From the NCBI GenBank assembly GCA_001871475.1, contig MNVE01000016.1, forward strand, positions 62,001-126,000: a DNA stretch of 64,000 nt, in the 5' to 3' direction. This stretch comes from Candidatus Micrarchaeota archaeon CG1_02_47_40. GTDB taxonomy: Archaea > Micrarchaeota > Micrarchaeia > Anstonellales > CG1-02-47-40. The notes under the pieces are model-generated. The model searched no databases. It was not told where the DNA came from and saw only the letters and a list, made by a program, of their open reading frames with translations. The translations under genes were made by a program, and so were the position numbers. Every line of letters begins with the position of its first letter. Positions within the stretch are counted from its first letter, which is position 1. Shown one piece after another: positions 1-64,000 of the stretch.

Positions 1-1
1 A

Positions 2-142
2 GGCGGCAAGCCGCTGAAACCTATTTTTGAGAAGGAGAGATTGGGAGATATTAAGGAAAGCGTTGCGGATGTGGGAAAGGCGAAAGAGTTGCTGAAGTGG
101 AGTGCGAAAGTGGGGTTGGAGGAAGGGCTGGGGGAGGTTTAG
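2..142 (+). CDS. NAD-dependent nucleotide-sugar epimerase, C-terminal end (partial)
   Basis: Only the last 46 codons are in the window; the start lies upstream of base 1. The tail reads GKPLKPIFEKERLGDI, followed by a region ending in KELLKWSAKVGLEEGL. This is the usual closing segment of extended short-chain dehydrogenase epimerases (GalE type), where a D-L-x-K-A-x-xx-LGW-like stretch precedes the last helix. Substrate cannot be told from this part. Its stop codon overlaps by a few bases the stop of the convergent gene on the other strand. Confidence 0.6.
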   Translation, partial: GGKPLKPIFEKERLGDIKESVADVGKAKELLKWSAKVGLEEGLGEV

Positions 143-1995
143 CGGCCGTAGAATTCCCGCACCGGACCTATAAGCGCCTTTCCTATTTCGTTTTGCACCC
201 ATGACTCCGTAGTTATCAAACGGTATGTTTTTCTTCCACCCCTTATGTCAAGTATTCCTGTCCTTTCAAGAAAGCTCTCCGCTTTCTCGTATTTTGGCTG
301 GAAGAATTGACTCTCGTTTGCCAATATTTTGCCCATTGTCTTTTTCCTTACGGGATCTTTTGGGATGTTTGCCGCGCCTGCGTAAATCGTTCCGTTGAAG
401 CGGAAGCTTGAGAGAATTGCCTGCACGTAAAGCGGGTCTGCATGCGCCTTTTTTGCGGCGAGAAAAACGTTTTGAGGGAGCGCCAACGTTCGCTCATTGT
501 TTGGTTGATTTCCGTTTTTTTGCCCGTTGAACGTCTCGCAAAAGAGCGAGAGATAAAAATCAAGATTGGCATAAACCTCATCTGAAACTTCTGCTGCCTT
601 AAGCAGTATCTCTTCCGCGTTTTCACGGGCGAATTGTTTTGTTTCCTCAAGGGTTGTCTCTTCAGAAAGCCTTGCACATGCAAGAAGAACGTTATTCTTT
701 GCGAGTTCCTGCGATGCCTTTTTGTTTATGCCCACATCTGAAAGCGCGTTTGAGACTGCCAGTGCGCAGTCTGCACATTTCCTGTCCTTTAACGCTATCT
801 TTTGCGCTATTTGGCTTGGGGAAATGCCATTTCCGCATTCTGCACGGTAAAGTTCAAGCTGGGCTGGCGCATCCGTAAAAAAAATGAGCCTTAAAAGCGT
901 GCTTTTTATTGAGAGAAGCGCATCTATCTCTTCCTGTACGGCACCCGATTTCTCAAAACTCTTTCTGAATTCTGCTTCTTTTGTATTGTTTGGATCTTTT
1001 TTCTGTGCTGGAAACGGATGATGGGTTTTTGCAATGGTTTCAGCTGCAGGAAGCGCCTTTTTGAAAGTCGGGAAGTATGTGTTCCGCCTTGCGATTTCCA
1101 CTAAAATTTCCCTTCTTTTTTCCCTGATGATGCTGTCGCACATGTAAGAAACTGAAAAATGGACAAGAGAGCCATACTCTAATGAAACCACATTTCCAGT
1201 GTCTTCCAATGGCACGCATAAAGAAAGGAGTTTCTCATCGTTCTGAAGCTGTGGAAAGCAAGTTAGGAGACCGCGTATGAACATACTGATGGATTTGGTT
1301 GTGCCTGAACTGTTTGACTCGTCAAAATCGCAAAATGATAGTATGCGGGTTTTTAGCGGCTCGTCAAATAGTCTGCCCATGAAATCGCCGAGTTTCTTGA
1401 ACCGATTCCAGGTTTCCTGCGTCGGCTGCGGATTTTCTGGAATGATTGGAATATCGTTAAGAAATTTCCCGAGGGAATGAATGGAAGGAGCGGCTTTTTT
1501 GCAGTTTGCAGTTGCCGGTGCAACGCATTCCGCAACCCAGAAAAAGCCGTTTTCTTTTAGGTATTTTGCACTTTTTTGCACTTCCCATATCTCCTTTTGG
1601 ATTTCGTTCACTGCAGCAGACATTTCCCTCAAGTGCCCTGCGGCACGTTTTGCCGCTGATGCGTCATCTTCAAATCTGAAAGTTGTATTTGAGTTTGAAA
1701 TACTTTTATACGCAAAATCGCTTGAGTGGACGCGTGAAATGCCAAAGGCAATATCAAGTTTTCTTGCTGCTTGTTTTGCTTCAATCATGCCTGTGCGCCG
1801 ATTTATCTCGCCCATCAGCTGGTTAAGCTCGTCCATGAACCGCCTGCTTAGTATTGCCGTTTTCTCCTGGAAAAAGAGCGCGCACAAAAACGCCTCCCTT
1901 GTTTTCTCTACCCTTTTTGAATGTCCTGCACACTCTTTGTGGAACTCCGCAAGCTGAGCCTTCCTGTCCGGTTTTACAAATACAAATTCTGGCAT
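139..1995 (-). CDS. hypothetical 618-aa helical protein
   Basis: I do not recognise this protein. It starts MPEFVFVKPDRK, has no signal peptide or membrane segment, and is predicted by eye to be mostly alpha-helical. The last ~70 residues (around SFLERTGILDIRGGRKTYRL) resemble a winged-helix fold, with a helix, a beta-hairpin and a basic loop, so a DNA- or RNA-binding end is possible but unproven. A Cys pair, CADC, lies in the middle. It is the last gene of the minus-strand run that begins with the phosphomutase, separated from the nucleotidyltransferase by about 66 bases holding an AT-rich stretch and an AAGGTGAG ribosome site. It may be an unrelated neighbour of the sugar genes. Confidence 0.55.
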   Translation of the reverse strand: MPEFVFVKPDRKAQLAEFHKECAGHSKRVEKTREAFLCALFFQEKTAILSRRFMDELNQLMGEINRRTGMIEAKQAARKLDIAFGISRVHSSDFAYKSISNSNTTFRFEDDASAAKRAAGHLREMSAAVNEIQKEIWEVQKSAKYLKENGFFWVAECVAPATANCKKAAPSIHSLGKFLNDIPIIPENPQPTQETWNRFKKLGDFMGRLFDEPLKTRILSFCDFDESNSSGTTKSISMFIRGLLTCFPQLQNDEKLLSLCVPLEDTGNVVSLEYGSLVHFSVSYMCDSIIREKRREILVEIARRNTYFPTFKKALPAAETIAKTHHPFPAQKKDPNNTKEAEFRKSFEKSGAVQEEIDALLSIKSTLLRLIFFTDAPAQLELYRAECGNGISPSQIAQKIALKDRKCADCALAVSNALSDVGINKKASQELAKNNVLLACARLSEETTLEETKQFARENAEEILLKAAEVSDEVYANLDFYLSLFCETFNGQKNGNQPNNERTLALPQNVFLAAKKAHADPLYVQAILSSFRFNGTIYAGAANIPKDPVRKKTMGKILANESQFFQPKYEKAESFLERTGILDIRGGRKTYRLITTESWVQNEIGKALIGPVREFYGR

Positions 1996-2061
1996 TTAGC
2001 ACTCACCTTAATGTAGGAGAGTATTATATGAAAGAAGTGGTATTTAAAGGTTTGTTTTGTA

Positions 2062-2766
2062 TTACTCCTTCGTCATTTCCATTATGCTCATTATCCTGTT
2101 TATCTCTTCGTAATCCGCCGTCCTTCCTATATCCATCCAGAACTCATCCTCAAACACGAATGCGTTTATTTTCTTTTTTGCTTTAAGGAGAGCGGGAAAA
2201 ACGTCGCGCGCAAAGTCGCTTCCATCCGTTATATAATTGAATATTTCAGGCTCAAAGGCGTACATTCCCGCATTCACGTAATTTTCTATTATCGGCTTCT
2301 CCTCAAAGGAAGCTACGGTGCCTCCTGTTATCTTCGCAACCCCGTATTCAAGCGGAACCCCCTGCTTTTTGAGCGCAATTGTCGCCAGGCAGCCGCTTTT
2401 TTTGTGCGCCTGGAGAAGCTTTTGCGCGTTTGCGTTTGTCAGGTGGTCGCCCATCACTACTAAAAAGGGGTCTTTTATGCTTCCCTTCCCCGCAAAAATG
2501 CTGCCGGCTGTGCCAAGCTCGTTTTTTTCCTCAAGGTAGTCTATTTTCACGCCCCATTTTGAGCCATCGGTAAAATGCGCCTTTATCTGCTCCTTAAGAT
2601 ATCCCACGGCAAGCGTTATTTCACTAAAGCCGTTTCTCTTCAGGTTGCGTATGACGAATTCAAGTATTGGCTTTTTCCCAACTGGCAGCATCGGCTTTGG
2701 GATGGTGTAAGTAAGCGGGCGCAATCGCGTTCCCTTCCCGCCGCATAAAACGAATACCCTTGCCAT
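2062..2766 (-). CDS. sugar-1-phosphate nucleotidyltransferase
   Basis: This is a 234-residue single-domain NTP_transferase protein that would join a sugar 1-phosphate to an NTP, giving an NDP-sugar and pyrophosphate in the cytosol. The signature LCGGKGTRLRPLTYTIPKPM follows the start, the sugar-binding loop has ELGTAGSIF, and VMGDHL carries the metal-binding Asp. The left-handed helix domain of the longer RmlA-like enzymes is absent. Start: an in-frame GTG lies three codons upstream, but the ATG at 2766 is placed correctly behind GGAAGTGAT. It lies 12 bases after WecB in the same run, so it may activate an amino sugar or hexose for the same glycan. The exact sugar and base are not assignable; mannose-1-P, glucose-1-P and heptose-1-P are all open. 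Confidence 0.85.
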   Translation of the reverse strand: MARVFVLCGGKGTRLRPLTYTIPKPMLPVGKKPILEFVIRNLKRNGFSEITLAVGYLKEQIKAHFTDGSKWGVKIDYLEEKNELGTAGSIFAGKGSIKDPFLVVMGDHLTNANAQKLLQAHKKSGCLATIALKKQGVPLEYGVAKITGGTVASFEEKPIIENYVNAGMYAFEPEIFNYITDGSDFARDVFPALLKAKKKINAFVFEDEFWMDIGRTADYEEINRIMSIMEMTKE

Positions 2767-2778
2767 AAAAATCACTTC

Positions 2779-3918
2779 CTATTGCTTTACTATTTTAGTT
2801 TCCCATCTTTCCATTTTCCCTTTGAATTGTTCTATGATGCTTATTATCCTTTCGCTTGAATTGCCGTCTCCGTAGGGGTTTTTTGCTTCTCGCATTTTTT
2901 GTGCCGCTGCAGGGTTTGAAAGGATGTTTCTTGCTTCTTTTACTATGCTTTCCTTCTCGCAGCCTGTGCATTTGTTTGCGCCTGCCTGCATTGATTCGGG
3001 CCTATCAGTCACATAGCGCAGGGTAAGGCAGGGAATGTGCAAAGAGGCGGCTTCCTCCTGCATACCCCCAGAATCAGTTAGTATGAGGTCGCTCTCAAGC
3101 ATTATGCGCAGTGCGTCAGTGTATTTTGGAAGGCAGGGTTCCCATATTATATGCTTGGCAGAAGCGAGTCTTTTGGCATAGCCCCATTTCTCCGCGGCGA
3201 GTTGCGTGCTTGGGAGTACTGAACAGAAGAAATTCACTTCCGTCAGCTCAAGCAGTGAATCAAAAATACCCTTCATGCGGTGCTCGTGCAGCATATTCTC
3301 TTTTCTATGGCATGACCAAAATATAAGGGGTTTTTTGAATTTGAAGCGTTCAAGTATTTTGCTCTTCTTCTTTGCAAGTGCAGAGTGCTGCAATGCCGCA
3401 TCCACCACCGTATTGCCCACTACAAATATTCTCTCTGCTGGCTGGTGTTCTGATAGAAGGTCTTGCTTGTTTTTCTCAGTAGCGGCAAAAAAGAGAGCCG
3501 AGCATGCATCGGAAGTTTTTGTGCAAATCTGCTCCGGGTAGGGCTCCCATGAGTAGGTGCGCAAGCCCGCTTCAATATGGCCGACAGGGGTGAGGGCAAG
3601 CGCCGCACCAAGAGAGAGATACATCGCAGTGAAAGTATCCCCATGCGTTAGGAGTATGTCAGGTTTTTCCTTTTTGCAAAATTTGGCTGTTTCAACTATT
3701 ATTTTCGCACCCAATTCCGCTGGGTCGCCTTTTGCCCCGATATCAAGGGTTGGGCGGGGGATTTCCAAATCATCAAATAACTCTTCATATAAATTAGGGG
3801 AGTAGTGCTGCCCAGTATAAAGTATGAGCGTTTCGTGCCCTCTTTTTATGCTCTCCCTGATGAGGGGCGCCATCTTTATTGAGCAGGCGCGAGTGCCAAA
3901 TCCATGTACTATTTTCAT
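2779..3918 (-). CDS. wecB: UDP-N-acetylglucosamine 2-epimerase (non-hydrolysing)
   Basis: It interconverts UDP-GlcNAc and UDP-ManNAc, the first step toward UDP-ManNAcA. The 379-residue length is usual. Two Rossmann halves are visible: THGDTFT near 91, GHIEAGLR at 113-120, SCHRKEN in the hinge, TDSGGMQEEA, and the closing NPYGDGNSS motif. Deviations: the N-terminal FGTRPE motif reads FGTRAC, and the later TERPE motif reads VTDRPES, so a relaxed or altered substrate is possible. The partner dehydrogenase, WecC-like, is 30 kb away at 33948. The start codon is supplied by the last copy of a 39-bp tandem repeat that derives from the end of the upstream phosphomutase gene. Confidence 0.9.
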   Translation of the reverse strand: MKIVHGFGTRACSIKMAPLIRESIKRGHETLILYTGQHYSPNLYEELFDDLEIPRPTLDIGAKGDPAELGAKIIVETAKFCKKEKPDILLTHGDTFTAMYLSLGAALALTPVGHIEAGLRTYSWEPYPEQICTKTSDACSALFFAATEKNKQDLLSEHQPAERIFVVGNTVVDAALQHSALAKKKSKILERFKFKKPLIFWSCHRKENMLHEHRMKGIFDSLLELTEVNFFCSVLPSTQLAAEKWGYAKRLASAKHIIWEPCLPKYTDALRIMLESDLILTDSGGMQEEAASLHIPCLTLRYVTDRPESMQAGANKCTGCEKESIVKEARNILSNPAAAQKMREAKNPYGDGNSSERIISIIEQFKGKMERWETKIVKQ

Positions 3919-4025
3919 TTTATCATCTTAACAATGCTTCCGGCATCCCCTTTTCATTTTATCATCTTAACGATGCTTCCGGCATCCCCTTTTCATTTTA
4001 TCATCTTAACAATGCTTCCAGCATT
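3916..4025. repeat. 39-bp tandem repeat, nearly three copies, at the phosphomutase/wecB junction
   Basis: Copies begin at 3916, 3955 and 3994 and differ by single bases. The third copy is the real C-terminal coding end of the phosphomutase (MLEALLR, stop). The other two repeat that end outside the gene, and the outermost one carries the TGATAAAATG that gives the stop relic and the wecB start codon. The period is a multiple of three. It looks like slippage or unequal crossing-over that duplicated a stop-start junction and pushed two formerly adjoining genes apart. Confidence 0.95.
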
Positions 4026-5356
4026 TCTCTGTGCTCCTTCATCAGTTCTTCTGCTTCCTTCTTGCTTTTTGCTTCTGCAAAAATGCGGAAATAATCCTCC
4101 GTGCCTGACGCTCTTATTATTGCCCAAGAGTCTTTATAATCAATTCGCACCCCGTCAAGAAGGGTGATTTTGTCGGCTTTGTCCGCCTGCTTTGCAACCT
4201 TTCCAAGCACTGCCGCCTTGGCTATCCCTTTTGGCGCTTCTACTTTTGTTTTTGCATTGAAATAGGATGGCAGTTCGTTAAGCATTTGCAAAAGTGAAGT
4301 TTCCTTTTCACATATTGCCTCCACCAATTTGACAGCAGCCAGAAAGCCGTCCTTTGCCAGGGAAAGTTCGGGCCAGACTATTCCTCCGACTTCTTCCCCT
4401 CCGCTTACGGCATTTATGCGGAACATCTCCTCTGCAATGTAGGGCGCACCCACTTTTGTGTAATGGAGAGTGCCTCCGAATTGCCTGCACACGTCCTTCA
4501 CCGCATTGCTTGTGGCAACCGTAGTGACTACTGTTCCCTTCTTTTTCTGCAATGCCAATTTTGCTGAAAGCGCGAATGAGCGGTCGCCTACAATGAAATT
4601 TCCCTTGTGGCAGATGAAAATCACCCTGTCCGAATCCCCGTCATACGCTATGCCTAAATCCGCCTTTTGCTTTTTCACTTCTGCAATGAGTTCGGAAAGG
4701 TTTGCTTCTGTCGGCTCGGATGGCCTGCCTGGGAATTTTCCGTCTATTTCCCCATTAATCACTTTTACTTCGCAGCCCAATTCACGCAGAAGAGCAGGAG
4801 CAACTAAATTTGCAGTGCCGTTTCCGCAATCCACAATTATGAGGGGCTTTTTCTTTTGTATGGCTTCGGAATTGATGCGTCTGCGGATAAGCGACATGTG
4901 TTGTATTGAGGCGGTGGAGTATTGCATGTATTCGCCCGCATTCTCGTAAGTGCAGTGCTTTACCCCTTCTTTCATTATCTTCTCTATTTCCTCCCCCCTC
5001 TCCCTTGAAATTGCAATATCGTTTTTATCAACGAATTTGAGCGCATTCCATTCAGGCGGGTTGTGAGAGGCAGTTACTATTATTGCCCCGTCTAATTTCA
5101 GGTGGCGTATCATAACTTCAGCAGTTGGAGAGGAAACCATCCCTAAGTCTACTGCATCCGCTCCTGCGCAAAGAACGCCTGCAATGCACGCAGAATGAAT
5201 GGCTGGGGAAGTTAGGCGCATGTCGCGTCCTATGCCGATTTTCTTGTGTTTTCCTCCAGACCATTTTGCAAATGCAGAAGAAGCTTTAAGGGCAAACTCC
5301 GGGTTGACCAAATCGAATTTTCCCCTTATTCCGTTTGTGCCAAAGTATTCTGCCAT
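4001..5356 (-). CDS. phosphohexomutase (phosphomanno/phosphogluco/phosphoglucosamine mutase family)
   Basis: A 451-residue alpha-D-phosphohexomutase that moves phosphate between C6 and C1 of a hexose or glucosamine, feeding NDP-sugar synthesis. Domain order is standard: FGTNGIRG at 5-12, catalytic phosphoserine loop TASHNPPEWN with Ser97, metal loop DGDSDR at 239-244 (Ser in place of the usual Ala), sugar-binding GGEEVGG, and the C-terminal phosphate loop RASGTEDYFRIFAEA. The FGTNGIRG start and GGEEVGG loop resemble archaeal GlmM/ManB enzymes. It heads the minus-strand run with WecB, which would fit GlcNAc-1-P supply. Its 3' end has been copied twice in tandem downstream. Confidence 0.9.
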   Translation of the reverse strand: MAEYFGTNGIRGKFDLVNPEFALKASSAFAKWSGGKHKKIGIGRDMRLTSPAIHSACIAGVLCAGADAVDLGMVSSPTAEVMIRHLKLDGAIIVTASHNPPEWNALKFVDKNDIAISRERGEEIEKIMKEGVKHCTYENAGEYMQYSTASIQHMSLIRRRINSEAIQKKKPLIIVDCGNGTANLVAPALLRELGCEVKVINGEIDGKFPGRPSEPTEANLSELIAEVKKQKADLGIAYDGDSDRVIFICHKGNFIVGDRSFALSAKLALQKKKGTVVTTVATSNAVKDVCRQFGGTLHYTKVGAPYIAEEMFRINAVSGGEEVGGIVWPELSLAKDGFLAAVKLVEAICEKETSLLQMLNELPSYFNAKTKVEAPKGIAKAAVLGKVAKQADKADKITLLDGVRIDYKDSWAIIRASGTEDYFRIFAEAKSKKEAEELMKEHREMLEALLR

Positions 5357-5430
5357 ATGGTAAATTTTCAGCCGTGAAGGTTTAATAAGGGTTTTTGCGT
5401 TTAATTCCTTCTTGAGGGAGTGTTTTTACA

Positions 5431-6654
5431 ATGAAAATTCTGCTTGTGGCGCAATGGGTGAAACTGCCGGGCTTTGAGGGCGCGGCTTCACATCATACGG
5501 AGTTTGCAAATGCGTTAGTGAAGGAAGGGGTGAAAGTCCATATTCTTGTTAGCAGCTGCGAGAAGGAGATTGCGGGTGCGAAAGTGCATAATGCGGGGGG
5601 AAAACTGCCAAGACCGTTGTTGTCTTATGCGAGTTCAGGCAGAATAGAAAAGATATGCCGTGATGAAAAAATCGATGTTATACACAAGCGCATGGACCCT
5701 GGAAGCGGCTTTTCAGTGTTTGCGGCGAAAAAAGCAGGCGTGCCGATTGTTGCGGAGATAAATTTCAATCCGTTCTCTTTTGAGAAGCGGGGAAGCTTCC
5801 TGCTTGATGTCGTAAAACCGGCAGTGCAGCATCTGCCAAGGGTGATGTGGGCGAAGTATTTCCTCCCGAAAGCTGATGCGGTTGTGTGTGTTTCGGAATC
5901 TGTAGTAGAGTCATTGGCGCGGCATGGTGTGCGCAACGCAATTTGCATTCCAAACGGAGTTAATATTGAAAAGTTTAGGGGGGCGGCAGAAAAGGGAGAA
6001 AAGCTGAAGGAGAAACTGAAAATTGAAGGGGAAGTTATAGCAATAGTTGGCGGCTTGGGGCCAAGGCACGGGCTTGAGGGGATAATGAAATGCGCAAAGG
6101 AAATGGAAGATGAATTCCCAAATGCAAGATTCGTGATTATAGGTGGAGTTGAGAGATACCGCGAGCATGTGGAGAGGATGAAGAAAATCGCCCCTTCAAA
6201 TGTAATGTTCGTGGGAAAGGTAAGCGAGGGGGAACTGCCTGCCTATTTGGGGATGGCGGATGTGTGCCTTGCGCCATTTAAGGAGGCAATGAATAAGGAA
6301 GAGCCGTATGGCTTCTGCCCGATAAAAATATTGCAGTATATGGGCGCGGGAAAGGCAGTTGTGGCAAGCAGGTTGCCCTGGATTGAGGAGATTTTGGAGG
6401 AGGGGAGGAATGCAATACTCTTTGGCAACGAGAACGGGATAGGGGAAGGAAAAATGCGGAAATGGGGCAGAGAGGTTGATGGAAGAGGGATTGGGATGAG
6501 GGAAGCAATTGAAAGGCTTCTGAGAGATAAAAAACTGCGCGAAAGGATGGGAAAGGAGAATGAAAGAAAGGCGAATGAAAAATACTCCTGGCGGGCGGTG
6601 GCGAAGGAATATATACGGGTTTATGGGAAATTAATCAAGGAGAGGAAGGAATAG
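5431..6654 (+). CDS. GT4-family glycosyltransferase
   Basis: A 407-residue GT-B enzyme, probably cytosolic or membrane-associated, that transfers a sugar from an NDP donor to the growing lipid-linked glycan. The N-terminal half opens [20 protein letters not shown], and the acceptor domain ends near [11 protein letters not shown]. The donor domain has GGLGPRHG and the E-x7-E-like region [20 protein letters not shown]. It is the first gene of a tight plus-strand run with transaldolase, HddA and GmhA (20 bases to the next start), so transfer of a heptose is an attractive inference but is not shown. It is divergent from the phosphomutase across a 74-base promoter region. Confidence 0.85.
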
Positions 6655-6673
6655 AACGGGAGGTATGATTGGC

Positions 6674-7318
6674 ATGAAAATATTTCTTGATACGGCAGAT
6701 GCGACAAAGATACGCGAGTGCGCAAAGACGGGTTTGGTGGATGGAATAACTACAAACCCTACATTAATTGCAAAAGCAGGAAGGAAGCAGGAAGAAGCAA
6801 TAAAGGAAATCTGCTCAATTGTGAAAGGACCGGTAAGCGTTGAGGGAGTAGGGGAGAAAGCAGAAGAGATGGTGCGCGACGGGAAGGAATTTGCTGCCTG
6901 GAGCAAGAATGTTGTTGTGAAGGTGCCGATGACAAAGGAGGGAATGGTTGCAGTCAAGAGATTGAGGGAAGAAGGAGTGAAAACAAATGTCACCCTCATC
7001 TTCTCCGCGGCGCAGGCATTGCTGGCTGCCAAAGCAGGCGCGGATTATGTCAGCCCTTTTGTAGGGAGATTGGATGATATGGGGGAGGACGGGATGGCGC
7101 TTATTGAGGGGATACTGGATATTTACTCAAATTACGAGTTTGAAACAGAAGTAATTGTGGCAAGCGTGCGCCATCCGATGCATGTTGTGGAGGCGGCGGA
7201 AATGGGCGCGCACTGCGCTACTGTTCCGCCTGAAGTATTTGAGAAATTGTTTTTGCACAAGATGACTGAAGACGGGATAAAAAGATTCATGGATGATTGG
7301 AAGAAGGTGCAGAAATGA
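6674..7318 (+). CDS. transaldolase (TalC/FSA-type small enzyme)
   Basis: A 214-residue TIM-barrel class I aldolase of the small transaldolase/fructose-6-phosphate aldolase family. [13 protein letters not shown] near the N-terminus and the Schiff-base lysine in VVVKVPMT are present. The segment [11 protein letters not shown] carries Phe at the position where E. coli FSA has the Tyr tied to aldolase activity; Phe is the transaldolase-type residue. So it probably makes sedoheptulose 7-phosphate, the substrate of GmhA two genes downstream. I chose the second ATG because GGGAGGT sits nine bases before it. Its stop overlaps the HddA start as ATGA. A second, more divergent copy is at 27896. Confidence 0.85.
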
Positions 7319-8340
7319 GCGTGGAAACTTCTACTTACAGAAGCAGGGCGCCTGTTAGGATAAGCTTTGGGGGTGGGGGAACTGATGTGCCCCCCTACTG
7401 CGACGAGAAGGGAGGGTGCGTGCTGAATGCGGCAATAGGAAAATACAACTACGGCTCCGCAAAGTGGAGAGAAGATGGAAAGATTGTGATTGAATCTGCG
7501 GATTATGTTGAATCTCTGCTTTATCACAACACGAAAGAGATGGAATACGACAACAAGCTGGATTTGGTGAAGGCAGTAATAAAGAAGATGAATAATTCCG
7601 GAAGAGGCGTTGATGTGTATGTGCGAAGCGAGATTGCGCCAAAAAGCGGGCTTGGAAGCTCTGCAAGCGCGTTCGTTGCACTTATAGGAATGTTTGACAG
7701 GATGAATGATGGAAAGATGGAAAGGGAGAAAATAGCAGAGATGGCTGTTCGGCTGGAAAGGGAGGAACTGGGGAATTTTGGGGGGAAGCAGGACCAGTAT
7801 GCTGCCGCGATTGGGGGAATAAATTTCCTTGAGTTTGAGGAGGGAGGAAAGGTAAAAGTGGAGAAGGTTAGAATACGCACCTCACATGTGCTTGAGCTTG
7901 AGAAAAGCCTCATCTTGGTGAATGCTGCGGAAAGGGTTGCCTCCGGGGATATTATTACTGACCAAATGCAGAGGTATAAGAAGAAAGAGGGAAGCACGGA
8001 AGGGGCGCTTGACAGAACTAAAGAGATTGCTAAAGAGGCAAGAAGGGCGCTTGAGAAAGGGGATTTGGAGGAGTTTGCGTCTTTGCTTGATGAGGCATGG
8101 AAATCAAAAAAGAAATTCAGCCCGCTCATTACAAACAGCAAGATAGATGGAATATATGAAGCTGCCAAGAAAGCAGGAGCGCTTGGAGGGAAGATATCGG
8201 GTGCAGGAGGAGGGGGGCATATGTTTTTCTACTGCGAGGCGAATAAGGAGCATAAAGTAGCTGAAAAAATGCGCTCCCTTGGGCTTGTGCCTGAAGGAGT
8301 GAAATTTGATTTTGAGGGATTGAGAACATGGGAAATATAG
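7315..8340 (+). CDS. hddA: D-glycero-D-manno-heptose 7-phosphate kinase (GHMP family), copy 1
   Basis: A 341-residue GHMP kinase expected to phosphorylate heptose 7-phosphate at O1 with ATP. It shows the HddA-type N-terminus [22 protein letters not shown] loop [13 protein letters not shown], the Gln/Asp pair [13 protein letters not shown], and C-terminal motif [16 protein letters not shown]. The start is the ATG overlapping the transaldolase stop; an upstream in-frame ATG would eat into that gene. GmhA overlaps its end by 13 bases, so the three are translationally coupled. GHMP members also include fucokinases and galactokinases, but the [12 protein letters not shown] signature plus GmhA/GmhB neighbours make HddA the best call. 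Confidence 0.88.
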
Positions 8341-8900
8341 CTGAAATATATGTGAAAAGGCTGGAAGAGAACATTGCGGTGCATGAGAAGGGCAGAAAGC
8401 TTGCTTCCGATGTTGAGAAAGGGGCAAATGCCATTGTTGCATGCCTGAAGAAAGGGGGAAAAATACTTCTTTTCGGGAATGGCGGGAGCGCGGCTGACGC
8501 ACAGCACATTGCCGCGGAATTGCTTGGAAAATTCAAAATGGAAAGAAAAGCACTGCCGGCTATCGCCCTTACAACAAACAGTTCGGTGATGACGGCAATT
8601 GCAAACGACTACGGATACGAAAAGATATTCTCAAGGCAGGTTGAGGGGCTGGCGAAAAAGGGAGATGTTGTAATTGGCATTTCTACAAGCGGGAATTCTG
8701 AAAGTGTTGTGCTGGGGCTCAAAAAAGCTAAGGAGATGGGCGCTTTCTGCATTGGTATGAGTGGAGAGAGGAAGGCGAAAATTGATGAGGTGTCGGACAT
8801 CTGCTTAAAGGTGCCAAGCACGGATACTGCAAGAATACAGGAGATGCATATTTTCATTGGGCATGTTATTTGCGAGTTGGCGGAGAAGGAAACTGCATAA
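8328..8900 (+). CDS. gmhA: sedoheptulose-7-phosphate isomerase, copy 1
   Basis: A 190-residue single SIS-domain protein that converts sedoheptulose 7-phosphate to D-glycero-D-manno-heptose 7-phosphate. GNGGSAADAQHIAAELLGKF is the phosphosugar loop with the conserved His, ISTSGNSESV is the second SIS motif, and STDTARIQEMHIFIGHVIC holds the Glu-x2-His pair that places the catalytic and zinc residues in GmhA enzymes. It overlaps HddA and ends the plus-strand run. The next plus-strand heptose gene, GmhB, is 1.4 kb on, behind an inserted minus-strand ATPase. Confidence 0.9.
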   Translation: MGNIAEIYVKRLEENIAVHEKGRKLASDVEKGANAIVACLKKGGKILLFGNGGSAADAQHIAAELLGKFKMERKALPAIALTTNSSVMTAIANDYGYEKIFSRQVEGLAKKGDVVIGISTSGNSESVVLGLKKAKEMGAFCIGMSGERKAKIDEVSDICLKVPSTDTARIQEMHIFIGHVICELAEKETA

Positions 8901-8912
8901 GGGTGCGTCATT

Positions 8913-10163
8913 TTATTTCTCTTCAAGCATCCGTTTCCATACGGGTTTAAACTTTATCTCTCTTTCAGCCCCGAACCATTTAACCGTTTCCTTCGCCTCG
9001 TAATCCGCAGTCAGCACCGTTAAATTCCTGCAGTTAAGCGCCTGGCTTGCATTAATCAGGGCGCGCACCTCCCTGTCCTTTGTCTTTGGTTTGCTTATGT
9101 CATAGCGGACCTGAATCAGCTCCCTTACTTTTGTTCCCTGCATAAGCACAAAGTCGACTTCTTCCCCCTGCTGGTTTTTCCAGTAGTATAATTTCAGCTT
9201 CCCGTCAAGCTCCTGCTTTTTCAGCCAAACCGCGACTGCATTTTCGTACAGCCTGCCGAAGTTTGGGCTTGTACCAAAGGAGCTTGAATGAATAAAGCCA
9301 TTGTCAATGCAATATATTTTCTTATTTAAGGAAACCTGCTCCTTTGTTTTGAAGGAAAAGCGGCTTAAAGTGAAAAAAACGAATGCCTCCTCCAAGTAGG
9401 AGAGGTATTTTTCCATAGTATGCACGCTTTTCAGAGCCGTTATTTCCGCAAGAGAAGTATATGAAAATTCCCGTGCGGTGTTTGAGAGAAGATGAAACGC
9501 AAGGCGTTCTATCGCTTTTGGGCGCCGTATCCTGAAGCGCTGTACAATGTCCTTGTATATTATGGAATTAAGGAGGGTTGAAAGGTATTCCTTATGCTCC
9601 ATTTTCTTTATCAGCGGCTCGGGATAGCCCCCGTAAGTTATGTACTGGAAAAATTTTTCCCGTAGTTCGCTTTGAGTCAGCTCTTTTTTCTCCAGTTTCA
9701 GGAACTCGCCAAAAGAGAAGGGGAAGAGGGTAATAACCGAATGCCTTCCGGTAAGATGGGTGGAAAGCTCACGGCTTAAGAGCTTTGAGTTGCTGCCAGT
9801 AATAACAAGGTTGTATCCCTGCCTTTGCAGGCGGTTTGCAAACAGCTCCCATTTTGGGAGGTTCTGAATTTCATCAAAAAGAAGAAATTTTGGGTTGCTG
9901 TAGAGCGAGTTTAGGGAGTTTATCAGTTCGTCGTTGTCTTTTAGCTCCGTGAGCCTCTCGTCGTCAAAGTTCGCATAGCCGAAACTGCCAGTCTTTGCAA
10001 GCTCCTTCATAGCAAAAAAGGACTTTCCTGCCCTTCTCGGGCCCGAGATTACCTTTATCAGGTCGTTTTGGAGATTTTTGAGTGGCGTTTCCTTCTCAAC
10101 ATAGCTTTCCGCAAGCTTTTTTTCCAAATCCCTCTTTTGGGAGAGGAGTATGTCCCTAACCAT
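8913..10163 (-). CDS. AAA ATPase with C-terminal DUF4143 nuclease-like domain
   Basis: A 416-residue member of the archaeal/bacterial ATPase-plus-DUF4143 family. Walker A is GPRRAGKS, Walker B is FLLFDEIQ, and ITGSNSKLLS is the sensor-1 segment. A winged helix follows (SYTSLAEITALKSVHTMEKYL). The C-terminal part has GEEVDFVL then ELIQVRYD, the spacing of a PD-(D/E)xK-type fold. Its biological role is unsettled in the literature I know; these genes multiply in archaea as accessory or selfish-looking genes. Here it sits antisense between gmhA and gmhB and splits what would otherwise be one heptose operon, suggesting later insertion. Its start ATG lies just downstream of a TATA-like TTTATAAAA stretch shared with the opposite strand. 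Confidence 0.88.
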   Translation of the reverse strand: MVRDILLSQKRDLEKKLAESYVEKETPLKNLQNDLIKVISGPRRAGKSFFAMKELAKTGSFGYANFDDERLTELKDNDELINSLNSLYSNPKFLLFDEIQNLPKWELFANRLQRQGYNLVITGSNSKLLSRELSTHLTGRHSVITLFPFSFGEFLKLEKKELTQSELREKFFQYITYGGYPEPLIKKMEHKEYLSTLLNSIIYKDIVQRFRIRRPKAIERLAFHLLSNTAREFSYTSLAEITALKSVHTMEKYLSYLEEAFVFFTLSRFSFKTKEQVSLNKKIYCIDNGFIHSSSFGTSPNFGRLYENAVAVWLKKQELDGKLKLYYWKNQQGEEVDFVLMQGTKVRELIQVRYDISKPKTKDREVRALINASQALNCRNLTVLTADYEAKETVKWFGAEREIKFKPVWKRMLEEK

Positions 10164-10246
10164 GGTATATTATAGTGCACAAAAGTTTATAAAATCGTGC
10201 ATTATGATTTTTCTGATATTTGCTCAAATTTTGGCAGTGCAGAGGG

Positions 10247-10258
10247 TTTTAATAATAC
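10247..10258 (+). promoter_or_regulatory. TATA box for gmhB copy 1
   Basis: TTTTAATAATAC is centred about 26 nt before the ATG at 10278. Its spacing is that of an archaeal promoter on a leaderless transcript. It decides the start choice against the longer open frame. Confidence 0.6.
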
Positions 10259-10277
10259 TTTTTCCCCTTACTTTCGC

Positions 10278-10823
10278 ATGAAAAAGAAAGCGGTTTTTCT
10301 TGACAGGGATGGCGTAATCAACGAATACAACGAAGGCTACGTGAAAAATGTTGGGGAATTCCGCTTTATTGAAGGGGCGCTTGAAGGAATGAAGGTATTG
10401 CATGATGCCGGCTTTCTTCTTTTCATAATAAGCAACCAGGCAGGAGTGGCAAAGGGAAGGGTAAGGCATGAGGATTTGGAAGGGATAGGCAGGCACATGG
10501 AAGTGGAGCTTGGGAAGAAAGGAGTGGAAATAAAGAAAACCTACTACTGCACGCACTCGCGCGAGGAGAACTGCAATTGCAGGAAGCCGAAGACGAGGTT
10601 TTTGCTTGAGGCTGCGGAAGAATTCGGCATCAGCTTGCAAGATTCCTGGGTTGTGGGGGATAATACTTCAGATATAAAGATGGGTAAGGATGCGGGATGC
10701 AAGACGGTGCTGGTGAAAACCGGTTTAGGGGGAAGGGATGGGAATTTTAATGTAAATGCAGATTTTGTTTGCGAAGATTTGCTGGAAGCGGCAGGAAGGA
10801 TAGTTGAAAGGAGTGCTGATTGA
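10278..10823 (+). CDS. gmhB: D-glycero-D-manno-heptose 1,7-bisphosphate 7-phosphatase, copy 1
   Basis: A 181-residue HAD phosphatase. FLDRDGVINE is motif I with both nucleophile and acid Asp; IISNQAGVAKG is the GmhB-type motif II. A zinc loop follows (YYCTHSREENCNCRKPKTRF, with Cys-His-Cys-Cys), and VVGDNTSDIKMG is motif IV. It removes the 7-phosphate from heptose bisphosphate, leaving heptose 1-phosphate for a nucleotidyltransferase. The ORF is open 27 codons further up, but the ATG at 10278 lies 26 nt after a TATA box (TTTTAATAATAC), so a leaderless start there is preferred. The next glycosyltransferase follows after 3 bases. Confidence 0.9.
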   Translation: MKKKAVFLDRDGVINEYNEGYVKNVGEFRFIEGALEGMKVLHDAGFLLFIISNQAGVAKGRVRHEDLEGIGRHMEVELGKKGVEIKKTYYCTHSREENCNCRKPKTRFLLEAAEEFGISLQDSWVVGDNTSDIKMGKDAGCKTVLVKTGLGGRDGNFNVNADFVCEDLLEAAGRIVERSAD

Positions 10824-10826
10824 AAA

Positions 10827-11981
10827 ATGGCTAGAAAACCGTTCAAGCTTGCAATATGCCATCCCTTTCTGGAAGTGAAGGGAGGGGCGGAAAAATGCAT
10901 GTTAAGGATAGCGGAGAGGTTTGACGCGACTGTTTATTGCATACACTATGATAAGGAGGGGACTTTTCCGGAATTTGAGAAGGTGGATGTAAGGCCGATA
11001 AAGAAGGAGAAGCCGGCTTGGGCGAAATTCATGCCGAAAAGGCTTTACGAAGGATTATCTGCGGGAATGGCATTTTACAATCTGAAGATTCCAAGAGATG
11101 AGTATGACGTAATAGGGGTTTCAAGCTCTCCGAGCGAATGGGCACGAAACAACAACCTGCCTGCCGTCTGGTATTGCCACTCGCCTGCAAGGGAAGTGTA
11201 TGATTTGTATGAGTGGAGGATGAGGCAGAGGGGATTGGCACAAAAGGCGGCTTTCTTTGCAAGCACGAACGTGTTTAGGCAGGTGGAAGGGAGAATAGTT
11301 CCCAAAATAGAGCATATTTTTGCGAATAGCCGTTCTGTGCAGGGGAGAATAAGGAAATATTTGGGAAGGGAAAGCGAAATCCTGTATTCCGGAGTGCAGT
11401 TTGAGAAGTATTACTGCAAAAATTATGAGCCGTATTTTTTCTACTCTTCAAGAATTGCACCGGAGAAGAGGTATGAGATTGCCATAAATGCGTTCTTGAA
11501 ATTCAGGGAGAAATACCCCAAGTGGAAATTCATTATTGCGGGCTCGCTGTTTCAGGAGAAAAAGGAGCATGTGCAGTATTATGAGAAGATAAAAAGGATG
11601 CTTGGGAGTGCAGGGGAGATACGGCTTGATGTAGAGGATAAGGAGATTTATGAATTATATGCGAATTGCACCGCTACGCTTTACACCCCGCTGAATGAGG
11701 ATTTTGGGCTGATTCCTGTTGAGTCTGCTGCTTCCTTGAAGCCCTGCATTGCGATTAAAGAGGGAGGGCCGACTGAAACCATCTTGGACGGTAAGACGGG
11801 CTTTTTAGTTGAAACGGAAGGGGAGATGGTGAAGAGGATGGAGGAGCTTGCGGAAGATATTGCGCTTGCAAAAAGAATGGGAAAGGCAGGAAGGGAGTTC
11901 TGCTATAAGAATTTTAACTGGGAGGTGTTCATGAAGAGGTATGAAGAGGTATGCAGGGGAGTTATTGCCTCTTCTCGTTGA
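10827..11981 (+). CDS. GT4-family glycosyltransferase with a replaced C-terminus
   Basis: A 384-residue GT-B glycosyltransferase. ICHPFLEVKGGAEKCMLRIA is the acceptor-side Gly loop; WYCHSPAREVYDLYEW, FFYSSRIAPEKRYEIAI and the donor-site region NEDFGLIPVESAASLKPCIA follow. It is cotranscribed with gmhB (3-base gap), so heptose transfer is plausible but inferred. The odd point is the end: after MKRYEEVCRGVIA the frame closes with SSR and stop, and a hairpin element begins at the next base. Downstream of the element (12024) lies a second copy of the MKRYxEVC segment that runs on for 37 more codons with its own stop. The original protein was probably about 35 residues longer. Confidence 0.85.
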   Translation: MARKPFKLAICHPFLEVKGGAEKCMLRIAERFDATVYCIHYDKEGTFPEFEKVDVRPIKKEKPAWAKFMPKRLYEGLSAGMAFYNLKIPRDEYDVIGVSSSPSEWARNNNLPAVWYCHSPAREVYDLYEWRMRQRGLAQKAAFFASTNVFRQVEGRIVPKIEHIFANSRSVQGRIRKYLGRESEILYSGVQFEKYYCKNYEPYFFYSSRIAPEKRYEIAINAFLKFREKYPKWKFIIAGSLFQEKKEHVQYYEKIKRMLGSAGEIRLDVEDKEIYELYANCTATLYTPLNEDFGLIPVESAASLKPCIAIKEGGPTETILDGKTGFLVETEGEMVKRMEELAEDIALAKRMGKAGREFCYKNFNWEVFMKRYEEVCRGVIASSR

Positions 11982-12022
11982 GCGGGGGTTGAGACCTCAA
12001 GGGGGCGTTAGCCCCCTTAGGT
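11982..12022 (+). repeat. hairpin-string element, short form, at the 3' end of a glycosyltransferase gene
   Basis: It begins right after the stop with GCGGGGGTTGAG, has a TTGAG-AC-CTCAA hairpin and then GGGGGC-GTTA-GCCCCC, and ends TTAGG. The 16-base terminal hairpin is identical, on the opposite strand, to one in the tRNA-Val intron (62771-62786), and the GCGGGGG-TGA opening matches the element at 46342. The middle hairpins of the long forms are missing, so this is an internally deleted copy. Confidence 0.8.
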
Positions 12023-12023
12023 A

Positions 12024-12173
12024 ATGAAGAGGTATGGAGAGGTATGCAAGAGAGTTATTGCAGAGAATGAGAAGGGGCATTCCGATAAATTAACCGGAAA
12101 AATTCTTGAGGGAGTAAACTTTGGAAAAATAAAAACAAGAAAATTTGATATAGAAGAGCTTGAAAAAGCTTGA
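12024..12173 (+). pseudogene. detached C-terminal end of the upstream glycosyltransferase
   Basis: An open stretch of 49 codons starts MKRYGEVCKRVIAENEKGHS and ends EELEKA. Its first 38 bases match 11931-11968, inside the live gene, at 35 of 38 positions. It therefore represents an alternative, probably ancestral, 3' end of the same gene, now cut off by the hairpin element. No ribosome site is evident before its first ATG, so it is likely untranslated. Confidence 0.75.
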
Positions 12174-12222
12174 CGGGCATGACAGGCGGATTTTGCGTCC
12201 TCTCTTATTTCGCATAATCTTT

Positions 12223-12272
12223 TACCCTTACATTTTTGTAAAAAAGCGAGATATTGCTAAATTGTAAGGGTA
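12223..12272. terminator. inverted repeat between convergent glycosyltransferase genes
   Basis: TACCCTTACA (12223-12232) pairs fully with TGTAAGGGTA (12263-12272) around a 30-base loop. It lies just before the convergent gene end at 12281 and after the relic ending at 12173. Position and symmetry fit a bidirectional transcript-end structure; a protein-binding role is possible. Confidence 0.45.
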
Positions 12273-12280
12273 GAAAAAGT

Positions 12281-13411
12281 TCACTTCTTCAAATCAATTG
12301 CCTCCTCAAAAACCCCCATCATCTTCTTCGCTATTTTTTCCCAGGTGTATTTTTGGGCTGTTTTCCTTGCGGCGGCACCCATCTTTTGGCGGAGTTTTTT
12401 GTCGGAAAGAAGCAGGGAAGCGTATTTTGCAATTTCAACCTCATCAAAAGCGCTCTCAAGCAAAAATCCATCTTTTTCATGCGTCATTAATTCCGCCGCG
12501 CCAGCTATTCTTGGAGTGATGACTGGCATTCCTGAAGAAAGCGCCTCGGTAATGACCATACCGTATGGCTCGTATGCAGTTGGGAAAATGAATGCATCGC
12601 AGGCGTTGAAGTATGCGGAGATGTCTTTCACGAAGCCTGCAAAGATGATTTTTTGCTCTATTCCAAGTTTTTGCGCAAGTGAAATGTACGGCGCGCGGTT
12701 GTCTCCGCCAATCACTATTAAGCGCCAGTCAAGAGCCTTATCCAATTTTCCAAGCGCCCCTATTGCCTGCGCCAATCCCTTTCTTTTGAACTCGTGCCCG
12801 CAGAAGAGAAAAAGAGGAGTGCTTTGCAGAATGGAGTATTTTTCGCACAGCTCTTTTTTCTTTTTTCCATCCGGAAAGAAAACGTCCGTATCAACTCCGG
12901 GCGGAACTACTCTTATGTCCTCCGGAGGCACTTTGTAATACTGCATCAATTCCCCTTTCACTCTCTCGGAAAGAGCGGTTATTTTTTTGTAATGCCCTTT
13001 CTGATAATTGTAGCGCTCAATCTCAAGCACCACGCGGGATTTTGGCTCAAATGCCTTGAGAAGGGAGTATGAAATGCCCCTCTGCTTCCGGAAGATTTCT
13101 ATTGCCGCCTTGTGGCAGGAGTTCGCGGTGAAAACGTCAGCGCGCCAGCAGGCGGAAGAGGGAGCATATGTTATGTCTGCGTCAAAGTTGTCAAGCGCCG
13201 ACTGCACGTTTGAAGCAAATGTGTATTCTGCCAAAAAGGGAGGGCTTTTGGCAGAAGGAACGAGATGGGAGGTTATGAAATCCGCAGGCTCAAAATTAGA
13301 GGAGAATATGTGCACCTCGTGCTTTCTGGAATAGATTTTTGAAAGTGCGTATATGCAGCGGGAAATGCCCCCGTGATTGTTGAACGAGCGCGTCGGGATT
13401 GCGATTTTCAT
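12281..13411 (-). CDS. GT4-family glycosyltransferase
   Basis: A 376-residue GT-B enzyme starting MKIAIPTRSFNNHGGISRCI, whose NHGGISR loop binds the acceptor side. The linker has VVPPGVDTDVFFP, FCGHEFKRKGLAQAI opens the donor domain, and YEPYGMVITEALSSGMPVI is the E-x7-E nucleotide-sugar site. It ends a six-gene minus-strand run headed by RmlA (18488), 11 bases after the DegT aminotransferase gene. A dTDP-amino-deoxy sugar is therefore a reasonable donor guess, though GT4 sequence does not show donor identity. Confidence 0.87.
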   Translation of the reverse strand: MKIAIPTRSFNNHGGISRCIYALSKIYSRKHEVHIFSSNFEPADFITSHLVPSAKSPPFLAEYTFASNVQSALDNFDADITYAPSSACWRADVFTANSCHKAAIEIFRKQRGISYSLLKAFEPKSRVVLEIERYNYQKGHYKKITALSERVKGELMQYYKVPPEDIRVVPPGVDTDVFFPDGKKKKELCEKYSILQSTPLFLFCGHEFKRKGLAQAIGALGKLDKALDWRLIVIGGDNRAPYISLAQKLGIEQKIIFAGFVKDISAYFNACDAFIFPTAYEPYGMVITEALSSGMPVITPRIAGAAELMTHEKDGFLLESAFDEVEIAKYASLLLSDKKLRQKMGAAARKTAQKYTWEKIAKKMMGVFEEAIDLKK

Positions 13412-13422
13412 TCAGTCTGCAC

Positions 13423-14520
13423 CTACAAAAATGAATTTACTGCATCAGAAACCTGCCTGACCTGCCCTTCTGAAAGCTGCGGGTACATCGGGAGGGACAG
13501 CTCCTCAAGGCAGGTCTTTTCCGTGATGGGAAGCGCGCCTTTCTTTATCCCAAGATGGGAGTAGGCTGCCTGCAGGTGCGCCGGTATTGGGTAGTGTATC
13601 AGGGAGCCGACGCCGTTTTTCTTCAGGTGCTGCATAAGCGCTTCCCTTTTTGCGCATTTGAGCGCGTATATGCAGTAGATGTGGCGCGCGTATTCCTTTT
13701 CAGCCGGCAGGAGCACGGCTTCATTCTTTATCAGTTCCGCGTAGAGTTTTGCGATTTCCCTCCTCTTATTGTTCCATCTGTCAAGGTGCTTCAGCTTCGC
13801 CCTCAAAATGGCAGCCTGCAGCTCGTCAAGGCGGCTGTTGAAGCCTTCTATCGCGTGCTCATAGCGGTTGGTCTGCCCGTAATTGCGCAGCATTGAAATC
13901 TTTTCTGCCATTTCGCTGTCGTTGGTAATTACTGCGCCTCCGTCTCCATATGCGCCTAAATTTTTGGTTGGGTAAAATGAGAAGCACCCGGCACGTGCGA
14001 TTGAGCCTGCCTTTTTTCCCTTGTAGAGCGCCCCATGCGCCTGGCAGGCGTCCTCAACGACAAGGAGGCTGTGCTTTTGCGCTGTTTCCAGTATCGGCGC
14101 CATGTCAGCTGGCTGCCCGTAAAGATGCACTGGAACTATCGCCTTTGTTTTTGGGGTTATTTTTGCCCCTATTTTCGCGGCATCCATATTGTGCGTTTCA
14201 TATTCCACGTCAACGAAAACCGGCTTGGCTCCTATTGTGGATGCACATAGGACAGAAGCAAGGGCGGAATTGGAAACGCAGAGCACCTCGTCTCCCGCCT
14301 TCACCCCCCCTGCAAGAAGCGCCAGGCGCAATGCATCCATTCCATTGCCGACACCGATGCAGTGTTTTGAGCCGAGGTAGGACGCAAATTCTTTTTCAAA
14401 TGAGCTTACGTTCTCGTCCAATACGAAGCACGAGCGCTCGAATACTCCGCTAACCGCCGTGTCTATCTCTTTCTTTATCTCAAGATACTCGCTTTTGAGT
14501 TCAAGGTAGGGCACAGCCAT
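13423..14520 (-). CDS. DegT/DnrJ/EryC1 sugar aminotransferase
   Basis: A 365-residue PLP-dependent aminotransferase acting on a keto-sugar nucleotide. [29 protein letters not shown] (Asp of the cofactor pocket) and [15 protein letters not shown] (Schiff-base Lys) are all present, and [17 protein letters not shown] is the family's closing signature. RmlA and RmlB genes nearby would supply dTDP-4-keto-6-deoxyglucose. Without a ketoisomerase in the window, direct 4-amination (VioA/WecE-like) is the simplest reading. The true start is the ATG at 14520, preceded by GGTGA that overlaps the epimerase stop; a GTG three codons up would remove that site. Confidence 0.9.
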
Positions 14521-14525
14521 TTGTT

Positions 14526-15512
14526 TCACCAGTAATTCAGCTTGTTTTCCCGATAATATGCAATTGTCCTTTTTAAGCCATCCTCAAAGGAAACGCGCGG
14601 TTTCCAGCCAAGCGCATGCAGCTTGGAGCAGTCGGGTACGAAATCGCCGACTTCCACCTTTTTATGCCCTTCTGTATAGGGAGTGGTTTTCACCGAGCCG
14701 CTTCCTGCTGATTTCACCACGAGTTTTGCGGTGTCAAGGACGGAATAGGCATCCCCCCCGAGGTTGTATGCCTGCGAATTGGTTTCCCACTTCATTCCGC
14801 ACAGGAGCATCGCGTCAACAACGTCGTCAACGTAGACGAAATCCCTTCTTTGCAGGCCGTCCCCGAAAACGTTTATCGTTTCATCGTCTATTGCCTGCCT
14901 GATGAACCAGGAGATGAAGCCCTGATTCTTGTTTTTCATCTGCATCCTCGGCCCGTATATGTTTCCAAGCCTAAGGCAGCAGGCGGAAAGAGAATTGCTA
15001 TGCGAGTAGAAGAGGAAATAATCCTCTGCCGCCTGCTTGTTGATGCCGTTTATGTCAACCGGGTTTTTCGGGTGCTCTTCTTTTACGGGCAGGGCTTTTG
15101 CATTCCCGTACTGCCCGCGGGTGCCGGTATAGACTATTTTTGCGGAGGGGGAGTTTTTCCGCGCGCCCTCAATCAGGTAGAGAGCGCTTTCAGCGTTTGC
15201 GTTTGCGTCCCCGACCGGGTCGGTCATGCTGTCGACATGGCTTGCCCTGCCGGCAAGATGGAAGATGACGTCAATGCCGCGCACTGCTTTGCCAATCATT
15301 CCGCTGTCGCACATGTCCCCGAAAATGATTTCCGTTTTCGCCTCCGCCGGGGAAATGTTGAAGGTGCTCCCCTCCAGTCTGCGCGGGTTCTTGTTGAGGA
15401 TGCGCACACTTGCGCCGAGGCTTGCGAGCCTGATGCACAGGTTGCTCCCTATGAAGCCGAGTCCCCCTGTCACCAGGACTTTTTTCCCGTTGTAATGCTT
15501 TTCAATTTCCAT
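14526..15512 (-). CDS. extended SDR nucleotide-sugar epimerase/dehydratase lacking the usual catalytic Tyr
   Basis: A 328-residue Rossmann protein: GGLGFIGSN binds [17 protein letters not shown] is the family's cofactor-side loop, YTGTRGQYG is the Ser/Thr active-site stretch. Where most family members have YxxxK, this one reads NGINKQAAE, so Asn stands in the Tyr position while the Lys is kept. RLGNIYGPR and [18 protein letters not shown] are normal. I recall other NAD-dependent epimerase-like proteins with this NGINK pattern, so it may be a real subfamily rather than a dead enzyme. It is coupled to the methyltransferase gene and to the aminotransferase; ATG at 15512 follows AAGTGAG. Confidence 0.82.
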
Positions 15513-15517
15513 GCTGC

Positions 15518-16174
15518 TCACTTCTCAAGGAGGAATATCGCGGTTCCGCAGAAGAGAGAGGGAATGGCTGCCGAAAGCGCGTCCGTATTCCTGCTGTGAA
15601 GGTTCAGCTTATGCACTTTCAGCACCTTTAACCCCTCCTGCTTTGCCAGCCCAAGAAAATCGTTGTAGGAGAGGTGGTGTATGTGCCTCGTGCTGTGCCA
15701 TTCGTGCCCAAAGAGCGCGGTTTTTGGCATTCGCCCAAGGAAAAGCATCTCAAGGCGCGCTGGCAGGTGCGCGAAATTCGGGAAGCTGACAATCTGCCTT
15801 CTTGAAACCCGTTTCAGTTCCTCAAGAACGAATTTAGGAAGATAAACCATCTGCAGCGTCACGTTCATTATTGCATAATCAAAGGAGTCGTTCGCAAACG
15901 GGAGCCCTTCATCAACATCCCAGATTCGGACATCCACTCCCTTTTTCCTTGCATGACTGGCTCCGTTTTTGTCTATTTCAAGCCCGAATACCCTGCATCC
16001 CTTTTCACGCATGAGCAGGGCGCCTAAAGAGCCGTCGCCGCAGCCCGCATCAAGCACGCGCGAACCTGGCTTTACCATTTCCAGTATGTGCGTATACTCC
16101 GGGCGATTCGTGGCGCTTTCCCCTTCCTTTGGGGATTTGTAGCCGTAATTTGAGTAATGGGATTTTCGTTTCAT
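15518..16174 (-). CDS. class I SAM-dependent methyltransferase (MetW-like)
   Basis: A 218-residue protein. VLDAGCGDGSLGALL is SAM motif I, VFGLEIDKNGASHA is motif II, and FDYAIMNVTLQMVYLP is motif IV. The later PNFAHLPARLEMLFLGRMP and FGHEWHSTRHIHHLS segments are strongly MetW-like. The open frame extends 22 codons upstream into the previous gene, but the ATG at 16174 overlaps that gene's stop as ATGA, a standard coupling. MetW of bacteria acts in methionine synthesis; in this sugar operon it might instead methylate a glycan residue, which is inference. Confidence 0.83.
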   Translation of the reverse strand: MKRKSHYSNYGYKSPKEGESATNRPEYTHILEMVKPGSRVLDAGCGDGSLGALLMREKGCRVFGLEIDKNGASHARKKGVDVRIWDVDEGLPFANDSFDYAIMNVTLQMVYLPKFVLEELKRVSRRQIVSFPNFAHLPARLEMLFLGRMPKTALFGHEWHSTRHIHHLSYNDFLGLAKQEGLKVLKVHKLNLHSRNTDALSAAIPSLFCGTAIFLLEK

Positions 16175-17412
16175 CTTTTTTTCACCATTGCGATTGCCTC
16201 CCTGTATGCTAAAATCGTTTTTGAAATCATGCTCTCGCACGAGAAGTTTTCAAGGATTTTCTTGCGGGCGGCCTTTGCAATCAGCTTTGCCTTTTCACGG
16301 TCGGCAACCAGACCGTTTACTGCAAACACCAAATCCTGCACCGAGCCGGGCTTTATCATTATTCCGTCTTTCCCGTGCTCTATTGCAGTGGGCATGCTGC
16401 CTATTTTTGATGCGATTACCGGTCGCTCGCAGGACATCGCCTCCAAAACGGTCAGGTCATAGCCATCCTGTCTTATGGTGGGATTTAAGAATATGTCGCA
16501 GGCGTTGAAGTAGGTCGGAAGCTTTTCAAACTGGACAAAGCCCGTAAACGTTACGCTGTGGTGCACGCAGAGGCGCTTTGCAAGCTCCTCAAGGCTTTTG
16601 CGGTAGCTTCCGTCCCCCACTATCAAAAGAAGTGCGGCAGGATATTCTTTTAGGAGCTCGTGCATTGCAAGTATCGCATTCTGCACGCCCTTTTCCCTCT
16701 CAAGACGCGCAACGCAGAGCAGGATGGGTTTGCCCATCACTCCAAGCTCCTTTACGGCAACGTATCTTTCGGAAGGGGAAAAAAGCTTCTCGTCTATCGC
16801 ATTGTATATTATCTCTATTTTCCCTTCAGGAACGTGGAGGTATTTCAAGAGTTTTTTTTTCTGCTCGTTGCTCGTGGCAATTATCAGATCGGACGAAGAA
16901 AGGTATTTCGAATCTATGAAGAAATAGCTGTGAAGCTGCACTGCCATTTTGGGAAAAACGCGCAGGGTGTCCAAAAGGTCGCTATAAGAGCGGATTGAAT
17001 GGGTGTTTGCAAGTTTGTTAAGCTGCGTCTGAATCTCATCTATTGTTGTGCCGTGAAGCGAGGTGACCACTGGAATTTGGAGCTTTTTGCCGAGGTTTTC
17101 TCTGGCAAAGCCGAATCCTCCGGCGGATTGGGAATGAACGGCATCAAAGGGAGTTTCTCCATGAAGCTGGACGAATTTCTGCACCGAGTTCCCCCACCAA
17201 TCAGCCGAATATTTTTTCGGCTTGCTTCCGCCTACGTAATAATATTTTACCCCGTCAAGCACCTCATATTCCTTTCCCTGCTGATGCAGAGTTGTTATGA
17301 CACTTATGTCTATTCCCTTTTTTGCAAGCCCTCGGCAGAGCATCGCTATGTGGTCCTCCATGCCACCTTTTCCCTGCTGAAGGACTGCGCGGGTGAACAT
17401 GCAGACTCTCAT
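16171..17412 (-). CDS. GT4-family glycosyltransferase
   Basis: A 413-residue GT-B enzyme. RVCMFTRAVLQQGKGGMEDH gives the acceptor-side Gly-rich loop; HSQSAGGFGFARE, then EIIYNAIDEKLFSP, LCVARLEREKGVQNAI and RQDGYDLTVLEAMSCERPVI (donor site) follow in order. Start: the ATG at 17412, behind GTGATTTTT, is preferred to the in-frame GTG three codons up. It lies six bases from the RmlA stop and overlaps the next gene by 4 bases, so it is firmly in the operon. The sugar specificity is unknown. Confidence 0.87.
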   Translation of the reverse strand: MRVCMFTRAVLQQGKGGMEDHIAMLCRGLAKKGIDISVITTLHQQGKEYEVLDGVKYYYVGGSKPKKYSADWWGNSVQKFVQLHGETPFDAVHSQSAGGFGFARENLGKKLQIPVVTSLHGTTIDEIQTQLNKLANTHSIRSYSDLLDTLRVFPKMAVQLHSYFFIDSKYLSSSDLIIATSNEQKKKLLKYLHVPEGKIEIIYNAIDEKLFSPSERYVAVKELGVMGKPILLCVARLEREKGVQNAILAMHELLKEYPAALLLIVGDGSYRKSLEELAKRLCVHHSVTFTGFVQFEKLPTYFNACDIFLNPTIRQDGYDLTVLEAMSCERPVIASKIGSMPTAIEHGKDGIMIKPGSVQDLVFAVNGLVADREKAKLIAKAARKKILENFSCESMISKTILAYREAIAMVKKR

Positions 17413-17417
17413 AAAAA

Positions 17418-18488
17418 TCACAAAATGATGGTGGAATTTTCTCCAATGATTATTCTTGCGGCTTTCTTCCCGTCGGAGAGTATCTGCGTGTTTTTCCCGA
17501 TTATGCTGTCGGAGATGGCTGCGTTGTAGGTTATTTTCGCGCCTTCCAGGATGAGAGAGGAAGAGATTTTGGCGTTCTGGAGGATGCAGTCATCGCCTAT
17601 GCTGACGTTGGGCCCTATGTGCGAGTTTTTTATGCGGCAGTTTTTCCCTATTATTGCGGGACCGGTTATTTTTGTATCTGCATCAATTTCTGTCCCTTCT
17701 CCGATGCCGACTTTGCCGGAGAGCACTGCACCTTTTTCCACCGTGCCTTTCATCTCGGCTTTCATCTTCCCCTCAAGCACTTTCTTATTCACGGAAAGAA
17801 TTGCCTCCGGGGTGCCGGTGTCGTCCCACCAGCCCTCGACAACGTGGGGAATCACCCTGCTGCCCTGCTTTAGCAATCCTTCTATTGCATCGGTTATTTC
17901 AAGCTCGCCTCTTTTTGAAGGCTTCAAATTTGGGATAACCTGAAAAATCGCCTTCGTAAAAAGATAAACCCCGATGATTGCCTTGTTTGAGGAGGGGTTG
18001 GCTGGCTTCTCTTCCACTTTTGAGATGTTCCCCTTCCCGTCAAGATAGGCGACTCCGTACATGGAAGGGTTTTCCACAGGGGTAAGAAGGATAGACGCAT
18101 CGGCTTTTGAGCATGAAAATTCCTGCACGAAAGATTTGATGCCGTTTTCCAGCATGTTGTCGCCAAGATAGACCACGAAGGGCTCGCCCCCTATAAAGTC
18201 TTTTGCGCAATAGACGGCATGCGCGATTCCTTTTGGGGCGTCCTGTTCTATATACGTTATTTTCGCGCCGTATTTCTTCTCATCGCCTATTGTATCCTTT
18301 AGGCTTTGTATTCTTTCAGAAGTGTAGCCGACTATTATGCCTATTTCCCTTATTCCGGCGGCAACCAAATCTTCTATCACGTAGCAGATTATCGGCTTGT
18401 TTGCGACTGGGATTGCCTGTTTGGCGCCGGTGTGTGTCAGCGGGCGGAGGCGCGTGCCCTTTCCGCCTGCAAGTATAATCCCTTTCAT
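17418..18488 (-). CDS. rmlA: glucose-1-phosphate thymidylyltransferase, long archaeal form
   Basis: A 356-residue protein with an N-terminal nucleotidyltransferase domain (LAGGKGTRLRPLTHTGAKQA, then YLGDNMLENG with the metal Asp, and EGWWDDTGTPEA) and a C-terminal left-handed beta-helix of hexapeptide-like turns from about residue 240 (GTVEKGAVLSGKVGIGEGTE onward). This long architecture is the usual one for archaeal dTDP-glucose synthases. It makes dTDP-glucose from glucose 1-P and dTTP. It heads a six-gene minus-strand operon and is divergent from rmlB across 80 bases, the expected partner. Confidence 0.88.
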   Translation of the reverse strand: MKGIILAGGKGTRLRPLTHTGAKQAIPVANKPIICYVIEDLVAAGIREIGIIVGYTSERIQSLKDTIGDEKKYGAKITYIEQDAPKGIAHAVYCAKDFIGGEPFVVYLGDNMLENGIKSFVQEFSCSKADASILLTPVENPSMYGVAYLDGKGNISKVEEKPANPSSNKAIIGVYLFTKAIFQVIPNLKPSKRGELEITDAIEGLLKQGSRVIPHVVEGWWDDTGTPEAILSVNKKVLEGKMKAEMKGTVEKGAVLSGKVGIGEGTEIDADTKITGPAIIGKNCRIKNSHIGPNVSIGDDCILQNAKISSSLILEGAKITYNAAISDSIIGKNTQILSDGKKAARIIIGENSTIIL

Positions 18489-18568
18489 GGAAATTTCCCC
18501 TATAAAGTTAGGGGGTGCGCATTTTTAATAATGTTGAACTAAATGTAAGGTGCGAAGGGGAAGAGAAC

Positions 18569-19522
18569 ATGAGACTTTTGGTAACCGGCGGGGCGGGTTT
18601 TATCGGAAGTAATTTCATACGTTATATGCTGCAAAAATACCCGCAATATGAAATCACCAACCTTGACAAACTCACTTATGCGGGAAATCTGGAGAACTGC
18701 GCTGATTTTGCGGCGAATCCGCGCTACAAGTTCGTAAAGGGGGACGTATGCGATTTTGAGCTGGTGAAAAAAACAGCCAAAGATTGCACAGCGATAATAA
18801 ATTTCGCCGCAGAGTCGCATGTGGACAGGAGCATCCAGAGCTCGGGGGAGTTCGTGAAAACGGATGTTTTGGGAACGCAGAAACTGCTTGAGGCGGCAAG
18901 AGTGCTTGATGTGAAGAAGTATTTTCAGATAAGCACTGATGAGGTTTATGGGAGCGTGGAAAAGGGCGTTTTCACTGAAGAGAGTCCGCTTGCGCCTAAT
19001 TCCCCTTATGCGGCAAGCAAGGCTGGTGCAGACCTTCTGGTGCGTTCGTACAACAAAACTCATGGGATGTTCACCCTGATTAGCAGAAGCTCGAACAACT
19101 ACGGGCCTTATCAGCATCCTGAAAAATTGATTCCTAAAGCAATAACGAACCTGCTTCTGGGGAAGAAGATACCAATTTACGGAAGCGGAAAGCAGGTGCG
19201 CGATTGGCTGTATGTGCTTGATAATTGCGAGGGGATAGATGTTGTATTGCATAAGGGAAAGAGCGGGGAGATTTACAATATTGGGGGGGAATGCGAGAAG
19301 GCGAATTTGGAGATTGTTGAGAATATATTGCGGGCGCTCGGGAAGGATAAGAATTCGATAGAGCACGTTTCTGACAGGAAGGGGCATGATTTTAGGTATT
19401 CGCTTTCGTGCGAAAAGGCAAAGGGGTTGGGATGGAAGCGGAAAGTGAAGTTTGATGATGGAATAAAGGAAACGGTTGAATGGTATAAAAAGAATAAGAA
19501 TTGGTGGGGAAAGCTAATTTAG
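18569..19522 (+). CDS. rmlB: dTDP-glucose 4,6-dehydratase
   Basis: A 317-residue extended SDR. RLLVTGGAGFIGSNFIRYML binds NAD; DKLTYAGNLENC is the RmlB-specific stretch; NFAAESHVDRSI, ISTDEVYGSV (Asp-Glu active pair) and SPYAASKAGADLLV (Tyr-Lys) are complete, and YQHPEKLIPKAI plus GSGKQVRDWLYVLDNCEGID are diagnostic. It yields dTDP-4-keto-6-deoxyglucose. I chose the ATG at 18569 because the Rossmann motif must start within a few residues. No RmlC or RmlD is in the window, so the 4-keto sugar probably goes to the DegT aminotransferase rather than to rhamnose. Confidence 0.93.
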   Translation: MRLLVTGGAGFIGSNFIRYMLQKYPQYEITNLDKLTYAGNLENCADFAANPRYKFVKGDVCDFELVKKTAKDCTAIINFAAESHVDRSIQSSGEFVKTDVLGTQKLLEAARVLDVKKYFQISTDEVYGSVEKGVFTEESPLAPNSPYAASKAGADLLVRSYNKTHGMFTLISRSSNNYGPYQHPEKLIPKAITNLLLGKKIPIYGSGKQVRDWLYVLDNCEGIDVVLHKGKSGEIYNIGGECEKANLEIVENILRALGKDKNSIEHVSDRKGHDFRYSLSCEKAKGLGWKRKVKFDDGIKETVEWYKKNKNWWGKLI

Positions 19523-19547
19523 GGGGGTTGAAAAAGCCTATTTGGAT

Positions 19548-20678
19548 TCAGACTTTGAGCACTTTTTCAAAAAGCTGCAAATATTCGTCTGCCGCGCGGC
19601 TCCAGGTGAAAAATGAAACTACTTTTTCCCTTCCTGCTTTTCCCATTTTCTCGCAGAGGGTGTTGTCTTTTAGCATTTTTGAAAGAATTTTTGCGCAATC
19701 TTCGCTGTCGCCCGGGGAGAAAAAAAATCCGGTCCTGCCTTCCTCAACCATTTCCACTATGCCGTCCACTTTTGACGCTGCAACCGCCTTTCCGCATGCC
19801 ATTGCCTCAAGCACCGTAGCCCCAAGCGGCTCCTGCCTTGAGGGTATGCAAAAAAAAGCGCATCCCTTGAAATAGCGTATCATATCCGGCCTGGAAACAA
19901 AGCCGGGGAGGAATATCCTGCCGGAAAGCCCGAACTCCTTGATTTTCTTTTGGCATTTTTCGCGCTCCGGCCCGTCTCCGCTTATGATTAAATCAACTTC
20001 CGGGAAAGCTTGCGCGATTTTTGCAAAGGCATTTATGAGGATGTCAAACCCTTTTTTGTAAACGAACCTGCCGGTCGAGTAAATGTATGTCTTTTCATCC
20101 TTGTGCCGGTATGCCTCGTTTGATTTGTCGTACTCTTCAACATCTATTCCGGAAGTGATTGCTGAAAATTTTTCGTGTTGAGTTGGCAAAAGTTCGGTTG
20201 CGCATCGGGTTGTGAACTGGGAGATTCCCGTTATTGCCCTTGCCCGCTTGAAGAGGTTCGTGGTTATGGCGCGCTCTATTGCTGATTTTTTTGGGAAAAC
20301 CTGTGCATCCGAGCCATGCATCGTAACGACAAGCGGAATGCTTGTGAAAAATGATGCAAGGAGGGATGAAAGCCCGTTTGAATGCGGAAAGTGCACCTGG
20401 ATTATGTCCGGCTTTTCCTTTTGGATGATGTTTTTTAAGAAAATGAATGAGGGAAGCCCTAAAAGAAATTTTGGGTGGGGCTGCGGCCGGATGAAAAAGA
20501 GCCGGTGGGTTGGAATTCCCTTCACCATTTCAAAAGCCGGAAGATTAGGGGGGTTTCTTGCGGCAACAACGCAAACTTGGTGGCCCCTTTTTTGGAACTG
20601 CCAAGCAAGGCGCTCAACGGTGAATTCAAGTCCGCCTACGTTCGGGACAAACAGGTCGGTCACAATCAGTATTTTCAT
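19548..20678 (-). CDS. GT4-family glycosyltransferase
   Basis: A 376-residue GT-B enzyme. ILIVTDLFVPNVGGLEFTVE opens it; ARNPPNLPAFEMVKGIPTHR and IQVHFPHSNGLSSLLASFF give the acceptor side; STGRFVYKKGFDILINAFA opens the donor domain, and PSRQEPLGATVLEAMACGKA is the donor site. It is clearly a paralogue of the gene at 29128 (same ARNPP, RLFFIRPQ, VHFPHSN and FVYKKGFD blocks). The ATG at 20678 follows GCTGATTTT, 5 bases from the preceding stop; the longer frame would overlap the Gfo/Idh gene. It is the last gene of a nine-gene operon carrying heptose set 2. Confidence 0.88.
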   Translation of the reverse strand: MKILIVTDLFVPNVGGLEFTVERLAWQFQKRGHQVCVVAARNPPNLPAFEMVKGIPTHRLFFIRPQPHPKFLLGLPSFIFLKNIIQKEKPDIIQVHFPHSNGLSSLLASFFTSIPLVVTMHGSDAQVFPKKSAIERAITTNLFKRARAITGISQFTTRCATELLPTQHEKFSAITSGIDVEEYDKSNEAYRHKDEKTYIYSTGRFVYKKGFDILINAFAKIAQAFPEVDLIISGDGPEREKCQKKIKEFGLSGRIFLPGFVSRPDMIRYFKGCAFFCIPSRQEPLGATVLEAMACGKAVAASKVDGIVEMVEEGRTGFFFSPGDSEDCAKILSKMLKDNTLCEKMGKAGREKVVSFFTWSRAADEYLQLFEKVLKV

Positions 20679-20682
20679 AAAA

Positions 20683-21687
20683 TCAGCTGCCCGGTGCACT
20701 TTTGCCCTTCGCCGTTTTTTTATACGCACGGGAGATTATGGAGATTGAGGCAAGGGCGTCGCCTGCATTTGCGCAGATTGAAGGTTTTCCGTTTATCAGG
20801 GAGATGAAATCCGAAATCTCGGATTTGAAGCTTGTGTCGGCGCCTTCGAATTTTTTTATTTCTGTATCCGGCGGCCCCATCTCCGGCTTCATCTTATATA
20901 TGGTAAGGGTTTCCGTTCCGTAGCTTCCACCGAGCCCGTCTATGTTCAGCTGGGCGCGCTCAAAAAAAATCTCAAATGAAAAGAGGTTTTTCCACTGGGT
21001 GCAGCTGGTTTGCAGTACTGCAGAGTTTCCTTTATCTGATTCAAGCACAAGGACGGAAGTGTCCTCTGCCTGGGCTTTCCAAAAATAGTTTTTGCACAGT
21101 GAGTATGACAGGGACATGGGTTTGCCGGCAAAAAAGCTTGAGAGGTCTATAAGGTGGCTGCCCTGGTCTATAAGCTGGCCGCCCCCGGAAACCTGCGGGT
21201 TGAACCTCCATTCCTTTTCATAGCCTGGCCTGCCGCCGTGCCCGTATCTTGCGCGCATATAAAGCAGATGTCCGAAAGGCGCCAAATCGCAGATTTTTTT
21301 TGCCTCCAAAACCGCGGGATGAAACCGGTGGTTGAAGCCGACGCACACCTTATGTCCGCTTTTTTCCTGTGCGCGGATTATTTTTTTCACTTCAGAGGGG
21401 GTTCTGCCTGCGGGCTTTTCAACAAGGACGTGCTTGCCGTGCTTTAGGGACTCCACCGTTATTTTGGAGAGAAAATCGTGCGTGGTTGCAACTATTACCG
21501 CATCTATTTCCCTTGAGCGGGCGACTTCTTTCCAGTTGGAAGAGGAGCGTGCATTGCATTCCTTTGCAAGCGAATCCGCCTTTGCCAAATCCAAATCGGA
21601 AACCAGAAGGATTTCTTCCCCAAGTTCGGAAAGTGCGAGCGCACGTTTTTTTCCAATCAACCCTGCGCCGATTATTCCCCATTTCAT
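20683..21687 (-). CDS. Gfo/Idh/MocA-family oxidoreductase
   Basis: A 334-residue NAD(P)-dependent sugar dehydrogenase. WGIIGAGLIGKKRALAL is the Rossmann start, HVLVEKPAGRTPSE holds the family EKP lysine, and GGGQLIDQGSHLIDLSSFF is the conserved Asp-x3-His-x3-Asp active-site region. Substrates in this family include UDP-GlcNAcA, inositol and many NDP-sugars; nothing here selects one. The ATG at 21687 lies behind GTGATTTTT. Sitting after the heptose genes in the same operon, it might oxidise the heptose or its nucleotide form, but this is inference. Confidence 0.87.
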   Translation of the reverse strand: MKWGIIGAGLIGKKRALALSELGEEILLVSDLDLAKADSLAKECNARSSSNWKEVARSREIDAVIVATTHDFLSKITVESLKHGKHVLVEKPAGRTPSEVKKIIRAQEKSGHKVCVGFNHRFHPAVLEAKKICDLAPFGHLLYMRARYGHGGRPGYEKEWRFNPQVSGGGQLIDQGSHLIDLSSFFAGKPMSLSYSLCKNYFWKAQAEDTSVLVLESDKGNSAVLQTSCTQWKNLFSFEIFFERAQLNIDGLGGSYGTETLTIYKMKPEMGPPDTEIKKFEGADTSFKSEISDFISLINGKPSICANAGDALASISIISRAYKKTAKGKSAPGS

Positions 21688-21721
21688 AAAAATCACGAGT
21701 TTGTGCCGAGTATATTACTGT

Positions 21722-22312
21722 TTATATTATGCTCCTTGCTGCCTCAAGCAGGCTTTTTGCGATTATGTCCGGCTTTTTTCCCCCCTTAAGGTAATTCCAG
21801 AGCTCCGGCTTGAAATTCCCGATAAAAACTGTTTTGCATCCTGCAGAAAGGCCTGCCTGGATGTCGGTTATTCCATCACCAACCATGTATGATTCGGCTA
21901 AATTTATTCCTAGTTCGCGCGCAGCCCTCAGAATCAAGCCGGGTTTTGGCTTTCTGCACAGACAGCGTCGGCGAAGCGATTTTACTTTTGCATCCGGATG
22001 GTGAAGGCAGTAGAATTTCGCATCAAAGCGTGTTCCGCTCTTTGAGAGGAGAAAATCAAGGCGTCGGTCTATTTCCAAAAAGTCGCCCATTTTCATTTTC
22101 CCCTTTGCAACTCCGGGCTGGTTTGATATTAACACCAGCAGAAACCCCCCTTTTTTCAGAAGGGACAGTGCGCGGGAAGCGCCGGAAAGAAGCTCAAGCT
22201 GCCCGGAGGAAAGCGGGCTGTCCAGAATTCCATGGTCTGTGTTAAAGACCATTTTGTTTATGGTGCCGTCACGGTCAAGGAACACCGCGCGTGATTTTTT
22301 TTTCAAAAGCAA
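21722..22312 (-). CDS. gmhB: D-glycero-D-manno-heptose 1,7-bisphosphate 7-phosphatase, copy 2
   Basis: A 196-residue HAD phosphatase: AVFLDRDGTINKM (motif I), VLISNQPGVAKGKM (motif II), a zinc loop with CLHHP and CLCRKPKPGLILRAA, and SYMVGDGITDIQAGLSAGC (motif IV). All GmhB features are kept, yet it is clearly diverged from copy 1 at 10278 (DGTINK against DGVINE, and a longer zinc loop). It lies between gmhA copy 2 and the Gfo/Idh gene, four bases from the former. Confidence 0.88.
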   Translation of the reverse strand: MLLKKKSRAVFLDRDGTINKMVFNTDHGILDSPLSSGQLELLSGASRALSLLKKGGFLLVLISNQPGVAKGKMKMGDFLEIDRRLDFLLSKSGTRFDAKFYCLHHPDAKVKSLRRRCLCRKPKPGLILRAARELGINLAESYMVGDGITDIQAGLSAGCKTVFIGNFKPELWNYLKGGKKPDIIAKSLLEAARSII

Positions 22313-22316
22313 AACC

Positions 22317-22925
22317 TCACTTGGAGCCTGCTATTTTCTCCTTTAGGCAGAATGCAATCAGGTGGTTGATGACTACGTGGAAAGATTCCACCTGGGCGGT
22401 GCTGTTTGCAGGAACGACCACGCAGATGTCTGCCATCTGCTTCATCGCCCCGCCGTCAAACCCTGCAAAGCCTATCGCCTTGCCGCCGTTGTCCTTGGCG
22501 TATTGGAGGGCTTTTAGGAGGTTCTGCGACCACGCGCCCGCCTTGTCGCTGCCGCTTCCTCCGTGCACAGAATACGCAATTACCAAATCGCCTGGCTTAA
22601 AGTGCGTGAAGAGCTGTACGGAGTATATGTTTTCCCATCCGTCGTCGTTTGTCAGCGCGGATACGAGCGGGATATTGTCGGAAAGGGCAAGCGCCCTTAT
22701 GCCGTGCCTGCCTTCGGATGTTATTGTCTTGTTCAGGTCCGCCGCCATGTGGGTTGCGGTTGATGCGGAGCCGCCGTTTCCAATCAAAAAAACGGAATTG
22801 CCGTTTTTCCATGCGCAAAAGAGGACTTCTATAATCTGATTTATGTCTTTGTCCGGCATTGACGCTATGATTTTCTGCGAGTCCGAAAAGAATGAACGGA
22901 TGAAATTTTCGTTTTCCATAACCAT
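22317..22925 (-). CDS. gmhA: sedoheptulose-7-phosphate isomerase-like SIS protein, copy 2
   Basis: A 202-residue SIS-domain protein. LIGNGGSASTATHMAADLNK is the sugar-phosphate loop, AYSVHGGSGSDKAGAWSQNL replaces the GISTSGNS motif, and NSTAQVESFHVVINHLIAFC has the Glu-x2-His pair. Relative to copy 1 the second loop is longer and lacks the Thr-Ser-Gly-Asn run, so substrate or rate may differ. The start could be the first ATG (22925) or the second, two codons on; GGGGG lies just before both. It is followed four bases later by gmhB copy 2. Confidence 0.85.
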   Translation of the reverse strand: MVMENENFIRSFFSDSQKIIASMPDKDINQIIEVLFCAWKNGNSVFLIGNGGSASTATHMAADLNKTITSEGRHGIRALALSDNIPLVSALTNDDGWENIYSVQLFTHFKPGDLVIAYSVHGGSGSDKAGAWSQNLLKALQYAKDNGGKAIGFAGFDGGAMKQMADICVVVPANSTAQVESFHVVINHLIAFCLKEKIAGSK

Positions 22926-22936
22926 CCCCCGATTTT

Positions 22937-23920
22937 TTATGAATTGAACATTATCTTGCTTCCCTCAAAATCAAACTTGAAGGAAAACTCCGGGGCGTTT
23001 TTTGCAGCCATTGCCTTGCGAAGGCGCGCCTTTTCCGCCTCGCAGTAGAAAACGATAAAGCCGCCCCCGCCTGCGCCGATTAGCTTGCCCCCGCTTGAGC
23101 CGTTTTTCAGCCCTATTTCGTAAAGCTCATCTATTGCCGGGTTCGTGACCTTGTGTGACAATCCCCTTTTTGCAAGCCAGTGCTCGTGAAAGAGAGGCCC
23201 CGTCTTGCCAACCTCGCCGCTTTCAAGGGCTTTGCAAAGCCGCGCTCCGATATCCTTTATTCTGTGCAGGCTCTCAACAACCTCGGATTCGTCCCTTTTT
23301 GTGGATTCGTTCTGCTCTTTTAAGACGTCTGAAGCGCTTCTTTGGAATCCGGTGTAAAACATAAGAAGATTGCCCTCAAGCGCCTCAAGCGTTTCCCTTG
23401 AAAGCGAAGGTGAGGTGACGGCAACCCTGCCCGACTTGTCAATGTCAAGCTTCGTCAGCCCCCCGAATGCCGCCATGTACTGGTCCTGCTTTCCTATGGG
23501 CTCGCCGAGTATTTCAATTTCTATCTTGCACGCGTCCTCTGCCAAAGTCTGCGGGGAAACCGCCTTGCGCTTGTAAGTGTAAAGCGCGTTTAGGAGCCCG
23601 ACGCAGTATGCGGAGGATGAGCCAAGCCCTGTGTTGGCAGGCGCGTCAGCCATTGAGAATATTTCCACTCCTTCGGTTATGCCCATGTGCCTCAAGCCCT
23701 CGCGCACAAGGGGGTGCTTTATTTCTTCGAGCCTGTCCACCACTTCTATTTTGCTGTAGCTTGCCTTTATCCGCCTGTCAAAGTTTCTGTTGACTATTAC
23801 ATGGACATATTTATTTATGGCGACGGAAAAAAGTGAGCCGGAGTGCTTGCCGTAGTAGGAAGGAAGGTCTGTTCCTCCGCCCCCAAGGGGCAGGCGCAGG
23901 GGGGTTCTTGAAACAATCAT
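22937..23920 (-). CDS. hddA: D-glycero-D-manno-heptose 7-phosphate kinase (GHMP family), copy 2
   Basis: A 327-residue GHMP kinase. SRTPLRLPLGGGGTDLPSYY is the HddA-type start, ANTGLGSSSAYCVGLLNALY the ATP loop, EPIGKQDQYMAAFGG the substrate loop and GGKLIGAGGGGFIVFYCE the last motif. Start: the methionine after MARRMIL is chosen because GGATGATTCTT sits before it and the conserved part begins at once. It is as close to bacterial HddA in motifs as copy 1, but the two are not recent duplicates. Confidence 0.87.
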   Translation of the reverse strand: MIVSRTPLRLPLGGGGTDLPSYYGKHSGSLFSVAINKYVHVIVNRNFDRRIKASYSKIEVVDRLEEIKHPLVREGLRHMGITEGVEIFSMADAPANTGLGSSSAYCVGLLNALYTYKRKAVSPQTLAEDACKIEIEILGEPIGKQDQYMAAFGGLTKLDIDKSGRVAVTSPSLSRETLEALEGNLLMFYTGFQRSASDVLKEQNESTKRDESEVVESLHRIKDIGARLCKALESGEVGKTGPLFHEHWLAKRGLSHKVTNPAIDELYEIGLKNGSSGGKLIGAGGGGFIVFYCEAEKARLRKAMAAKNAPEFSFKFDFEGSKIMFNS

Positions 23921-23959
23921 AAGAATCATCCGTCTTGCCATCTTTCTTGTTTAGCTTGT

Positions 23960-24673
23960 TTAGCGCACGTTATTTGAAGTAATATGCTCCTTGAAGTTTC
24001 TTAATCCTTCTTTTGAGCCGATTTCATAATAAGGGGAGGCAGTTTCAAATGCAGCCAGCTGCCCCTCTTGTATAAGGTCGGAAAATATTGTGTCCGTAGA
24101 GAAGTTCGCCTTCTCATATTTCAGGAGGGCTTTTTTTTTGAAAAAGAGGAGCCCGTAATCCATGTGTGAAAATGCGCCCCTGGGCATGCCCTTTGCATAG
24201 CCCCTGACAAACCCGTTTTTCACTGCGCAGTTGTTTTCAAGGGCGCCGCCTTCCTGGCGGATTACACTCATCAGGGCAAGCCTGCCTGATTTTTTGAAGG
24301 CTTGGAAAACCGGGAGGATGGGCTGGAGAAGATAGGAATCCCCGTAGATTACGAAAAATTCTTCCGGAAGAAGGGGAAGCGCATTTATGATTGCGCCGCC
24401 CGTGCCAAGCTGTTCCCCCTCGCGCACCGTTTTAACATACACACCGTGGGTGGAATGGGATTTGAGGTAATCGTCTATCTTTTCGCCGAGGTATCCGGTG
24501 GAGATTGCAATGTCGGTTACATTGTTTTTTGCAAGAAGCTCCAGCTGGAAATCAAGGAATGCCCTGCCATTTATCTCAAGAAGGCACTTGGGGATGTGAA
24601 GGGTTAGCGGATGCAGCCTCGTGCCAAGCCCTCCTGCGAGGATGAGCCCGAAAAGTTTTTCTGGCAAAGCCAT
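23960..24673 (-). CDS. sugar-1-phosphate nucleotidyltransferase, likely heptose-1-phosphate specific
   Basis: A 237-residue NTP_transferase: LILAGGLGTRLHPLTLHIPK, then REGEQLGTGGAIINALPLL, FVIYGDSYL (metal Asp), and a YYEIGSKEGLRNF end. This short form with an LGTGGAI loop is that of HddC-like and related enzymes. Directly upstream of hddA, gmhA and gmhB, it completes a four-gene set ending in an NDP-heptose, so GDP-heptose synthesis is a fair inference. Base specificity (GDP against ADP or CDP) is not visible. Confidence 0.83.
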   Translation of the reverse strand: MALPEKLFGLILAGGLGTRLHPLTLHIPKCLLEINGRAFLDFQLELLAKNNVTDIAISTGYLGEKIDDYLKSHSTHGVYVKTVREGEQLGTGGAIINALPLLPEEFFVIYGDSYLLQPILPVFQAFKKSGRLALMSVIRQEGGALENNCAVKNGFVRGYAKGMPRGAFSHMDYGLLFFKKKALLKYEKANFSTDTIFSDLIQEGQLAAFETASPYYEIGSKEGLRNFKEHITSNNVR

Positions 24674-24678
24674 ACCTC

Positions 24679-25653
24679 CTAATAATGCTCCTTGTGCTTG
24701 TCTTCTATGTCAAAAGCCCGCAGCATCTCCTTTGCCGCAAGAAAAACGGCCTGCCCTGAATTCAGCTTTGGCTGCCAGCCGCATGCGCAAAGCTTTTTCG
24801 TGTCAAGGAAAACAAATGGCATGTCGCCGGGCCAGCCCCTCTCCCCGCCGGTATGGGAGTATTTGACTCCTTTGAGTTCCATAGCACGCGCCACCTGGTT
24901 TGCAATCCCGTCCACATCCACCCAGTCCAGATTCCCGATGTTGTAGATGTTTGTTGCCTCTTTCCCGCTGCCTACTGCAACTTTCACCCCGGAAATGAAA
25001 TCTGAAACGTGCAGGCAGGATTTCCTTTGCTTTCCGTTTCCAAGTATCTCAAGCCCTTTTGCATCGCGCTTGAGCTTGCGGATGAAATCCCCGACAACCC
25101 CGTGGTTGTTGGCACTGCCAAGGATGTTCACGGGGCGGAAGATGAAGCTTTTCATCCCGAAATTCTCGCAGAATGCGCTGATGTATCCTTCTGCGGCAAG
25201 CTTGCTGGCACCATATAGCGAGGTTGGGCGAAGCGGCCCGTAGGATTCCGGAGTGGGGAATACGGACGGCTCGCCGTATACTGCGGAGGATGAAGTGAAC
25301 ACGAGTTTTTTTACGTCTGATTTTCGCATCGCCTCAAGAAGGTTGTAAGTAGTCAGCAGGTTGTGTTCAAGGTCAAGGAAGGTGTTTTCCATCCCCCCGC
25401 GTATGTCCGCATTCGCAACGAAATGGTAGATTATGTCCTGGCCCGTGACAACGCGCTTTACCTCCTCAATTTTGCGCATGTCGCCCTTGATTAATTTGAA
25501 TCCCTTCTTTTCAGTGCAGGCGGAGAGGTTGGCGGCTTTTCCGGTGTACATGCTGTCAAAAACCTCAACCTCATGGCCTTCCGAAAGAAGGCTTTGCGCA
25601 AACGAGCTTCCGATAAACCCGGCTCCGCCGAATATGAGCATCTTCATCTTCAT
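24679..25653 (-). CDS. extended SDR nucleotide-sugar epimerase
   Basis: A 324-residue protein. MLIFGGAGFIGSSFAQSLLS binds NAD, IYHFVANADIRGGMENTFLD is distinctive, TSSSAVYGEPSVFPT supplies Ser, and SLYGASKLAAEGYISAF supplies Tyr and Lys. RPVNILGSANNHGVVGDFI and GNGKQRKSCLHVSDFISGV complete the sugar-binding side. The VANADIRGG and RKSCLHVSD patterns recall UDP-glucose 4-epimerase-like enzymes. The start chosen overlaps the preceding stop as ATGA; a second ATG two codons on is equally close to GGGGG. It probably converts a sugar nucleotide of the heptose operon. Confidence 0.87.
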   Translation of the reverse strand: MKMKMLIFGGAGFIGSSFAQSLLSEGHEVEVFDSMYTGKAANLSACTEKKGFKLIKGDMRKIEEVKRVVTGQDIIYHFVANADIRGGMENTFLDLEHNLLTTYNLLEAMRKSDVKKLVFTSSSAVYGEPSVFPTPESYGPLRPTSLYGASKLAAEGYISAFCENFGMKSFIFRPVNILGSANNHGVVGDFIRKLKRDAKGLEILGNGKQRKSCLHVSDFISGVKVAVGSGKEATNIYNIGNLDWVDVDGIANQVARAMELKGVKYSHTGGERGWPGDMPFVFLDTKKLCACGWQPKLNSGQAVFLAAKEMLRAFDIEDKHKEHY

Positions 25654-26516
25654 CCCCCTTTCTTTTTTTCCTGGTACATTACATCGTCTATGCGCCGGAG
25701 CGTGTAGAGCGGCCCGCCAAGCTTGTCCTTCATTGCACAAAGCGCCTCCTTCTTTTCCCATACCGCGCTTAGAACCTTCCCGGATATGTGGCTTGCCTCA
25801 TCGCTTGCAAGATAGAGTGCTAAATCTGCTGCAAGTTTGGGCGGTGTTCCGCCTGTTTCTTTCTGTTTTATGGATGCCTGCAGGAAATCCTTCCCTGCCT
25901 TTTCCCCGGCTGAAAGCACCTGGGACAGGAGGCGCGTATTCACCGCGCCGGGCGAAATCGCGTTTATCCGGATTCCCGTCCCCTTAAGCTCGTTTGACAT
26001 TGCTTCCGTAAAGCCGCATATCCCGAATTTTGAGGCAACGTAAGAGGAGATGTTCGGCTTTATGCTGTTTCCTCCTGCTCCTGCGCCTGCAAAGCAGATT
26101 ATGCAGCCGCAGCCGCCCTTTTTCATTATCGGGATTGCCGCCCTTGTGCAGAATGCGGTTCCGCAGATGTTTATGCGGACTGCCTGCTCCCAGAGCTTCG
26201 CATCGTTTTCCTCAAGCGGGCCGATGGGGCCGTAAATCCCCGCGCAGTTCACAAGCACGTCAAGGCGGCCGTATTTTTCTGCGATTGCAGAGATTGCCGT
26301 GCGCACTGCATCCGGATCCGCCACATCAAGGACAATCCCTTCGCAATCAAAGCCCGCCAGGCGGATATTTTCAGCTTCCCTATCCACATCTGGCTTTGTC
26401 CTTGAGCAGATTATTGTGGAATACCCGCTGCGTGCGAATGCCTCTGCTATGCACGCACCTATCCCCTGGCTTCCTCCCGTTATGATGGCAACTCTTTTTG
26501 TTTTATTCCCCTGCAT
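25650..26516 (-). CDS. classical short-chain dehydrogenase/reductase (FabG-like)
   Basis: A 288-residue SDR. VAIITGGSQGIGACIAEAFA binds NAD(P), LDVLVNCAGIYGPIG is the NAG-type loop, and SSYVASKFGICGFTEAMSNE has Tyr-x3-Lys. The catalytic Ser usually found in the ISS segment is not in its usual place (CFAGAGAGG). The C-terminus carries about 45 extra residues (WEKKEALCAMKDKLGGPLYT onward) beyond a typical FabG. It overlaps the upstream dehydrogenase gene by 14 bases. Paired with that divergent dehydrogenase and near a transaldolase, it is more likely a sugar enzyme than a fatty-acid one. Confidence 0.85.
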   Translation of the reverse strand: MQGNKTKRVAIITGGSQGIGACIAEAFARSGYSTIICSRTKPDVDREAENIRLAGFDCEGIVLDVADPDAVRTAISAIAEKYGRLDVLVNCAGIYGPIGPLEENDAKLWEQAVRINICGTAFCTRAAIPIMKKGGCGCIICFAGAGAGGNSIKPNISSYVASKFGICGFTEAMSNELKGTGIRINAISPGAVNTRLLSQVLSAGEKAGKDFLQASIKQKETGGTPPKLAADLALYLASDEASHISGKVLSAVWEKKEALCAMKDKLGGPLYTLRRIDDVMYQEKKKGG

Positions 26517-27795
26517 TTGTAACACCCACCCCATAGTAGGAAATGCTTTTTGCAAGCGGCACCCCAAGAAGGATGTTTCTTGCGTCTATTATGACCGGCT
26601 TGTGCATTTTTTGGCATATGTAAGCGTAATCAAGCGATTTGAATTCTTCCCATGCCGTTGTGATTACTATCGCATCGGCGCCTGCGGCTGCCGCATCTGC
26701 GGAAGTAAAAATCTGCAGCTGCGGGTGCGTTTCAACTGCAGCGAGTATGGCAGGGTCGTGCGCCCGAAGAGTTGCGCCTGAGCCTTTAAGGCTGTCAATC
26801 ACTTCAAGGGCAAGCGACCTGCGAAGGGTGTCGGTCCCTGGTTTGTATGTAAGGCCGAAAAATGCAATTGTTTTCCCGTCCAGTTTGCCAAGAACCTCGC
26901 AGAGGCGGCGCTGCACGTAATTCAGGCGCTCCTTGTTCGCACCTATTACCGAATCCAGAAGAATTGTTGAGAGTCCATTCTCCTTCCCCAAAGAACGCAA
27001 AACCTGCACGTCCCTTGCAAGCGTGCCGCCCCCAAAGCCAAGGCCTGGCGAAAGCGGCGCATCCGGGCTCACCCTCTTCTCCTTACGCAGCGCATCCATG
27101 ACCAGGATTGCATTTGCCCCGCTCTTCTCGCAAAGGTCGCTTATCTCTCCTGAAAACGAAATCAGGGTTGCAAGATAGGAATTCAGCGCATGTTTTGACA
27201 TCTCGGCGCTTTCAAGGTCCATGAAAAGCCGTTCCCCCTCAATTCCCGCAAAAACTTCCTCAACCGCCTGCCTTATGCGCGGGCTTGAAAGGCCGAAGAC
27301 CGTGCGCGTAGGATGCATGAATGCGCAAAGCGCATTTCCAAGGCGCAGGTTCTCCGGCGTGTAGCATATTTCAACATTCTTGTTTTTTGCCTGCAATTTT
27401 CCAAGAAGCATGCGGGAGGTTCCAATCGGAAGCTGGCTTGATATTATTACAATGTGGCGGTCGGAGAGCATCTCGGAGATTAACTCAACTGTTTTTTGTA
27501 TTGGGGTTATGTCTGCGTTGTCATTCCGGTCAACGGGGGTATCGAAGGTTATGTAGATTATGTCTGAAGATTTCGCCGCCTCTTTTATGTTGCCGGAAAA
27601 GCGCAGCTTTCCCTTATCCATTGCAGCGTGAATCTCCTCTTCAAGGCCTGGCTCGAAAATCGGCATTTTTCCCAGAGAGAGGTTTGCTATGGTTTTTTCA
27701 TCAAAATCGCACCCGACAATTTCGTGGCTTTTCGCAAGGCAGGCGCAAGTGACGCAGCCAAGATGCCACATCCCGATTATGCAAATAGAAGACAT
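26503..27795 (-). CDS. UDP-glucose/GDP-mannose dehydrogenase-like protein lacking the catalytic Cys
   Basis: A 430-residue protein with the three-domain layout of nucleotide-sugar dehydrogenases (SSICIIGMWHLGCVTCACLA, TFDTPVDRND, PENLRLGNAL, FGLTYKPGTDTLRRSLALEV). Two hallmarks are changed. The Rossmann loop is GMWHLG, with Trp where the second Gly belongs. The GFGGSC active-site stretch reads GFGGGTLARD, with Thr in place of the Cys that forms the thioester. It cannot run the usual two-step alcohol-to-acid oxidation that way. I recall other proteins with the WHLG start, so this may be a known but uncharacterised branch. ATG at 27795 follows GGAAGTG and heads the nine-gene operon. Confidence 0.85.
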   Translation of the reverse strand: MSSICIIGMWHLGCVTCACLAKSHEIVGCDFDEKTIANLSLGKMPIFEPGLEEEIHAAMDKGKLRFSGNIKEAAKSSDIIYITFDTPVDRNDNADITPIQKTVELISEMLSDRHIVIISSQLPIGTSRMLLGKLQAKNKNVEICYTPENLRLGNALCAFMHPTRTVFGLSSPRIRQAVEEVFAGIEGERLFMDLESAEMSKHALNSYLATLISFSGEISDLCEKSGANAILVMDALRKEKRVSPDAPLSPGLGFGGGTLARDVQVLRSLGKENGLSTILLDSVIGANKERLNYVQRRLCEVLGKLDGKTIAFFGLTYKPGTDTLRRSLALEVIDSLKGSGATLRAHDPAILAAVETHPQLQIFTSADAAAAGADAIVITTAWEEFKSLDYAYICQKMHKPVIIDARNILLGVPLAKSISYYGVGVTNAGE

Positions 27796-27860
27796 AATTA
27801 ACACTTCCTAAAATCAAATTTCCCACAGTGTGCGCGTTGGTTTAAATAACACCTGGCAAA

Positions 27861-27888
27861 TTTATAAATGTTTGAATGCAATAGGAGG
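27861..27888 (+). promoter_or_regulatory. TATA box and ribosome site that fix a GTG start
   Basis: TTTATAAA (27861-27868) is followed by AGGAGG (27883-27888) and, seven bases later, GTG at 27896. No ATG stands in a comparable position. Transcription and translation signals agree on this start for transaldolase copy 2. Confidence 0.6.
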
Positions 27889-27895
27889 CTCAAGG

Positions 27896-28555
27896 GTGAT
27901 TCATATAAAGATTTTTGCTGATACTTCAAAGGTTGAGGAGATACGGGAATTCTGCTCCTGGGGGATAATAGACGGAGTAACAACCAATCCCAAAATCATT
28001 GCAACGGACGGAAACGACCTTGAGAGCACGATAAGGGAAATTTGCAAAATAACGAACGGACCCGTCAGCGTTGAGGTCACGACAAACGAATACGGTGGGA
28101 TGGTGGAAGAAGCAGAGGGATATGCATCCTGGGCAAAGAACATTGTGGTCAAGGTGCCGCTGATACCGTCTGGACTGAAGGCGATTTCTACACTCAAATC
28201 AAAAGGCATAAAAACAAACGCAACATGCTGCATGGCATACAACCAGGCGGTGCTTGCCGCAAAGGCAGGGGCTGCTTATGCGAGCCTGTTTTACGGAAGG
28301 ATAGGCGATCTTGGGTATGACCCGTATATAGTAGTGAAAGAAACCGCAGACACGTTGAGAATGTGGGACTCAAAATGCGAAATAATTGTGGGCTCCATCC
28401 GCTCGCTCATAGATGTGAACAGGGGGATGCAGGCGGGAGCGCACATATTGACCGTCCCGCCAAAATTCTTAAGGCAGATGGTGGAAAACCCGCAGACTAC
28501 AAAGACGGTGGATGAGTTCCTTGAGGCTTGGAAGGGCATCCCGAAAAGGAAATAG
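27896..28555 (+). CDS. transaldolase-like protein, copy 2
   Basis: A 219-residue small transaldolase/FSA-family protein starting at GTG. IKIFADTSKVEEIREF, GVTTNPKIIATDGND and the Schiff-base Lys in VVKVPLIPSG are present. The loop equivalent to [11 protein letters not shown] in copy 1 reads YASLFYGRIGDLG: Phe is kept but Pro is lost. The C-terminal part VGSIRSLIDVNRGMQAGAHI is standard. It is divergent from the nine-gene operon with heptose set 2, so each heptose set has its own transaldolase beside it. Whether it makes sedoheptulose 7-P or another ketose phosphate is open. Confidence 0.85.
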   Translation: MIHIKIFADTSKVEEIREFCSWGIIDGVTTNPKIIATDGNDLESTIREICKITNGPVSVEVTTNEYGGMVEEAEGYASWAKNIVVKVPLIPSGLKAISTLKSKGIKTNATCCMAYNQAVLAAKAGAAYASLFYGRIGDLGYDPYIVVKETADTLRMWDSKCEIIVGSIRSLIDVNRGMQAGAHILTVPPKFLRQMVENPQTTKTVDEFLEAWKGIPKRK

Positions 28556-28568
28556 GAAGGTGAGTGAA

Positions 28569-29075
28569 ATGAAATACGCTTGGAAAAATCATGAATTCCT
28601 GAAGATGGGAAGCTTCGGCATGGTTTGTGCATATTCGCTAATCCTGCTTTTGGGGTTTGCGCTCACGTTTGCGGTTGTGCCTTATTCCGGATTTGCGTTT
28701 CATTTCTTCCAGCTCTCCATTTTCATAAGCGCGCTTCTCTTCGGCCCGTTTGCAGGTGCACTCACGGGCGCGCTTGTTTCTTCCTACAACGGAATTTTTG
28801 TAATTCACAACCCCTACATAATTCTTGGAAATGCCATTCTGGGGTTTGGGGCAGGGTATTTTGCAAAAAGACTTGGCGCGTTTTGGGCGGGAATTGCTGC
28901 TTTTGCAGTGCAGCTGCCTTACTTGATAATTACTGACTTCTACCTTGTGCACATGCCAATGGCTGTTTTGCAAAATGTGGTTATTGCGCTTCTTGTCGCA
29001 AATGTAATTTGCGCTCTTTTGGCATCACGGATTGCGCCGATGCTTGTTCCGCTCTTTTCTGCAGGCAGAAGATAG
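28569..29075 (+). CDS. small integral membrane protein, ECF S-component-like
   Basis: A 168-residue protein with about five hydrophobic segments (from GMVCAYSLILLLGFALTFAV through the last near LQNVVIALLVANVICALLAS). The repeated glycine-alanine helices FGPFAGALTGALVSSYNG and GNAILGFGAGYFAKRLG resemble substrate-binding S components of ECF transporters, but I cannot confirm the family and no ECF ATPase is in the window. GGAAGGTGAG sits before the ATG at 28569, overlapping the region just after the transaldolase stop. The GT4 gene starts 53 bases downstream. It could be a glycan-related membrane partner. Confidence 0.7.
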   Translation: MKYAWKNHEFLKMGSFGMVCAYSLILLLGFALTFAVVPYSGFAFHFFQLSIFISALLFGPFAGALTGALVSSYNGIFVIHNPYIILGNAILGFGAGYFAKRLGAFWAGIAAFAVQLPYLIITDFYLVHMPMAVLQNVVIALLVANVICALLASRIAPMLVPLFSAGRR

Positions 29076-29127
29076 CTTCGGGAAAAGGATTAATAGGGGG
29101 CGGCGAGAGAAAGGAATCGGCAATTCC

Positions 29128-30849
29128 ATGAAAATCATTGCAATTACCGATTCGTATGCCCCGAACATAGGCGGGCTTGAGGACGGCCTTGAAAGAATAA
29201 TGGCGCACCTGCAAAAAGCAGGCAATGATGTGCTTGTTGTTGCCGCAAGAAACCCTCCCGCACTGCCTGCGGAGGAAACGATTCGGGGCATACGCATAAA
29301 GAGGCTTTTTTTCATCCGGCCGCAAATCAGCCCCAAATGGCTGATTGGATTGACTGCAATCCCGCAGTTGATTGGCATTATCCGCAAGGAAAAACCAGAT
29401 GTGGTGAACGTGCACTTTCCGCATTCAAACGCCCTTGCAAGCTGCTTTGCAATAAGCGCGTGCGGAAGAGTGCCTTTTATAATCACTTTTCACGGGAATG
29501 ATGCTGTTTTTTTGAAAAAATCACGGCTGTCGCGGGCGCTTGTCGGGCATCTTATAAAAAATGCGAAAGGAGTGACCGGCGTTTCTGATTTTGTGGCGGG
29601 TTCGCTTCTTGGGGATTTCGCGCCGGGTGCCCTGTGCGTTAGAAGCGGAATTGATTTGAATGAGTTTGACCTGAAAGAGGAAGCGCAGAAAAAGGCGCCT
29701 GCAAGGTTCATTTATGCGACAGGAAGGTTCGTTTACAAAAAGGGCTTTGATGTTCTCATAAAGGCGTTTTCGCATGCAAAGATTCCGGATGAGATGAAGC
29801 TGGTAATAACCGGCGACGGGCAGGAATGGAGAAAATGCAAAAAACTTGTTGTTGATTTGGGGATTGGGGAAAGGGTGCAGATGCCGGGTTTTGTTTCGCG
29901 CGGGCGGCTGCGCCAGCTTTTCAGGGAGTGCGAGCTCTTTGTGCTTCCCTCGCGCGAAGAACCGCTGGGCGCGGTAGTGATTGAGGCAATGGCTGCAAAG
30001 AAACCCATCGTCGCAACCGGTGTGGGGGGCGTTCCCGAAAGAATAATGCATGGAAGAAACGGGCTGCTCTGCAGGCCTGAAGAAGAGGATATGGCAAAAA
30101 AAATGGAATGGATGATTTCGCACCAGCACCAGGCAAGGCAGATGGGGCTTGAGGCAAGAAGGAATGCGGAAAGCGAAACGTGGGAGAAGACCGCCGAAGG
30201 TTACGTGAAGGTTTACAAAAATGCGATTAAGAAAATGAAAGAAGAGTTCGGGAGTGAGGGGATTGCTAAAAAAGAAAGCGGAAAAAAAGAGAATGAACCT
30301 GAAGTAAAGGCAGAAATAAAAAGTGAAGAGGAAGAAGAAAAAATTAAAACAAAACAGAATAGGGGCGAGAGTATAAGCAAAAGCGCCGCTCAAGAGGAAG
30401 GGAAAAACGAAATTAAAAAAGAAGATGCTGGCGGGAAAGGAACCGAAATTAATGAAAGCGATGAAACGGGAAAAAATGAAACTGAAAGGGACGGCAAAAT
30501 GAACTCGCAGGAAGATGAAGACGAAACTGAAAAGAGGGAAGCGGACGAAAAAGAAGAAAGCACGGCTGAAGGGGAAATGGAGGGGAAGATTGAAAAGGAA
30601 AAAAGCGAAACTGAAATGGACGGCGAAACGAAATCGCAAGAAGAAAGCGAAACTGAAAATGGGGAAGCAGACAGGGAAAATGAAGAAAATGCAGCCGAAG
30701 AAGAAGCGAAGGAGGAGATTGACACGAAAAAAGGCGAAACTGAAAGGGACAGCAAAACGAAATCGCTGGAAGAAAATAGCAGCATGATGGAAGATGAGGA
30801 AAAAGGCAGTAGCATAGAGGACGATGGAGAAGGCAATAAGGCAGAATGA
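29128..30849 (+). CDS. GT4-family glycosyltransferase with a long charged repeat tail
   Basis: A 573-residue protein. The first ~375 residues are a GT-B enzyme (IIAITDSYAPNIGGLEDGLE, VNVHFPHSNALASCFAI, ATGRFVYKKGFDVLIKAF, PSREEPLGAVVIEAMAAKKP), paralogous to the gene at 19548. From about residue 385 it becomes a ~190-residue Lys/Glu-rich, proline-poor tail with a degenerate repeat of about 43-45 residues (ETERDGKMNSQEDEDETEK, then ETEMDGETKSQEESETENG, then GETERDSKTKSLEENSS). Such tails are probably disordered or coiled-coil. The ATG at 29128 begins the catalytic domain. Tail codons are strongly purine-rich compared with the domain. Confidence 0.88.
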   Translation: MKIIAITDSYAPNIGGLEDGLERIMAHLQKAGNDVLVVAARNPPALPAEETIRGIRIKRLFFIRPQISPKWLIGLTAIPQLIGIIRKEKPDVVNVHFPHSNALASCFAISACGRVPFIITFHGNDAVFLKKSRLSRALVGHLIKNAKGVTGVSDFVAGSLLGDFAPGALCVRSGIDLNEFDLKEEAQKKAPARFIYATGRFVYKKGFDVLIKAFSHAKIPDEMKLVITGDGQEWRKCKKLVVDLGIGERVQMPGFVSRGRLRQLFRECELFVLPSREEPLGAVVIEAMAAKKPIVATGVGGVPERIMHGRNGLLCRPEEEDMAKKMEWMISHQHQARQMGLEARRNAESETWEKTAEGYVKVYKNAIKKMKEEFGSEGIAKKESGKKENEPEVKAEIKSEEEEEKIKTKQNRGESISKSAAQEEGKNEIKKEDAGGKGTEINESDETGKNETERDGKMNSQEDEDETEKREADEKEESTAEGEMEGKIEKEKSETEMDGETKSQEESETENGEADRENEENAAEEEAKEEIDTKKGETERDSKTKSLEENSSMMEDEEKGSSIEDDGEGNKAE

Positions 30850-30851
30850 CG

Positions 30852-31541
30852 TTATCTTCCCTTGAAAAATTCTTCTGCAATTTTCAGCCGCTCAAATGTG
30901 CCAATGTCGTAGAAACGCACATCTGTTTTTGAAGCGTAAATGTAGCCGTGTTTTATAAGTTCGGGGTAGATATCCTTTTCAAGGGAGCATGGAACGGTTT
31001 TTATCAGGCGCAGTGATTCCTTTCTCCAAACAGATGCTCCCGCGTCTACGCAGTTGCAGTTTTTTCCCCCGTATTGCAGTATTTTTTCCTCATCATCAAC
31101 CAGCAGGTTGTTTGGCGCGATTTTTTCAGAATTGAGATATGCGGAAAGAACTGCAAGTGCGCTTTTGTTTTTTAGGAGTGCCGTCTCAAGTTCGCCAAGG
31201 GCAACCGGAAAGTAAGTATCTCCATTAAGCAGAAAAAACGTTTCCTCCAGCTTGCCTTTTGCATTTTTCAGCGCCCCGCCCGTGCCAAGCGGGGAGCCTT
31301 CAGGAGAATATTCAATTTCAATTCCTTCAAATTCATTTCCGAAATATTCTTTTATCTGCCCGTGCAGATAGCCGGTAAGAAGGAGCGCTTTTTTTATTCC
31401 CTGCTTTTTCAGATGCAGCAAAACATACTCCAAAAAAGGCTTCCCCGCAACGCTCACCATGCACTTTGGGATTTTGGATGTCACGGGAATTAATCTCGTG
31501 CCAAGACCGCCGCAGAGGATTGCCGCTTGTTTTGTTTTCAT
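30852..31541 (-). CDS. sugar-1-phosphate nucleotidyltransferase
   Basis: A 229-residue NTP_transferase: AAILCGGLGTRLIPVTSKIP, SPLGTGGALKNAKGKL, FLLNGDTYFPV (metal Asp) and a final FYDIGTFERLKIAEEFF. The GxGTRL, LGTGGAL and DIGT motifs are those of HddC-like guanylyltransferases, the third protein of this general type in the window. It ends the WecC-epimerase-flippase run and could serve either heptose set, in particular set 1, which has no nucleotidyltransferase of its own. The ATG at 31541 follows GGTGGATAATAAA just after the flippase stop. Confidence 0.83.
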   Translation of the reverse strand: MKTKQAAILCGGLGTRLIPVTSKIPKCMVSVAGKPFLEYVLLHLKKQGIKKALLLTGYLHGQIKEYFGNEFEGIEIEYSPEGSPLGTGGALKNAKGKLEETFFLLNGDTYFPVALGELETALLKNKSALAVLSAYLNSEKIAPNNLLVDDEEKILQYGGKNCNCVDAGASVWRKESLRLIKTVPCSLEKDIYPELIKHGYIYASKTDVRFYDIGTFERLKIAEEFFKGR

Positions 31542-31545
31542 TTTA

Positions 31546-32961
31546 TTATCCACCGGATGTTTTATTTTCCGCAATCTCCCTCAAATATGCCAAATCGCTT
31601 ATTTTGATTAGTCCAAAGAGCAGCACGAGTACAGCGCCTGCGAAAAAGAGCAGAAGCTTCCCGGTAAAGCCGCTTGCCTGAAAGCCGAAGTAGAAGAAAA
31701 TTCCAAAAAGGATGGCGGCTTTGGGGATGAGCAAAAGCTCAAGCGGGCAGCTCTTGTAAAGGAAAACGAGCCTCAATGCGAATGCGCTTGCATATGCTGC
31801 AAGAATCGCCCAGGAAATGCTTTCAATGCCAAAAGCGCTGTGCGAGTAGAAAATGTAAATCAGGGAAAGGAAAAATATTAGGAATTTCACACCCTCAAAA
31901 AGCACTATGTATTTTTGCTTGTTCCTTGCAATGAAGTAGTAGTCGGAAATCTGCTTGAACGAATCCAGGAAAACGGCAGCGGCAATGACAAGGAAAACGG
32001 AACTGCCGACAAGGAAGGACTTGCCCAAGAGCCCGAAAACAAACCCCGCGCCAATTTGCACTGCCAGGAGGGAGAGCAGGAGGAACGCCGCCCAGTACCT
32101 GATTAGAAAGCGAAGGAATGTGTTGAATTTCGGGTTGGAGTAGTGCTCGCAGGTGAATGGGTAGAAGAATGCGGTGATTGGAGAAAGGAAGATATATATT
32201 GTGGCGGCAAAGGACATGGAAACCGCAATCACGCTGACATCGGATATTGAGAGGAGGAACGCGGAAAGGATTGTAACAAAGGAGGGAAAGAAATAGGAAG
32301 AGAGCTGCGTTGAGTTGAGGAAAAGCCCGAGGAAAAGCTGCCTTTTTGCCTCCTCCAAATCAAATGAGAAATGCAGAAGCCTGTCGCGCTGAAGGAAGGC
32401 AAGGGCAAGCGCGAGGGTGATTGCCGCCCCGCCAACATATCCGAATATTCCCGAGAGAACTCCAAAACCCAAATAAAAGAGGAGTATTGCTATGCAAAAG
32501 CGCAGAAAATCGGGCAGTATTGCAAGTATGGAAACTTTCAGCAGCTCCATTTTCGAGGAGTAGACGCTGCGCACGTTTGTCAGGAGGAAGGCAAAGAGCG
32601 GGAAAGGGGACATTGCAAGAATGTAAATGTTCATCGGAGGAGGCGCTGCAAGCGACATTGCAATCAGGGCAAGGGTGGAAACCCCGCCGGCGATTGTCTT
32701 GAGCGAAAGGGAAGTGCCGATTATTTTTAGCTGGTCGTCTGGTGAGGAGAGCCGCTTTATGAGTGCAGATGCCAGGCCAAACTCCAAAAACGCCTCCAGG
32801 ATAAGCTGGCTTGAGCGCGCCAAGGGTATGTAGCCGTAAAGCTCCGCCCCTAAAAGCCGCGCAAGGAAAAAGACGAAAAGGAAGCTGAACATTAAGGAAA
32901 CTGCGCTTGCGATGAAAAGCCCGCCGCTTTTTCTTGCAAGGGAAATTACCTTGTCGCGCAT
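31546..32961 (-). CDS. polysaccharide/lipid-linked oligosaccharide flippase (Wzx-like)
   Basis: A 471-residue multi-membrane protein with about 12-14 hydrophobic helices and the MATE/Wzx-type N-terminus SGGLFIASAVSLMFSFLFVF, followed by LLGAELYGYIPLARS (the family's LG-xxYG-x3 motif). It would move a lipid-linked glycan across the cell membrane to the outside, where AglB acts. The ATG at 32961 is chosen over a start four codons upstream because it begins the amphipathic KVISLARKSGG helix. It overlaps or abuts the epimerase gene, showing coupling. Confidence 0.88.
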   Translation of the reverse strand: MRDKVISLARKSGGLFIASAVSLMFSFLFVFFLARLLGAELYGYIPLARSSQLILEAFLEFGLASALIKRLSSPDDQLKIIGTSLSLKTIAGGVSTLALIAMSLAAPPPMNIYILAMSPFPLFAFLLTNVRSVYSSKMELLKVSILAILPDFLRFCIAILLFYLGFGVLSGIFGYVGGAAITLALALAFLQRDRLLHFSFDLEEAKRQLFLGLFLNSTQLSSYFFPSFVTILSAFLLSISDVSVIAVSMSFAATIYIFLSPITAFFYPFTCEHYSNPKFNTFLRFLIRYWAAFLLLSLLAVQIGAGFVFGLLGKSFLVGSSVFLVIAAAVFLDSFKQISDYYFIARNKQKYIVLFEGVKFLIFFLSLIYIFYSHSAFGIESISWAILAAYASAFALRLVFLYKSCPLELLLIPKAAILFGIFFYFGFQASGFTGKLLLFFAGAVLVLLFGLIKISDLAYLREIAENKTSGG

Positions 32962-32962
32962 G

Positions 32963-33928
32963 CTAAGAACCACTCTTCTTTATTATCCAGTCGAACGTAT
33001 TTTTCAGCCCCTGCTCAATCGGCACCTTTGCCTTCCATCCGAAAATTTTCTCCATCTTTTTCGTGTCAGGCACCCGCTTTAGCACATCGTCCTTGAATGG
33101 GGGAAGGTGCTCAAACTTTAATGGCTTGCCGCGCTCTTGCAATTTCCATATCTTCTCTGCCAATTCGCTGACAGAGATGGCTTGGGGGTTTGCGACGTTG
33201 AAATCCCCATTGTCTGATTTTGAGGAGAGCGCGCATGTGGAAATTGCCTCTGCCAAATCTGTAACATATGTATATGCGCGCACCTGATTCCCGTCTCCGA
33301 GTATTTTCACCGGGTACTGCTTGTCAATGTGCATCTTTTTTATCAAGTCCGGTATCACATGCGCAATTCCCACCTCGTTCTCGGGAATTTCTCCCGGCCC
33401 GTAGGCGTTGAAGGGGCGGAATATTGAGTATTTCAGCCCGTACTGGTCTGCGTAGGCGCGGCAGTAATATTCCCCTACCAGCTTTGAGAAGCCGTAATGC
33501 GTAATCGGGGGAGGGGAGGTGAAAATATCCTCTTCAGAAGAGGGGAAGTGCTCCGTGCGCTCAAAAACCATTGAGGAGGAAATGTAAATGAGCTTTTTGG
33601 CGGAGCTGTTTCGTTCCGCATCAAGAAGGTTTGAAAGCATTATAGTATTGTCGCGCAGTATTTCGGCGGGGTATTTGTTGAAATATCCTATACCCCCGAT
33701 TTTCGCGGCAAAGTGAAAGCAGTATTCGGTGTCGGCAAGGGATTTGGCTGCATCAAGCGGATTAAGCAAGTCCACCTTCATGAACTCAACCTTATCCATC
33801 TCTATGTTTGACACCTGCCCCTTTGAGAGGTTGTCTGCAACGCGCACCTCGTGCCCAAGCGACAGGAGATGGCGCACGACCGCGCTCCCTATGAAACCTG
33901 CCCCGCCGGTTACCAGAATTTTTGCCAT
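32963..33928 (-). CDS. extended SDR epimerase, GDP-mannose 3,5-epimerase-like
   Basis: A 321-residue protein. ILVTGGAGFIGSAVVRHLLS binds NAD. The segment FAAKIGGIGYFNKYPAEILR, with its GGIGY run and N-terminal INT-like NTIMLSNLL, is the pattern of GDP-mannose 3,5-epimerases and related enzymes. SSSMVFERTE supplies Ser and THYGFSKLVGEYYCRAY supplies Tyr and Lys; FRPFNAYGPGE and DGNQVRAYTYVTDL close the site. Substrate is not certain. GGAGGAGAATAAAAAA precedes the ATG at 33928, 20 bases after the WecC stop. The longer frame would lie within WecC. Confidence 0.87.
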   Translation of the reverse strand: MAKILVTGGAGFIGSAVVRHLLSLGHEVRVADNLSKGQVSNIEMDKVEFMKVDLLNPLDAAKSLADTEYCFHFAAKIGGIGYFNKYPAEILRDNTIMLSNLLDAERNSSAKKLIYISSSMVFERTEHFPSSEEDIFTSPPPITHYGFSKLVGEYYCRAYADQYGLKYSIFRPFNAYGPGEIPENEVGIAHVIPDLIKKMHIDKQYPVKILGDGNQVRAYTYVTDLAEAISTCALSSKSDNGDFNVANPQAISVSELAEKIWKLQERGKPLKFEHLPPFKDDVLKRVPDTKKMEKIFGWKAKVPIEQGLKNTFDWIIKKSGS

Positions 33929-33947
33929 TTTTTTATTCTCCTCCGCT

Positions 33948-35162
33948 TTACTGCATCTTATACACGATGGAAGATTTTCCGAATATATTCCAGACATCCG
34001 CGACAACGCAATCCTTCTTTGCGAGTTTCCTGAAATATTCATAGCCTTTTTGGGAATATTCCTTGTGGGCGGCGGCGATTATGAGCACATCTGCATCCTT
34101 CACGACGCTTTCAAGGGATTCGTCATTCTTGACATAAGTGTCATGCACGAAAACTTTCGCCCTCTCCCTTTTTAGCGTTTTTATCAGCTTGAAGGAAAGC
34201 GACTCCCTCGTATCATCGGAATCGGACTTGAAGGAAAGCCCGAGCACTGCAATTTTCTTCCCCTTTATAGGAGTGAATGATTTGACGCGTTCAACAAGAT
34301 ATGATGGAATGGTTTCATTGATTTTCCATGCTGCGGCTATAAGTTCCGGGAAGGGGATTTTGCTGGTCAGGAAAAACCCGTCCTTGAAAAGGCAGGGCCC
34401 TGCGGCAAAGCCGGGCTTTTTTGGCCCTCCGCGCGGGTAATTCTTGTTTGCAAGCTCAACAATCTGGTAAATGTCAGCGCCGAACTGTTCGGATATTACC
34501 ATAAACTCGTTTGCGATTGCAAAATTTATGTAGCGGTACATGTTGGTGAAAAGCTTCAGCAATTCCGCATTGATGGCGCTTGTGGTATAAACCTCGGACT
34601 TTATTGTTTTGAAAACCTCAACTGCCCTTTTTTTGCTCTCTTCATCGTTTGCCCCGACTATTTCTGGCAGTTCAAACAATTCTTTTATTGCCTTTCCTTC
34701 AGCCAGGCGCTCCGGGCAGAAGGCAAGAAAAATATCCTTTCCTACCTTGAATTTGGTGTTTTCCTCTATGAAGCCGGTTACATACTCGATGGTGCCCGGA
34801 GAAACCGTGCTTCGCAGTATTATCAAGTGCCCCTTTTTTAGGTGGGGCAGCATGTTCCCCAAAACCATATCTATCTGCGAGAAATCCGGGTTCATGTGTT
34901 GGTCTACCGGGGTGCCGAGCGTAAGTATGATGTTGTCGGACTTCATCGCCTCTGAAAGGGAGGAAGTGACGGTGAAGCTTTTGCCAAGCGTGGATGAGAG
35001 TATCGCTTCAGCCCCATCTTCTATGAAGGGCATCTTTTTTTCTTTCAGCATCTGCAGAAACTTTTCATTTATGTCCATGCCGGTTACGCTCGCGCCCCGC
35101 GATGCGAATGCAAGCGCCAGGGGCAGCCCCACCCTTCCTATGCCTATTACTGACAGATTCAT
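33948..35162 (-). CDS. wecC: UDP-N-acetyl-D-mannosamine dehydrogenase-like enzyme
   Basis: A 404-residue NAD-dependent dehydrogenase. LSVIGIGRVGLPLALAFASR binds NAD, FCPERLAEGKAIKELFELP and FKSDSDDTRESLSFKLIKTL are typical, and the catalytic Cys is intact in GFAAGPCLFKDGFFL. The AGPCLFKD form separates WecC-type enzymes from UDP-glucose dehydrogenases (GFGGSCLPKD). With WecB at 2779 it would make UDP-ManNAcA, a common archaeal surface sugar. It heads a minus-strand run of epimerase, flippase and nucleotidyltransferase. Confidence 0.88.
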   Translation of the reverse strand: MNLSVIGIGRVGLPLALAFASRGASVTGMDINEKFLQMLKEKKMPFIEDGAEAILSSTLGKSFTVTSSLSEAMKSDNIILTLGTPVDQHMNPDFSQIDMVLGNMLPHLKKGHLIILRSTVSPGTIEYVTGFIEENTKFKVGKDIFLAFCPERLAEGKAIKELFELPEIVGANDEESKKRAVEVFKTIKSEVYTTSAINAELLKLFTNMYRYINFAIANEFMVISEQFGADIYQIVELANKNYPRGGPKKPGFAAGPCLFKDGFFLTSKIPFPELIAAAWKINETIPSYLVERVKSFTPIKGKKIAVLGLSFKSDSDDTRESLSFKLIKTLKRERAKVFVHDTYVKNDESLESVVKDADVLIIAAAHKEYSQKGYEYFRKLAKKDCVVADVWNIFGKSSIVYKMQ

Positions 35163-35249
35163 GTTGAAAACCTCCCAAAATACTGCTTGCTTTTAGGGAT
35201 TGAAAGTTTATAAAATAAAGTATTTATAGGTTTAGATTAGGTGGGACAA

Positions 35250-35786
35250 ATGAAACTACATCTTGGATGCAGGACCGACATTCTTCCAAAAAAAGACGGG
35301 TGGGTAAATCTTGACATTGACAGGGAATTGAAAAACGTTGATGTTTTCCACGACCTTGAAAAGATGCCGTATCCTTTTGAGGATGACCGTGCCGATGAAA
35401 TCAGGATATGGAACGTATTGGAGCACATACGAAAACCAAGCGAGGTTTTGGCAGAAATGCACAGAATCTGCAAAAATGGCGCAAGGGTGCATATTAAAGT
35501 GCCCCACTTTTCCCAGGGAGGGATGTGGGGGGACGAAACTCATGTTCACGGCTGCAGTATAAATTTCATGGAAAAATCAATTGAGTTTTCAGGATGCGAA
35601 TTTAGGGTGGCAAAAAAAAGGCTTAATTACCGGCAGACAAGAGCGGGCATGGGGAAAATCGGGGCAATTCAGAATGCCGTCCTAAACCCACTAATCAACC
35701 TGGACAGGAAGATTTTTGAGCGCTATTTCCTGTATTATTTTGGCGGGGTTGAAGAGATAGAATACCTGCTGGAAGTTGTCAAGTGA
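35250..35786 (+). CDS. SAM-dependent methyltransferase-like protein
   Basis: A 178-residue protein: LHLGCRTDILPKKDGWVNLD is a shortened SAM motif I (LGCG replaced by LGCR), DIRIWNVLEHIRKPSEVLAE is near motif IV, and VHIKVPHFSQGG is motif VI. Such small methyltransferase-like proteins (predicted SAM-dependent, type 11-related) are common in polysaccharide clusters. The Arg in place of the final Gly of motif I makes me unsure it still binds SAM. The ATG at 35250 follows AGGTGGGACAA. It is one base from the downstream membrane gene. Confidence 0.75.
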   Translation: MKLHLGCRTDILPKKDGWVNLDIDRELKNVDVFHDLEKMPYPFEDDRADEIRIWNVLEHIRKPSEVLAEMHRICKNGARVHIKVPHFSQGGMWGDETHVHGCSINFMEKSIEFSGCEFRVAKKRLNYRQTRAGMGKIGAIQNAVLNPLINLDRKIFERYFLYYFGGVEEIEYLLEVVK

Positions 35787-35787
35787 T

Positions 35788-37311
35788 ATGAAAAATAAAC
35801 TCTGCTTGCGCTTTGCGCAAGTCTGTCGGAAACCTTCGGTTTCCTCCATTGCTTTTGTGATTGTGTGCGCCCTTCTCTTAAGGCTAATTTTCGCTTTTCT
35901 TTTCCCCATTCCCGCAAGCGGGGACGAGATGTGGCACTATTTGGTGTCGGAGAGCTTTACGAAGGAGAAGTGGCTCACTGCCCCATATATAGACAATTAT
36001 TGGGGGCATGTTGAGGTCCCGCAGGGAACAAGCTACCGCCCGCCGCTGTTTAATTTTATGGTTGGCGGAGCCATGATGCTTTTTGGCAGCTCTTTTTTTC
36101 TTATGCAGATGCTGAATGTGCTGATTGGAACGGCAGTGGTATTGGCAGTTTATCTCGTTGCGAAAAAGCTGTTTGAGGATGAGAATGTTGCAATTGCCTC
36201 CGCTTTATTCACGGCAATAAATCCGGTTTTCATCTCGCTTTCCATAGGGGGGGAAGTTCGGATGTTTTTTGCACTGCTGTTTCTGATTTCGGTTTATTTT
36301 TGGCTGGAGGGAAGGAAAGGCTTGGCAGGCATTTTCTGCGGGCTTTGCGTCCTGACACACCAGATGGGGCTGGCTCTTGCGATTGGATATGGAATATTGA
36401 TGATCGCCGATTTGATGGGAAAAAGAAAGGGGATTGGCGCCTGGCTGAAGGAAACCGCTTCTTTTTTTGCCCCTTCCCTGCTTGCAATCCTTATCCTGCT
36501 TGCAATAAATTTCGCGCTTTTTGCCGATGTGTTTTATTCCACATCAAAATACGTGCCCCTTATAACAAATTGGAATGAGATGCAGAAACTCGCGCCTCCG
36601 AAACTGGAAAACTTTAATTGGGGCGCCGCGATTTCGAATACGTTGCAGAACACAGCCAGAACCTTCCTGCCTCTTCCCTTTTCGCGTGTTGATGGGGGCT
36701 TGGCACTTGACTTTAACTTCATAACGAACACGAACCTGAATTACAATTCTCTCGCCTCAATAACAACGCTTGTGCTTTTGGCAGGCGCAGTTGTTTATGC
36801 ATATGAGAGAAAGAAAGACGCCGGGTTGCTTGCGTCTATGTTTTTTGGAGGTTTGTTTTTGGCTGTTTTGTCCTTACACTGGCCGACTACTTACGCATAT
36901 GCCTTCCTTTTCGGAACTTCTTTCCTTGCGATCATTTTCGGGTTTGGAAGAATTTTAGAAGAGAAGAAAGAAAGGAGAAACCTGCTTGCCTTTGTTGCAG
37001 TCCTTCTATTGATGCAGTTTGTGATTTTCCTAAACAGACCTGCAGAAAAGCCGAGCGTGATTGAATGGATGGAAACGAACATCGCGCAGAACGAGCGCAT
37101 TATGTCTTCAGACTGTCTTGAAATTGCGTTTTATACTGGAAAGGCATGTTTTGTGACACCTGCAGAAGATGATGCGATTATCAGAAATACCGCCTCAAAA
37201 TACGCGGTTGAATATTTTGTGCAGAGAAAGAAAGAGGGAGAACTGCCGCATTGCCAACTTGTTTTTGAGGGTGAAAATTGGTTCGTTTGCCTGTTAAGCG
37301 GCACCCCATAA
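35788..37311 (+). CDS. GT-C fold membrane glycosyltransferase (PMT/ArnT-like)
   Basis: A 507-residue protein with about 11-13 hydrophobic segments. The first external loop holds the Asp-Glu motif PASGDEMWHY typical of PMT/ArnT enzymes, followed by SYRPPLFNF. It would use a polyprenyl-phosphate sugar as donor on the outer face of the membrane. The ATG at 35788 follows GTGAT. Odd point: codons 7-19 contain two perfect 7-bp hairpins (35805-35821 and 35828-35844), giving the basic peptide CLRFAQVCRKPS before the first helix. A paralogue-like GT-C enzyme is at 43646. Confidence 0.8.
   Translation: MKNKLCLRFAQVCRKPSVSSIAFVIVCALLLRLIFAFLFPIPASGDEMWHYLVSESFTKEKWLTAPYIDNYWGHVEVPQGTSYRPPLFNFMVGGAMMLFGSSFFLMQMLNVLIGTAVVLAVYLVAKKLFEDENVAIASALFTAINPVFISLSIGGEVRMFFALLFLISVYFWLEGRKGLAGIFCGLCVLTHQMGLALAIGYGILMIADLMGKRKGIGAWLKETASFFAPSLLAILILLAINFALFADVFYSTSKYVPLITNWNEMQKLAPPKLENFNWGAAISNTLQNTARTFLPLPFSRVDGGLALDFNFITNTNLNYNSLASITTLVLLAGAVVYAYERKKDAGLLASMFFGGLFLAVLSLHWPTTYAYAFLFGTSFLAIIFGFGRILEEKKERRNLLAFVAVLLLMQFVIFLNRPAEKPSVIEWMETNIAQNERIMSSDCLEIAFYTGKACFVTPAEDDAIIRNTASKYAVEYFVQRKKEGELPHCQLVFEGENWFVCLLSGTP
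35805..35844 (+). repeat. two consecutive 7-bp hairpins within the GT-C N-terminal codons
   Basis: CTTGCGC-TTT-GCGCAAG (35805-35821) and GGAAACC-TTC-GGTTTCC (35828-35844) lie six bases apart. Stem length and three-base loop match the hairpins of the tRNA-Val intron element, but the stem sequences differ. They are in frame and add about 13 residues. They may be a small in-frame member of the element family or an unrelated translational control structure. Confidence 0.6.
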
Positions 37312-37384
37312 TGAAGTGGAATGCCCAGTTATCTCTGCACAACTTCCATAGGTTCTGAACTTTGAAAGAGTCACAAAAATTTGA

Positions 37385-38035
37385 CTACTTTTTAGCATGG
37401 ATAAATGCCTGCTGGCCAAATATGCTGTGGAGTATAGGAAACCTTAGATATATTTTCAAAAGGAGAAGAGATTTGGGCAATAAAGTATTTTTGAGACTGA
37501 AGGGAAGAAAACGGGGCTTGCACTCGGTAATTTTGAAATCGTTCAGCTCAAGAATCTCCACTAGGCTCCTATCATCAAGAGGGGTTATATGGTCAAAGAA
37601 CATCCAGAAATCGTTAAAGCAATAGCGGATATTTGGCTGCATTATCAGAAGAGAACCGCCATCTTTAAGAACCCTTCTTATTTCGCGCAGAGTGTGGAGT
37701 ATGTCGTCCTTGGTTATATGCTCAAAAAAATTACTCACGAATACCACGTCAATGCTGCCATCCGGAAGTTTTATGTTCGTGGACTGAGAGATTAAAGTTT
37801 CCACCTCAGGCGCGGCAAATTTTTTGAACTCGGGATTTAAGTCCAACGCAATTTTTCTTTTTGCCCGGATATGGTTTATGAACTCGCAATAGCCTGCAGC
37901 CACCTCAAGCACAGTTGAATCTGCTGGAATGCGCCGTTGGAAAAACTCTCGGCAGAGCAACGAGTAGAGCGCGCCTCTGAAGTGCAAGTCTCCGCCAAGC
38001 CGCCTTCTATACATGTCGCTTAAGTCGTAAAGCAT
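37385..38035 (-). CDS. class I SAM-dependent methyltransferase
   Basis: A 216-residue methyltransferase. STVLEVAAGYCEFINHIRAK is motif I (VAAGYC in place of the usual GxGxG form), KIALDLNPEF is motif II, IDVVFVSNFFEHITKDDILH is motif IV and EIRRVLKDGGSLLIMQPN is motif VI. The open frame extends 82 codons upstream through a hairpin-rich non-coding region, but a TATA box (38051-38064) lies 25 nt before the ATG at 38035, so I take a leaderless start there. It is convergent with the GT-C gene (73 bases between stops, nothing seen there). Confidence 0.82.
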   Translation of the reverse strand: MLYDLSDMYRRRLGGDLHFRGALYSLLCREFFQRRIPADSTVLEVAAGYCEFINHIRAKRKIALDLNPEFKKFAAPEVETLISQSTNIKLPDGSIDVVFVSNFFEHITKDDILHTLREIRRVLKDGGSLLIMQPNIRYCFNDFWMFFDHITPLDDRSLVEILELNDFKITECKPRFLPFSLKNTLLPKSLLLLKIYLRFPILHSIFGQQAFIHAKK

Positions 38036-38050
38036 AGCTGTACTAAAGCG

Positions 38051-38064
38051 CCTAAAAATATAAA
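38051..38064 (-). promoter_or_regulatory. TATA box for the methyltransferase gene at 38035
   Basis: On the minus strand the sequence is TTTATATTTTTAGG, centred about 25 nt before the ATG. It rules out the 82-codon longer frame, which would run through the TATA box and the hairpin region upstream. Confidence 0.65.
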
Positions 38065-38065
38065 C

Positions 38066-38255
38066 ACTCACTTTTTGTTGGCTTGGAACTTGTTGCGGAT
38101 TAGTCCGGCATCGCACGGCAGTGCGCCCGGGGGGCGTGCCAGTCGTCCAGGCGGCTGCCGCTTGTTTGCGGCGCTGCCTTCCGTTTCTACCGAACCACCG
38201 AAAGCTAAAACGTTCGGACAGCAACTTACAGAATATTTGACACTTCGCGTCAAAG
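38066..38255. repeat. hairpin-rich spacer between GT2 gene and methyltransferase gene, possible degenerate repeat element
   Basis: This 190-base spacer begins one base after the GT2 stop. It holds TTTGACAC-TTC-GCGTCAAA (one mismatch), GCCGC-TTGTTT-GCGGC, and AAAGTT-ATTTCG-AACTTT over the stop codon. The TTC-looped TTGAC hairpin is nearly the same as one in the tRNA-Val intron (62793-62811). It is markedly GC-rich in the middle (38127-38190) compared with its neighbours. It may be an old or different member of the family at 11982, 46342 and 62764. Confidence 0.5.
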
Positions 38256-39011
38256 TTATTTCGAACTTTCAAATCGCCCAAACTTTGATCGGATATTCAG
38301 TAAAAAAAGTTCCATCAGTTTCATTGAATACTTTACAAATGCGTTTCCTATCCTCCATTTTGGCGCTCCGGCTTCGCGATTTCCCCAGGAAACTGGAATT
38401 TCACAGGCTTTCGCACCCTTCATTAATGCAAGCATGGGAAGTTCAACAGTTATTTCAAAGCCTGCGCTCTTTAGCGGAAGGGATTTGATGGTTGAAGTGC
38501 AATAGGCTTTGAAAGCATTTGAAGTGTCTGCGTAGGGAAGGAGAAACAGCATGCGCAGAACGTTGTTGAAGGAGCGGTTTGCCAAGTATTTTGAGAGGGG
38601 ATAATTATTGGTTTTCCCCCCGTTTGAGAAGCGGGTTGAGAAAACAACATCAAAACCTTCATCTACCTTGCGCACCATTTTCACTGCGTCTGAAGGCTTA
38701 TCCGACAAATCCGCCATCATCACCACTGTCGCAAATCCTTCCGCCTTCCCTATCGCTTCCCTTATTGAATGCCCGAAACCATACGGGGCGGAGCGGTGAA
38801 GCGGGATGATGTTATTTGGATGTAATTTCGCGTAATTGTTTATTATTTCCTTTGTTCCGTCCTGGCTGTTGTCATCGGCTATTATTATCTGGGGTGAATA
38901 GCCTGCCCGTTCAAACTCTGCCATGCAGGCATCCATCGCCTTTGCAATGCTGCCTGCTTCGTTGCGCGTTGGGAGTATTATTGAAACTGTTTTGGTTTTT
39001 GAGCCTGCCAT
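38256..39011 (-). CDS. GT2-family glycosyltransferase (dolichyl-phosphate mannosyltransferase-like)
   Basis: A 251-residue GT-A enzyme. VSIILPTRNEAGSIAKAMDA starts it, IIADDNSQDGT holds the first Asp pair, ADLSDKPSDAVKMVRKVDEG is the second (Asp in place of the usual DxD first Asp retained), and SAGFEITVELPMLALMKGAK is the Dpm1-like acceptor region. It probably loads a polyprenyl phosphate with a hexose as donor for the GT-C enzymes. No C-terminal membrane helices are present. A hairpin-rich spacer begins right after its stop. Confidence 0.85.
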   Translation of the reverse strand: MAGSKTKTVSIILPTRNEAGSIAKAMDACMAEFERAGYSPQIIIADDNSQDGTKEIINNYAKLHPNNIIPLHRSAPYGFGHSIREAIGKAEGFATVVMMADLSDKPSDAVKMVRKVDEGFDVVFSTRFSNGGKTNNYPLSKYLANRSFNNVLRMLFLLPYADTSNAFKAYCTSTIKSLPLKSAGFEITVELPMLALMKGAKACEIPVSWGNREAGAPKWRIGNAFVKYSMKLMELFLLNIRSKFGRFESSK

Positions 39012-39075
39012 AGGAAATAATTAGTAGGGGTGAATGTTTTTAATTGTTTGAAGGGAAAGGAAGGGCGGTGAATAG

Positions 39076-39138
39076 ATGAAGAAACGGCTATGCGAATGTT
39101 TAGTGTGTTCGTTATATGAGAAAAGGATAGAACTTTAG
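39076..39138 (+). CDS. possible very short ORF with Cys motif (20 aa)
   Basis: It starts ATG behind GGGCGGTGAATAG and encodes MKKRLCECLVCSLYEKRIEL. Three cysteines in CECLVC could bind a metal. GGGCGG of the ribosome site can pair with CCGCCC about 75 bases later, which might hide it. It lies in a 190-base spacer with otherwise no gene. With only 20 codons this is weak. Confidence 0.25.
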   Translation: MKKRLCECLVCSLYEKRIEL

Positions 39139-39201
39139 TGCAGCCGCCCTTCTTTTTGCGCTCTTTTTGTTTGCAGGAAAAATTAGGGAAGGAACGGAGG
39201 C

Positions 39202-40464
39202 TCACCAGCATATTCCCTCGTAATTGGGTTTTTTCAGCTTCAGTATTCTTTTGCCTTCAAGCACGTACTTTTCGGTGTCTATTTCGGCAAACTCCTTCCA
39301 GTCCGTCATTATCACTGCCGCTTCTGATTTTTCAATTGCCTCCTTTGCGCTTTTGCAGTAGTTTAAAGCCGGTGCGTGCTTTTTTGCATTTTCAGTTGCC
39401 TTTGGATCGTATGCGAACACCTTTGCGCCCTGCGAGTGCAGAAGGAAAGCAACCTCCATGCCCGGACTTTCGCGTATGTCGTCCGTGCCTGGCTTGAACG
39501 CAAGCCCAAGCACTGCGATTTTTTTTCCTGAAAAACTGCCGAGCCTGGTTTTTAGGCGCTCAATCACTTTTGAAGGCTGGTTTTTGTTTACCTCCAGCAC
39601 GGCAGAGAGCATTGAGGAGCATTCGCCAAGCATTTTCGCCTCAAACGCAAGCGAAGCGGTGTCCTTTGGCAGGCAGCTTCCGCCAAAGCCGCAGCCCGAA
39701 TCAAGGAAGGCGCGGTTTATCCTCCGGTCAAGCGCCATGCCGTTTGCAACTTCGTGCGAATCTATTCCCAATTTCTTGCAGATATTTCCAATCTCATTTG
39801 CAAATGATATTTTTGCCGCCAGGAAGGAGTTTGACGCGTATTTCACCATCATTGCACTTTTTGATGAGCAGAAAAACATTTTTGAGCCAAAGGGAGAGTA
39901 TAACCGTGCCAGCATTTCACTGCTTTTCCCCTCACTGCACCCCACCACTATCCTGTCAGGCTTTTGAAAGTCTTTCACCGCACTCCCCTCTCGCAGGAAT
40001 TCCGGGTTTGTGAAGAAGTAGAAGCCTTCGCCGTCTTTTTTTCCGCTTGAATTTTCAATTGCCAAAACCACTTCATCAATTTTAGTTGGAGGCGTGGTGC
40101 TTTTCAGAATGATTATTGGCGCATCTTTCCTTCCCCTTATGGCAATGCCGGCAGATTTTGCAGCCGAAATGACATACTGCATATCCGTACTGCCGTCTTT
40201 TGACTGCGGGGTGCCCACGCATATGAAAATTATTTCCGATTGGAAAATCGCTTCCTGCGCATTCGTTGTCGCTTTCAGCCTTGAGCCGATATGCTTTTGC
40301 AGGAGCTCCTGCAGCCCCGGCTCGTATATCGGGCACTTTCCCGCGTTTATTTCACCAACGCGCCCTTCTGAAATGTCAACAAGAATTACTTCGTTGCCGG
40401 TTTCTGCCAGGCACGCGCCAGTAACAAGCCCCACGTATCCGGAGCCGATTATTGATATTTTCAC
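39202..40464 (-). CDS. ugd: UDP-glucose 6-dehydrogenase
   Basis: A 420-residue enzyme oxidising UDP-glucose to UDP-glucuronate with two NAD. ISIIGSGYVGLVTGACLAET binds NAD; FICVGTPQSKDGSTDMQYVI, FTNPEFLREGSAVKDFQKPD and CGFGGSCLPKDTASLAFEAK with the catalytic Cys are complete; GLAFKPGTDDIRESPGMEVA closes the site. Length is normal. It lies 13 bases after the AglB gene stop in the same direction, so hexuronate may be part of the N-glycan. It is the only one of the three dehydrogenases here with the GFGGSC form. Confidence 0.93.
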   Translation of the reverse strand: MKISIIGSGYVGLVTGACLAETGNEVILVDISEGRVGEINAGKCPIYEPGLQELLQKHIGSRLKATTNAQEAIFQSEIIFICVGTPQSKDGSTDMQYVISAAKSAGIAIRGRKDAPIIILKSTTPPTKIDEVVLAIENSSGKKDGEGFYFFTNPEFLREGSAVKDFQKPDRIVVGCSEGKSSEMLARLYSPFGSKMFFCSSKSAMMVKYASNSFLAAKISFANEIGNICKKLGIDSHEVANGMALDRRINRAFLDSGCGFGGSCLPKDTASLAFEAKMLGECSSMLSAVLEVNKNQPSKVIERLKTRLGSFSGKKIAVLGLAFKPGTDDIRESPGMEVAFLLHSQGAKVFAYDPKATENAKKHAPALNYCKSAKEAIEKSEAAVIMTDWKEFAEIDTEKYVLEGKRILKLKKPNYEGICW

Positions 40465-40477
40465 TCAAAACGCCCCC

Positions 40478-43400
40478 TTATCCCGCGCCGTAAATCGGGC
40501 TTGTGAAGTCTGTCAGCTTAAACATCTTCACTTCCCCCCCGCTAGTCTGGTAGACAAGCTCAAAGCCAGGTATGCTGCGCAATACAAAACCTTGGTAAAG
40601 CACCGAATCGTAGAATTTGCCCTTTCTGTCCTCCCAGCCGCTAAGCGGCATCCCATTTTCGGAAAGCCACACTGCATCATGCGTGTAGAAGGAATGATAC
40701 ACTGTCCAGCGCTCATTGTCCTCAACCGGGGAGAAAAGCAGCGCCTTATTCAACTGCAGGTCTCCGTTCTGCTCCTTTCTGTCAAGGTAGTAGGTTGCGC
40801 GCGCATTCACTGTTCCGTCAGCCATCTTTGCCTGTCCAAGGCAGTAGCGGGGAGAGAGGGCAAACTGGATTCCCTGCGGGGTTTCCTTTCTTTCAGATGC
40901 ATAAGCTATTGTTCCCTTTATGTTCTGCGAAAGGGAGATGGTGCATGCTTCCTCAGGTGCCGGGTTTTTTGGAATGTAAATGGATTCCCAGGTGTGCTCC
41001 GCCTCGCACTCGCTCTCGCCGGGCATGTGCGAAACGTCAGTCTGGTTCAGGTAGGCGCAGGAGAGATAGTTGAGCGCCCCGTACTTTCCGCCAAAAGTAT
41101 AGCCCCCTGCTATTATTATTTCCGAATCAAGCATTACATATCTTGAGTCAAAATAATGAAGGTATTCTGCAAGCTTCTCGGGTGTTGCATCCAGAAAGCC
41201 GCTTGCGACCATGCCTATCATCTTGTGTGAAGTATGCTCGTTCCTTAACACTGTTTTCTTGTCCCCGAAGAAGTTGGTCCAGTGCCCGTAATCCCACCAG
41301 GAGGTGATGCGGTCGCGCTCACTAACGTTGTGCTCAATCCAGTCCATCACTTCTATCCAATAGGGGGAAATGCGCACGCACCTGAAAGAGGCGGCGTACT
41401 GCTCCATTGACGTGCCTCCTGAAAACGGGTCGGAGACAAGGGAGAGGTAGCATAGCCTTGAGGAGAACTGGTTGTTGAAATCGGACATGAAAGTTTCATC
41501 AAGCGCGCCTGCTTTGCATATCTCCTCATCGTACTGCCCCGCTACCTTAAGCCGCGCGCAAAGCTCTTCAAATTTTGGCGCGACAGCCTGCGGATTGTCC
41601 TGGAAGCGCACATCCTGGGATTCCATTATCAGTGATGCGCCAAGCGGGTTTGGCACGAGGGAGCTTGAGATGGCGAAAAGAAATGCAAGAAGGAATACGC
41701 CCCAGAAAAGGGCGCCCAGAACGTCTGCCCTCTTCTTCTGCGCCCATCCCTTTATTTTTGCGATATAACGGATGAGATAGTTCAGCAGTTTGTCCGCCTC
41801 GCCTATTGAAAAGGATGCGGCAACCACGAGCATGAGCGCAAAAAATGACGTGTATTTGAGCCTGTTCAGCCCAACATAGGAGATTGGGAATATCAAAAGC
41901 GCATAAAGCATGAACAGGTCGGAGTGCTCAATGCGCTTGTCTTGTTTGTTGTAGAGAGTTCTTGCAAATGCGGATATGGCTGCGATTATCGCGCCGAAAA
42001 GGAACATCATTCCCAGACTCACATCCTTTTGCGAGGTGTGCGTTTCAAAGCCGAAAAGCGCTCCCACAACCCAGTCTGCAATCAAGAGAAGGGAATTTAT
42101 CGCTATCGTTGAGGGAACTGCAAGCGCGTTGAAGAAAAATTGCACCGGCCCGTCAAGGAACGGAAGGAAGGGGATTTGCACGTTTTGGGGATTTGCAGAA
42201 AGGAGTCCTGCTTCTCCCTCAAAGGAGCCGCCTGCTGAACCCTGCTCCTGAATGGTGCGTGTAAGGGGCTGCTGGTATACCATGGTTGAAACCGCGCCCT
42301 TGCCTGCCTCAAGGAATTTTGAGAAGATGGGGGTGAATATGAGAAGCACAAGGCATGCAAGAACGATGCCAAAAATCACGTAAAGGCGCGTTTCGCGCTC
42401 CTTCACATGCTTTAGAAGGTAATATGGAAACGCGCAGAAGAGAACCGCTATTCCCACCCCGAAAAGGTAATCGAACGGGATTTCAAGCGCGCCAAGCTGG
42501 TAAAGGTCAAACAATATTTTGGTGAAGAATGCGGTAAGGGAATAGGTGAAGGAGATGAGCATGAAGTGATACAAATCTTCTTTCCTGTAAAGAAGAAGCA
42601 GGGCATGTATGGCTGTGAATATGGGGATTACAAGAATCATTATCTGGTTGGCATTTGAGCCGAGCAGGAGCACTATTACCGCAAAGGCGGTAAGCGCGTA
42701 ATATCTCATCTCGTTTTTGTACTTGAGCGCAAGTGCATAAGAGGCGAACATGAAGAACATTGCAAAAAGGTTGAATGGCTGCAGTTCAGTAACGCCTGCG
42801 GACATTTTCAGTATCGTGACAGGCGCAAAGGCGGCGAGGGTGGCGGCAACAAGCCCATGCCTTCTTCCGTATTCCTGCGCCATGAGAAGGTAGATGAAAA
42901 ACACCATGAAAGCCGCAACGATTGGAGGATAAAAGTTTGAAATTACCGAGAGGAGGTAATTGTAATAGTCCCCTCCGGAAGTGTAAAGGGAATACCACTG
43001 CGCCTCAAGATAATTGGTAATGGGAGCTGTGCGGTGGTTTGTTTTTCCTTCCGGGTACCATGCGATGTCATCCAGTGCAGGGGCGCCCCCATCCTGCAGA
43101 ATCTGCCGAGCACCGTAAATGTAAAAATAGGGGTCAAGCTCTTGGTAAATGGGAGAGTATGATTGTATTCTTATGAGAAAGGTAAGGAGCATTATTGCAA
43201 TAATTGCAAGCGGGGCAATGTGCGGGAGTATTTTTGGCGCAATCTCATTGAGGTTTTGGGGAATTTTTGAGGGCAGCTTCAGATTCAGAAAATCCTCGTA
43301 AGCCCTCGTGTAAAGGAAAACTGCCGCAGAAGCGATGTAAAAGAGCGCAATGTTTATGTAAACAAGCGTAAGTGAGAAGGGGATTCCGAAAATGAAGAAC

Positions 43401-43573
43401 TCGAGAAAGTAAAGAAGCGGCGGGAGGCAGAAGCCGATTGTAAAGCCTATTGCCGCCTTTTCCAGAAAGTGAAAATGGCTTTTCCTGAAAAAGGAAAGCG
43501 AAATGAGGATGCCTGGCACAAGAGAGCAGGTGAGTATTATGAGCAATAGTTTTATCGCGTCAAATTCAAACAT
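40478..43573 (-). CDS. aglB: archaeal oligosaccharyltransferase AglB (STT3 family)
   Basis: A 1031-residue membrane enzyme that moves the lipid-linked glycan to Asn in N-x-S/T sequons outside the cell. About 12-13 membrane helices occupy the first ~620 residues, with the first external loop YQELDPYFYIYGARQIL (acidic metal/acceptor motif) near residue 146. The soluble part has the sequon-binding SWWDYGHWTNFF near residue 758 and then HTSHKMIGMVAS, where the DK/MI-type motif lies. This places AglB inside the glycan locus. It is preceded by Ugd on the same strand and followed upstream by the GT-C gene. Confidence 0.93.
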   Translation of the reverse strand: MFEFDAIKLLLIILTCSLVPGILISLSFFRKSHFHFLEKAAIGFTIGFCLPPLLYFLEFFIFGIPFSLTLVYINIALFYIASAAVFLYTRAYEDFLNLKLPSKIPQNLNEIAPKILPHIAPLAIIAIMLLTFLIRIQSYSPIYQELDPYFYIYGARQILQDGGAPALDDIAWYPEGKTNHRTAPITNYLEAQWYSLYTSGGDYYNYLLSVISNFYPPIVAAFMVFFIYLLMAQEYGRRHGLVAATLAAFAPVTILKMSAGVTELQPFNLFAMFFMFASYALALKYKNEMRYYALTAFAVIVLLLGSNANQIMILVIPIFTAIHALLLLYRKEDLYHFMLISFTYSLTAFFTKILFDLYQLGALEIPFDYLFGVGIAVLFCAFPYYLLKHVKERETRLYVIFGIVLACLVLLIFTPIFSKFLEAGKGAVSTMVYQQPLTRTIQEQGSAGGSFEGEAGLLSANPQNVQIPFLPFLDGPVQFFFNALAVPSTIAINSLLLIADWVVGALFGFETHTSQKDVSLGMMFLFGAIIAAISAFARTLYNKQDKRIEHSDLFMLYALLIFPISYVGLNRLKYTSFFALMLVVAASFSIGEADKLLNYLIRYIAKIKGWAQKKRADVLGALFWGVFLLAFLFAISSSLVPNPLGASLIMESQDVRFQDNPQAVAPKFEELCARLKVAGQYDEEICKAGALDETFMSDFNNQFSSRLCYLSLVSDPFSGGTSMEQYAASFRCVRISPYWIEVMDWIEHNVSERDRITSWWDYGHWTNFFGDKKTVLRNEHTSHKMIGMVASGFLDATPEKLAEYLHYFDSRYVMLDSEIIIAGGYTFGGKYGALNYLSCAYLNQTDVSHMPGESECEAEHTWESIYIPKNPAPEEACTISLSQNIKGTIAYASERKETPQGIQFALSPRYCLGQAKMADGTVNARATYYLDRKEQNGDLQLNKALLFSPVEDNERWTVYHSFYTHDAVWLSENGMPLSGWEDRKGKFYDSVLYQGFVLRSIPGFELVYQTSGGEVKMFKLTDFTSPIYGAG

Positions 43574-43645
43574 GGAAAGGATTACCCCCTAATGGGCTGA
43601 AAAATGGCTTTGAAAATATAAAAAGGCATATGCAGGTGGTGCCAG

Positions 43646-45172
43646 CTAAATTTTCCAGCACCGCCCGGAATAATCTCCGCTTTCGTACTTGAAAACCGGC
43701 GCATATGTGAAAGTATTGTAAAACTCCGCTTCTTCTGCACTTGAGTGCAATAAATTGGTGCAGCAGGCATGAGTTATTCCGTAATCCTTGAGGGCGCTTA
43801 TGTTGCGGGAATAAAGCACTGCAGACGGCACTCTTCCCTTCACATCATCAAAATAGTTTGCAAGCCTGCCAGAATAGAAGATGATGCGCTCGGGCGCGTT
43901 TGAGAGTATTACTGCGCCTGGGGGCGTGTTTTCACCTATCAGTTTATAGTACGCAAGATGCTTCTCAAAGATTGTTTTGTAGGTGAATGCATAGGCAAAT
44001 GTCACGCAGAGAAGCGAGAGTATGAGAATTGCACAGAAAAGCGCGAAAAGAATGCGTGCGTTTTCCTTCAGCTTTCCCCTGAAAAATGAGTGCAGTTCAA
44101 TAAAGCCGTATGCCCCGCCTGCCAGGAGAAATGGAAGAAGGGAAAAATACATCCTTGGATACGGGGTTTGTATGAGAAAGAAGGTGCAAAGAAGGAAGAG
44201 AAAGGCAAATGGCAGTGTGTGCTCTTTTTTCTCTTTGAGCATGAGAAAAATGCCGCGCATGAAAATAAGCGCAATTCCCATTCCGATTGCAAGCCAGAGG
44301 GCAAGAAGAGGATAGAAGAAGGGGATTTTTCCTTCAAGGAGAGGGAAATATGAGTATGCATCGCCCGAATTTGGTGCGCCTATCAAAAATTCCGTGAAGA
44401 TATTTGCCCAGTTTAGGGGGTTTGCAAGCGAGGAAACTGATTCCGCAAACGGCATGAAATCATATTGCGCGTTCGGGTAATAACCGATATTGAAAACAGG
44501 GAAAACCGGGTTTCCGTATAAAATGAAGTTGCGGGCGTACCAGGGGGAGGCGATTAGCAGGGAAAAAAAGAGAAGGAGGATGGCGGTTTTTCGCTCACGC
44601 CTTACAAAAATGGAATAAAATACGAGAAACAAAGGCACTGCCACCCCGTGATAATGCGTAAGGAGGGCAAAACCGGAAAAGAGAATGGAAAGCGCAAGGA
44701 AGCGGGTGCTGCTGTTTTTTACATAACTAAAGTAAAAGTAAAACGCTGCAGTTGCACAGAGGAACATCAGCGAGTCGGTATAGTTTATTGCTGAATAGTA
44801 GAGAAGGGGAGGGAATACAGACGCAATTGCAAGGGAGCAGAGAGCTATTTTCTCATTGAAGAGAAGGCGTACTAGCTTGTAGAGAAAAAACAAGCCAGCC
44901 ACTCCGTAAATTATCGGGGCGATGAAGGGAAGGGAAGGGTTTAGCCAGTAAAGGGGCACCCCCAAAAGATGCTGGAGAGGCGGGTGGAAGTATGGAAGCG
45001 CGCCCGCACCCACTTCTATCTCAAATGAGGGGATGTAAAGATGGGTGGCGATGAATTTTGTGAAGTTGTAGTGAAAGATAGCGTCTCCAGTAATGGGAAC
45101 TATAAGAAAAAGGGCTGCGCGAAGCGCAAGCGCTATTAACAGAAGTGCGATTACCCGCTTATCTATTTGCAT
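43646..45172 (-). CDS. GT-C fold membrane glycosyltransferase
   Basis: A 508-residue protein with about 11 hydrophobic segments. VPITGDAIFHYNFTKFIATH carries the first-loop acidic residue of GT-C enzymes, and the GAGALPYFHPPLQHLLG loop has the His/Pro pattern seen in ArnT/PMT relatives. The C-terminal ~130 residues are an outer soluble domain with a CysCys pair (THACCTNLL) and a WKI end. Likely donor is a polyprenyl-phosphate sugar. It lies 73 bases upstream of aglB and is divergent from the geranylgeranyl reductase gene. Confidence 0.78.
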   Translation of the reverse strand: MQIDKRVIALLLIALALRAALFLIVPITGDAIFHYNFTKFIATHLYIPSFEIEVGAGALPYFHPPLQHLLGVPLYWLNPSLPFIAPIIYGVAGLFFLYKLVRLLFNEKIALCSLAIASVFPPLLYYSAINYTDSLMFLCATAAFYFYFSYVKNSSTRFLALSILFSGFALLTHYHGVAVPLFLVFYSIFVRRERKTAILLLFFSLLIASPWYARNFILYGNPVFPVFNIGYYPNAQYDFMPFAESVSSLANPLNWANIFTEFLIGAPNSGDAYSYFPLLEGKIPFFYPLLALWLAIGMGIALIFMRGIFLMLKEKKEHTLPFAFLFLLCTFFLIQTPYPRMYFSLLPFLLAGGAYGFIELHSFFRGKLKENARILFALFCAILILSLLCVTFAYAFTYKTIFEKHLAYYKLIGENTPPGAVILSNAPERIIFYSGRLANYFDDVKGRVPSAVLYSRNISALKDYGITHACCTNLLHSSAEEAEFYNTFTYAPVFKYESGDYSGRCWKI

Positions 45173-45227
45173 ACCCTCCTTTTCCCTTGCACGCTTTTTT
45201 AAGTTTGCATCCGCCTATTTTTTTCTT

Positions 45228-46316
45228 ATGGCATCTGTTCGGATTGTTGGAGGCGGGCCTGCAGGGCTTTTTACAGCGATTTATTGCGCACGCGCAGGAC
45301 ACGCCGCAACTGTGCTTGAGGAGCACAAAAAGATAGGCTTGCCAGTAAACTGCACCGGCCTCGTCTCAAAAACGGGCATGGATGAAATCGGAAGGGATGT
45401 GAAAATTGGAAGGTGCATAATAAATGAAATCAGCGGGGCGAGAATAATTGCAGGAAAGAATGAGCTGAAGATAGAAGCGAAAGAAACGAAAGCATACGTA
45501 ATTGACCGCGCTGTTTTTGATTCCCTCTGCGCAAAAAAGGCAGAGGAAGAAGGGGCAAAAATAATGCTTGGAAGAAGGGCAGGGGAAGGAGACTTGAGTG
45601 CAGAGAAGGGTGCAGAGAGTATAATAGGGGCTGACGGGCCGAATTCTTTTGTTGCAAGATATTTTTCCTTCCCTCCGATGCGCAATTTTGCAAATACCTT
45701 TCAGGTGGAAGTTGAAATTGAAACAGACACTCGTTTAGTGCAGGTGCATCTTTCAAACAGGCATTTTCCAGGATTTTTCGGCTGGGTTGTTCCGCTTGGA
45801 AACGGGTATTCGCGCGTAGGGGTTGGTGTTGGGCTGCCGAATAATGCAAGGAAAAGCTTTGAGGGGTTTGCAGAAATGCTCGGTATATGCAATAGGCGCA
45901 GGCACAATATTTCAGCGGCAGTAATACCGCTACAAATGCGAAAGAAAACCGCTATGCACATTGGCAAACGCAATGTTTTCCTTGTTGGGGATTCAGCAGG
46001 GCAGGTGAAATCCACCACAGGGGGAGGGGTGGTGTTCGGCTGCCTTTGTGCGAAAATTCTCGGGAGAAACATCGGAAATCCGCAGGAATATGAAAGGGAG
46101 TGGAGGGGAAAATATGGTGGGGATTTGAAGATGCATTATGCGATAAGAAAGGCGCTTGATGGGATGAATGACGCGATGCTGGAGAAGGCGGTCGGGGTTG
46201 CTGGAAAGATGAAACTTTCTCCCTTCCTTGAACGATATGGACATATGGATATGCCGATGAAAATGACGTCTGCGGAAAGCGTATTGAACTATTTGAAGTT
46301 ATTAGTGTTCGGATGA
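45228..46316 (+). CDS. geranylgeranyl reductase family FAD protein
   Basis: A 362-residue FAD enzyme that saturates isoprenoid chains of archaeal lipids, or of the dolichol carrier. SVRIVGGGPAGLFTAIYCAR binds FAD, GLPVNCTGLVSKTGMDEIG has the conserved Cys, GADGPNSFVARYF is the second FAD motif and VFLVGDSAGQVKSTTGGGVV the third. The ATG at 45228 lies 28 nt after a TTTTTTAAG box, so leaderless translation is likely. Ancestrally it joined directly onto the cis-prenyltransferase gene. Now a hairpin element and a second, diverged copy of its last 24 codons lie between (46342, 46432). Confidence 0.88.
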   Translation: MASVRIVGGGPAGLFTAIYCARAGHAATVLEEHKKIGLPVNCTGLVSKTGMDEIGRDVKIGRCIINEISGARIIAGKNELKIEAKETKAYVIDRAVFDSLCAKKAEEEGAKIMLGRRAGEGDLSAEKGAESIIGADGPNSFVARYFSFPPMRNFANTFQVEVEIETDTRLVQVHLSNRHFPGFFGWVVPLGNGYSRVGVGVGLPNNARKSFEGFAEMLGICNRRRHNISAAVIPLQMRKKTAMHIGKRNVFLVGDSAGQVKSTTGGGVVFGCLCAKILGRNIGNPQEYEREWRGKYGGDLKMHYAIRKALDGMNDAMLEKAVGVAGKMKLSPFLERYGHMDMPMKMTSAESVLNYLKLLVFG

Positions 46317-46341
46317 TACAAGTGAAAGCTATTGGAATTCC

Positions 46342-46430
46342 GCGGGGGGTGAAGCCCTTCGCCAAATTCTTATTTGGCGAGACTTGACGCACAAGCGTCA
46401 AGCTGATAGGGGGATGTGCCCCCCTTATGG
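46342..46430 (+). repeat. hairpin-string element, long form, at the 3' end of the geranylgeranyl reductase gene
   Basis: It begins GCGGGGGGTGAAG, then carries hairpins TCGCCAAAT-TCTT-ATTTGGCGA, CTTGACGC-ACAA-GCGTCAAG and GGGGG...CCCCC, ending TTATGG. Read on the minus strand, the tRNA-Val intron carries the same order with identical 9- and 8-bp stems but different loops, the same AGCTGATAGGGGG linker, and two extra hairpins. A shorter relative is at 11982. It is non-coding. Confidence 0.88.
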
Positions 46431-46431
46431 G

Positions 46432-46503
46432 ATGGATATGCCGACGAAGATGGCTGGCGCGCAAAGTGTATTAAGCTATTTGAAGGTATTAGTATTCGGA
46501 TGA
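46432..46503 (+). pseudogene. second, diverged copy of the geranylgeranyl reductase 3' end
   Basis: These bases encode MDMPTKMAGAQSVLSYLKVL then VFG and stop, matching the live gene end (MDMPMKMTSAESVLNYLKLL, VFG). Over 73 aligned bases (46245-46317 against 46432-46504) I count 60 identities and no gaps. The copy keeps the original junction: its GGATGA is the ribosome site for the cis-prenyltransferase 5 bases on. It has no start signal of its own. Confidence 0.85.
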
Positions 46504-46508
46504 TTTTT

Positions 46509-47186
46509 ATGTTGCCTTATCACATTGCAATAATACCCGACGGGAACAGAAGATGGGCTAAAGGAAAGGGGCTTGATACTTTAGAGGGGCACCGCGAGGG
46601 AATTGAAAACATGAAGCGCGCCCTGAAATGGTGCCGCAATTTTGGAATAAGGATGATTTCGCTTTGGGGATTTTCAACTGAAAATAAGGGAAGAAGCGAG
46701 CGGGAAGTAAGATATTTGTTTGAGCTGTTTGAGAAGAAATTGGCAGAAGGAGAGAAGGAAGGGGATTACGCAAAGCACAAAATACGCGTGCGCTTTTACG
46801 GAAAAAAAGAAATGTTCCCCAAAAAAGTGCGGGAAATGATGGCGGATGTTGAGGGGAAAACAAAGCGCAATTCAAAATATTTCCTGAATTTGTTCTTTGG
46901 GTATGGGGGCAGGCAGGAGATAGTTGATGCGGTGAATAAGGCGGTTTCGCAGGGAAAGAGGGTGGATGAGAGAAGCTTTGCGAAACTGCTTTACACCTCT
47001 GATTTGCCAGACCCTGATTTGGTGATACGCACTTCCGGGGAGGAGCGCACAAGCGGCTTTCTCCCGTACCAGGCAGTTTATTCCGAGCTTTACTTCTCAA
47101 AAAAGTTCTGGCCCGAATTTGACAGGCGCGAGTTTAAGCGGGCATTGCAGGAATATGCAAGAAGGAAGAGAAGGTTCGGGAAGTGA
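46509..47186 (+). CDS. uppS: cis-prenyltransferase (undecaprenyl/polyprenyl diphosphate synthase)
   Basis: A 225-residue enzyme that adds isopentenyl units to make the C50-60 polyprenyl diphosphate carrier for glycan assembly. HIAIIPDGNRRWAKGKGLDT holds the catalytic Asp, GHREGIENMKRALKWC the second motif, LWGFSTENKGRSEREV the third, and DLVIRTSGEERTSGFLPYQA plus SELYFSKKFWPEFD the last. The chain is a little short but complete. The ATG at 46509 lies behind GGATGATTTTT, the tail of the duplicated reductase end. Functionally it fits the AglB pathway directly upstream. Confidence 0.93.
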   Translation: MLPYHIAIIPDGNRRWAKGKGLDTLEGHREGIENMKRALKWCRNFGIRMISLWGFSTENKGRSEREVRYLFELFEKKLAEGEKEGDYAKHKIRVRFYGKKEMFPKKVREMMADVEGKTKRNSKYFLNLFFGYGGRQEIVDAVNKAVSQGKRVDERSFAKLLYTSDLPDPDLVIRTSGEERTSGFLPYQAVYSELYFSKKFWPEFDRREFKRALQEYARRKRRFGK

Positions 47187-47253
47187 AATCAAAGAATTGT
47201 GAGAGAAACGGAGTAATATTTAAGCAAGAAACTTAAACTTTAAGTAACTTTAA

Positions 47254-47283
47254 TTAAAGATAGTTAAAGATACTTAAAGATAA
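47254..47283. repeat. three tandem 10-bp TTAAAGATA repeats in a promoter region
   Basis: TTAAAGATAG, TTAAAGATAC and TTAAAGATAA follow each other without a gap, ending 17 bases before the DUF192 start; ACTTTAAG-type sequences precede them. A 10-bp period places every copy on the same helix face. It may be a regulator site or an AT-rich promoter expansion. Confidence 0.7.
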
Positions 47284-47299
47284 TTGCAAGTGATTTCCA

Positions 47300-47650
47300 A
47301 TGGCAAAAATACTCCTAAACAACAAAAGGATTATTGCAAAGGACGCGCTTATTGCAAAAACCTTCCTGCAGAAAATGCGCGGGCTGATGTTCCGCAGAAA
47401 GGCAGTTCCCATATGGTTTGAATTTTTATGGGAGAGGAGATGGGCAATACACTCCTTTTTCGTGCCCTTTCCCTTTGATGCCGTATTCGTTGATGCGGAG
47501 GGCAGGGTTGTTGATGCCGCAGAAAGGATAATGCCTTTCACCATGCGCATAACTCCCAAAAAATCCTGCAAATTCCTCCTTGAGCTGCCCGCGGGCAGTG
47601 TGGGAAAATTTAAAATAAGGAAGGGAGATAATATTTCAGTCTTATTATGA
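47300..47650 (+). CDS. DUF192 family protein
   Basis: A 116-residue protein of the small beta-rich DUF192 family. KTFLQKMRGLMFRRK is the family MRGLM motif, WAIHSFFVPFPFDAVFVDAE the core (usually H-x-F-M-x-F-P-I-D), and LLELPAGSVGKFKIRKGDNI the C-terminal motif. Family function is unknown; many members are secreted but no signal is seen here. Its stop overlaps the secretion ATPase start as ATGA, so they are cotranscribed and it may belong to the pilus machinery. Confidence 0.88.
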   Translation: MAKILLNNKRIIAKDALIAKTFLQKMRGLMFRRKAVPIWFEFLWERRWAIHSFFVPFPFDAVFVDAEGRVVDAAERIMPFTMRITPKKSCKFLLELPAGSVGKFKIRKGDNISVLL

Positions 47651-49044
47651 CAAGCGTGAAGAAAAACCCACTTGGATGGGAGGTAATTTCGCGCGATGCC
47701 CCTTACCCTATTGGCCTTCCTCGCTTATCAGAAGAGGAGAGGGAGGTAGTGGCGGCAGTTATTGAAAAATTCCGCGAGCACTCGCGCGAGAAGGAAACGG
47801 AAAAGCCGGAAGATGCCAAACGCGCGCTTTCCAAACTGCTTTTGCACTACTGCAATGAAAACGGAATTGAAACCGATTCAGCGCAGGAGGAATACCTTGC
47901 AGGGGCGGCAATTGCCACCATTGCGGGTTTTTGCGGGCTGCAAAAACCGCTCTCGGATGAGCGCATAGAGGAGATTTCGGTAATAGGATTGGGAAAGCCT
48001 GTTTGGATTTTTTTGAGAAATGAGGGGTGGAAAAAAACCGACCTTGTTTTCACAAGCGAGGAGGCGCTCGTGGATGTGATAAATGCGATGGCGCGCTCAA
48101 TGGGAAGGAGGATAACGTACCAGAAGCCGAAAATAAACGCGGTCCTGCCGGACGGCTCGCGCCTTCACGCTTCCATCCCGCCTCTTTCCGATGGGGAGAT
48201 AACGATAAGGAAATTCAAGCAAACTCCGTTTACTCCCTGCGAATTGGCGCAAAACCGCACCCTCACCTTTGCCTCGCTTGCCTTTCTCTGGGCGGTTATG
48301 CAGTTTGATTTTCGCGTGCTTGTGTGCGGAAACACCGCAAGCGGGAAAACCACTACGCTAAACGCGCTCTTCTCCTTCGTGCCTGCAAACGAGCGCATCG
48401 TGATATTTGAGGAAACCCCTGAAATCTGCATCCCGCACGAACATGCCTTGCGCCTCGTTTCCAATGAAGAGCTCGGAATAGATATGAATTCCCTTGTTTG
48501 GGATAGCCTGCGCATGCGCCCGGACAGGGTGATTGTTGGGGAGGTGCGGACAAAAGAGGAGATTGGGGGGCTGATTGAAACGATGCTTGCCGGGCAGGCG
48601 CGCGGAAGCTACGCAACGATGCACGCGCAAAGCGCATCAGAGGCATTGCAGAGGATGTTGAGGCTGGGAATTTCCGAAATGGACTGCCGCTCAATTGACC
48701 TGATAATCACGCAGAGGAGGATTTCCACCTACGACTCGCGCAAAAGGAAGATGGGGGAGAATAGACGGGTGATGGAAATATGCGAAGTGAAAAAGGAAGG
48801 GGAATTTGGGGTGGAGAAATTGTTTGATTACGATGCGGAAAGGGATGCGCTCTGCGGCAGTATGAAGGGGAGTGAAACAGTAAGGCGCATCGCCTCCTTT
48901 TTTGGGGGAAGCGAGAAGGAAGTGCTGAAGGAAATTGGAAGAAGGGAGGCGTTTTTGGAGAAGCTTGCAGGCGGGAAACCCTCTTATGCTGAAAGCTGCG
49001 GGCGCATACAAAAATTTTCCTACGGGGGAGGCGGAGGAAATTGA
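47647..49044 (+). CDS. type II/IV secretion system ATPase (TadA/VirB11/archaellum-type)
   Basis: A 465-residue secretion ATPase that powers pilus or archaellum-like fibre assembly. ISVIGLGKPVWIFLRNEGW and RITYQKPKINAVLPDGSR form the N-terminal domain, Walker A is CGNTASGKTTTLNAL near residue 228, IVIFEETPEICIP is the Asp box, MRPDRVIVGEVRTKEEIGG is Walker B and ATMHAQSASEALQRML the His box. With the two-domain TadC-like membrane protein downstream (TTGA overlap) it forms the core motor pair. Prepilins are not in the window. Confidence 0.9.
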   Translation: MTSVKKNPLGWEVISRDAPYPIGLPRLSEEEREVVAAVIEKFREHSREKETEKPEDAKRALSKLLLHYCNENGIETDSAQEEYLAGAAIATIAGFCGLQKPLSDERIEEISVIGLGKPVWIFLRNEGWKKTDLVFTSEEALVDVINAMARSMGRRITYQKPKINAVLPDGSRLHASIPPLSDGEITIRKFKQTPFTPCELAQNRTLTFASLAFLWAVMQFDFRVLVCGNTASGKTTTLNALFSFVPANERIVIFEETPEICIPHEHALRLVSNEELGIDMNSLVWDSLRMRPDRVIVGEVRTKEEIGGLIETMLAGQARGSYATMHAQSASEALQRMLRLGISEMDCRSIDLIITQRRISTYDSRKRKMGENRRVMEICEVKKEGEFGVEKLFDYDAERDALCGSMKGSETVRRIASFFGGSEKEVLKEIGRREAFLEKLAGGKPSYAESCGRIQKFSYGGGGGN

Positions 49045-50747
49045 AATTCGGCTGGTGCTTGATTTCGCATCTTCCATCGGTGCGCATCTTTTCGCAGGAG
49101 ACGGAGGGAAAAACTTCCATATTTTTAAAAAAGGCGGGAATGGATGCTGACGCAAGAAAATACCTTTTCTTATGCCTTCTTCTTTCATTCTTTTTCTCCC
49201 TGCCTGCCGCCATCCTCCTGTCCCTGATTTTTTTCCTTGCAATGCTCCTTTCCGTCTCATCCTTTCTCATCCTCTTTGGGCTGTCCTTCCTCATTCTTTG
49301 CAACCTTCCGAAAAGCTTTGCGCAGAAGAGGGGGGAGCGCATGGAAGCGGAACTGCCGCCTGTGCTTGGGGAGATTGCACTTTTCCTTGATTTGGGGATG
49401 CCCTATGAAACTGCAATTGAAAAGATTGCGCAGGGAAATTATTATGTTTCAGGAGAGTTTGAGAGGGCTCTTTTTGAAATAAAGGCAGGCGCATCGGTAA
49501 GCGGGGCGCTTTTGGGCATTTCAAAAAGAGTGGAATCGCGCCACCTCCTGCGCGCGGTAAACCAAATAATCTCCTCTTATGAATACGGAACTGGCGGAGA
49601 GAACCTGCGGCGGCTTTCGCAGGACTTGGCGGATTTGCAGAAGGCAAAAACGCGGGAATTCTCCTCAAGGATGGGATTTTTGGGAGTGCTCTTCATAGCC
49701 GCCTCCTCCCTCGTGCCGGCATTCTTTCAGGTATTGCTTGTGGTGCTCTCCTCCCTTCCGCAGGCGAATTTTCCCCAATATTATATGTGGCTTGCATTCG
49801 TTCTTCTCTTTCCGGCAGTTGATTTTCTTATTCTGGCGCTTGTGTGGATGCTCATGCCAAGCTCAATGCATAATGCCGGGAAATTCAGTGTATTCTCTTC
49901 CCTTGAAAAGATGGGAGTGCGAAAGGAGAATGCAATTATTGCCTGCGCGGGGGCGGTTTTTTTCGGAGTGTTATTTTGCATTGCGGGAATATTTTACAAT
50001 CCGCTTTTTCTGATTGGAATTGTTCTGTTTGCATCTCCTTTCCTTGCATACGCCTTTCTTGAGTATCTTGAGGGAAAAAGGGTTGGGGAGATGGAGAATG
50101 CGCTGCCCGACGCGCTTTTTCATGCCGCATCCTTGCAGAAGATAGCAAGGCAGGAGCAGATAATTGAGGCGATTGCCTCTTCTGGCTACGGGCCCCTTTC
50201 AGAGGAGTTTGCCGCAGCAGGCAGGCAGATAAAATCAGGCATAAGCATGTCCCTGGCACTCTCTGACATTTCCGCCCGTTCCTCCTCCCGCCTTCTGGAA
50301 AGGGTTAATTCCCTCCTGCTTCACGGGTATAAGAGCGGCGGTGAGATAAGGCGGGCTCTGCGCGACATGGCGGAAAACATATTCTCCAGCCTTTCCCTTG
50401 AGCGCGAGCGGGCTGCGATGCTCTCCATGCAGAAAGCCACCATATTAATTGGCGGAGCCATACTTGTCCCCCTCATACTTGGAAGCGTGGTTTCAATGGT
50501 TTCCTCAATTGATTTTGAGGAAAACCCGATTTTTGAGGGGAATGGGGGAATTCCAGTTGCAAAAGGAGACCTCATTCTCGCAAACCAGCTCTACCTTGCG
50601 GCATATTCCCTGCTCTCAAGCTTAATGGTTGGACAGATGGAAGGGAAGAGGAGCCGCTTCCTTCCCTATTTTATTTTCATGTGCCTCTCTTCCCTTCTTC
50701 TCTTTTCATTTGCGGCAAATGCGGCATTCCTTAAAGTAGATTTATAA
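49041..50747 (+). CDS. type II secretion F-domain membrane platform protein (TadC/archaellum J-like)
   Basis: A 568-residue membrane protein with two T2SSF domains: the first around ELPPVLGEIALFLDLGMPYE, the second around ALPDALFHAASLQKIARQEQ, each followed by paired hydrophobic helices. It would be the inner-membrane platform driven by the ATPase just upstream. The start is TTG at 49041, overlapping the ATPase stop, with GGCGGAGG five to seven bases before; the next ATG would cut into the conserved N-terminal stretch. The last two helices end in FAANAAFLKVDL. Confidence 0.87.
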   Translation: MKFGWCLISHLPSVRIFSQETEGKTSIFLKKAGMDADARKYLFLCLLLSFFFSLPAAILLSLIFFLAMLLSVSSFLILFGLSFLILCNLPKSFAQKRGERMEAELPPVLGEIALFLDLGMPYETAIEKIAQGNYYVSGEFERALFEIKAGASVSGALLGISKRVESRHLLRAVNQIISSYEYGTGGENLRRLSQDLADLQKAKTREFSSRMGFLGVLFIAASSLVPAFFQVLLVVLSSLPQANFPQYYMWLAFVLLFPAVDFLILALVWMLMPSSMHNAGKFSVFSSLEKMGVRKENAIIACAGAVFFGVLFCIAGIFYNPLFLIGIVLFASPFLAYAFLEYLEGKRVGEMENALPDALFHAASLQKIARQEQIIEAIASSGYGPLSEEFAAAGRQIKSGISMSLALSDISARSSSRLLERVNSLLLHGYKSGGEIRRALRDMAENIFSSLSLERERAAMLSMQKATILIGGAILVPLILGSVVSMVSSIDFEENPIFEGNGGIPVAKGDLILANQLYLAAYSLLSSLMVGQMEGKRSRFLPYFIFMCLSSLLLFSFAANAAFLKVDL

Positions 50748-50748
50748 T
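50741..50748 (+). promoter_or_regulatory. TATA box for the PAC2-family gene
   Basis: TTTATAAT is centred 27 nt before the ATG at 50771, making that the leaderless start rather than the frame that opens five codons earlier. Confidence 0.6.
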
Positions 50749-50770
50749 TGTTCTTTTGCTAACCCCTCTT

Positions 50771-51523
50771 ATGATTGAAGATGTGAAAATAGTTATTACG
50801 AAGAAGTTTTCCTCCAAGAACCCGATTATAGTGGAAGGGTTTCCCGGAATCGGGCTTGTGGGAACGATTTCAGCCTCCTACCTTGTTGAGAAGATGAAGA
50901 TGGAGCAGGTGGGGCATGTCACAAGCCGCTCCTTTCCCCCGCTGGCTGCGGTGCATAAATACGTCCCTATGCACCCTGCGCGCGTTTATGCCTCGCGCGA
51001 CGGGAAGTATATAGTAATTCTATCGGAATTCGTAATACCTATGATGAAGGTGCGCAACCTTGCTGATGTGATTTATGATTTTGCGCTGGAGAGGAAGGCG
51101 CGCGAAATCATCTCCCTTGGCGGCATCACAATAAAGGGGGAGCAGGATACGGTTTATGCGATTGCAAGCACCCCTGCGATTGTAAAGAAGCTCTCCTCAA
51201 CTAAAGGGGTTGAGCTCATAAAGGAAGGGGCGACAACAGGAGTGGCAGGAGTATTGCTTGCGCGGGGGGCTGATGAGAATTTCCCTGTAAGCTCCCTTCT
51301 TGCAGAGGCGCACGCCGAATTCATGGACCCGAAAGGAGCGGCGATGGTGATAGAAGTGCTCAATAAAATGCTTGGGATGAAGATTGACACTACTGATTTG
51401 GAGAGCGAAGCAAACCAGATTCAGGAAAAAATGAGGGACATAATTGACAAGGCAAAGATAGTGCATGAGCGGTACAAGGAGACGGAAGGGAAAGACCACT
51501 CCCTTGGGCCGATGTACGGGTAA
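50771..51523 (+). CDS. PAC2 family protein (proteasome assembly chaperone-like)
   Basis: A 250-residue archaeal PAC2 protein. NPIIVEGFPGIGLVGTISAS is the PAC2 signature; VGHVTSRSFPPLAAVHKYVP and SLGGITIKGEQDTVYAIAST follow, and the C-terminus is a helical coiled end (ESEANQIQEKMRDIIDKAK). Homologues of this form (ATP-grasp-like PAC2) are linked to proteasome assembly in eukaryotes; archaeal function is inferred. The C-terminal coil may aid oligomerisation. Confidence 0.87.
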   Translation: MIEDVKIVITKKFSSKNPIIVEGFPGIGLVGTISASYLVEKMKMEQVGHVTSRSFPPLAAVHKYVPMHPARVYASRDGKYIVILSEFVIPMMKVRNLADVIYDFALERKAREIISLGGITIKGEQDTVYAIASTPAIVKKLSSTKGVELIKEGATTGVAGVLLARGADENFPVSSLLAEAHAEFMDPKGAAMVIEVLNKMLGMKIDTTDLESEANQIQEKMRDIIDKAKIVHERYKETEGKDHSLGPMYG

Positions 51524-51575
51524 GGAACCCCGCGGGCTTCGCACATCTTGAATGGTTTATAATAAGGTGGAGAAT

Positions 51576-51704
51576 ATGCTCCGAATATCCGAAGAAGAAT
51601 TGCCTGAAGAGGAGCTAAAAAAGCATCTTGAAACTGCCCAAAGAATGAAAGAAGGAAAGGAAGGTATTTCTTGGGATGAGTTTAAGAAGAAGGCAGTCTG
51701 GTAA
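51576..51704 (+). CDS. small protein resembling an antitoxin C-terminus (42 aa)
   Basis: An ORF with TTTATAATAAGGTGGAGAAT before its ATG, giving both a TATA-like box and a GGTGG ribosome site. It encodes MLRISEEELPEEELKKHLET then a stretch ending in SWDEFKKKAVW. The final GKEGISWDEFKKK part is like the C-terminal end of RelB/ParD-type antitoxins (charged helix, then S-x-E/D-E-x-K-K). No toxin-like partner adjoins it: the next gene is convergent. It could be an orphan antitoxin or a free small protein. Confidence 0.55.
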   Translation: MLRISEEELPEEELKKHLETAQRMKEGKEGISWDEFKKKAVW

Positions 51705-51706
51705 AT

Positions 51707-52507
51707 TCAAGAAATAAGATCGAAATAAACTTCCCCTAATCTCCTTGCCAATTCCCCTGCAGTATAAGTGTTTCCCTTTTTCTTGTAGAGCAAATTTCCC
51801 GCCTTTCCATTTAGGAAAGCTGCCGCGCAAGCAGAGGTAAAAGCTGAATTCTTGCAGAAGAAAGAGGCGCAGACTCCTGCTAAAACGTCTCCTGTTCCTC
51901 CTTTTGTCATTCCCGCGTTTCCCGTGCGGTTGAGTTTTATTTTTCCTTTTCCTCCTGCAATCACATCAATTTTCCCTTTCAGTAAGATAGTGCAGCCATA
52001 CTTTCTTGCCATTCTTTCTGCGTTTTCCCTGCTAGCCTTCATCCCGAAAAGCCTTTCAAATTCGCGTTCGTGAGGAGTAAGAATGACATTTTCATGCAGA
52101 AGAAGCGGGTTGGACAATAACGAGAAAGCGGTCGCATCTAAAACACAGCGCGCTTTTGTTTTCAGTATCACCCGCAGTAATTCTCCATTCTCCTTACTCT
52201 CATCTATTCCGCATCCGAAAAGAATGCAGTCAAATTCCTTCAATTTTCTTTCGGCTTCCTTCCTCTCAATTACAATTACTTCCAGCATTCCTTCTTTCAT
52301 CTTCCTTGCAATTCGCATATTCTCTTTTATAGAGGAGAAATATACCAAATCAACAAACTGGGAGGCGGCAATCGCAGCTAAAAGGGGCGCGCCGTGGTAG
52401 GTTTTTCCTCCTCCGAAAATGAGAAGCTTTCCGTTTTCTCCTTTGTGAGAGGAGGGTTTTGGCTGGGCAAGGTTAAGCAAATCTTTCCGAGAGCAGGCGG
52501 AACGCAT
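51707..52507 (-). CDS. nnrD: ADP-dependent NAD(P)H-hydrate dehydratase
   Basis: A 266-residue ribokinase-like enzyme that repairs hydrated NAD(P)H using ADP or ATP. GKLLIFGGGKTYHGAPLLAA starts the fold, VILTPHEREFERLFGMKAS is the family LTPH motif, and LNRTGNAGMTKGGTGDVLAG holds the NAGMTKGGTGD catalytic Asp. Length is that of the single-domain NnrD form; the partner epimerase is not in the window. It lies four bases from the stomatin-like gene's stop and is cotranscribed with it. Confidence 0.92.
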   Translation of the reverse strand: MRSACSRKDLLNLAQPKPSSHKGENGKLLIFGGGKTYHGAPLLAAIAASQFVDLVYFSSIKENMRIARKMKEGMLEVIVIERKEAERKLKEFDCILFGCGIDESKENGELLRVILKTKARCVLDATAFSLLSNPLLLHENVILTPHEREFERLFGMKASRENAERMARKYGCTILLKGKIDVIAGGKGKIKLNRTGNAGMTKGGTGDVLAGVCASFFCKNSAFTSACAAAFLNGKAGNLLYKKKGNTYTAGELARRLGEVYFDLIS

Positions 52508-52511
52508 ATCC

Positions 52512-53285
52512 CTACCCTTTCTTCTCCCTCTTCCCCATCAATCCCTTTAGCGCTTCCAGCATTTCTATGGGCGCCACAAACACTATTGTGTTGCTCTGGT
52601 CCGCTGAAACATCTGAAAGCGTCTGCAGTGTCCGTAAATGCAATGCCCCCTGCGTCTTTGCAAGCATCCCTGCCGCATCAGCCAAATTCTGCGCGGCGGC
52701 TTTCTCTCCCGTGCTCATTATGATTGTGGCTCTCTTCTCCCTTTCCGCTTCTGCCTGGCGCGCCATCGCCCTCTTCATGTCAGCGGGAAGCTCTATATCC
52801 TGTATCTTTATTGCGGTAATGTCTATGCCCCAATCGGAAGTCTCCTTATCCACGATTGCTTTTATCTCATCCGCAACCTCGTCGCGGTTTGAAAGCACGG
52901 TATCCAGCTCCTTGTTTCCCACCACGTCCCTTAATGCCGTCTGCGCATACTGGGAAACCGCATAAGAGTAGTTTTCTATTTCAAGCACCGCCTTTTTCGG
53001 GTCCTCAACGCGCATATACACTACTCCGTTCACGTTTGCAGGAACGTTGTCCTTTGTCATTACCTCCTGCTTCGGTATGTCTATTGTCGCAACGCGCGTG
53101 TCCAAAACCTGCATGCTTTGTATTATCGGAAGTATGAAATTCAAGCCCGGCTCTGCGGTGCCAGAGTATTTCCCAAGCGTGAAGATGATGCCTCTTTGGT
53201 ATTGCATCACCACCCTTATTGATGAAATGGCAAGTATTATTCCAGCAACGGCTACTATTGGAAGGCACGTGAAAAAGTCTGACAT
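52512..53285 (-). CDS. SPFH/stomatin-like membrane protein (slipin)
   Basis: A 257-residue protein. One N-terminal hydrophobic segment (LPIVAVAGIILAISSIRVV) anchors it, and the SPFH domain follows with YQRGIIFTLGKYSGTAEPGL, ATIDIPKQEVMTKDNVPANV and IQDIELPADMKRAMARQAEA. Slipins commonly pair with an NfeD membrane protease; no nfeD is adjacent here. The ATG at 53285 follows GGTGATTTTA. It may organise a membrane microdomain or hold membrane proteases. Confidence 0.9.
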   Translation of the reverse strand: MSDFFTCLPIVAVAGIILAISSIRVVMQYQRGIIFTLGKYSGTAEPGLNFILPIIQSMQVLDTRVATIDIPKQEVMTKDNVPANVNGVVYMRVEDPKKAVLEIENYSYAVSQYAQTALRDVVGNKELDTVLSNRDEVADEIKAIVDKETSDWGIDITAIKIQDIELPADMKRAMARQAEAEREKRATIIMSTGEKAAAQNLADAAGMLAKTQGALHLRTLQTLSDVSADQSNTIVFVAPIEMLEALKGLMGKREKKG

Positions 53286-53428
53286 TAAAATCACCTGGAA
53301 GAGTATTTGCAAAACAGCTTATTAATGGTATGGGGAAAAAGCCAACTTGAGAAGAAAATATCTAACAGAAAAAGAAAGGAACGCTACAACTATATACTGG
53401 AGGAGTTTTTTAGTAAAATTACTACAAT

Positions 53429-54256
53429 TCAACGGATATGGATTTCCTTATTCATCCTTTCTATTTCCTTCAGAGCCGCCCCTGCAAAATCTTCCGTCTT
53501 CTGCTCAAGATAAGCGTAATTTATTGAAGAGGAGGCGTTTATGAGGCAAAGGTGAACATTTTCCCCATACGCACGCTTCAGTATTTTGGCTGTTTCTTTT
53601 GCGCTTGCCCCCTGCGAGCCGACTCCGGGTATGAGAAGGGGCACTTTTGCAGGAGAGAGAACTTTTGCAATCGTTCGCAATTCCTTTGGCGCCGTAGCGC
53701 CAACTACTGCTCCAAGCAAACCTTTCCCTTCATCCAGCGCCGCAAGATTCTGCGCCACGTGAAGATAAAGCGGTTTCCCGCCTGCCTTCAAAGACTGCAA
53801 TTCCCCTGCCGAAGGGTTGGAAGTCCTGCAAAGCACATAGGAGAAGCAATCTGGAAACTGCATGAATGGCTTTATGGAATCGCTTCCCGTATACGGAGAA
53901 ACTGTTGTTGCGTCTGCCCCGTAAAACTCAAATATTTCCCTTGCATATGCTCCGGCGCTCGTTGAGATGTCCCCTCTTTTCGCATCTAAAATTATTGGGT
54001 ATTTTCCCTTGTATTTTGCAATCAATTCCCTTAACGCCCTCAATCCCTCAAAGCCATATTGGGCAAAAAAGGCGTAATTCGGCTTTAGCGCGGAAACTTT
54101 AGGGGAAGCATCAAGAATTGAGGAGTAAAAGTGAATTATGCGTGCTTCGGTGTTGCCTTCTTTCAGAGGTATTTTCTCAAGCACAGGGTCAAGCCCCATG
54201 CAAAGGATGGATTTTGATTCGGCGGATTTTTGCATCAACCGTTCAGTATATCTCAT
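53429..54256 (-). CDS. pyrF: orotidine 5'-phosphate decarboxylase, bacterial-type subfamily 2
   Basis: A 275-residue enzyme for the last step of UMP synthesis. ILCMGLDPVLEKIP and the Asp-Lys motif YPIILDAKRGDISTSAGAYA (DAKRGD at 91-96) are present, then VSPYTGSDSIKPFM and PLLIPGVGSQGASAKET. The DAKRGD form and length mark the subfamily found mainly in bacteria; the usual archaeal enzyme is shorter with a D-x-K-x-x-D motif of another form. It is cotranscribed with pyrE (5 bases). Transfer from bacteria is likely but needs a tree. Confidence 0.9.
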   Translation of the reverse strand: MRYTERLMQKSAESKSILCMGLDPVLEKIPLKEGNTEARIIHFYSSILDASPKVSALKPNYAFFAQYGFEGLRALRELIAKYKGKYPIILDAKRGDISTSAGAYAREIFEFYGADATTVSPYTGSDSIKPFMQFPDCFSYVLCRTSNPSAGELQSLKAGGKPLYLHVAQNLAALDEGKGLLGAVVGATAPKELRTIAKVLSPAKVPLLIPGVGSQGASAKETAKILKRAYGENVHLCLINASSSINYAYLEQKTEDFAGAALKEIERMNKEIHIR

Positions 54257-54261
54257 GCTCC

Positions 54262-54951
54262 CTACACCCCGTATTGCTTTTTGTATTTCAGGTAAGCTTC
54301 GTGTATTTTTGCATCTATCTTTCCCTTCTCTTTCAAATATTCAAATGCTTCTCCCGCACTTATTATCGAATGCACTTTCGCCCCGAACTTCTTCTCAAAC
54401 TCCAAAGAGGCATTCTTCCCGCCCATGTCTTTTTCCTGCCTGTCAAATGCTATGAAAACAGCAGTGATTTTTGACTTCGGGGAGATTGCCCTTATCTTTC
54501 CTATTGCCTCCTCCTTTGCCGCGCCCGTTGTAAGCACATCATCAATGAGAATTATGCGTTCAGTTTCCTTTAGTGGCGCTCCTACAAGGATATTATTGGT
54601 GCCTGCCGCCTTGCAGTCCCCGTAAGTTTTTGCCTCTTTTCTGTCAAAGCACCAGTTTTTGTCCAGTTTGTATTTTGAAAAGAGGGCAGTGCAGGTGGAA
54701 ACAGCAAGAGATATTCCCTTGTAGGCGGGCCCAAAGATTATGTCAAATTTATCGCCTAATCTTGATTTTATCGCATCTGCGTAGAATGAAGCAAGGGAGG
54801 AAGTGGAGGAACCGGAATAAAACGAGGCAGTGGAAAAGAAGTAAGGGGAGATTCTGCCGCTTTTCAGGGTGAATTCCCCGAATTTGAGCGCATTGCTTTT
54901 CAGGAGGAATTCAACGAATTTTTGCTTGTATTCTTCCATTGGCGCACCCAT
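54262..54951 (-). CDS. pyrE: orotate phosphoribosyltransferase
   Basis: A 229-residue type I phosphoribosyltransferase making OMP from orotate and PRPP. FTLKSGRISPYFFSTASFYS and FGPAYKGISLAVSTCTALF are the orotate-binding and core parts, and RIILIDDVLTTGAAKEEAIG is the PRPP loop. GGGGAG lies before the ATG at 54951; the open frame runs 22 codons further, across the divergent promoter. It precedes pyrF in a two-gene operon and is divergent from the DUF63 gene. Confidence 0.92.
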   Translation of the reverse strand: MGAPMEEYKQKFVEFLLKSNALKFGEFTLKSGRISPYFFSTASFYSGSSTSSLASFYADAIKSRLGDKFDIIFGPAYKGISLAVSTCTALFSKYKLDKNWCFDRKEAKTYGDCKAAGTNNILVGAPLKETERIILIDDVLTTGAAKEEAIGKIRAISPKSKITAVFIAFDRQEKDMGGKNASLEFEKKFGAKVHSIISAGEAFEYLKEKGKIDAKIHEAYLKYKKQYGV

Positions 54952-54969
54952 TAATTTGCTCCCCTTATG

Positions 54970-54977
54970 TTTAAAGC
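54970..54977 (+). promoter_or_regulatory. TATA box for the DUF63 gene
   Basis: GTTTAAAG is centred 27 nt before the ATG at 55001, giving a leaderless start. The same short intergenic space holds the promoter of pyrE on the other strand. Confidence 0.55.
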
Positions 54978-55000
54978 GTTTCTCCCTCACAATATTTTCA

Positions 55001-55936
55001 ATGGCAGACTTCTTCACCGATTATTTCCTGGAACCCATAAACTCGCACGCGGGATATAACTTAGTGAATACCCTTGCGTATGCCTTGATTGCGCTTTTGT
55101 TTGCTTATGGGATTTATTTGGCATTGAAAAAGTATAAGGTGCGCGTTGGAAAGGAATTTTTCCTTGCAGTCATCTCCTTTGTGCTTTTGGGCTCCACAAT
55201 GCGGGTGGTAAGCGATTCGGTTGATACGGGAGTGATGGGAAAGTATGTTATGGAGAACGGAGGCTCGGCGGTCGCAGGCGCATATTCAGCCATCCTCTCA
55301 TCTCATTTATACGATTACAAACAGGTAAGCAATCCCCTTGACATTGTTTTCGCGCTCCACTCGCCGGGAATTTATTTTATGGTGGGCGGGCTTTTCCTGC
55401 TGACAATTGCGGTTTGTTGCCGTTTTAGCCGCCTGCAATATGCAAAATTCGTTGGCTTGGCGCTCTGGCTTCCCAATTTTCTTTTGCTTGCCCCCATGAT
55501 GAGGTATTTGATTTACGGAGCAGTTGTGCTTGCATTAGTGTGCTTTGCGTACTTTGCCTCAAAAATGCTCTTTAAGCGCTTCGGGATTGTCTCTTCCCTT
55601 GCCGCTTTTGTGGTTCTGGCGCATTCCATAGACGGTGCCGCCACTTTCACGGTGATAGATATTTACAATAAGTTTGAGCCTGCCTGCACTCTCCTGAATA
55701 AGTGCTATTTTGAACAGCATGTGCTTTCAAATGCGATAGGGCAGATTTTTGCATTCACCGGGGTTGGCTTCCTTTTATATTTCATAGTAAAAGCGGCATT
55801 TTCCTTTGTGGCGGCGTATTTCATCTGCAGGGAAGCGCAGGATGAGAACGAGAGGAATTATTTGTTCCTTCTTATAATCGTATTCGGCTTGGCGCCGGGA
55901 ATTAGGGATGTTTTAAGGATGGTTTGCGGGGCGTGA
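55001..55936 (+). CDS. DUF63 family membrane protein
   Basis: A 311-residue archaeal membrane protein with about eight hydrophobic segments. ADFFTDYFLEPINSHAGYNL is the family's typical start, followed by LGSTMRVVSDSVDTG and VVLAHSIDGAATFTVIDIYN, which carry the conserved acidic residues (SxDG-xT). Function is unknown. It is placed directly ahead of dphB with one base between, so they share a transcript. Confidence 0.85.
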   Translation: MADFFTDYFLEPINSHAGYNLVNTLAYALIALLFAYGIYLALKKYKVRVGKEFFLAVISFVLLGSTMRVVSDSVDTGVMGKYVMENGGSAVAGAYSAILSSHLYDYKQVSNPLDIVFALHSPGIYFMVGGLFLLTIAVCCRFSRLQYAKFVGLALWLPNFLLLAPMMRYLIYGAVVLALVCFAYFASKMLFKRFGIVSSLAAFVVLAHSIDGAATFTVIDIYNKFEPACTLLNKCYFEQHVLSNAIGQIFAFTGVGFLLYFIVKAAFSFVAAYFICREAQDENERNYLFLLIIVFGLAPGIRDVLRMVCGA

Positions 55937-55937
55937 T

Positions 55938-56693
55938 ATGCTTTATTTAATCGGGATTGGAATCGGAAATGAGAAAGGGCTGACATTGGAAGGAGCGGAA
56001 GCCCTGAAGAAATGCAAGATAGTCTTCTTGGAGGATTATACGAATTTAGTTGAGAAGGAAACGGTAACGGGGATTGAAAAGATTGCTGGAAGGAAAGTTG
56101 AAATTCTGGGAAGGGAAGCTGTTGAAGGGGAGAAGAAAATATTGCAGGCAGCTGAAAAAGAAAAAACCGCCCTGCTTGTTTCAGGCGACCCGCTTATCGC
56201 CACAACGCATGTTTCGCTTGTTCTCTCGGCAAGGAAAAAAGGTATATGGGTAAAAATCATCCATGCTTCAAGCATTCTTTCCTGTGCGATTGGAGAAAGC
56301 GGCTTGCAGGCATACAAATTCGGGAAAAGCGTAACGCTGGCTGGGTGGAGCAGAGGATACGAACCGAAAGACGCTTATTTCGTGATTGAGGAAAATAAGA
56401 AAAGAGGGCTGCATACGCTCGTATTCCTTGATATAAAGGAAGGGAAATGCATGGAAGCAAAAGAGGCAGTTGAATTGCTGGAGGAAACGGAACGCAGGAA
56501 GAAAAAAGGGGTAATCGCAAGTGAAACACAGATGGTTGCTATCTCCTCGCTTGGAAGAAAAGAGCAGAAAATCTCTTTTGGGGAAATTGAAAAACTGAAA
56601 AAAGCAGAGTTGGGAAAATCTCCCTCAATACTTATTTTTCCTGCGAAACTGCATTTTCTTGAGGAGGAATGGCTAAACTATTTCAAACTCTAA
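55938..56693 (+). CDS. dphB: diphthine synthase
   Basis: A 251-residue SAM-dependent enzyme that methylates the elongation factor 2 histidine derivative in diphthamide synthesis. LYLIGIGIGNEKGLTLEGAE is the TP-methyltransferase start; VSGDPLIATTHVSLVLSARK is the SAM loop; GIWVKIIHASSILSCAIGES and HTLVFLDIKEGKCM are standard. It overlaps the convergent JAMM gene by 21 bases at the 3' end. Confidence 0.92.
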   Translation: MLYLIGIGIGNEKGLTLEGAEALKKCKIVFLEDYTNLVEKETVTGIEKIAGRKVEILGREAVEGEKKILQAAEKEKTALLVSGDPLIATTHVSLVLSARKKGIWVKIIHASSILSCAIGESGLQAYKFGKSVTLAGWSRGYEPKDAYFVIEENKKRGLHTLVFLDIKEGKCMEAKEAVELLEETERRKKKGVIASETQMVAISSLGRKEQKISFGEIEKLKKAELGKSPSILIFPAKLHFLEEEWLNYFKL

Positions 56694-57050
56694 TTTTCTT
56701 CCATTTCCATCGTAAAAGCAAATTGAGCGCTCCGTATAGGGGTAAGCTGCTATTGCGTGAATTCTGCCTGATTTTGTAAAGAGATTCCTGTCCGCCTGTG
56801 AGGGAAGCGCATTTCCATTGGGATGTGAGTGCAAAACACCGCATTCTCCAGAATGGGCAGGCACCTGCCAGTAATCAAGCTGTGAGAAGCCGTCACCCAG
56901 AATTGAACCGGGTATTACCAGTATCGCGATGATTATTCCTTCCTCCTCCCTTAGCATGCCGATGAATTCATGAGGATGTGATGCTTTTGATGCTTCTAAG
57001 GCAAACTCAAGCGCATCGCGGCTTATTCTCACGGTTTTTTTCTTTTCCAC
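56673..57050 (-). CDS. JAB1/MPN (JAMM) metalloprotease-like protein
   Basis: A 125-residue archaeal JAMM domain. The zinc set is complete: Glu28 in HPHEFIGML, His74 and His76 with Ser84 and Asp87 in GVLHSHPNGNALPSQAD. Archaeal relatives cleave ubiquitin-like SAMP modifiers; that is the likely role, unproven here. The short length means a bare catalytic domain without insertions. It overlaps the end of dphB by 21 bases and is divergent from a 58-residue small protein. Confidence 0.88.
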   Translation of the reverse strand: MEKKKTVRISRDALEFALEASKASHPHEFIGMLREEEGIIIAILVIPGSILGDGFSQLDYWQVPAHSGECGVLHSHPNGNALPSQADRNLFTKSGRIHAIAAYPYTERSICFYDGNGRKLEFEIV

Positions 57051-57085
57051 AAGGATTTTAAGTGAGTTAAAACCTATATAATGGC

Positions 57086-57262
57086 ATGGCAGATAACAAG
57101 CAGCAGTTGGCTGATGAACTTAGCAGGCTTGCCGGAAGGCAGGCAATAAGAAGGGACCCGCTGACAAAGGAAAAGGAGGCGCAGAAGGATGAACACCAAA
57201 GGATAGCGGATGTCGTAAAAAAACAAGCGCAGGAAACAATGCGGTCGCTAGGACTTGCATGA
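57086..57262 (+). CDS. small charged helical protein (58 aa)
   Basis: An ORF starting MADNKQQLADELSRLAGRQA and ending with a stretch that closes ETMRSLGLA. It is hydrophilic and probably one or two helices, with no cysteine. CTATATAATGG lies directly before, and a second ATG five bases upstream is in another frame and stops after 22 codons. The frame is open over 58 codons with charged-helix composition, so it is more likely real than chance. It lies between the divergent JAMM gene and the PHP gene. I do not recognise it. Confidence 0.6.
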   Translation: MADNKQQLADELSRLAGRQAIRRDPLTKEKEAQKDEHQRIADVVKKQAQETMRSLGLA

Positions 57263-57297
57263 TTAACCTTTTATTCAGCCTCCTCTAATTTTACAAT

Positions 57298-57915
57298 ATG
57301 CTTAAAATAGACCTTCACGTGCATTCAAAAAACTCTGCTGATGGAACAGGCACTATAGAAGAGAATGCGATTTCTGCAAAGAAAAGGGGAATTGGTGCGA
57401 TAGCTATTTGCGACCATGATTTTTTGAGCGGAGGCAGGAGGAAGGTTAATGGCATTCTTATACTTTACGGGCAGGAAATCTCAACTAAAGAAGGGCACGT
57501 GCTTGTGCTGGGAGTTAAGAAGAGATATGCAAAGGGGATTGGCGCGCGGGAGCTTGTGAAAAAGGTAAGAAAAGCAGGAGGAGTGACGATTGCCGCCCAT
57601 CCATTTGCATTGCGCCCGGACTGTTTGGGGAATCTTTCGCTTGAGATTGGTTTTGACGCAATAGAGCGCTTCAATGGAAAGGCATTCGGGAATAATATAC
57701 AAAATATAATGCACAAAAGAAAGGGAGTTGGAGGAAGCGATGCGCATTCAGCCCAGGAGGTTGGGGACGCGTATACTAAAATGCCTTGTGAAGCAAATGA
57801 AAAGGAAATATTGGAGTGTATTAAGGAAGGAAAATTTGCGGCGATCTGGAGCACGAAATTGAGGAACATTCCCTTAAGGTATTGCGCTAAAGCAAGGAAG
57901 CTTTTGAGAGTATGA
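57298..57915 (+). CDS. PHP-domain phosphoesterase-like protein
   Basis: A 205-residue PHP domain. The metal-binding motifs are IDLHVHSKNSADGTG (HxH), IAICDHDFLSGG (DHD), YGQEIST (Glu), TIAAHPFALRPDCLG (HP) and GVGGSDAHSAQEVGDAYT (DxH). It would hydrolyse a phosphoester, with histidinol phosphate, nucleotides or RNA ends possible. The protein ends in a basic segment. NAD kinase starts eight bases later in the same direction. Confidence 0.88.
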   Translation: MLKIDLHVHSKNSADGTGTIEENAISAKKRGIGAIAICDHDFLSGGRRKVNGILILYGQEISTKEGHVLVLGVKKRYAKGIGARELVKKVRKAGGVTIAAHPFALRPDCLGNLSLEIGFDAIERFNGKAFGNNIQNIMHKRKGVGGSDAHSAQEVGDAYTKMPCEANEKEILECIKEGKFAAIWSTKLRNIPLRYCAKARKLLRV

Positions 57916-57922
57916 GGTTTTT

Positions 57923-58642
57923 ATGATGGGAAAAATACGCACTGCAATTGTAATATGGAATCCGAAAAAGAAAAGCGCTAAGGCGATTGGAAGCGCGGTT
58001 GAAAAATTCCTGCAGAAGAAAGGAGTGAAAATAATTAAGGGAAGGAAAGCGGATTTGCTTGTTGCGGTTTCAGGGGATGGGACGATACTTTACAACAAGA
58101 ACAAATATTCCGCCATTATTTTTGGGATTGGCTCAAAAAAGAGCTTTGTCTGCCAGGCGAATGAGAGGGATTGGAAGGGGAAGTTGGAAAGATTGCTGGC
58201 AAAGCCACGCTTTGAAAAAAGAATGCTCCTTTCCTCACTGCTTGACGGGAGGAAGCTGCCTGATGCGCTCAATGAGGTGGTTGTGCGAAACAGGGCGCAC
58301 AGAATTTTGGAATTGAAGCTGTTTGTGGGGAAGAGAAAGTTCGCTTTCCGCGCGGACGGGATTATGTTCTCCACTCCGACGGGCTCTTCCGCATATGCCT
58401 ATTCCTGCGGAGGAAGGGAGCTTGGAAAACAGGAGAAGAAGTATGAGATAGTGGCGATTGCACCCTTCAGGAGGGCTTTTTCCCCTCTTATTGTTCCGCA
58501 AAGCACGAAATGCCTCCTGAAAATCGTTTCCGAATGCGATGCGCACGCGGTAATTGATGGGCAGTTTGCGTATAGGCTGAAAAGGAAGAGCAAAGTGAAG
58601 GTTTGGAGGAGCGGAAGGGAAGTCCTGCTTGCGAGAGCATAG
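57923..58642 (+). CDS. NAD kinase
   Basis: A 239-residue NAD(+) kinase. The active-site GDG loop is AVSGDGTILYNK (GDGT 51-54); NEVVVRNRAHRILELKL holds the Asn-Glu pair, and ADGIMFSTPTGSSAYAYSCGG is the nucleotide motif, with Ser and Cys at positions usually Thr and Ala. DAHAVIDGQ is the final family motif. Two consecutive ATGs make the exact start uncertain by one codon. The enzyme provides NADP, used by HMG-CoA reductase, among others. Confidence 0.9.
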   Translation: MMGKIRTAIVIWNPKKKSAKAIGSAVEKFLQKKGVKIIKGRKADLLVAVSGDGTILYNKNKYSAIIFGIGSKKSFVCQANERDWKGKLERLLAKPRFEKRMLLSSLLDGRKLPDALNEVVVRNRAHRILELKLFVGKRKFAFRADGIMFSTPTGSSAYAYSCGGRELGKQEKKYEIVAIAPFRRAFSPLIVPQSTKCLLKIVSECDAHAVIDGQFAYRLKRKSKVKVWRSGREVLLARA

Positions 58643-58701
58643 GTTTGCACGAAACAATACTTTTATAAACTTTTTTTGGCAGATTGTGTGCTGGTGGTTT
58701 T

Positions 58702-58788
58702 ATGGGCATGGCGCACATTTTTAAGAGACCTGTTCAGCCGCAGATTTTAAGTGCGGGGGATGCCCTGAAATCCGCTCCGCCTTCTTAG
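58702..58788 (+). CDS. possible small protein (28 aa)
   Basis: TTTTATAAACTT (about 58667-58678) and GGTGG at 58693-58697 precede this ATG by promoter- and ribosome-like spacing. It encodes MGMAHIFKRPVQPQILSAGD and ends KSAPPS. No hydrophobic helix is seen. The stop codon lies inside the palindrome at 58785-58800, so binding of a regulator there would also affect its transcript. I do not recognise it. Confidence 0.45.
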   Translation: MGMAHIFKRPVQPQILSAGDALKSAPPS

Positions 58789-58800
58789 ACAGTTGTCTAA
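58785..58800. promoter_or_regulatory. perfect palindromic operator-like site TTAGACA-GT-TGTCTAA
   Basis: Seven-base arms with a two-base centre are fully complementary. It sits 14 bases before the TATA box (58814-58822) of the regulator gene at 58848, the place for an operator or activator site. Autoregulation by the HTH protein is the simplest guess. Confidence 0.65.
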
Positions 58801-58813
58801 CCTCTATACGATA

Positions 58814-58822
58814 CTTTTAAAA
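58814..58822 (+). promoter_or_regulatory. TATA box of the regulator gene
   Basis: CTTTTAAAA is centred about 30 nt before the ATG at 58848 and follows the palindrome, so a leaderless mRNA is likely. Confidence 0.6.
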
Positions 58823-58847
58823 GGGTAATTTTGCATAAAAATAACCG

Positions 58848-59531
58848 ATGGAAAAACTACGCCAGTCCATAGCCGGGGAGATAGCCCTTTCCGAAACGCC
58901 GGGGGGCACCATGAAGAAGTGGAGGGAGATTTTCTCAATTACGCAGGCGGAGCTTGGGATTAAGTTGGGAATATGCGCCTCCACCATCTCGGATTACGAG
59001 GGAAACAGGAGAAAGTCCCCTGGAACCGCCATTATCAGGCGCTTCATAAACGCGCTTTTTGAGATAGACAAGGCAAAGGGGGAAGTGACTATTTCAAAGC
59101 TTACAAGCAAGGAGGATGAGTCAAAGAAGTATTATGATGTGCACGAGTTTGCAACCGGCATTTCAGCTGTTGATTTTGCAAAGGAGATTAAGGGTGAAGT
59201 GGTGGCAGCAAAGGAAGTCATGAATGTGAAGAAATTATATGGATACACTATGATTGACTCGCTGAAAGTGATACTTGACATGCCTTATACGAACTTTCCA
59301 AGATTATACGGAAATATGTCGGAAAGGGCGTTCATTTTCAAGGATGTTTCAACCGGAAGGAGCCCGATGGTGGTGATTAGGGTTACGCCTATGAAACCGT
59401 CAGTCGTGGTTTTGCATGAGCTTGAGGAAGTGGATAAACTGGCGATAAAAATAGCGGAAAAGGAGCAGATACCGATAATTGTAAGCGGAATGAGCGAGGA
59501 GAAGATAAGAGAAAAGCTGAATAAACTGTAG
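58848..59531 (+). CDS. XRE-type HTH transcriptional regulator (COG1709-like)
   Basis: A 227-residue archaeal regulator. An HTH of XRE/Cro type covers roughly residues 22-65 (WREIFSITQAELGIKLGICA then STISDYEGNRRKSPG). The rest is a beta-rich ligand-like domain with GRSPMVVIRVTPMKPSVVVL and a helical end EEKIREKLNKL. Proteins with this layout commonly sit directly ahead of HMG-CoA synthase in archaea, as here, suggesting control of the mevalonate operon; the ligand is unknown. The operator-like palindrome upstream supports autoregulation. Confidence 0.85.
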   Translation: MEKLRQSIAGEIALSETPGGTMKKWREIFSITQAELGIKLGICASTISDYEGNRRKSPGTAIIRRFINALFEIDKAKGEVTISKLTSKEDESKKYYDVHEFATGISAVDFAKEIKGEVVAAKEVMNVKKLYGYTMIDSLKVILDMPYTNFPRLYGNMSERAFIFKDVSTGRSPMVVIRVTPMKPSVVVLHELEEVDKLAIKIAEKEQIPIIVSGMSEEKIREKLNKL

Positions 59532-59572
59532 TGATTTGAAAGGGGATAGGCATATGGGCGGGAAGCTGAACA

Positions 59573-59583
59573 GATTATAACTT
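59573..59583 (+). promoter_or_regulatory. TATA box for the HMG-CoA synthase gene
   Basis: GATTATAACTT is centred about 27 nt before the ATG at 59604. The HMG-CoA synthase, thiolase and DUF35 genes therefore have a promoter separate from the regulator's. Confidence 0.55.
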
Positions 59584-59603
59584 TTTGCTGGTGAATATAG
59601 ATT

Positions 59604-60650
59604 ATGGTTGGAATAATTGGCTATGGGGCTTACATCCCAAAATACCGCATAAAAATGGAGGAAATCGCCGCAGTCTGGGGAGAGGAAGCACAGAGGATAA
59701 AGAAGGGGCTTGGGATAGAGGAAAAAGCGGTGCCAGGAACGGATGAGGATTCGGCTACAATGGCGGTGGAAGCGGGAAGGATAGCCCTTGCAAGAGCAGA
59801 GATAGACTCAAAGAAGATAGGTGCGTGCTATGTTGGCTCGGAATCGCACCCGTACGCGGTAAAACCCACTGCAACCATAGTTGCGGAGGCGCTCGCTTGC
59901 GGAAATGATACGATGAGCGCTGATTTTGAGTTTGCCTGCAAAGCCGGAACGAGTGCAATGCAGTGCTGCATGGGGCTTGTGAAAAGCAATATGATAAAAT
60001 ACGCTCTTGCAATCGGCTCGGATACTGCGCAGGGAAGGCCAGGGGATGCACTTGAGTATTCTGCGGCTGCGGGCGCTGGCGCGTATATAATAGGGAATGA
60101 GAAAGGGGAAATTTTGGCGGAAATAGAGGAAACCGTTTCCTTCTCAAGCGACACGCCTGATTTCTGGAGAAGGCAGCATGCGGAATTTCCCCAGCATGGA
60201 GGCAGATTCACCGGGCTTCCGGCATATTTCAAGCACGTTATGGGCGCCGCGCAGGCGCTCTTTGAGAAAACAGGCACGTTTGCGCGAGATTATGATTATT
60301 TCGTTTTCCACCAGCCAAACGGGAAATTCCCGCGCGAGGTTGCAAAGATGCTTGGAATTGAGGAGAAGAAGCTTTCCCCTGGCCTTGTGTGCTCAAGGAT
60401 AGGCAATACTTATTCCGGCGCTTCGCTGATTGGCCTGGCGCGCGTGCTTGATGATGCAAAGCCCGGTGAGAAAATATTTGTTGCCTCATTTGGCTCTGGC
60501 GCGGGAAGCGATGCCTTCTCAATAAATGTAACGGACAATATAGTAGAAAGGAGAAAAGAAGGAATGACTGTGGAAGAATTCATTGCAGAAAAGGAATATC
60601 TTACTTACGGGCAGTATGTGAAGCACAGGAGAAAATTGAAGAGTTTGTAG
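59604..60650 (+). CDS. hydroxymethylglutaryl-CoA synthase, archaeal type
   Basis: A 348-residue thiolase-fold enzyme condensing acetyl-CoA with acetoacetyl-CoA. The catalytic Cys112 lies in [36 protein letters not shown] holds the catalytic His, and [20 protein letters not shown] is the archaeal KAS III-like closing motif. It starts the mevalonate pathway with the thiolase and DUF35 protein next door, an arrangement known as a channelled three-protein complex in methanogens. Confidence 0.93.
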
Positions 60651-60670
60651 AATAAGAGGTTGTTGATATT

Positions 60671-61834
60671 ATGAGAGATGTTGCAATCGTTGGAGTCGGG
60701 ATGAGCAAGTTCGGGGAGGAGTGGAACCGCGGCTTTAGGGAGATTGTGATAGACGCGGGAAAGAAGGCATTGAATGATGCAAAAATAAAGGGAGAGGAAA
60801 TAGATGGAATGTTCGTAGGCACGATGGCTGCCGGAAGCCTCATAGGGCAGGAGCACGTCGGGGCGCTTATCGCGGATTTCATGGGGCTCACACCAATCGC
60901 ATCCACAAGGGTTGAGGCGGCATGCGCGTCAGGCGGGGTGGCGTTTCGGCAGGGATATATGGCAATCGCATCCGGCTTGCATGACTGCGTGGTGGTAGGG
61001 GGGGCGGAGAAAATGACGGATGTTTCCACCGCTTCCGTATCCGATGCGCTTGGGGGCGCAGGAGACCAGGAATGGGAGCTTTTCATGGGCGCCACATTCC
61101 CTGCATTGTATGCATTCATGGCAAAAAGGCACATGCACGAGTATGGCACTACCGAGGAACAGATGGCTTCCGTTGCTGTGAAAAACCACTACAATGCAGC
61201 GCGCAACCCGTGTGCGCAATACCAGAATGAAATAACTATTGAAACGGTAATGAAATCAAAGGTGGTCGCTTCCCCGCTGAAGGTATTTGACTGCTCCCCC
61301 ATAACGGATGGGGCGGCTGCGGTGGTGCTCATGCCGCTTGAGAAGGCGAAAAAATACACGGAAAAACCGATTAAAATAATTGCATCCGCGCAGGCATCTG
61401 ATGTGATTGCCCTGCACTCGCGAAGAAGCCTCACGGAGCTTGCTGCCACGAAAATTGCCGCGAAAAAAGCATTTGCGCAGGCGAAATTGACACCAAAGGA
61501 TATTGATGTTTGCGAGGTGCATGACTGCTTCACCATTGCGGAAATAATGGCAATAGAGGATTTGGGCTTTTTCAAAAAAGGAGAGGGAGGGAAAGCCTCC
61601 GCAGAGGGAAAGACGAGACTTGATGGGGAGATTCCGATAAACACTTCGGGTGGGTTGAAGGGATGCGGGCACCCTGTCGGGGCTACGGGAATAAAGCAGA
61701 TAGTTGAAATTGCCTGGCAGTTAAGGGGAGAGGCAAACCAACGGCAGGTAAAGGATGCACGCATTGGGATGACACACAATGTTGGGGGAAGCGGCGCGAC
61801 TTGCGCAATTCATATACTGGAAAAGGGATTTTAG
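60671..61834 (+). CDS. acetyl-CoA C-acetyltransferase (thiolase)
   Basis: A 387-residue thiolase. Cys85 in [20 protein letters not shown] is the acyl-carrying residue, [20 protein letters not shown] holds the catalytic His-Asp, and [20 protein letters not shown] holds the second Cys/His pair. It supplies acetoacetyl-CoA to HMG-CoA synthase and starts 20 bases after it. All key residues are present. Confidence 0.93.
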
Positions 61835-61874
61835 AGAGTTGAGGGTACGAAACTGGAATTAGGGTGAAATAAAA

Positions 61875-62279
61875 ATGGCTTCTGAAGCACTTCCTTTGAG
61901 CTGGAGAAGGATACCGGAGAGGTATTGCCTTATTGGAAATTCCTGCGAAAATTGCAAAACGAATTTCTTTCCTACTCGGAAAATCTGCCCAAACTGCAGG
62001 AGGAGGGGAAAGCTTGCTGATAAGACGTATTCAGGGAAAGGGAAAGTATACTCCTACTCGCTTGTTAATGTCGTTCCGCAGGGGTTTGAGCTGGACGCGC
62101 CTTATGTGCTTGCAATAATTGAGCTTGAGGAGGGGCCTCGCGTAACCGCGCAGATTGTTGATTGCGGGGAGAAGGATGTGAAGATAGGTTCTCTTGTTAA
62201 GATGGTCTTTAGGAAGATAAAGGAAGACGGGGATGAGGGAGTCATACACTATGGGTTCAAGTTCGGGCTGGTGAAGTAA
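61875..62279 (+). CDS. DUF35 OB-fold/zinc-ribbon scaffold protein
   Basis: A 134-residue protein. A zinc ribbon is formed by Cys24 and Cys27 (SCENCKTN) with Cys38 and Cys41 (ICPNCRRRG), followed by a beta-rich OB fold (GKVYSYSLVNVVPQGFELDA). In methanogens the homologous protein holds thiolase and HMG-CoA synthase together so acetoacetyl-CoA is channelled. Gene order regulator, synthase, thiolase, DUF35 is kept here, supporting the same complex. Confidence 0.92.
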   Translation: MASEALPLSWRRIPERYCLIGNSCENCKTNFFPTRKICPNCRRRGKLADKTYSGKGKVYSYSLVNVVPQGFELDAPYVLAIIELEEGPRVTAQIVDCGEKDVKIGSLVKMVFRKIKEDGDEGVIHYGFKFGLVK

Positions 62280-62281
62280 AG

Positions 62282-62578
62282 TTAATCCCTTATCCATGCA
62301 TTGAATTTTCCGCTTATTCTTTCTGCTTTTATCGCGTAGATTGCGGGAAGCTCGTATGGGTGGGATTTGAGGAGGAGAGATTCAATTTCGGCATACTTCT
62401 TCTCGCTTGCTTTCAGCTCCAGCACCCATTCCTTTTCATTCTGAATTTTTCCCTTCCATTTGTAAATTGAGGAGCAGGGGAAAATGTTTGCGCATTTTGC
62501 CAAGCCCTTCTTTACTGCATTTTCCGCAGGCGCTTCTGCCTCTTTTTTTGAGGGGAAGGTAGAGAAGATGAGGAGCAT
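62282..62578 (-). CDS. cutA: CutA1-like divalent cation tolerance protein
   Basis: A 98-residue trimeric ferredoxin-like fold protein. LIFSTFPSKKEAEAPAENAV is the CutA start, KGLAKCANIFPCSSIYKWKG is the metal-binding strand pair, and HPYELPAIYAIKAERISG holds the signature PYELP motif. Physiological role is unclear; copper tolerance is the historical link. It is convergent with the DUF35 gene, and its promoter lies in the region shared with tRNA-Val. Confidence 0.9.
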   Translation of the reverse strand: MLLIFSTFPSKKEAEAPAENAVKKGLAKCANIFPCSSIYKWKGKIQNEKEWVLELKASEKKYAEIESLLLKSHPYELPAIYAIKAERISGKFNAWIRD

Positions 62579-62585
62579 GAAAAGT

Positions 62586-62641
62586 GAATGCAGGCAATCC
62601 TTATATTATTATAGAATGCAGGCAATCCTTATATTATTATA
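62586..62641 (+). repeat. 28-bp direct tandem repeat carrying a duplicated promoter
   Basis: Two identical 28-bp units start at 62586 and 62614. Each contains CAATCCTTATATTATTATA, in which TTATATTATTATA is TATA-like. The second box is about 27-40 nt before tRNA-Val (62670), the right distance for its start site. The copies are perfect, so the duplication is young or kept uniform. Confidence 0.9.
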
Positions 62642-62682
62642 TAGATTGGCAGTCAGAATTATTCTTACGGGGCCCGTAGTCG

Positions 62683-62717
62683 AATGCTGTGCCGGCTTTC
62701 CGCCTGCATAAGCAGAC
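62683..62717 (+). other. tRNA-Val intron 1 (D-arm, about 35 nt)
   Basis: The splice sites form a relaxed bulge-helix-bulge: exon GTC pairs with GAC (62715-62717), with bulges GAA on the 5' side and AAT on the 3' side. Inside, TGC (62685-62687) pairs with GCA (62712-62714), TGTGC with GCATA (one G-U), and GGC with GCC around a five-base loop, so the intron is one extended hairpin. The junction can slide up to two bases because GAAT and AAT repeat. Confidence 0.78.
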
Positions 62718-62763
62718 AATGGTTAAGACGTCGCTCTTACACAGCGAAGACTAGGAGTTCGAA

Positions 62764-62926
62764 CCCATATGGGGGCTAACGCCCCCTATCAGCTTGACGC
62801 TTCGCGTCAAGACATTTGACGACTCCGTCGTCAAAATTTTGCGACTGCGTCGCAAATCTCGCCAAATCAGAAATTTGGCGAAGGGCTTCACCCCCCCAAA
62901 AAGGGGCGAAGGTCTTTGGGAACAAT
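62764..62926 (+). other. tRNA-Val intron 2 (T-loop, about 163 nt) made of a hairpin-string repeat element
   Basis: The T-loop is split near position 58-60. GTTC (62757-62760) pairs with GAAC (62920-62923) and the bulges are GAA and AAT, the same triplets as in intron 1. Between lie five strong hairpins: GGGGGC/GCCCCC (62771-62786), CTTGACGC/GCGTCAAG (62793-62811), TTTGACGAC/GTCGTCAAA (62815-62835), TTTGCGAC/GTCGCAAA (62838-62856) and TCGCCAAAT/ATTTGGCGA (62859-62881). Then comes GGGCTTCACCCCCCC. The element is the same family, in reverse orientation, as the one at 46342-46430. No ORF is contained. Confidence 0.82.
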
Positions 62927-63024
62927 TCTCCTCGGGCCCATTTTTCTCTTCTTCGTGTGGCTTTCCCCTAACAAAAACACAACTTATAAAAGGTATTCGC
63001 TCGTGAAGGTTTGCGGTGGTCTTG

Positions 63025-64000
63025 ATGAATTTGATAAACGCGCGGGTTCTTCTTCTGTCTGTTTTTATGTTTTTTTCCCTTATGGGTTTTTCTTTTGCGG
63101 AATGCGACGGTTTCCACAAGCTGAACCAGGAAGGCTCGGTTTCGCTTGGAGGATATGCGATAAAGCTCGTGGATGTTTCGCAGACTTACCCTTACCCGGC
63201 AACGGTGGAGGTAAGCTATAACGGAATGTTTGTGACGATGCTTGAGGTGAAAGCCTCTGTGGGCTATCCGCAGAATGTTGAAACTTTCAGCGCAGCGGGA
63301 GGGCAGGTAATGAAAATAGAGGTCTGCAAGACGGAAGTGCCCACGGAAGACAGCCCGCAGACGGTGAAAACAGCGTATGTGAAGCTTACTTATGGCGGGG
63401 AGAGCACAGGCGGAGGGGGGCAGGCAGAGGAATTGCCTGAAACAGGAGAGGAGGTAGAATTGCCTGAAACGCCGGAACCGCAGGAAACCGAAGAAGTTGC
63501 GGTTCCGACCCAGGAGCCCGCCCAGACTGTTGAACTTATCCAAAAGCAGGCGGTAAAGTGCATGGTGGATGAGAACCTGATGAAGAGCCTGGACGAGCTT
63601 ATGCTGAAGCTAAAGCACGCGCAGGAGGAAGGCGACACGCAGGCGCAGGCAATGATTCTTGAGGACATTTCGCAGGCGAAGAAGAAGATAAACAACGCAC
63701 AGCAGGCATGCGCCTCTAATGCCGGAGGAGGCGGGGGAAGCTCTGCAACCGCAACTGTAGCCGCAGAGACATCCGACAGCTGCGCTGAACTTGTAAAATG
63801 GCAGGAGAAGAAGAAGTATTATGAAGATGTTTCCAACAGCAAGAAAAAAGACACATATGATGAGAAGGATTTGGCAAAGACTTTGAGCGAGCTTGACAAG
63901 GGAATAGAAAAGCTCCAGAAAAAATGCCTTTCAGAGAAGAAGCGGGCTGAAGAGCCAAAAAAAACAGGCAGCGTCTTGGGGAAAATAGCCTTCTGGTGGG
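63025..64000 (+). CDS. secreted or membrane-anchored protein with acidic/proline linker and coiled-coil parts (partial)
   Basis: The first 325 codons are in the window. The N-terminus has a signal-like hydrophobic stretch (ARVLLLSVFMFFSLMGFSFA) with a probable cut before ECDGFHKLN. A beta-rich domain of about 110 residues follows (SLGGYAIKLVDVSQTYPYPA). Next is a Pro/Glu/Gln linker (EELPETGEEVELPETPEPQE), then two helical, Cys-containing segments (VKCMVDENLMKSLDELMLKL and later CAELVKWQEKKKYYEDVSN) split by GGGGGSS. GGTGG precedes the ATG and CTTATAAAAGG lies about 45 bases up. It looks like an archaeal S-layer-associated or cell-surface protein with a possible membrane helix near the window edge (FWW). 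Confidence 0.7.
   Translation, partial: MNLINARVLLLSVFMFFSLMGFSFAECDGFHKLNQEGSVSLGGYAIKLVDVSQTYPYPATVEVSYNGMFVTMLEVKASVGYPQNVETFSAAGGQVMKIEVCKTEVPTEDSPQTVKTAYVKLTYGGESTGGGGQAEELPETGEEVELPETPEPQETEEVAVPTQEPAQTVELIQKQAVKCMVDENLMKSLDELMLKLKHAQEEGDTQAQAMILEDISQAKKKINNAQQACASNAGGGGGSSATATVAAETSDSCAELVKWQEKKKYYEDVSNSKKKDTYDEKDLAKTLSELDKGIEKLQKKCLSEKKRAEEPKKTGSVLGKIAFWW

Follow-up and report, generated by a model that had tools for sequence, protein, structure and literature searches.

A twice-interrupted tRNA-Val gene of a Micrarchaeota archaeon and the dispersed, structured element found in its T-loop intron

Introduction

How a tRNA gene came to be interrupted twice, once by an intron consisting mostly of hairpins, and whether such an intron belongs to something that spreads, are the questions raised by a locus near the end of the window (by which we mean the whole stretch of 64,000 nucleotides analyzed, C11:62001-126000 of a 1.15 Mb genome that is assembled in 16 contigs and 93% complete). 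Non-canonical tRNA introns are known, including introns at 59/60 (PMC4090602, PMC4033280). The original prediction for this locus was of a tRNA-Val(UAC) with two introns, the second of which was considered a member of a dispersed repeat family that had possibly spread by becoming a removable intron.

The tRNA-Val(UAC) Gene and Its Introns

ARAGORN identified no tRNA in the unspliced window, and a 73-nt tRNA-Val(tac) when residues 62670-62682, 62718-62762, and 62926-62940 were joined. These three exons, all on the forward strand, were delimited from the ARAGORN result on the spliced sequence and from contiguous homologs in the relatives G014, G019, and G030, whose uninterrupted 73-nt tRNA-Val genes have 93, 93, and 92% identity, respectively, over all 73 positions. 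Exon 1 (62670-62682) comprises the 5' strand of the acceptor stem and positions 8-13; exon 2 (62718-62762) the 3' part of the D arm, the anticodon arm with TAC, the variable loop, the 5' strand of the T stem and TTCGA; and exon 3 (62926-62940) TT, the 3' strands of the T and acceptor stems and the discriminator A, after which CCA is not encoded. All stems of the mature tRNA are fully paired. The two-intron structure and the 73-nt product had thus been predicted correctly, but the 3' intron boundary was one base off: because the contiguous relatives read TTCGATT or TTCGATC, we place the T-loop junction at 62762|62926 rather than 62763|62927.

Intron 1 (62683-62717, forward strand, 35 nt) lies in the D arm and was identified as a gap in the alignment to the contiguous relatives and by its hairpin fold; its ends are uncertain by 1-2 nt, GAAT being present at each of the two junctions. 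The tRNA-Val genes of two further relatives (G021 and G005) are interrupted at the same place. Intron 2 (62763-62925, forward strand, 163 nt) follows position 58 in the T loop, as judged from the contiguous relatives, and may slide one base to 62762-62924. In line with the five hairpins predicted, it contains four perfect hairpins (stem 8-9) and a G/C hairpin. No Rfam family reached its gathering threshold in the window, and hence no match to a catalytic (group I or group II) intron was obtained. A direct repeat between 62656-62675 and 62920-62939 (70%) was found to be a result of the palindromic acceptor sequence GGGCCC. We also dropped a candidate target duplication in the gene, for which the 3' end of the intron resembles exon 2 (GCGAAG...), as none was seen over 30 T-loop copies.

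At the T-loop junction, GTTC on the exon side (62757-62760) pairs perfectly with GAAC on the intron side (62920-62923), both on the forward strand, as the central helix of a bulge-helix-bulge (BHB)-like structure with a 5' bulge GAA (62761-62763) and a 3' bulge AAT (62924-62926). The bulge triplets that had been expected at BHB-like junctions are present, but we regard the motif, in which pairing was judged by eye, as a relaxed rather than a strict BHB, because GTTC/GAAC competes with an inner CCC/GGG helix and with the mature T stem. In the minimum free energy fold the T stem is retained, with an internal loop in place of the BHB helix. For the unspliced gene the folding energy is -122.4 kcal/mol (z = -8.6). 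Perfect hairpins, defined as having a stem of at least 8 and a loop of 3-6, number 13 in the window against a shuffle mean of 5.7 (maximum 11), and seven of the 13 sit in just three copies of the element described below, at 12.0, 46.4, and 62.8 kb.

The epsilon2 endonuclease, known from ARMAN-2 of the Micrarchaeota, has a broad specificity and removes introns with relaxed motifs. One EndA gene of the present genome (L052:868-2055) encodes a full-length homolog of the ARMAN-2 enzyme (4fz2, E = 6e-136; see also 9w2k), in which the catalytic Tyr/His/Lys and the specificity-loop Tyr-Lys residues described for epsilon2 endonuclease (PMC6379350, PMC12397907) are all conserved. The genome also encodes the ligase RtcB, and splicing of the tRNA-Val precursor is predicted from the presence of the two genes. 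The RtcB gene (L241/L242, G000:C6:15163-17979) is itself unusual in that its open frame of 981 aa contains an insertion of ~490 aa, probably an intein, between positions 50 and 49 of the model.

We consider it most likely that the tRNA-Val(UAC) gene with its introns is real and functional. It is feasible in principle, in an assembly of 16 contigs that is 93% complete, that this copy is a decayed pseudogene and the true Val(UAC) tRNA resides in an unassembled part of the genome. That reading is extremely improbable and already largely refuted by the paired stems, by the 92-93% identity of the exons to intact relatives and by the 35 of 36 tRNA genes of this genome that are interrupted likewise and cannot all be pseudogenes. 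In addition, no second Val(UAC) gene, intact or otherwise, was present among the tRNA matches of the 93% complete assembly.

The Class A Element

The T-loop intron does belong to a dispersed family, as had been proposed; the core of that family, however, is not the string of hairpins but a G/C hairpin module (CCCATATGGGGG...AAGGGCTTCACCCCC). We refer to the structured repeat as class A. It has the form NCC(A)TA-hairpin-(T)RAGGN', followed by YTYAMCCCC. In intron 2 it occupies 62764-62897 of the forward strand (CCC ATAT GGGGG-CTAACG-CCCCC TA ... AAGGGCTTCACCCCCCC), as determined by pattern, DNA, and covariance model searches and by covariation of the outer pair. Between the TA and the AGGG of this core is nested a string of four palindromic hairpins (62788-62881, forward strand, boundaries approximate), which is recognizable as such from short class A copies lacking the stretch and from similar hairpins elsewhere; a hairpin search placed the four perfect hairpins at 62793-62811, 62815-62835, 62838-62856, and 62859-62881. 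Since similar palindromic hairpins are also dispersed in the genome without the class A core, the Val intron is a composite of two dispersed repeats. At L076, L103, and L091, class A copies enclose yet another dispersed repeat (AACACCGTG...CACGGTGTT).

The outer pair N-N' is Watson-Crick in 64 of 69 distinct copies (C-G in 37, A-T in 18, G-C in nine) and not in the other five. A Fisher test on the A/C-T/G subset gave p = 9e-14, a value that is indicative only, as the copies share descent. The stem of the inner hairpin flips its composition among copies, from GGGG..CCCC to CCCC..GGGG. A search of the element loci against Rfam returned no known RNA family besides tRNAs.

Introns in Other tRNA Genes of the Genome

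The original prediction had suggested searching the genome for the element inside other tRNAs, and such copies proved to be common; with the intron sequence as query, matches were obtained beside many tRNA matches. Among 36 tRNA genes resolved, 35 are interrupted (the exception being Gln(UUG)) and 29 have a T-loop intron, of which 16 contain the class A core (e.g., CCCATATGGGGGG-loop-CCCCCCTAAGGGTTTCACCCCCC) and 13 belong to another type, class B. These counts derive from manual examination of the stretches around tRNA matches, aided by a pairing-based finder; as the finder gave many false matches below a score of -1, only fully paired, hand-checked genes were counted, and the census may be incomplete and miss heavily broken genes. 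Class B introns are short (34-46 nt where measured) and usually end in GCCCAAAAAT; in this genome (G000) they occur in the T loops of Gly, Glu, Ala, Asp, Lys(CUU), Ser(GCU), Leu(UAG), and Val(GAC). GAA is found within the last 14 nt of 14 of the 16 class A T-loop introns. Two genes, tRNA-Ser(CGA) and tRNA-Ser(UGA), have class A twice, once in the anticodon loop and once in the T loop, and a class A copy in the anticodon loop of tRNA-Arg(UCG) is common to this genome and G044.

In the course of the census we observed that the genes for tRNA-Leu(UAG), Glu(CUC), and Glu(UUC) (L030, L031, and L034) adjoin tandem units with short copies of the tRNA 5' or 3' end. The tRNA-end copies are separated by palindromic hairpins, and the same was seen in relatives (L172 and L183).

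Among 40 genomes of the order, between 3 and 45 tRNA genes per genome were recognized at E <= 1e-4, and within a single genus (g17) the numbers are 36, 19, 6, and 3. Repeated intron invasions are a likely explanation for this spread.

Distribution of Class A in Related Genomes

A covariance model built from 13 class A copies was used to search 118 genomes, including the one under study. Class A was found in 23 of them at E <= 0.001, i.e., this genome and 22 others, in several families of the order. The present genome has 22 matches at E < 0.001, and seven copies in it are away from any recognizable tRNA. The family is therefore not confined to tRNA genes, and the same is apparent in the relatives, where it occupies T loops (several tRNAs each in G030, G044, and G024), anticodon loops, sites directly after tRNA 3' ends (G033, G014, G046, G050, G012, and G007), and sites away from tRNAs.

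Three copies of this genome (L073, L076, and L095; C1:28548, C4:95420-95500, and C15:44792) lie downstream of a TATA-like box and of the leader GCAGGGGGTAGAAGTCCGACCC(C), which is conserved. They have no match to Rfam and may represent a small RNA or a leader of a new type. Class A as a whole might similarly be viewed as a conserved structural RNA, or as a processing or termination signal of tRNA transcripts, that is not mobile and whose covariation reflects RNA function. The strong covariation, the conserved linkers, the frequent position at tRNA 3' ends, and the three copies behind a TATA-like box and conserved GCAGGGGGTAGAAGTCCGACCCC leader are all in keeping with such a role. Nevertheless we judge it improbable, given that the element lies in both orientations relative to protein genes, that it is positioned inside gene ends with duplications (see below), and that 95 of the 118 genomes gave no match.

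Copies Outside tRNA Genes and Direct Duplications

A reverse-orientation match to the Val intron, noted in the original prediction, was confirmed at 46344-46431 (90% identity over 51 nt and 84% over 48 nt). This class A copy, on the reverse strand, was found by DNA, pattern, and covariance model searches and lies between the genes for an FAD-binding oxidoreductase and a UPP synthase, as assigned by Pfam. It is accompanied by a direct duplication (gapped local alignment of 73 vs. 73 nt, forward strand), of which the first copy (46245-46317) is the end of the oxidoreductase gene (...MDMPMKMTSAESVLNYLKLLVFG*) and the second (46432-46504) abuts the element on its other side. Another copy, also on the reverse strand (11983-12029, the span of the covariance model match, supported by the pattern search), is at the 3' end of a glycosyltransferase gene (PF00534). 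There a 38-bp repeat is formed by the end of the gene (11931-11968) and a second copy abutting the element (12024-12061), both on the forward strand and identical at 35 of 38 positions. In contig coordinates these two copies are at C11:73983 (the glycosyltransferase gene) and C11:108344 (the oxidoreductase gene); others away from tRNAs in this genome include those at C15:228779, C13:31100, C11:149344, and C11:270605.

To gauge the significance of such repeats, we scored, for each element, the best direct repeat without gaps that has the end of its upstream copy no more than 2 nt from the 5' edge of the element, using hand-chosen anchors and 4000 random sites as the null, with the three promoter-linked copies classed apart. 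Seven of 26 non-tRNA copies have an abutting repeat at an empirical p <= 0.01, against ~0.3 expected; six of these are below the tabulated cut-off of p < 0.01, and the seventh (L143) has p = 0.0100. The strongest repeats are identical at 34/34 (L181 of G044), 37/39, and 35/38 bp. No clear duplication was found at the remaining 19 of the 26 copies, nor at any of the three promoter-linked ones, and only one of 16 class A copies lying after tRNA 3' ends has a direct repeat. None of 30 T-loop copies reached a score of 9. The 5' edge of the element is precise, while the distance to the downstream repeat copy varies, and insertions are situated just 3' of short TTCA-like motifs. As an empty-site comparison for the 34-bp duplication of L181 we searched G030, which gave no match to the flanks, synteny being absent.

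Because duplications often abut the 5' edge of the element beside protein genes, movement or self-copying of class A at the DNA level is probable, at least where it lies outside tRNAs. The T-loop copies have no such duplications, and the insertion process of the non-tRNA copies can therefore not be extended to tRNAs. An alternative account is that these are ordinary archaeal BHB introns copied only between tRNA genes, by recombination or by reverse splicing at the RNA level, with the non-tRNA copies as rare stray by-products and class A not a mobile element in itself. In its favor, the T-loop junctions are clean and free of duplications, most class A copies of this genome are in tRNAs, and related introns in many tRNAs are the pattern described in Thermoproteales, to the extent that it is set out in two reviews (PMC4090602, PMC4033280). 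Even so, we think this account unlikely, if worth serious attention: neither reverse splicing nor gene conversion produces the long duplications that several non-tRNA copies abut, including the perfect one of 34 bp, and the copies that follow tRNA 3' ends in G033, G014, G046, G050, and G012 cannot act as introns.

A different source of mobility would be a transposase acting in trans, with class A as a palindrome of the REP or IS200/IS605 type moved by a Y1 transposase. Class A has a hairpin with conserved flanking bases and is inserted just 3' of TTCA-like motifs, which speaks for this view, and Y1_Tnp fragments were identified in G000, G044, G050, and G024, those of the present genome at two contig ends. 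To our knowledge, however, IS200/IS605 insertions make no target duplication, in contrast to the long ones found here, and G030, G033, and G014 carry the element with no match to Y1_Tnp. A Y1 transposase as the mover is thus without support across genomes, and we regard this possibility as quite improbable. The two fragments in this genome (G000:C10:3-137 and C15:3-137) are identical and are probably parts of a repetitive insertion sequence at which the assembly breaks.

Discussion

The explanation we favor, with a probability of roughly three in four, is that the window contains a functional tRNA-Val with two introns, and that its T-loop intron is a copy of a spreading structured element. The epsilon2-type endonuclease would cleave the precursor at its two relaxed BHB junctions, and RtcB would join the exons. 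The class A element would have spread through the genome and through several families of the order, into T loops and anticodon loops, tRNA 3' ends, and sites beside protein genes, moving or copying itself as DNA, as the non-tRNA copies suggest. In tRNA loops it may persist because the TTC of the exon and the GAA of the intron together create a BHB-like site for a broad-specificity endonuclease, and in the Val intron the core would later have been enlarged by the nested string of palindromic hairpins. This order of events is one that we infer. The data are consistent with the proposal that the element spread by becoming a removable intron, although the T-loop copies do not have the duplications found elsewhere; either selection removed the extra sequence from them, or they arose by some other route, such as gene conversion between tRNAs.

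More tentatively, and at somewhat less than even odds, class A could represent a novel type of mobile element in Micrarchaeota-type archaea, small, structured, and non-coding, whose insertion as DNA on the 3' side of TTCA-like sites generates direct duplications of ten to more than seventy bases. It would repeatedly colonize tRNA genes, both in their T and anticodon loops and at their 3' ends, and survive within tRNAs as an intron removed by the broad-specificity endonuclease of the host. If this is correct, it would supply the missing DNA mechanism for the spread of tRNA introns, provide a direct route to intron gain in essential genes, and explain the jumps in intron load between close relatives.

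The claim of novelty originally made for the Val intron was too wide, as related introns that spread between tRNAs are known from Thermoproteales. There, transposition of introns between different tRNAs has been known since 2010 (Sugahara 2008; Fujishima 2010, both as cited in PMC4090602 and PMC4033280), and the mechanism was stated to be unknown (PMC4090602). The likeness to the present case is that similar introns occupy different tRNAs of one genome (here 16 of class A and 13 of class B). The differences, as far as the Thermoproteales are portrayed in those reviews, are that the present introns belong to another lineage with an epsilon2-type endonuclease, and that their family also occurs outside tRNAs with direct duplications and after tRNA 3' ends. 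A comparable intron load, with 92-95% of tRNA genes interrupted and often at non-canonical positions, is described for Atabeyarchaeia and Freyarchaeia (PMC11291895), to be set beside the 35 of 36 genes found here; the portions of that paper available to us report no dispersed element behind the introns, unlike in this genome. In Caldiarchaeum, gain of an intron in tRNA-Thr was proposed to have occurred via a recombinase element (PMC3293823), and the two cases are alike in that intron gain is tied to mobile DNA, there with a direct repeat of part of the tRNA. The Caldiarchaeum element, however, is 1.8 kb and encodes the recombinase, whereas class A is small, non-coding, structured, and present in many copies.

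Our literature search, conducted mostly without subscription journals, located no report of such introns in Micrarchaeota. As far as we have found, what is new relative to these systems is that members of an intron family are also dispersed outside tRNAs, where they are accompanied by target-like direct duplications. Within a single genome, and in related families as well, one structured sequence is encountered both as introns and as stand-alone copies between duplicated DNA.
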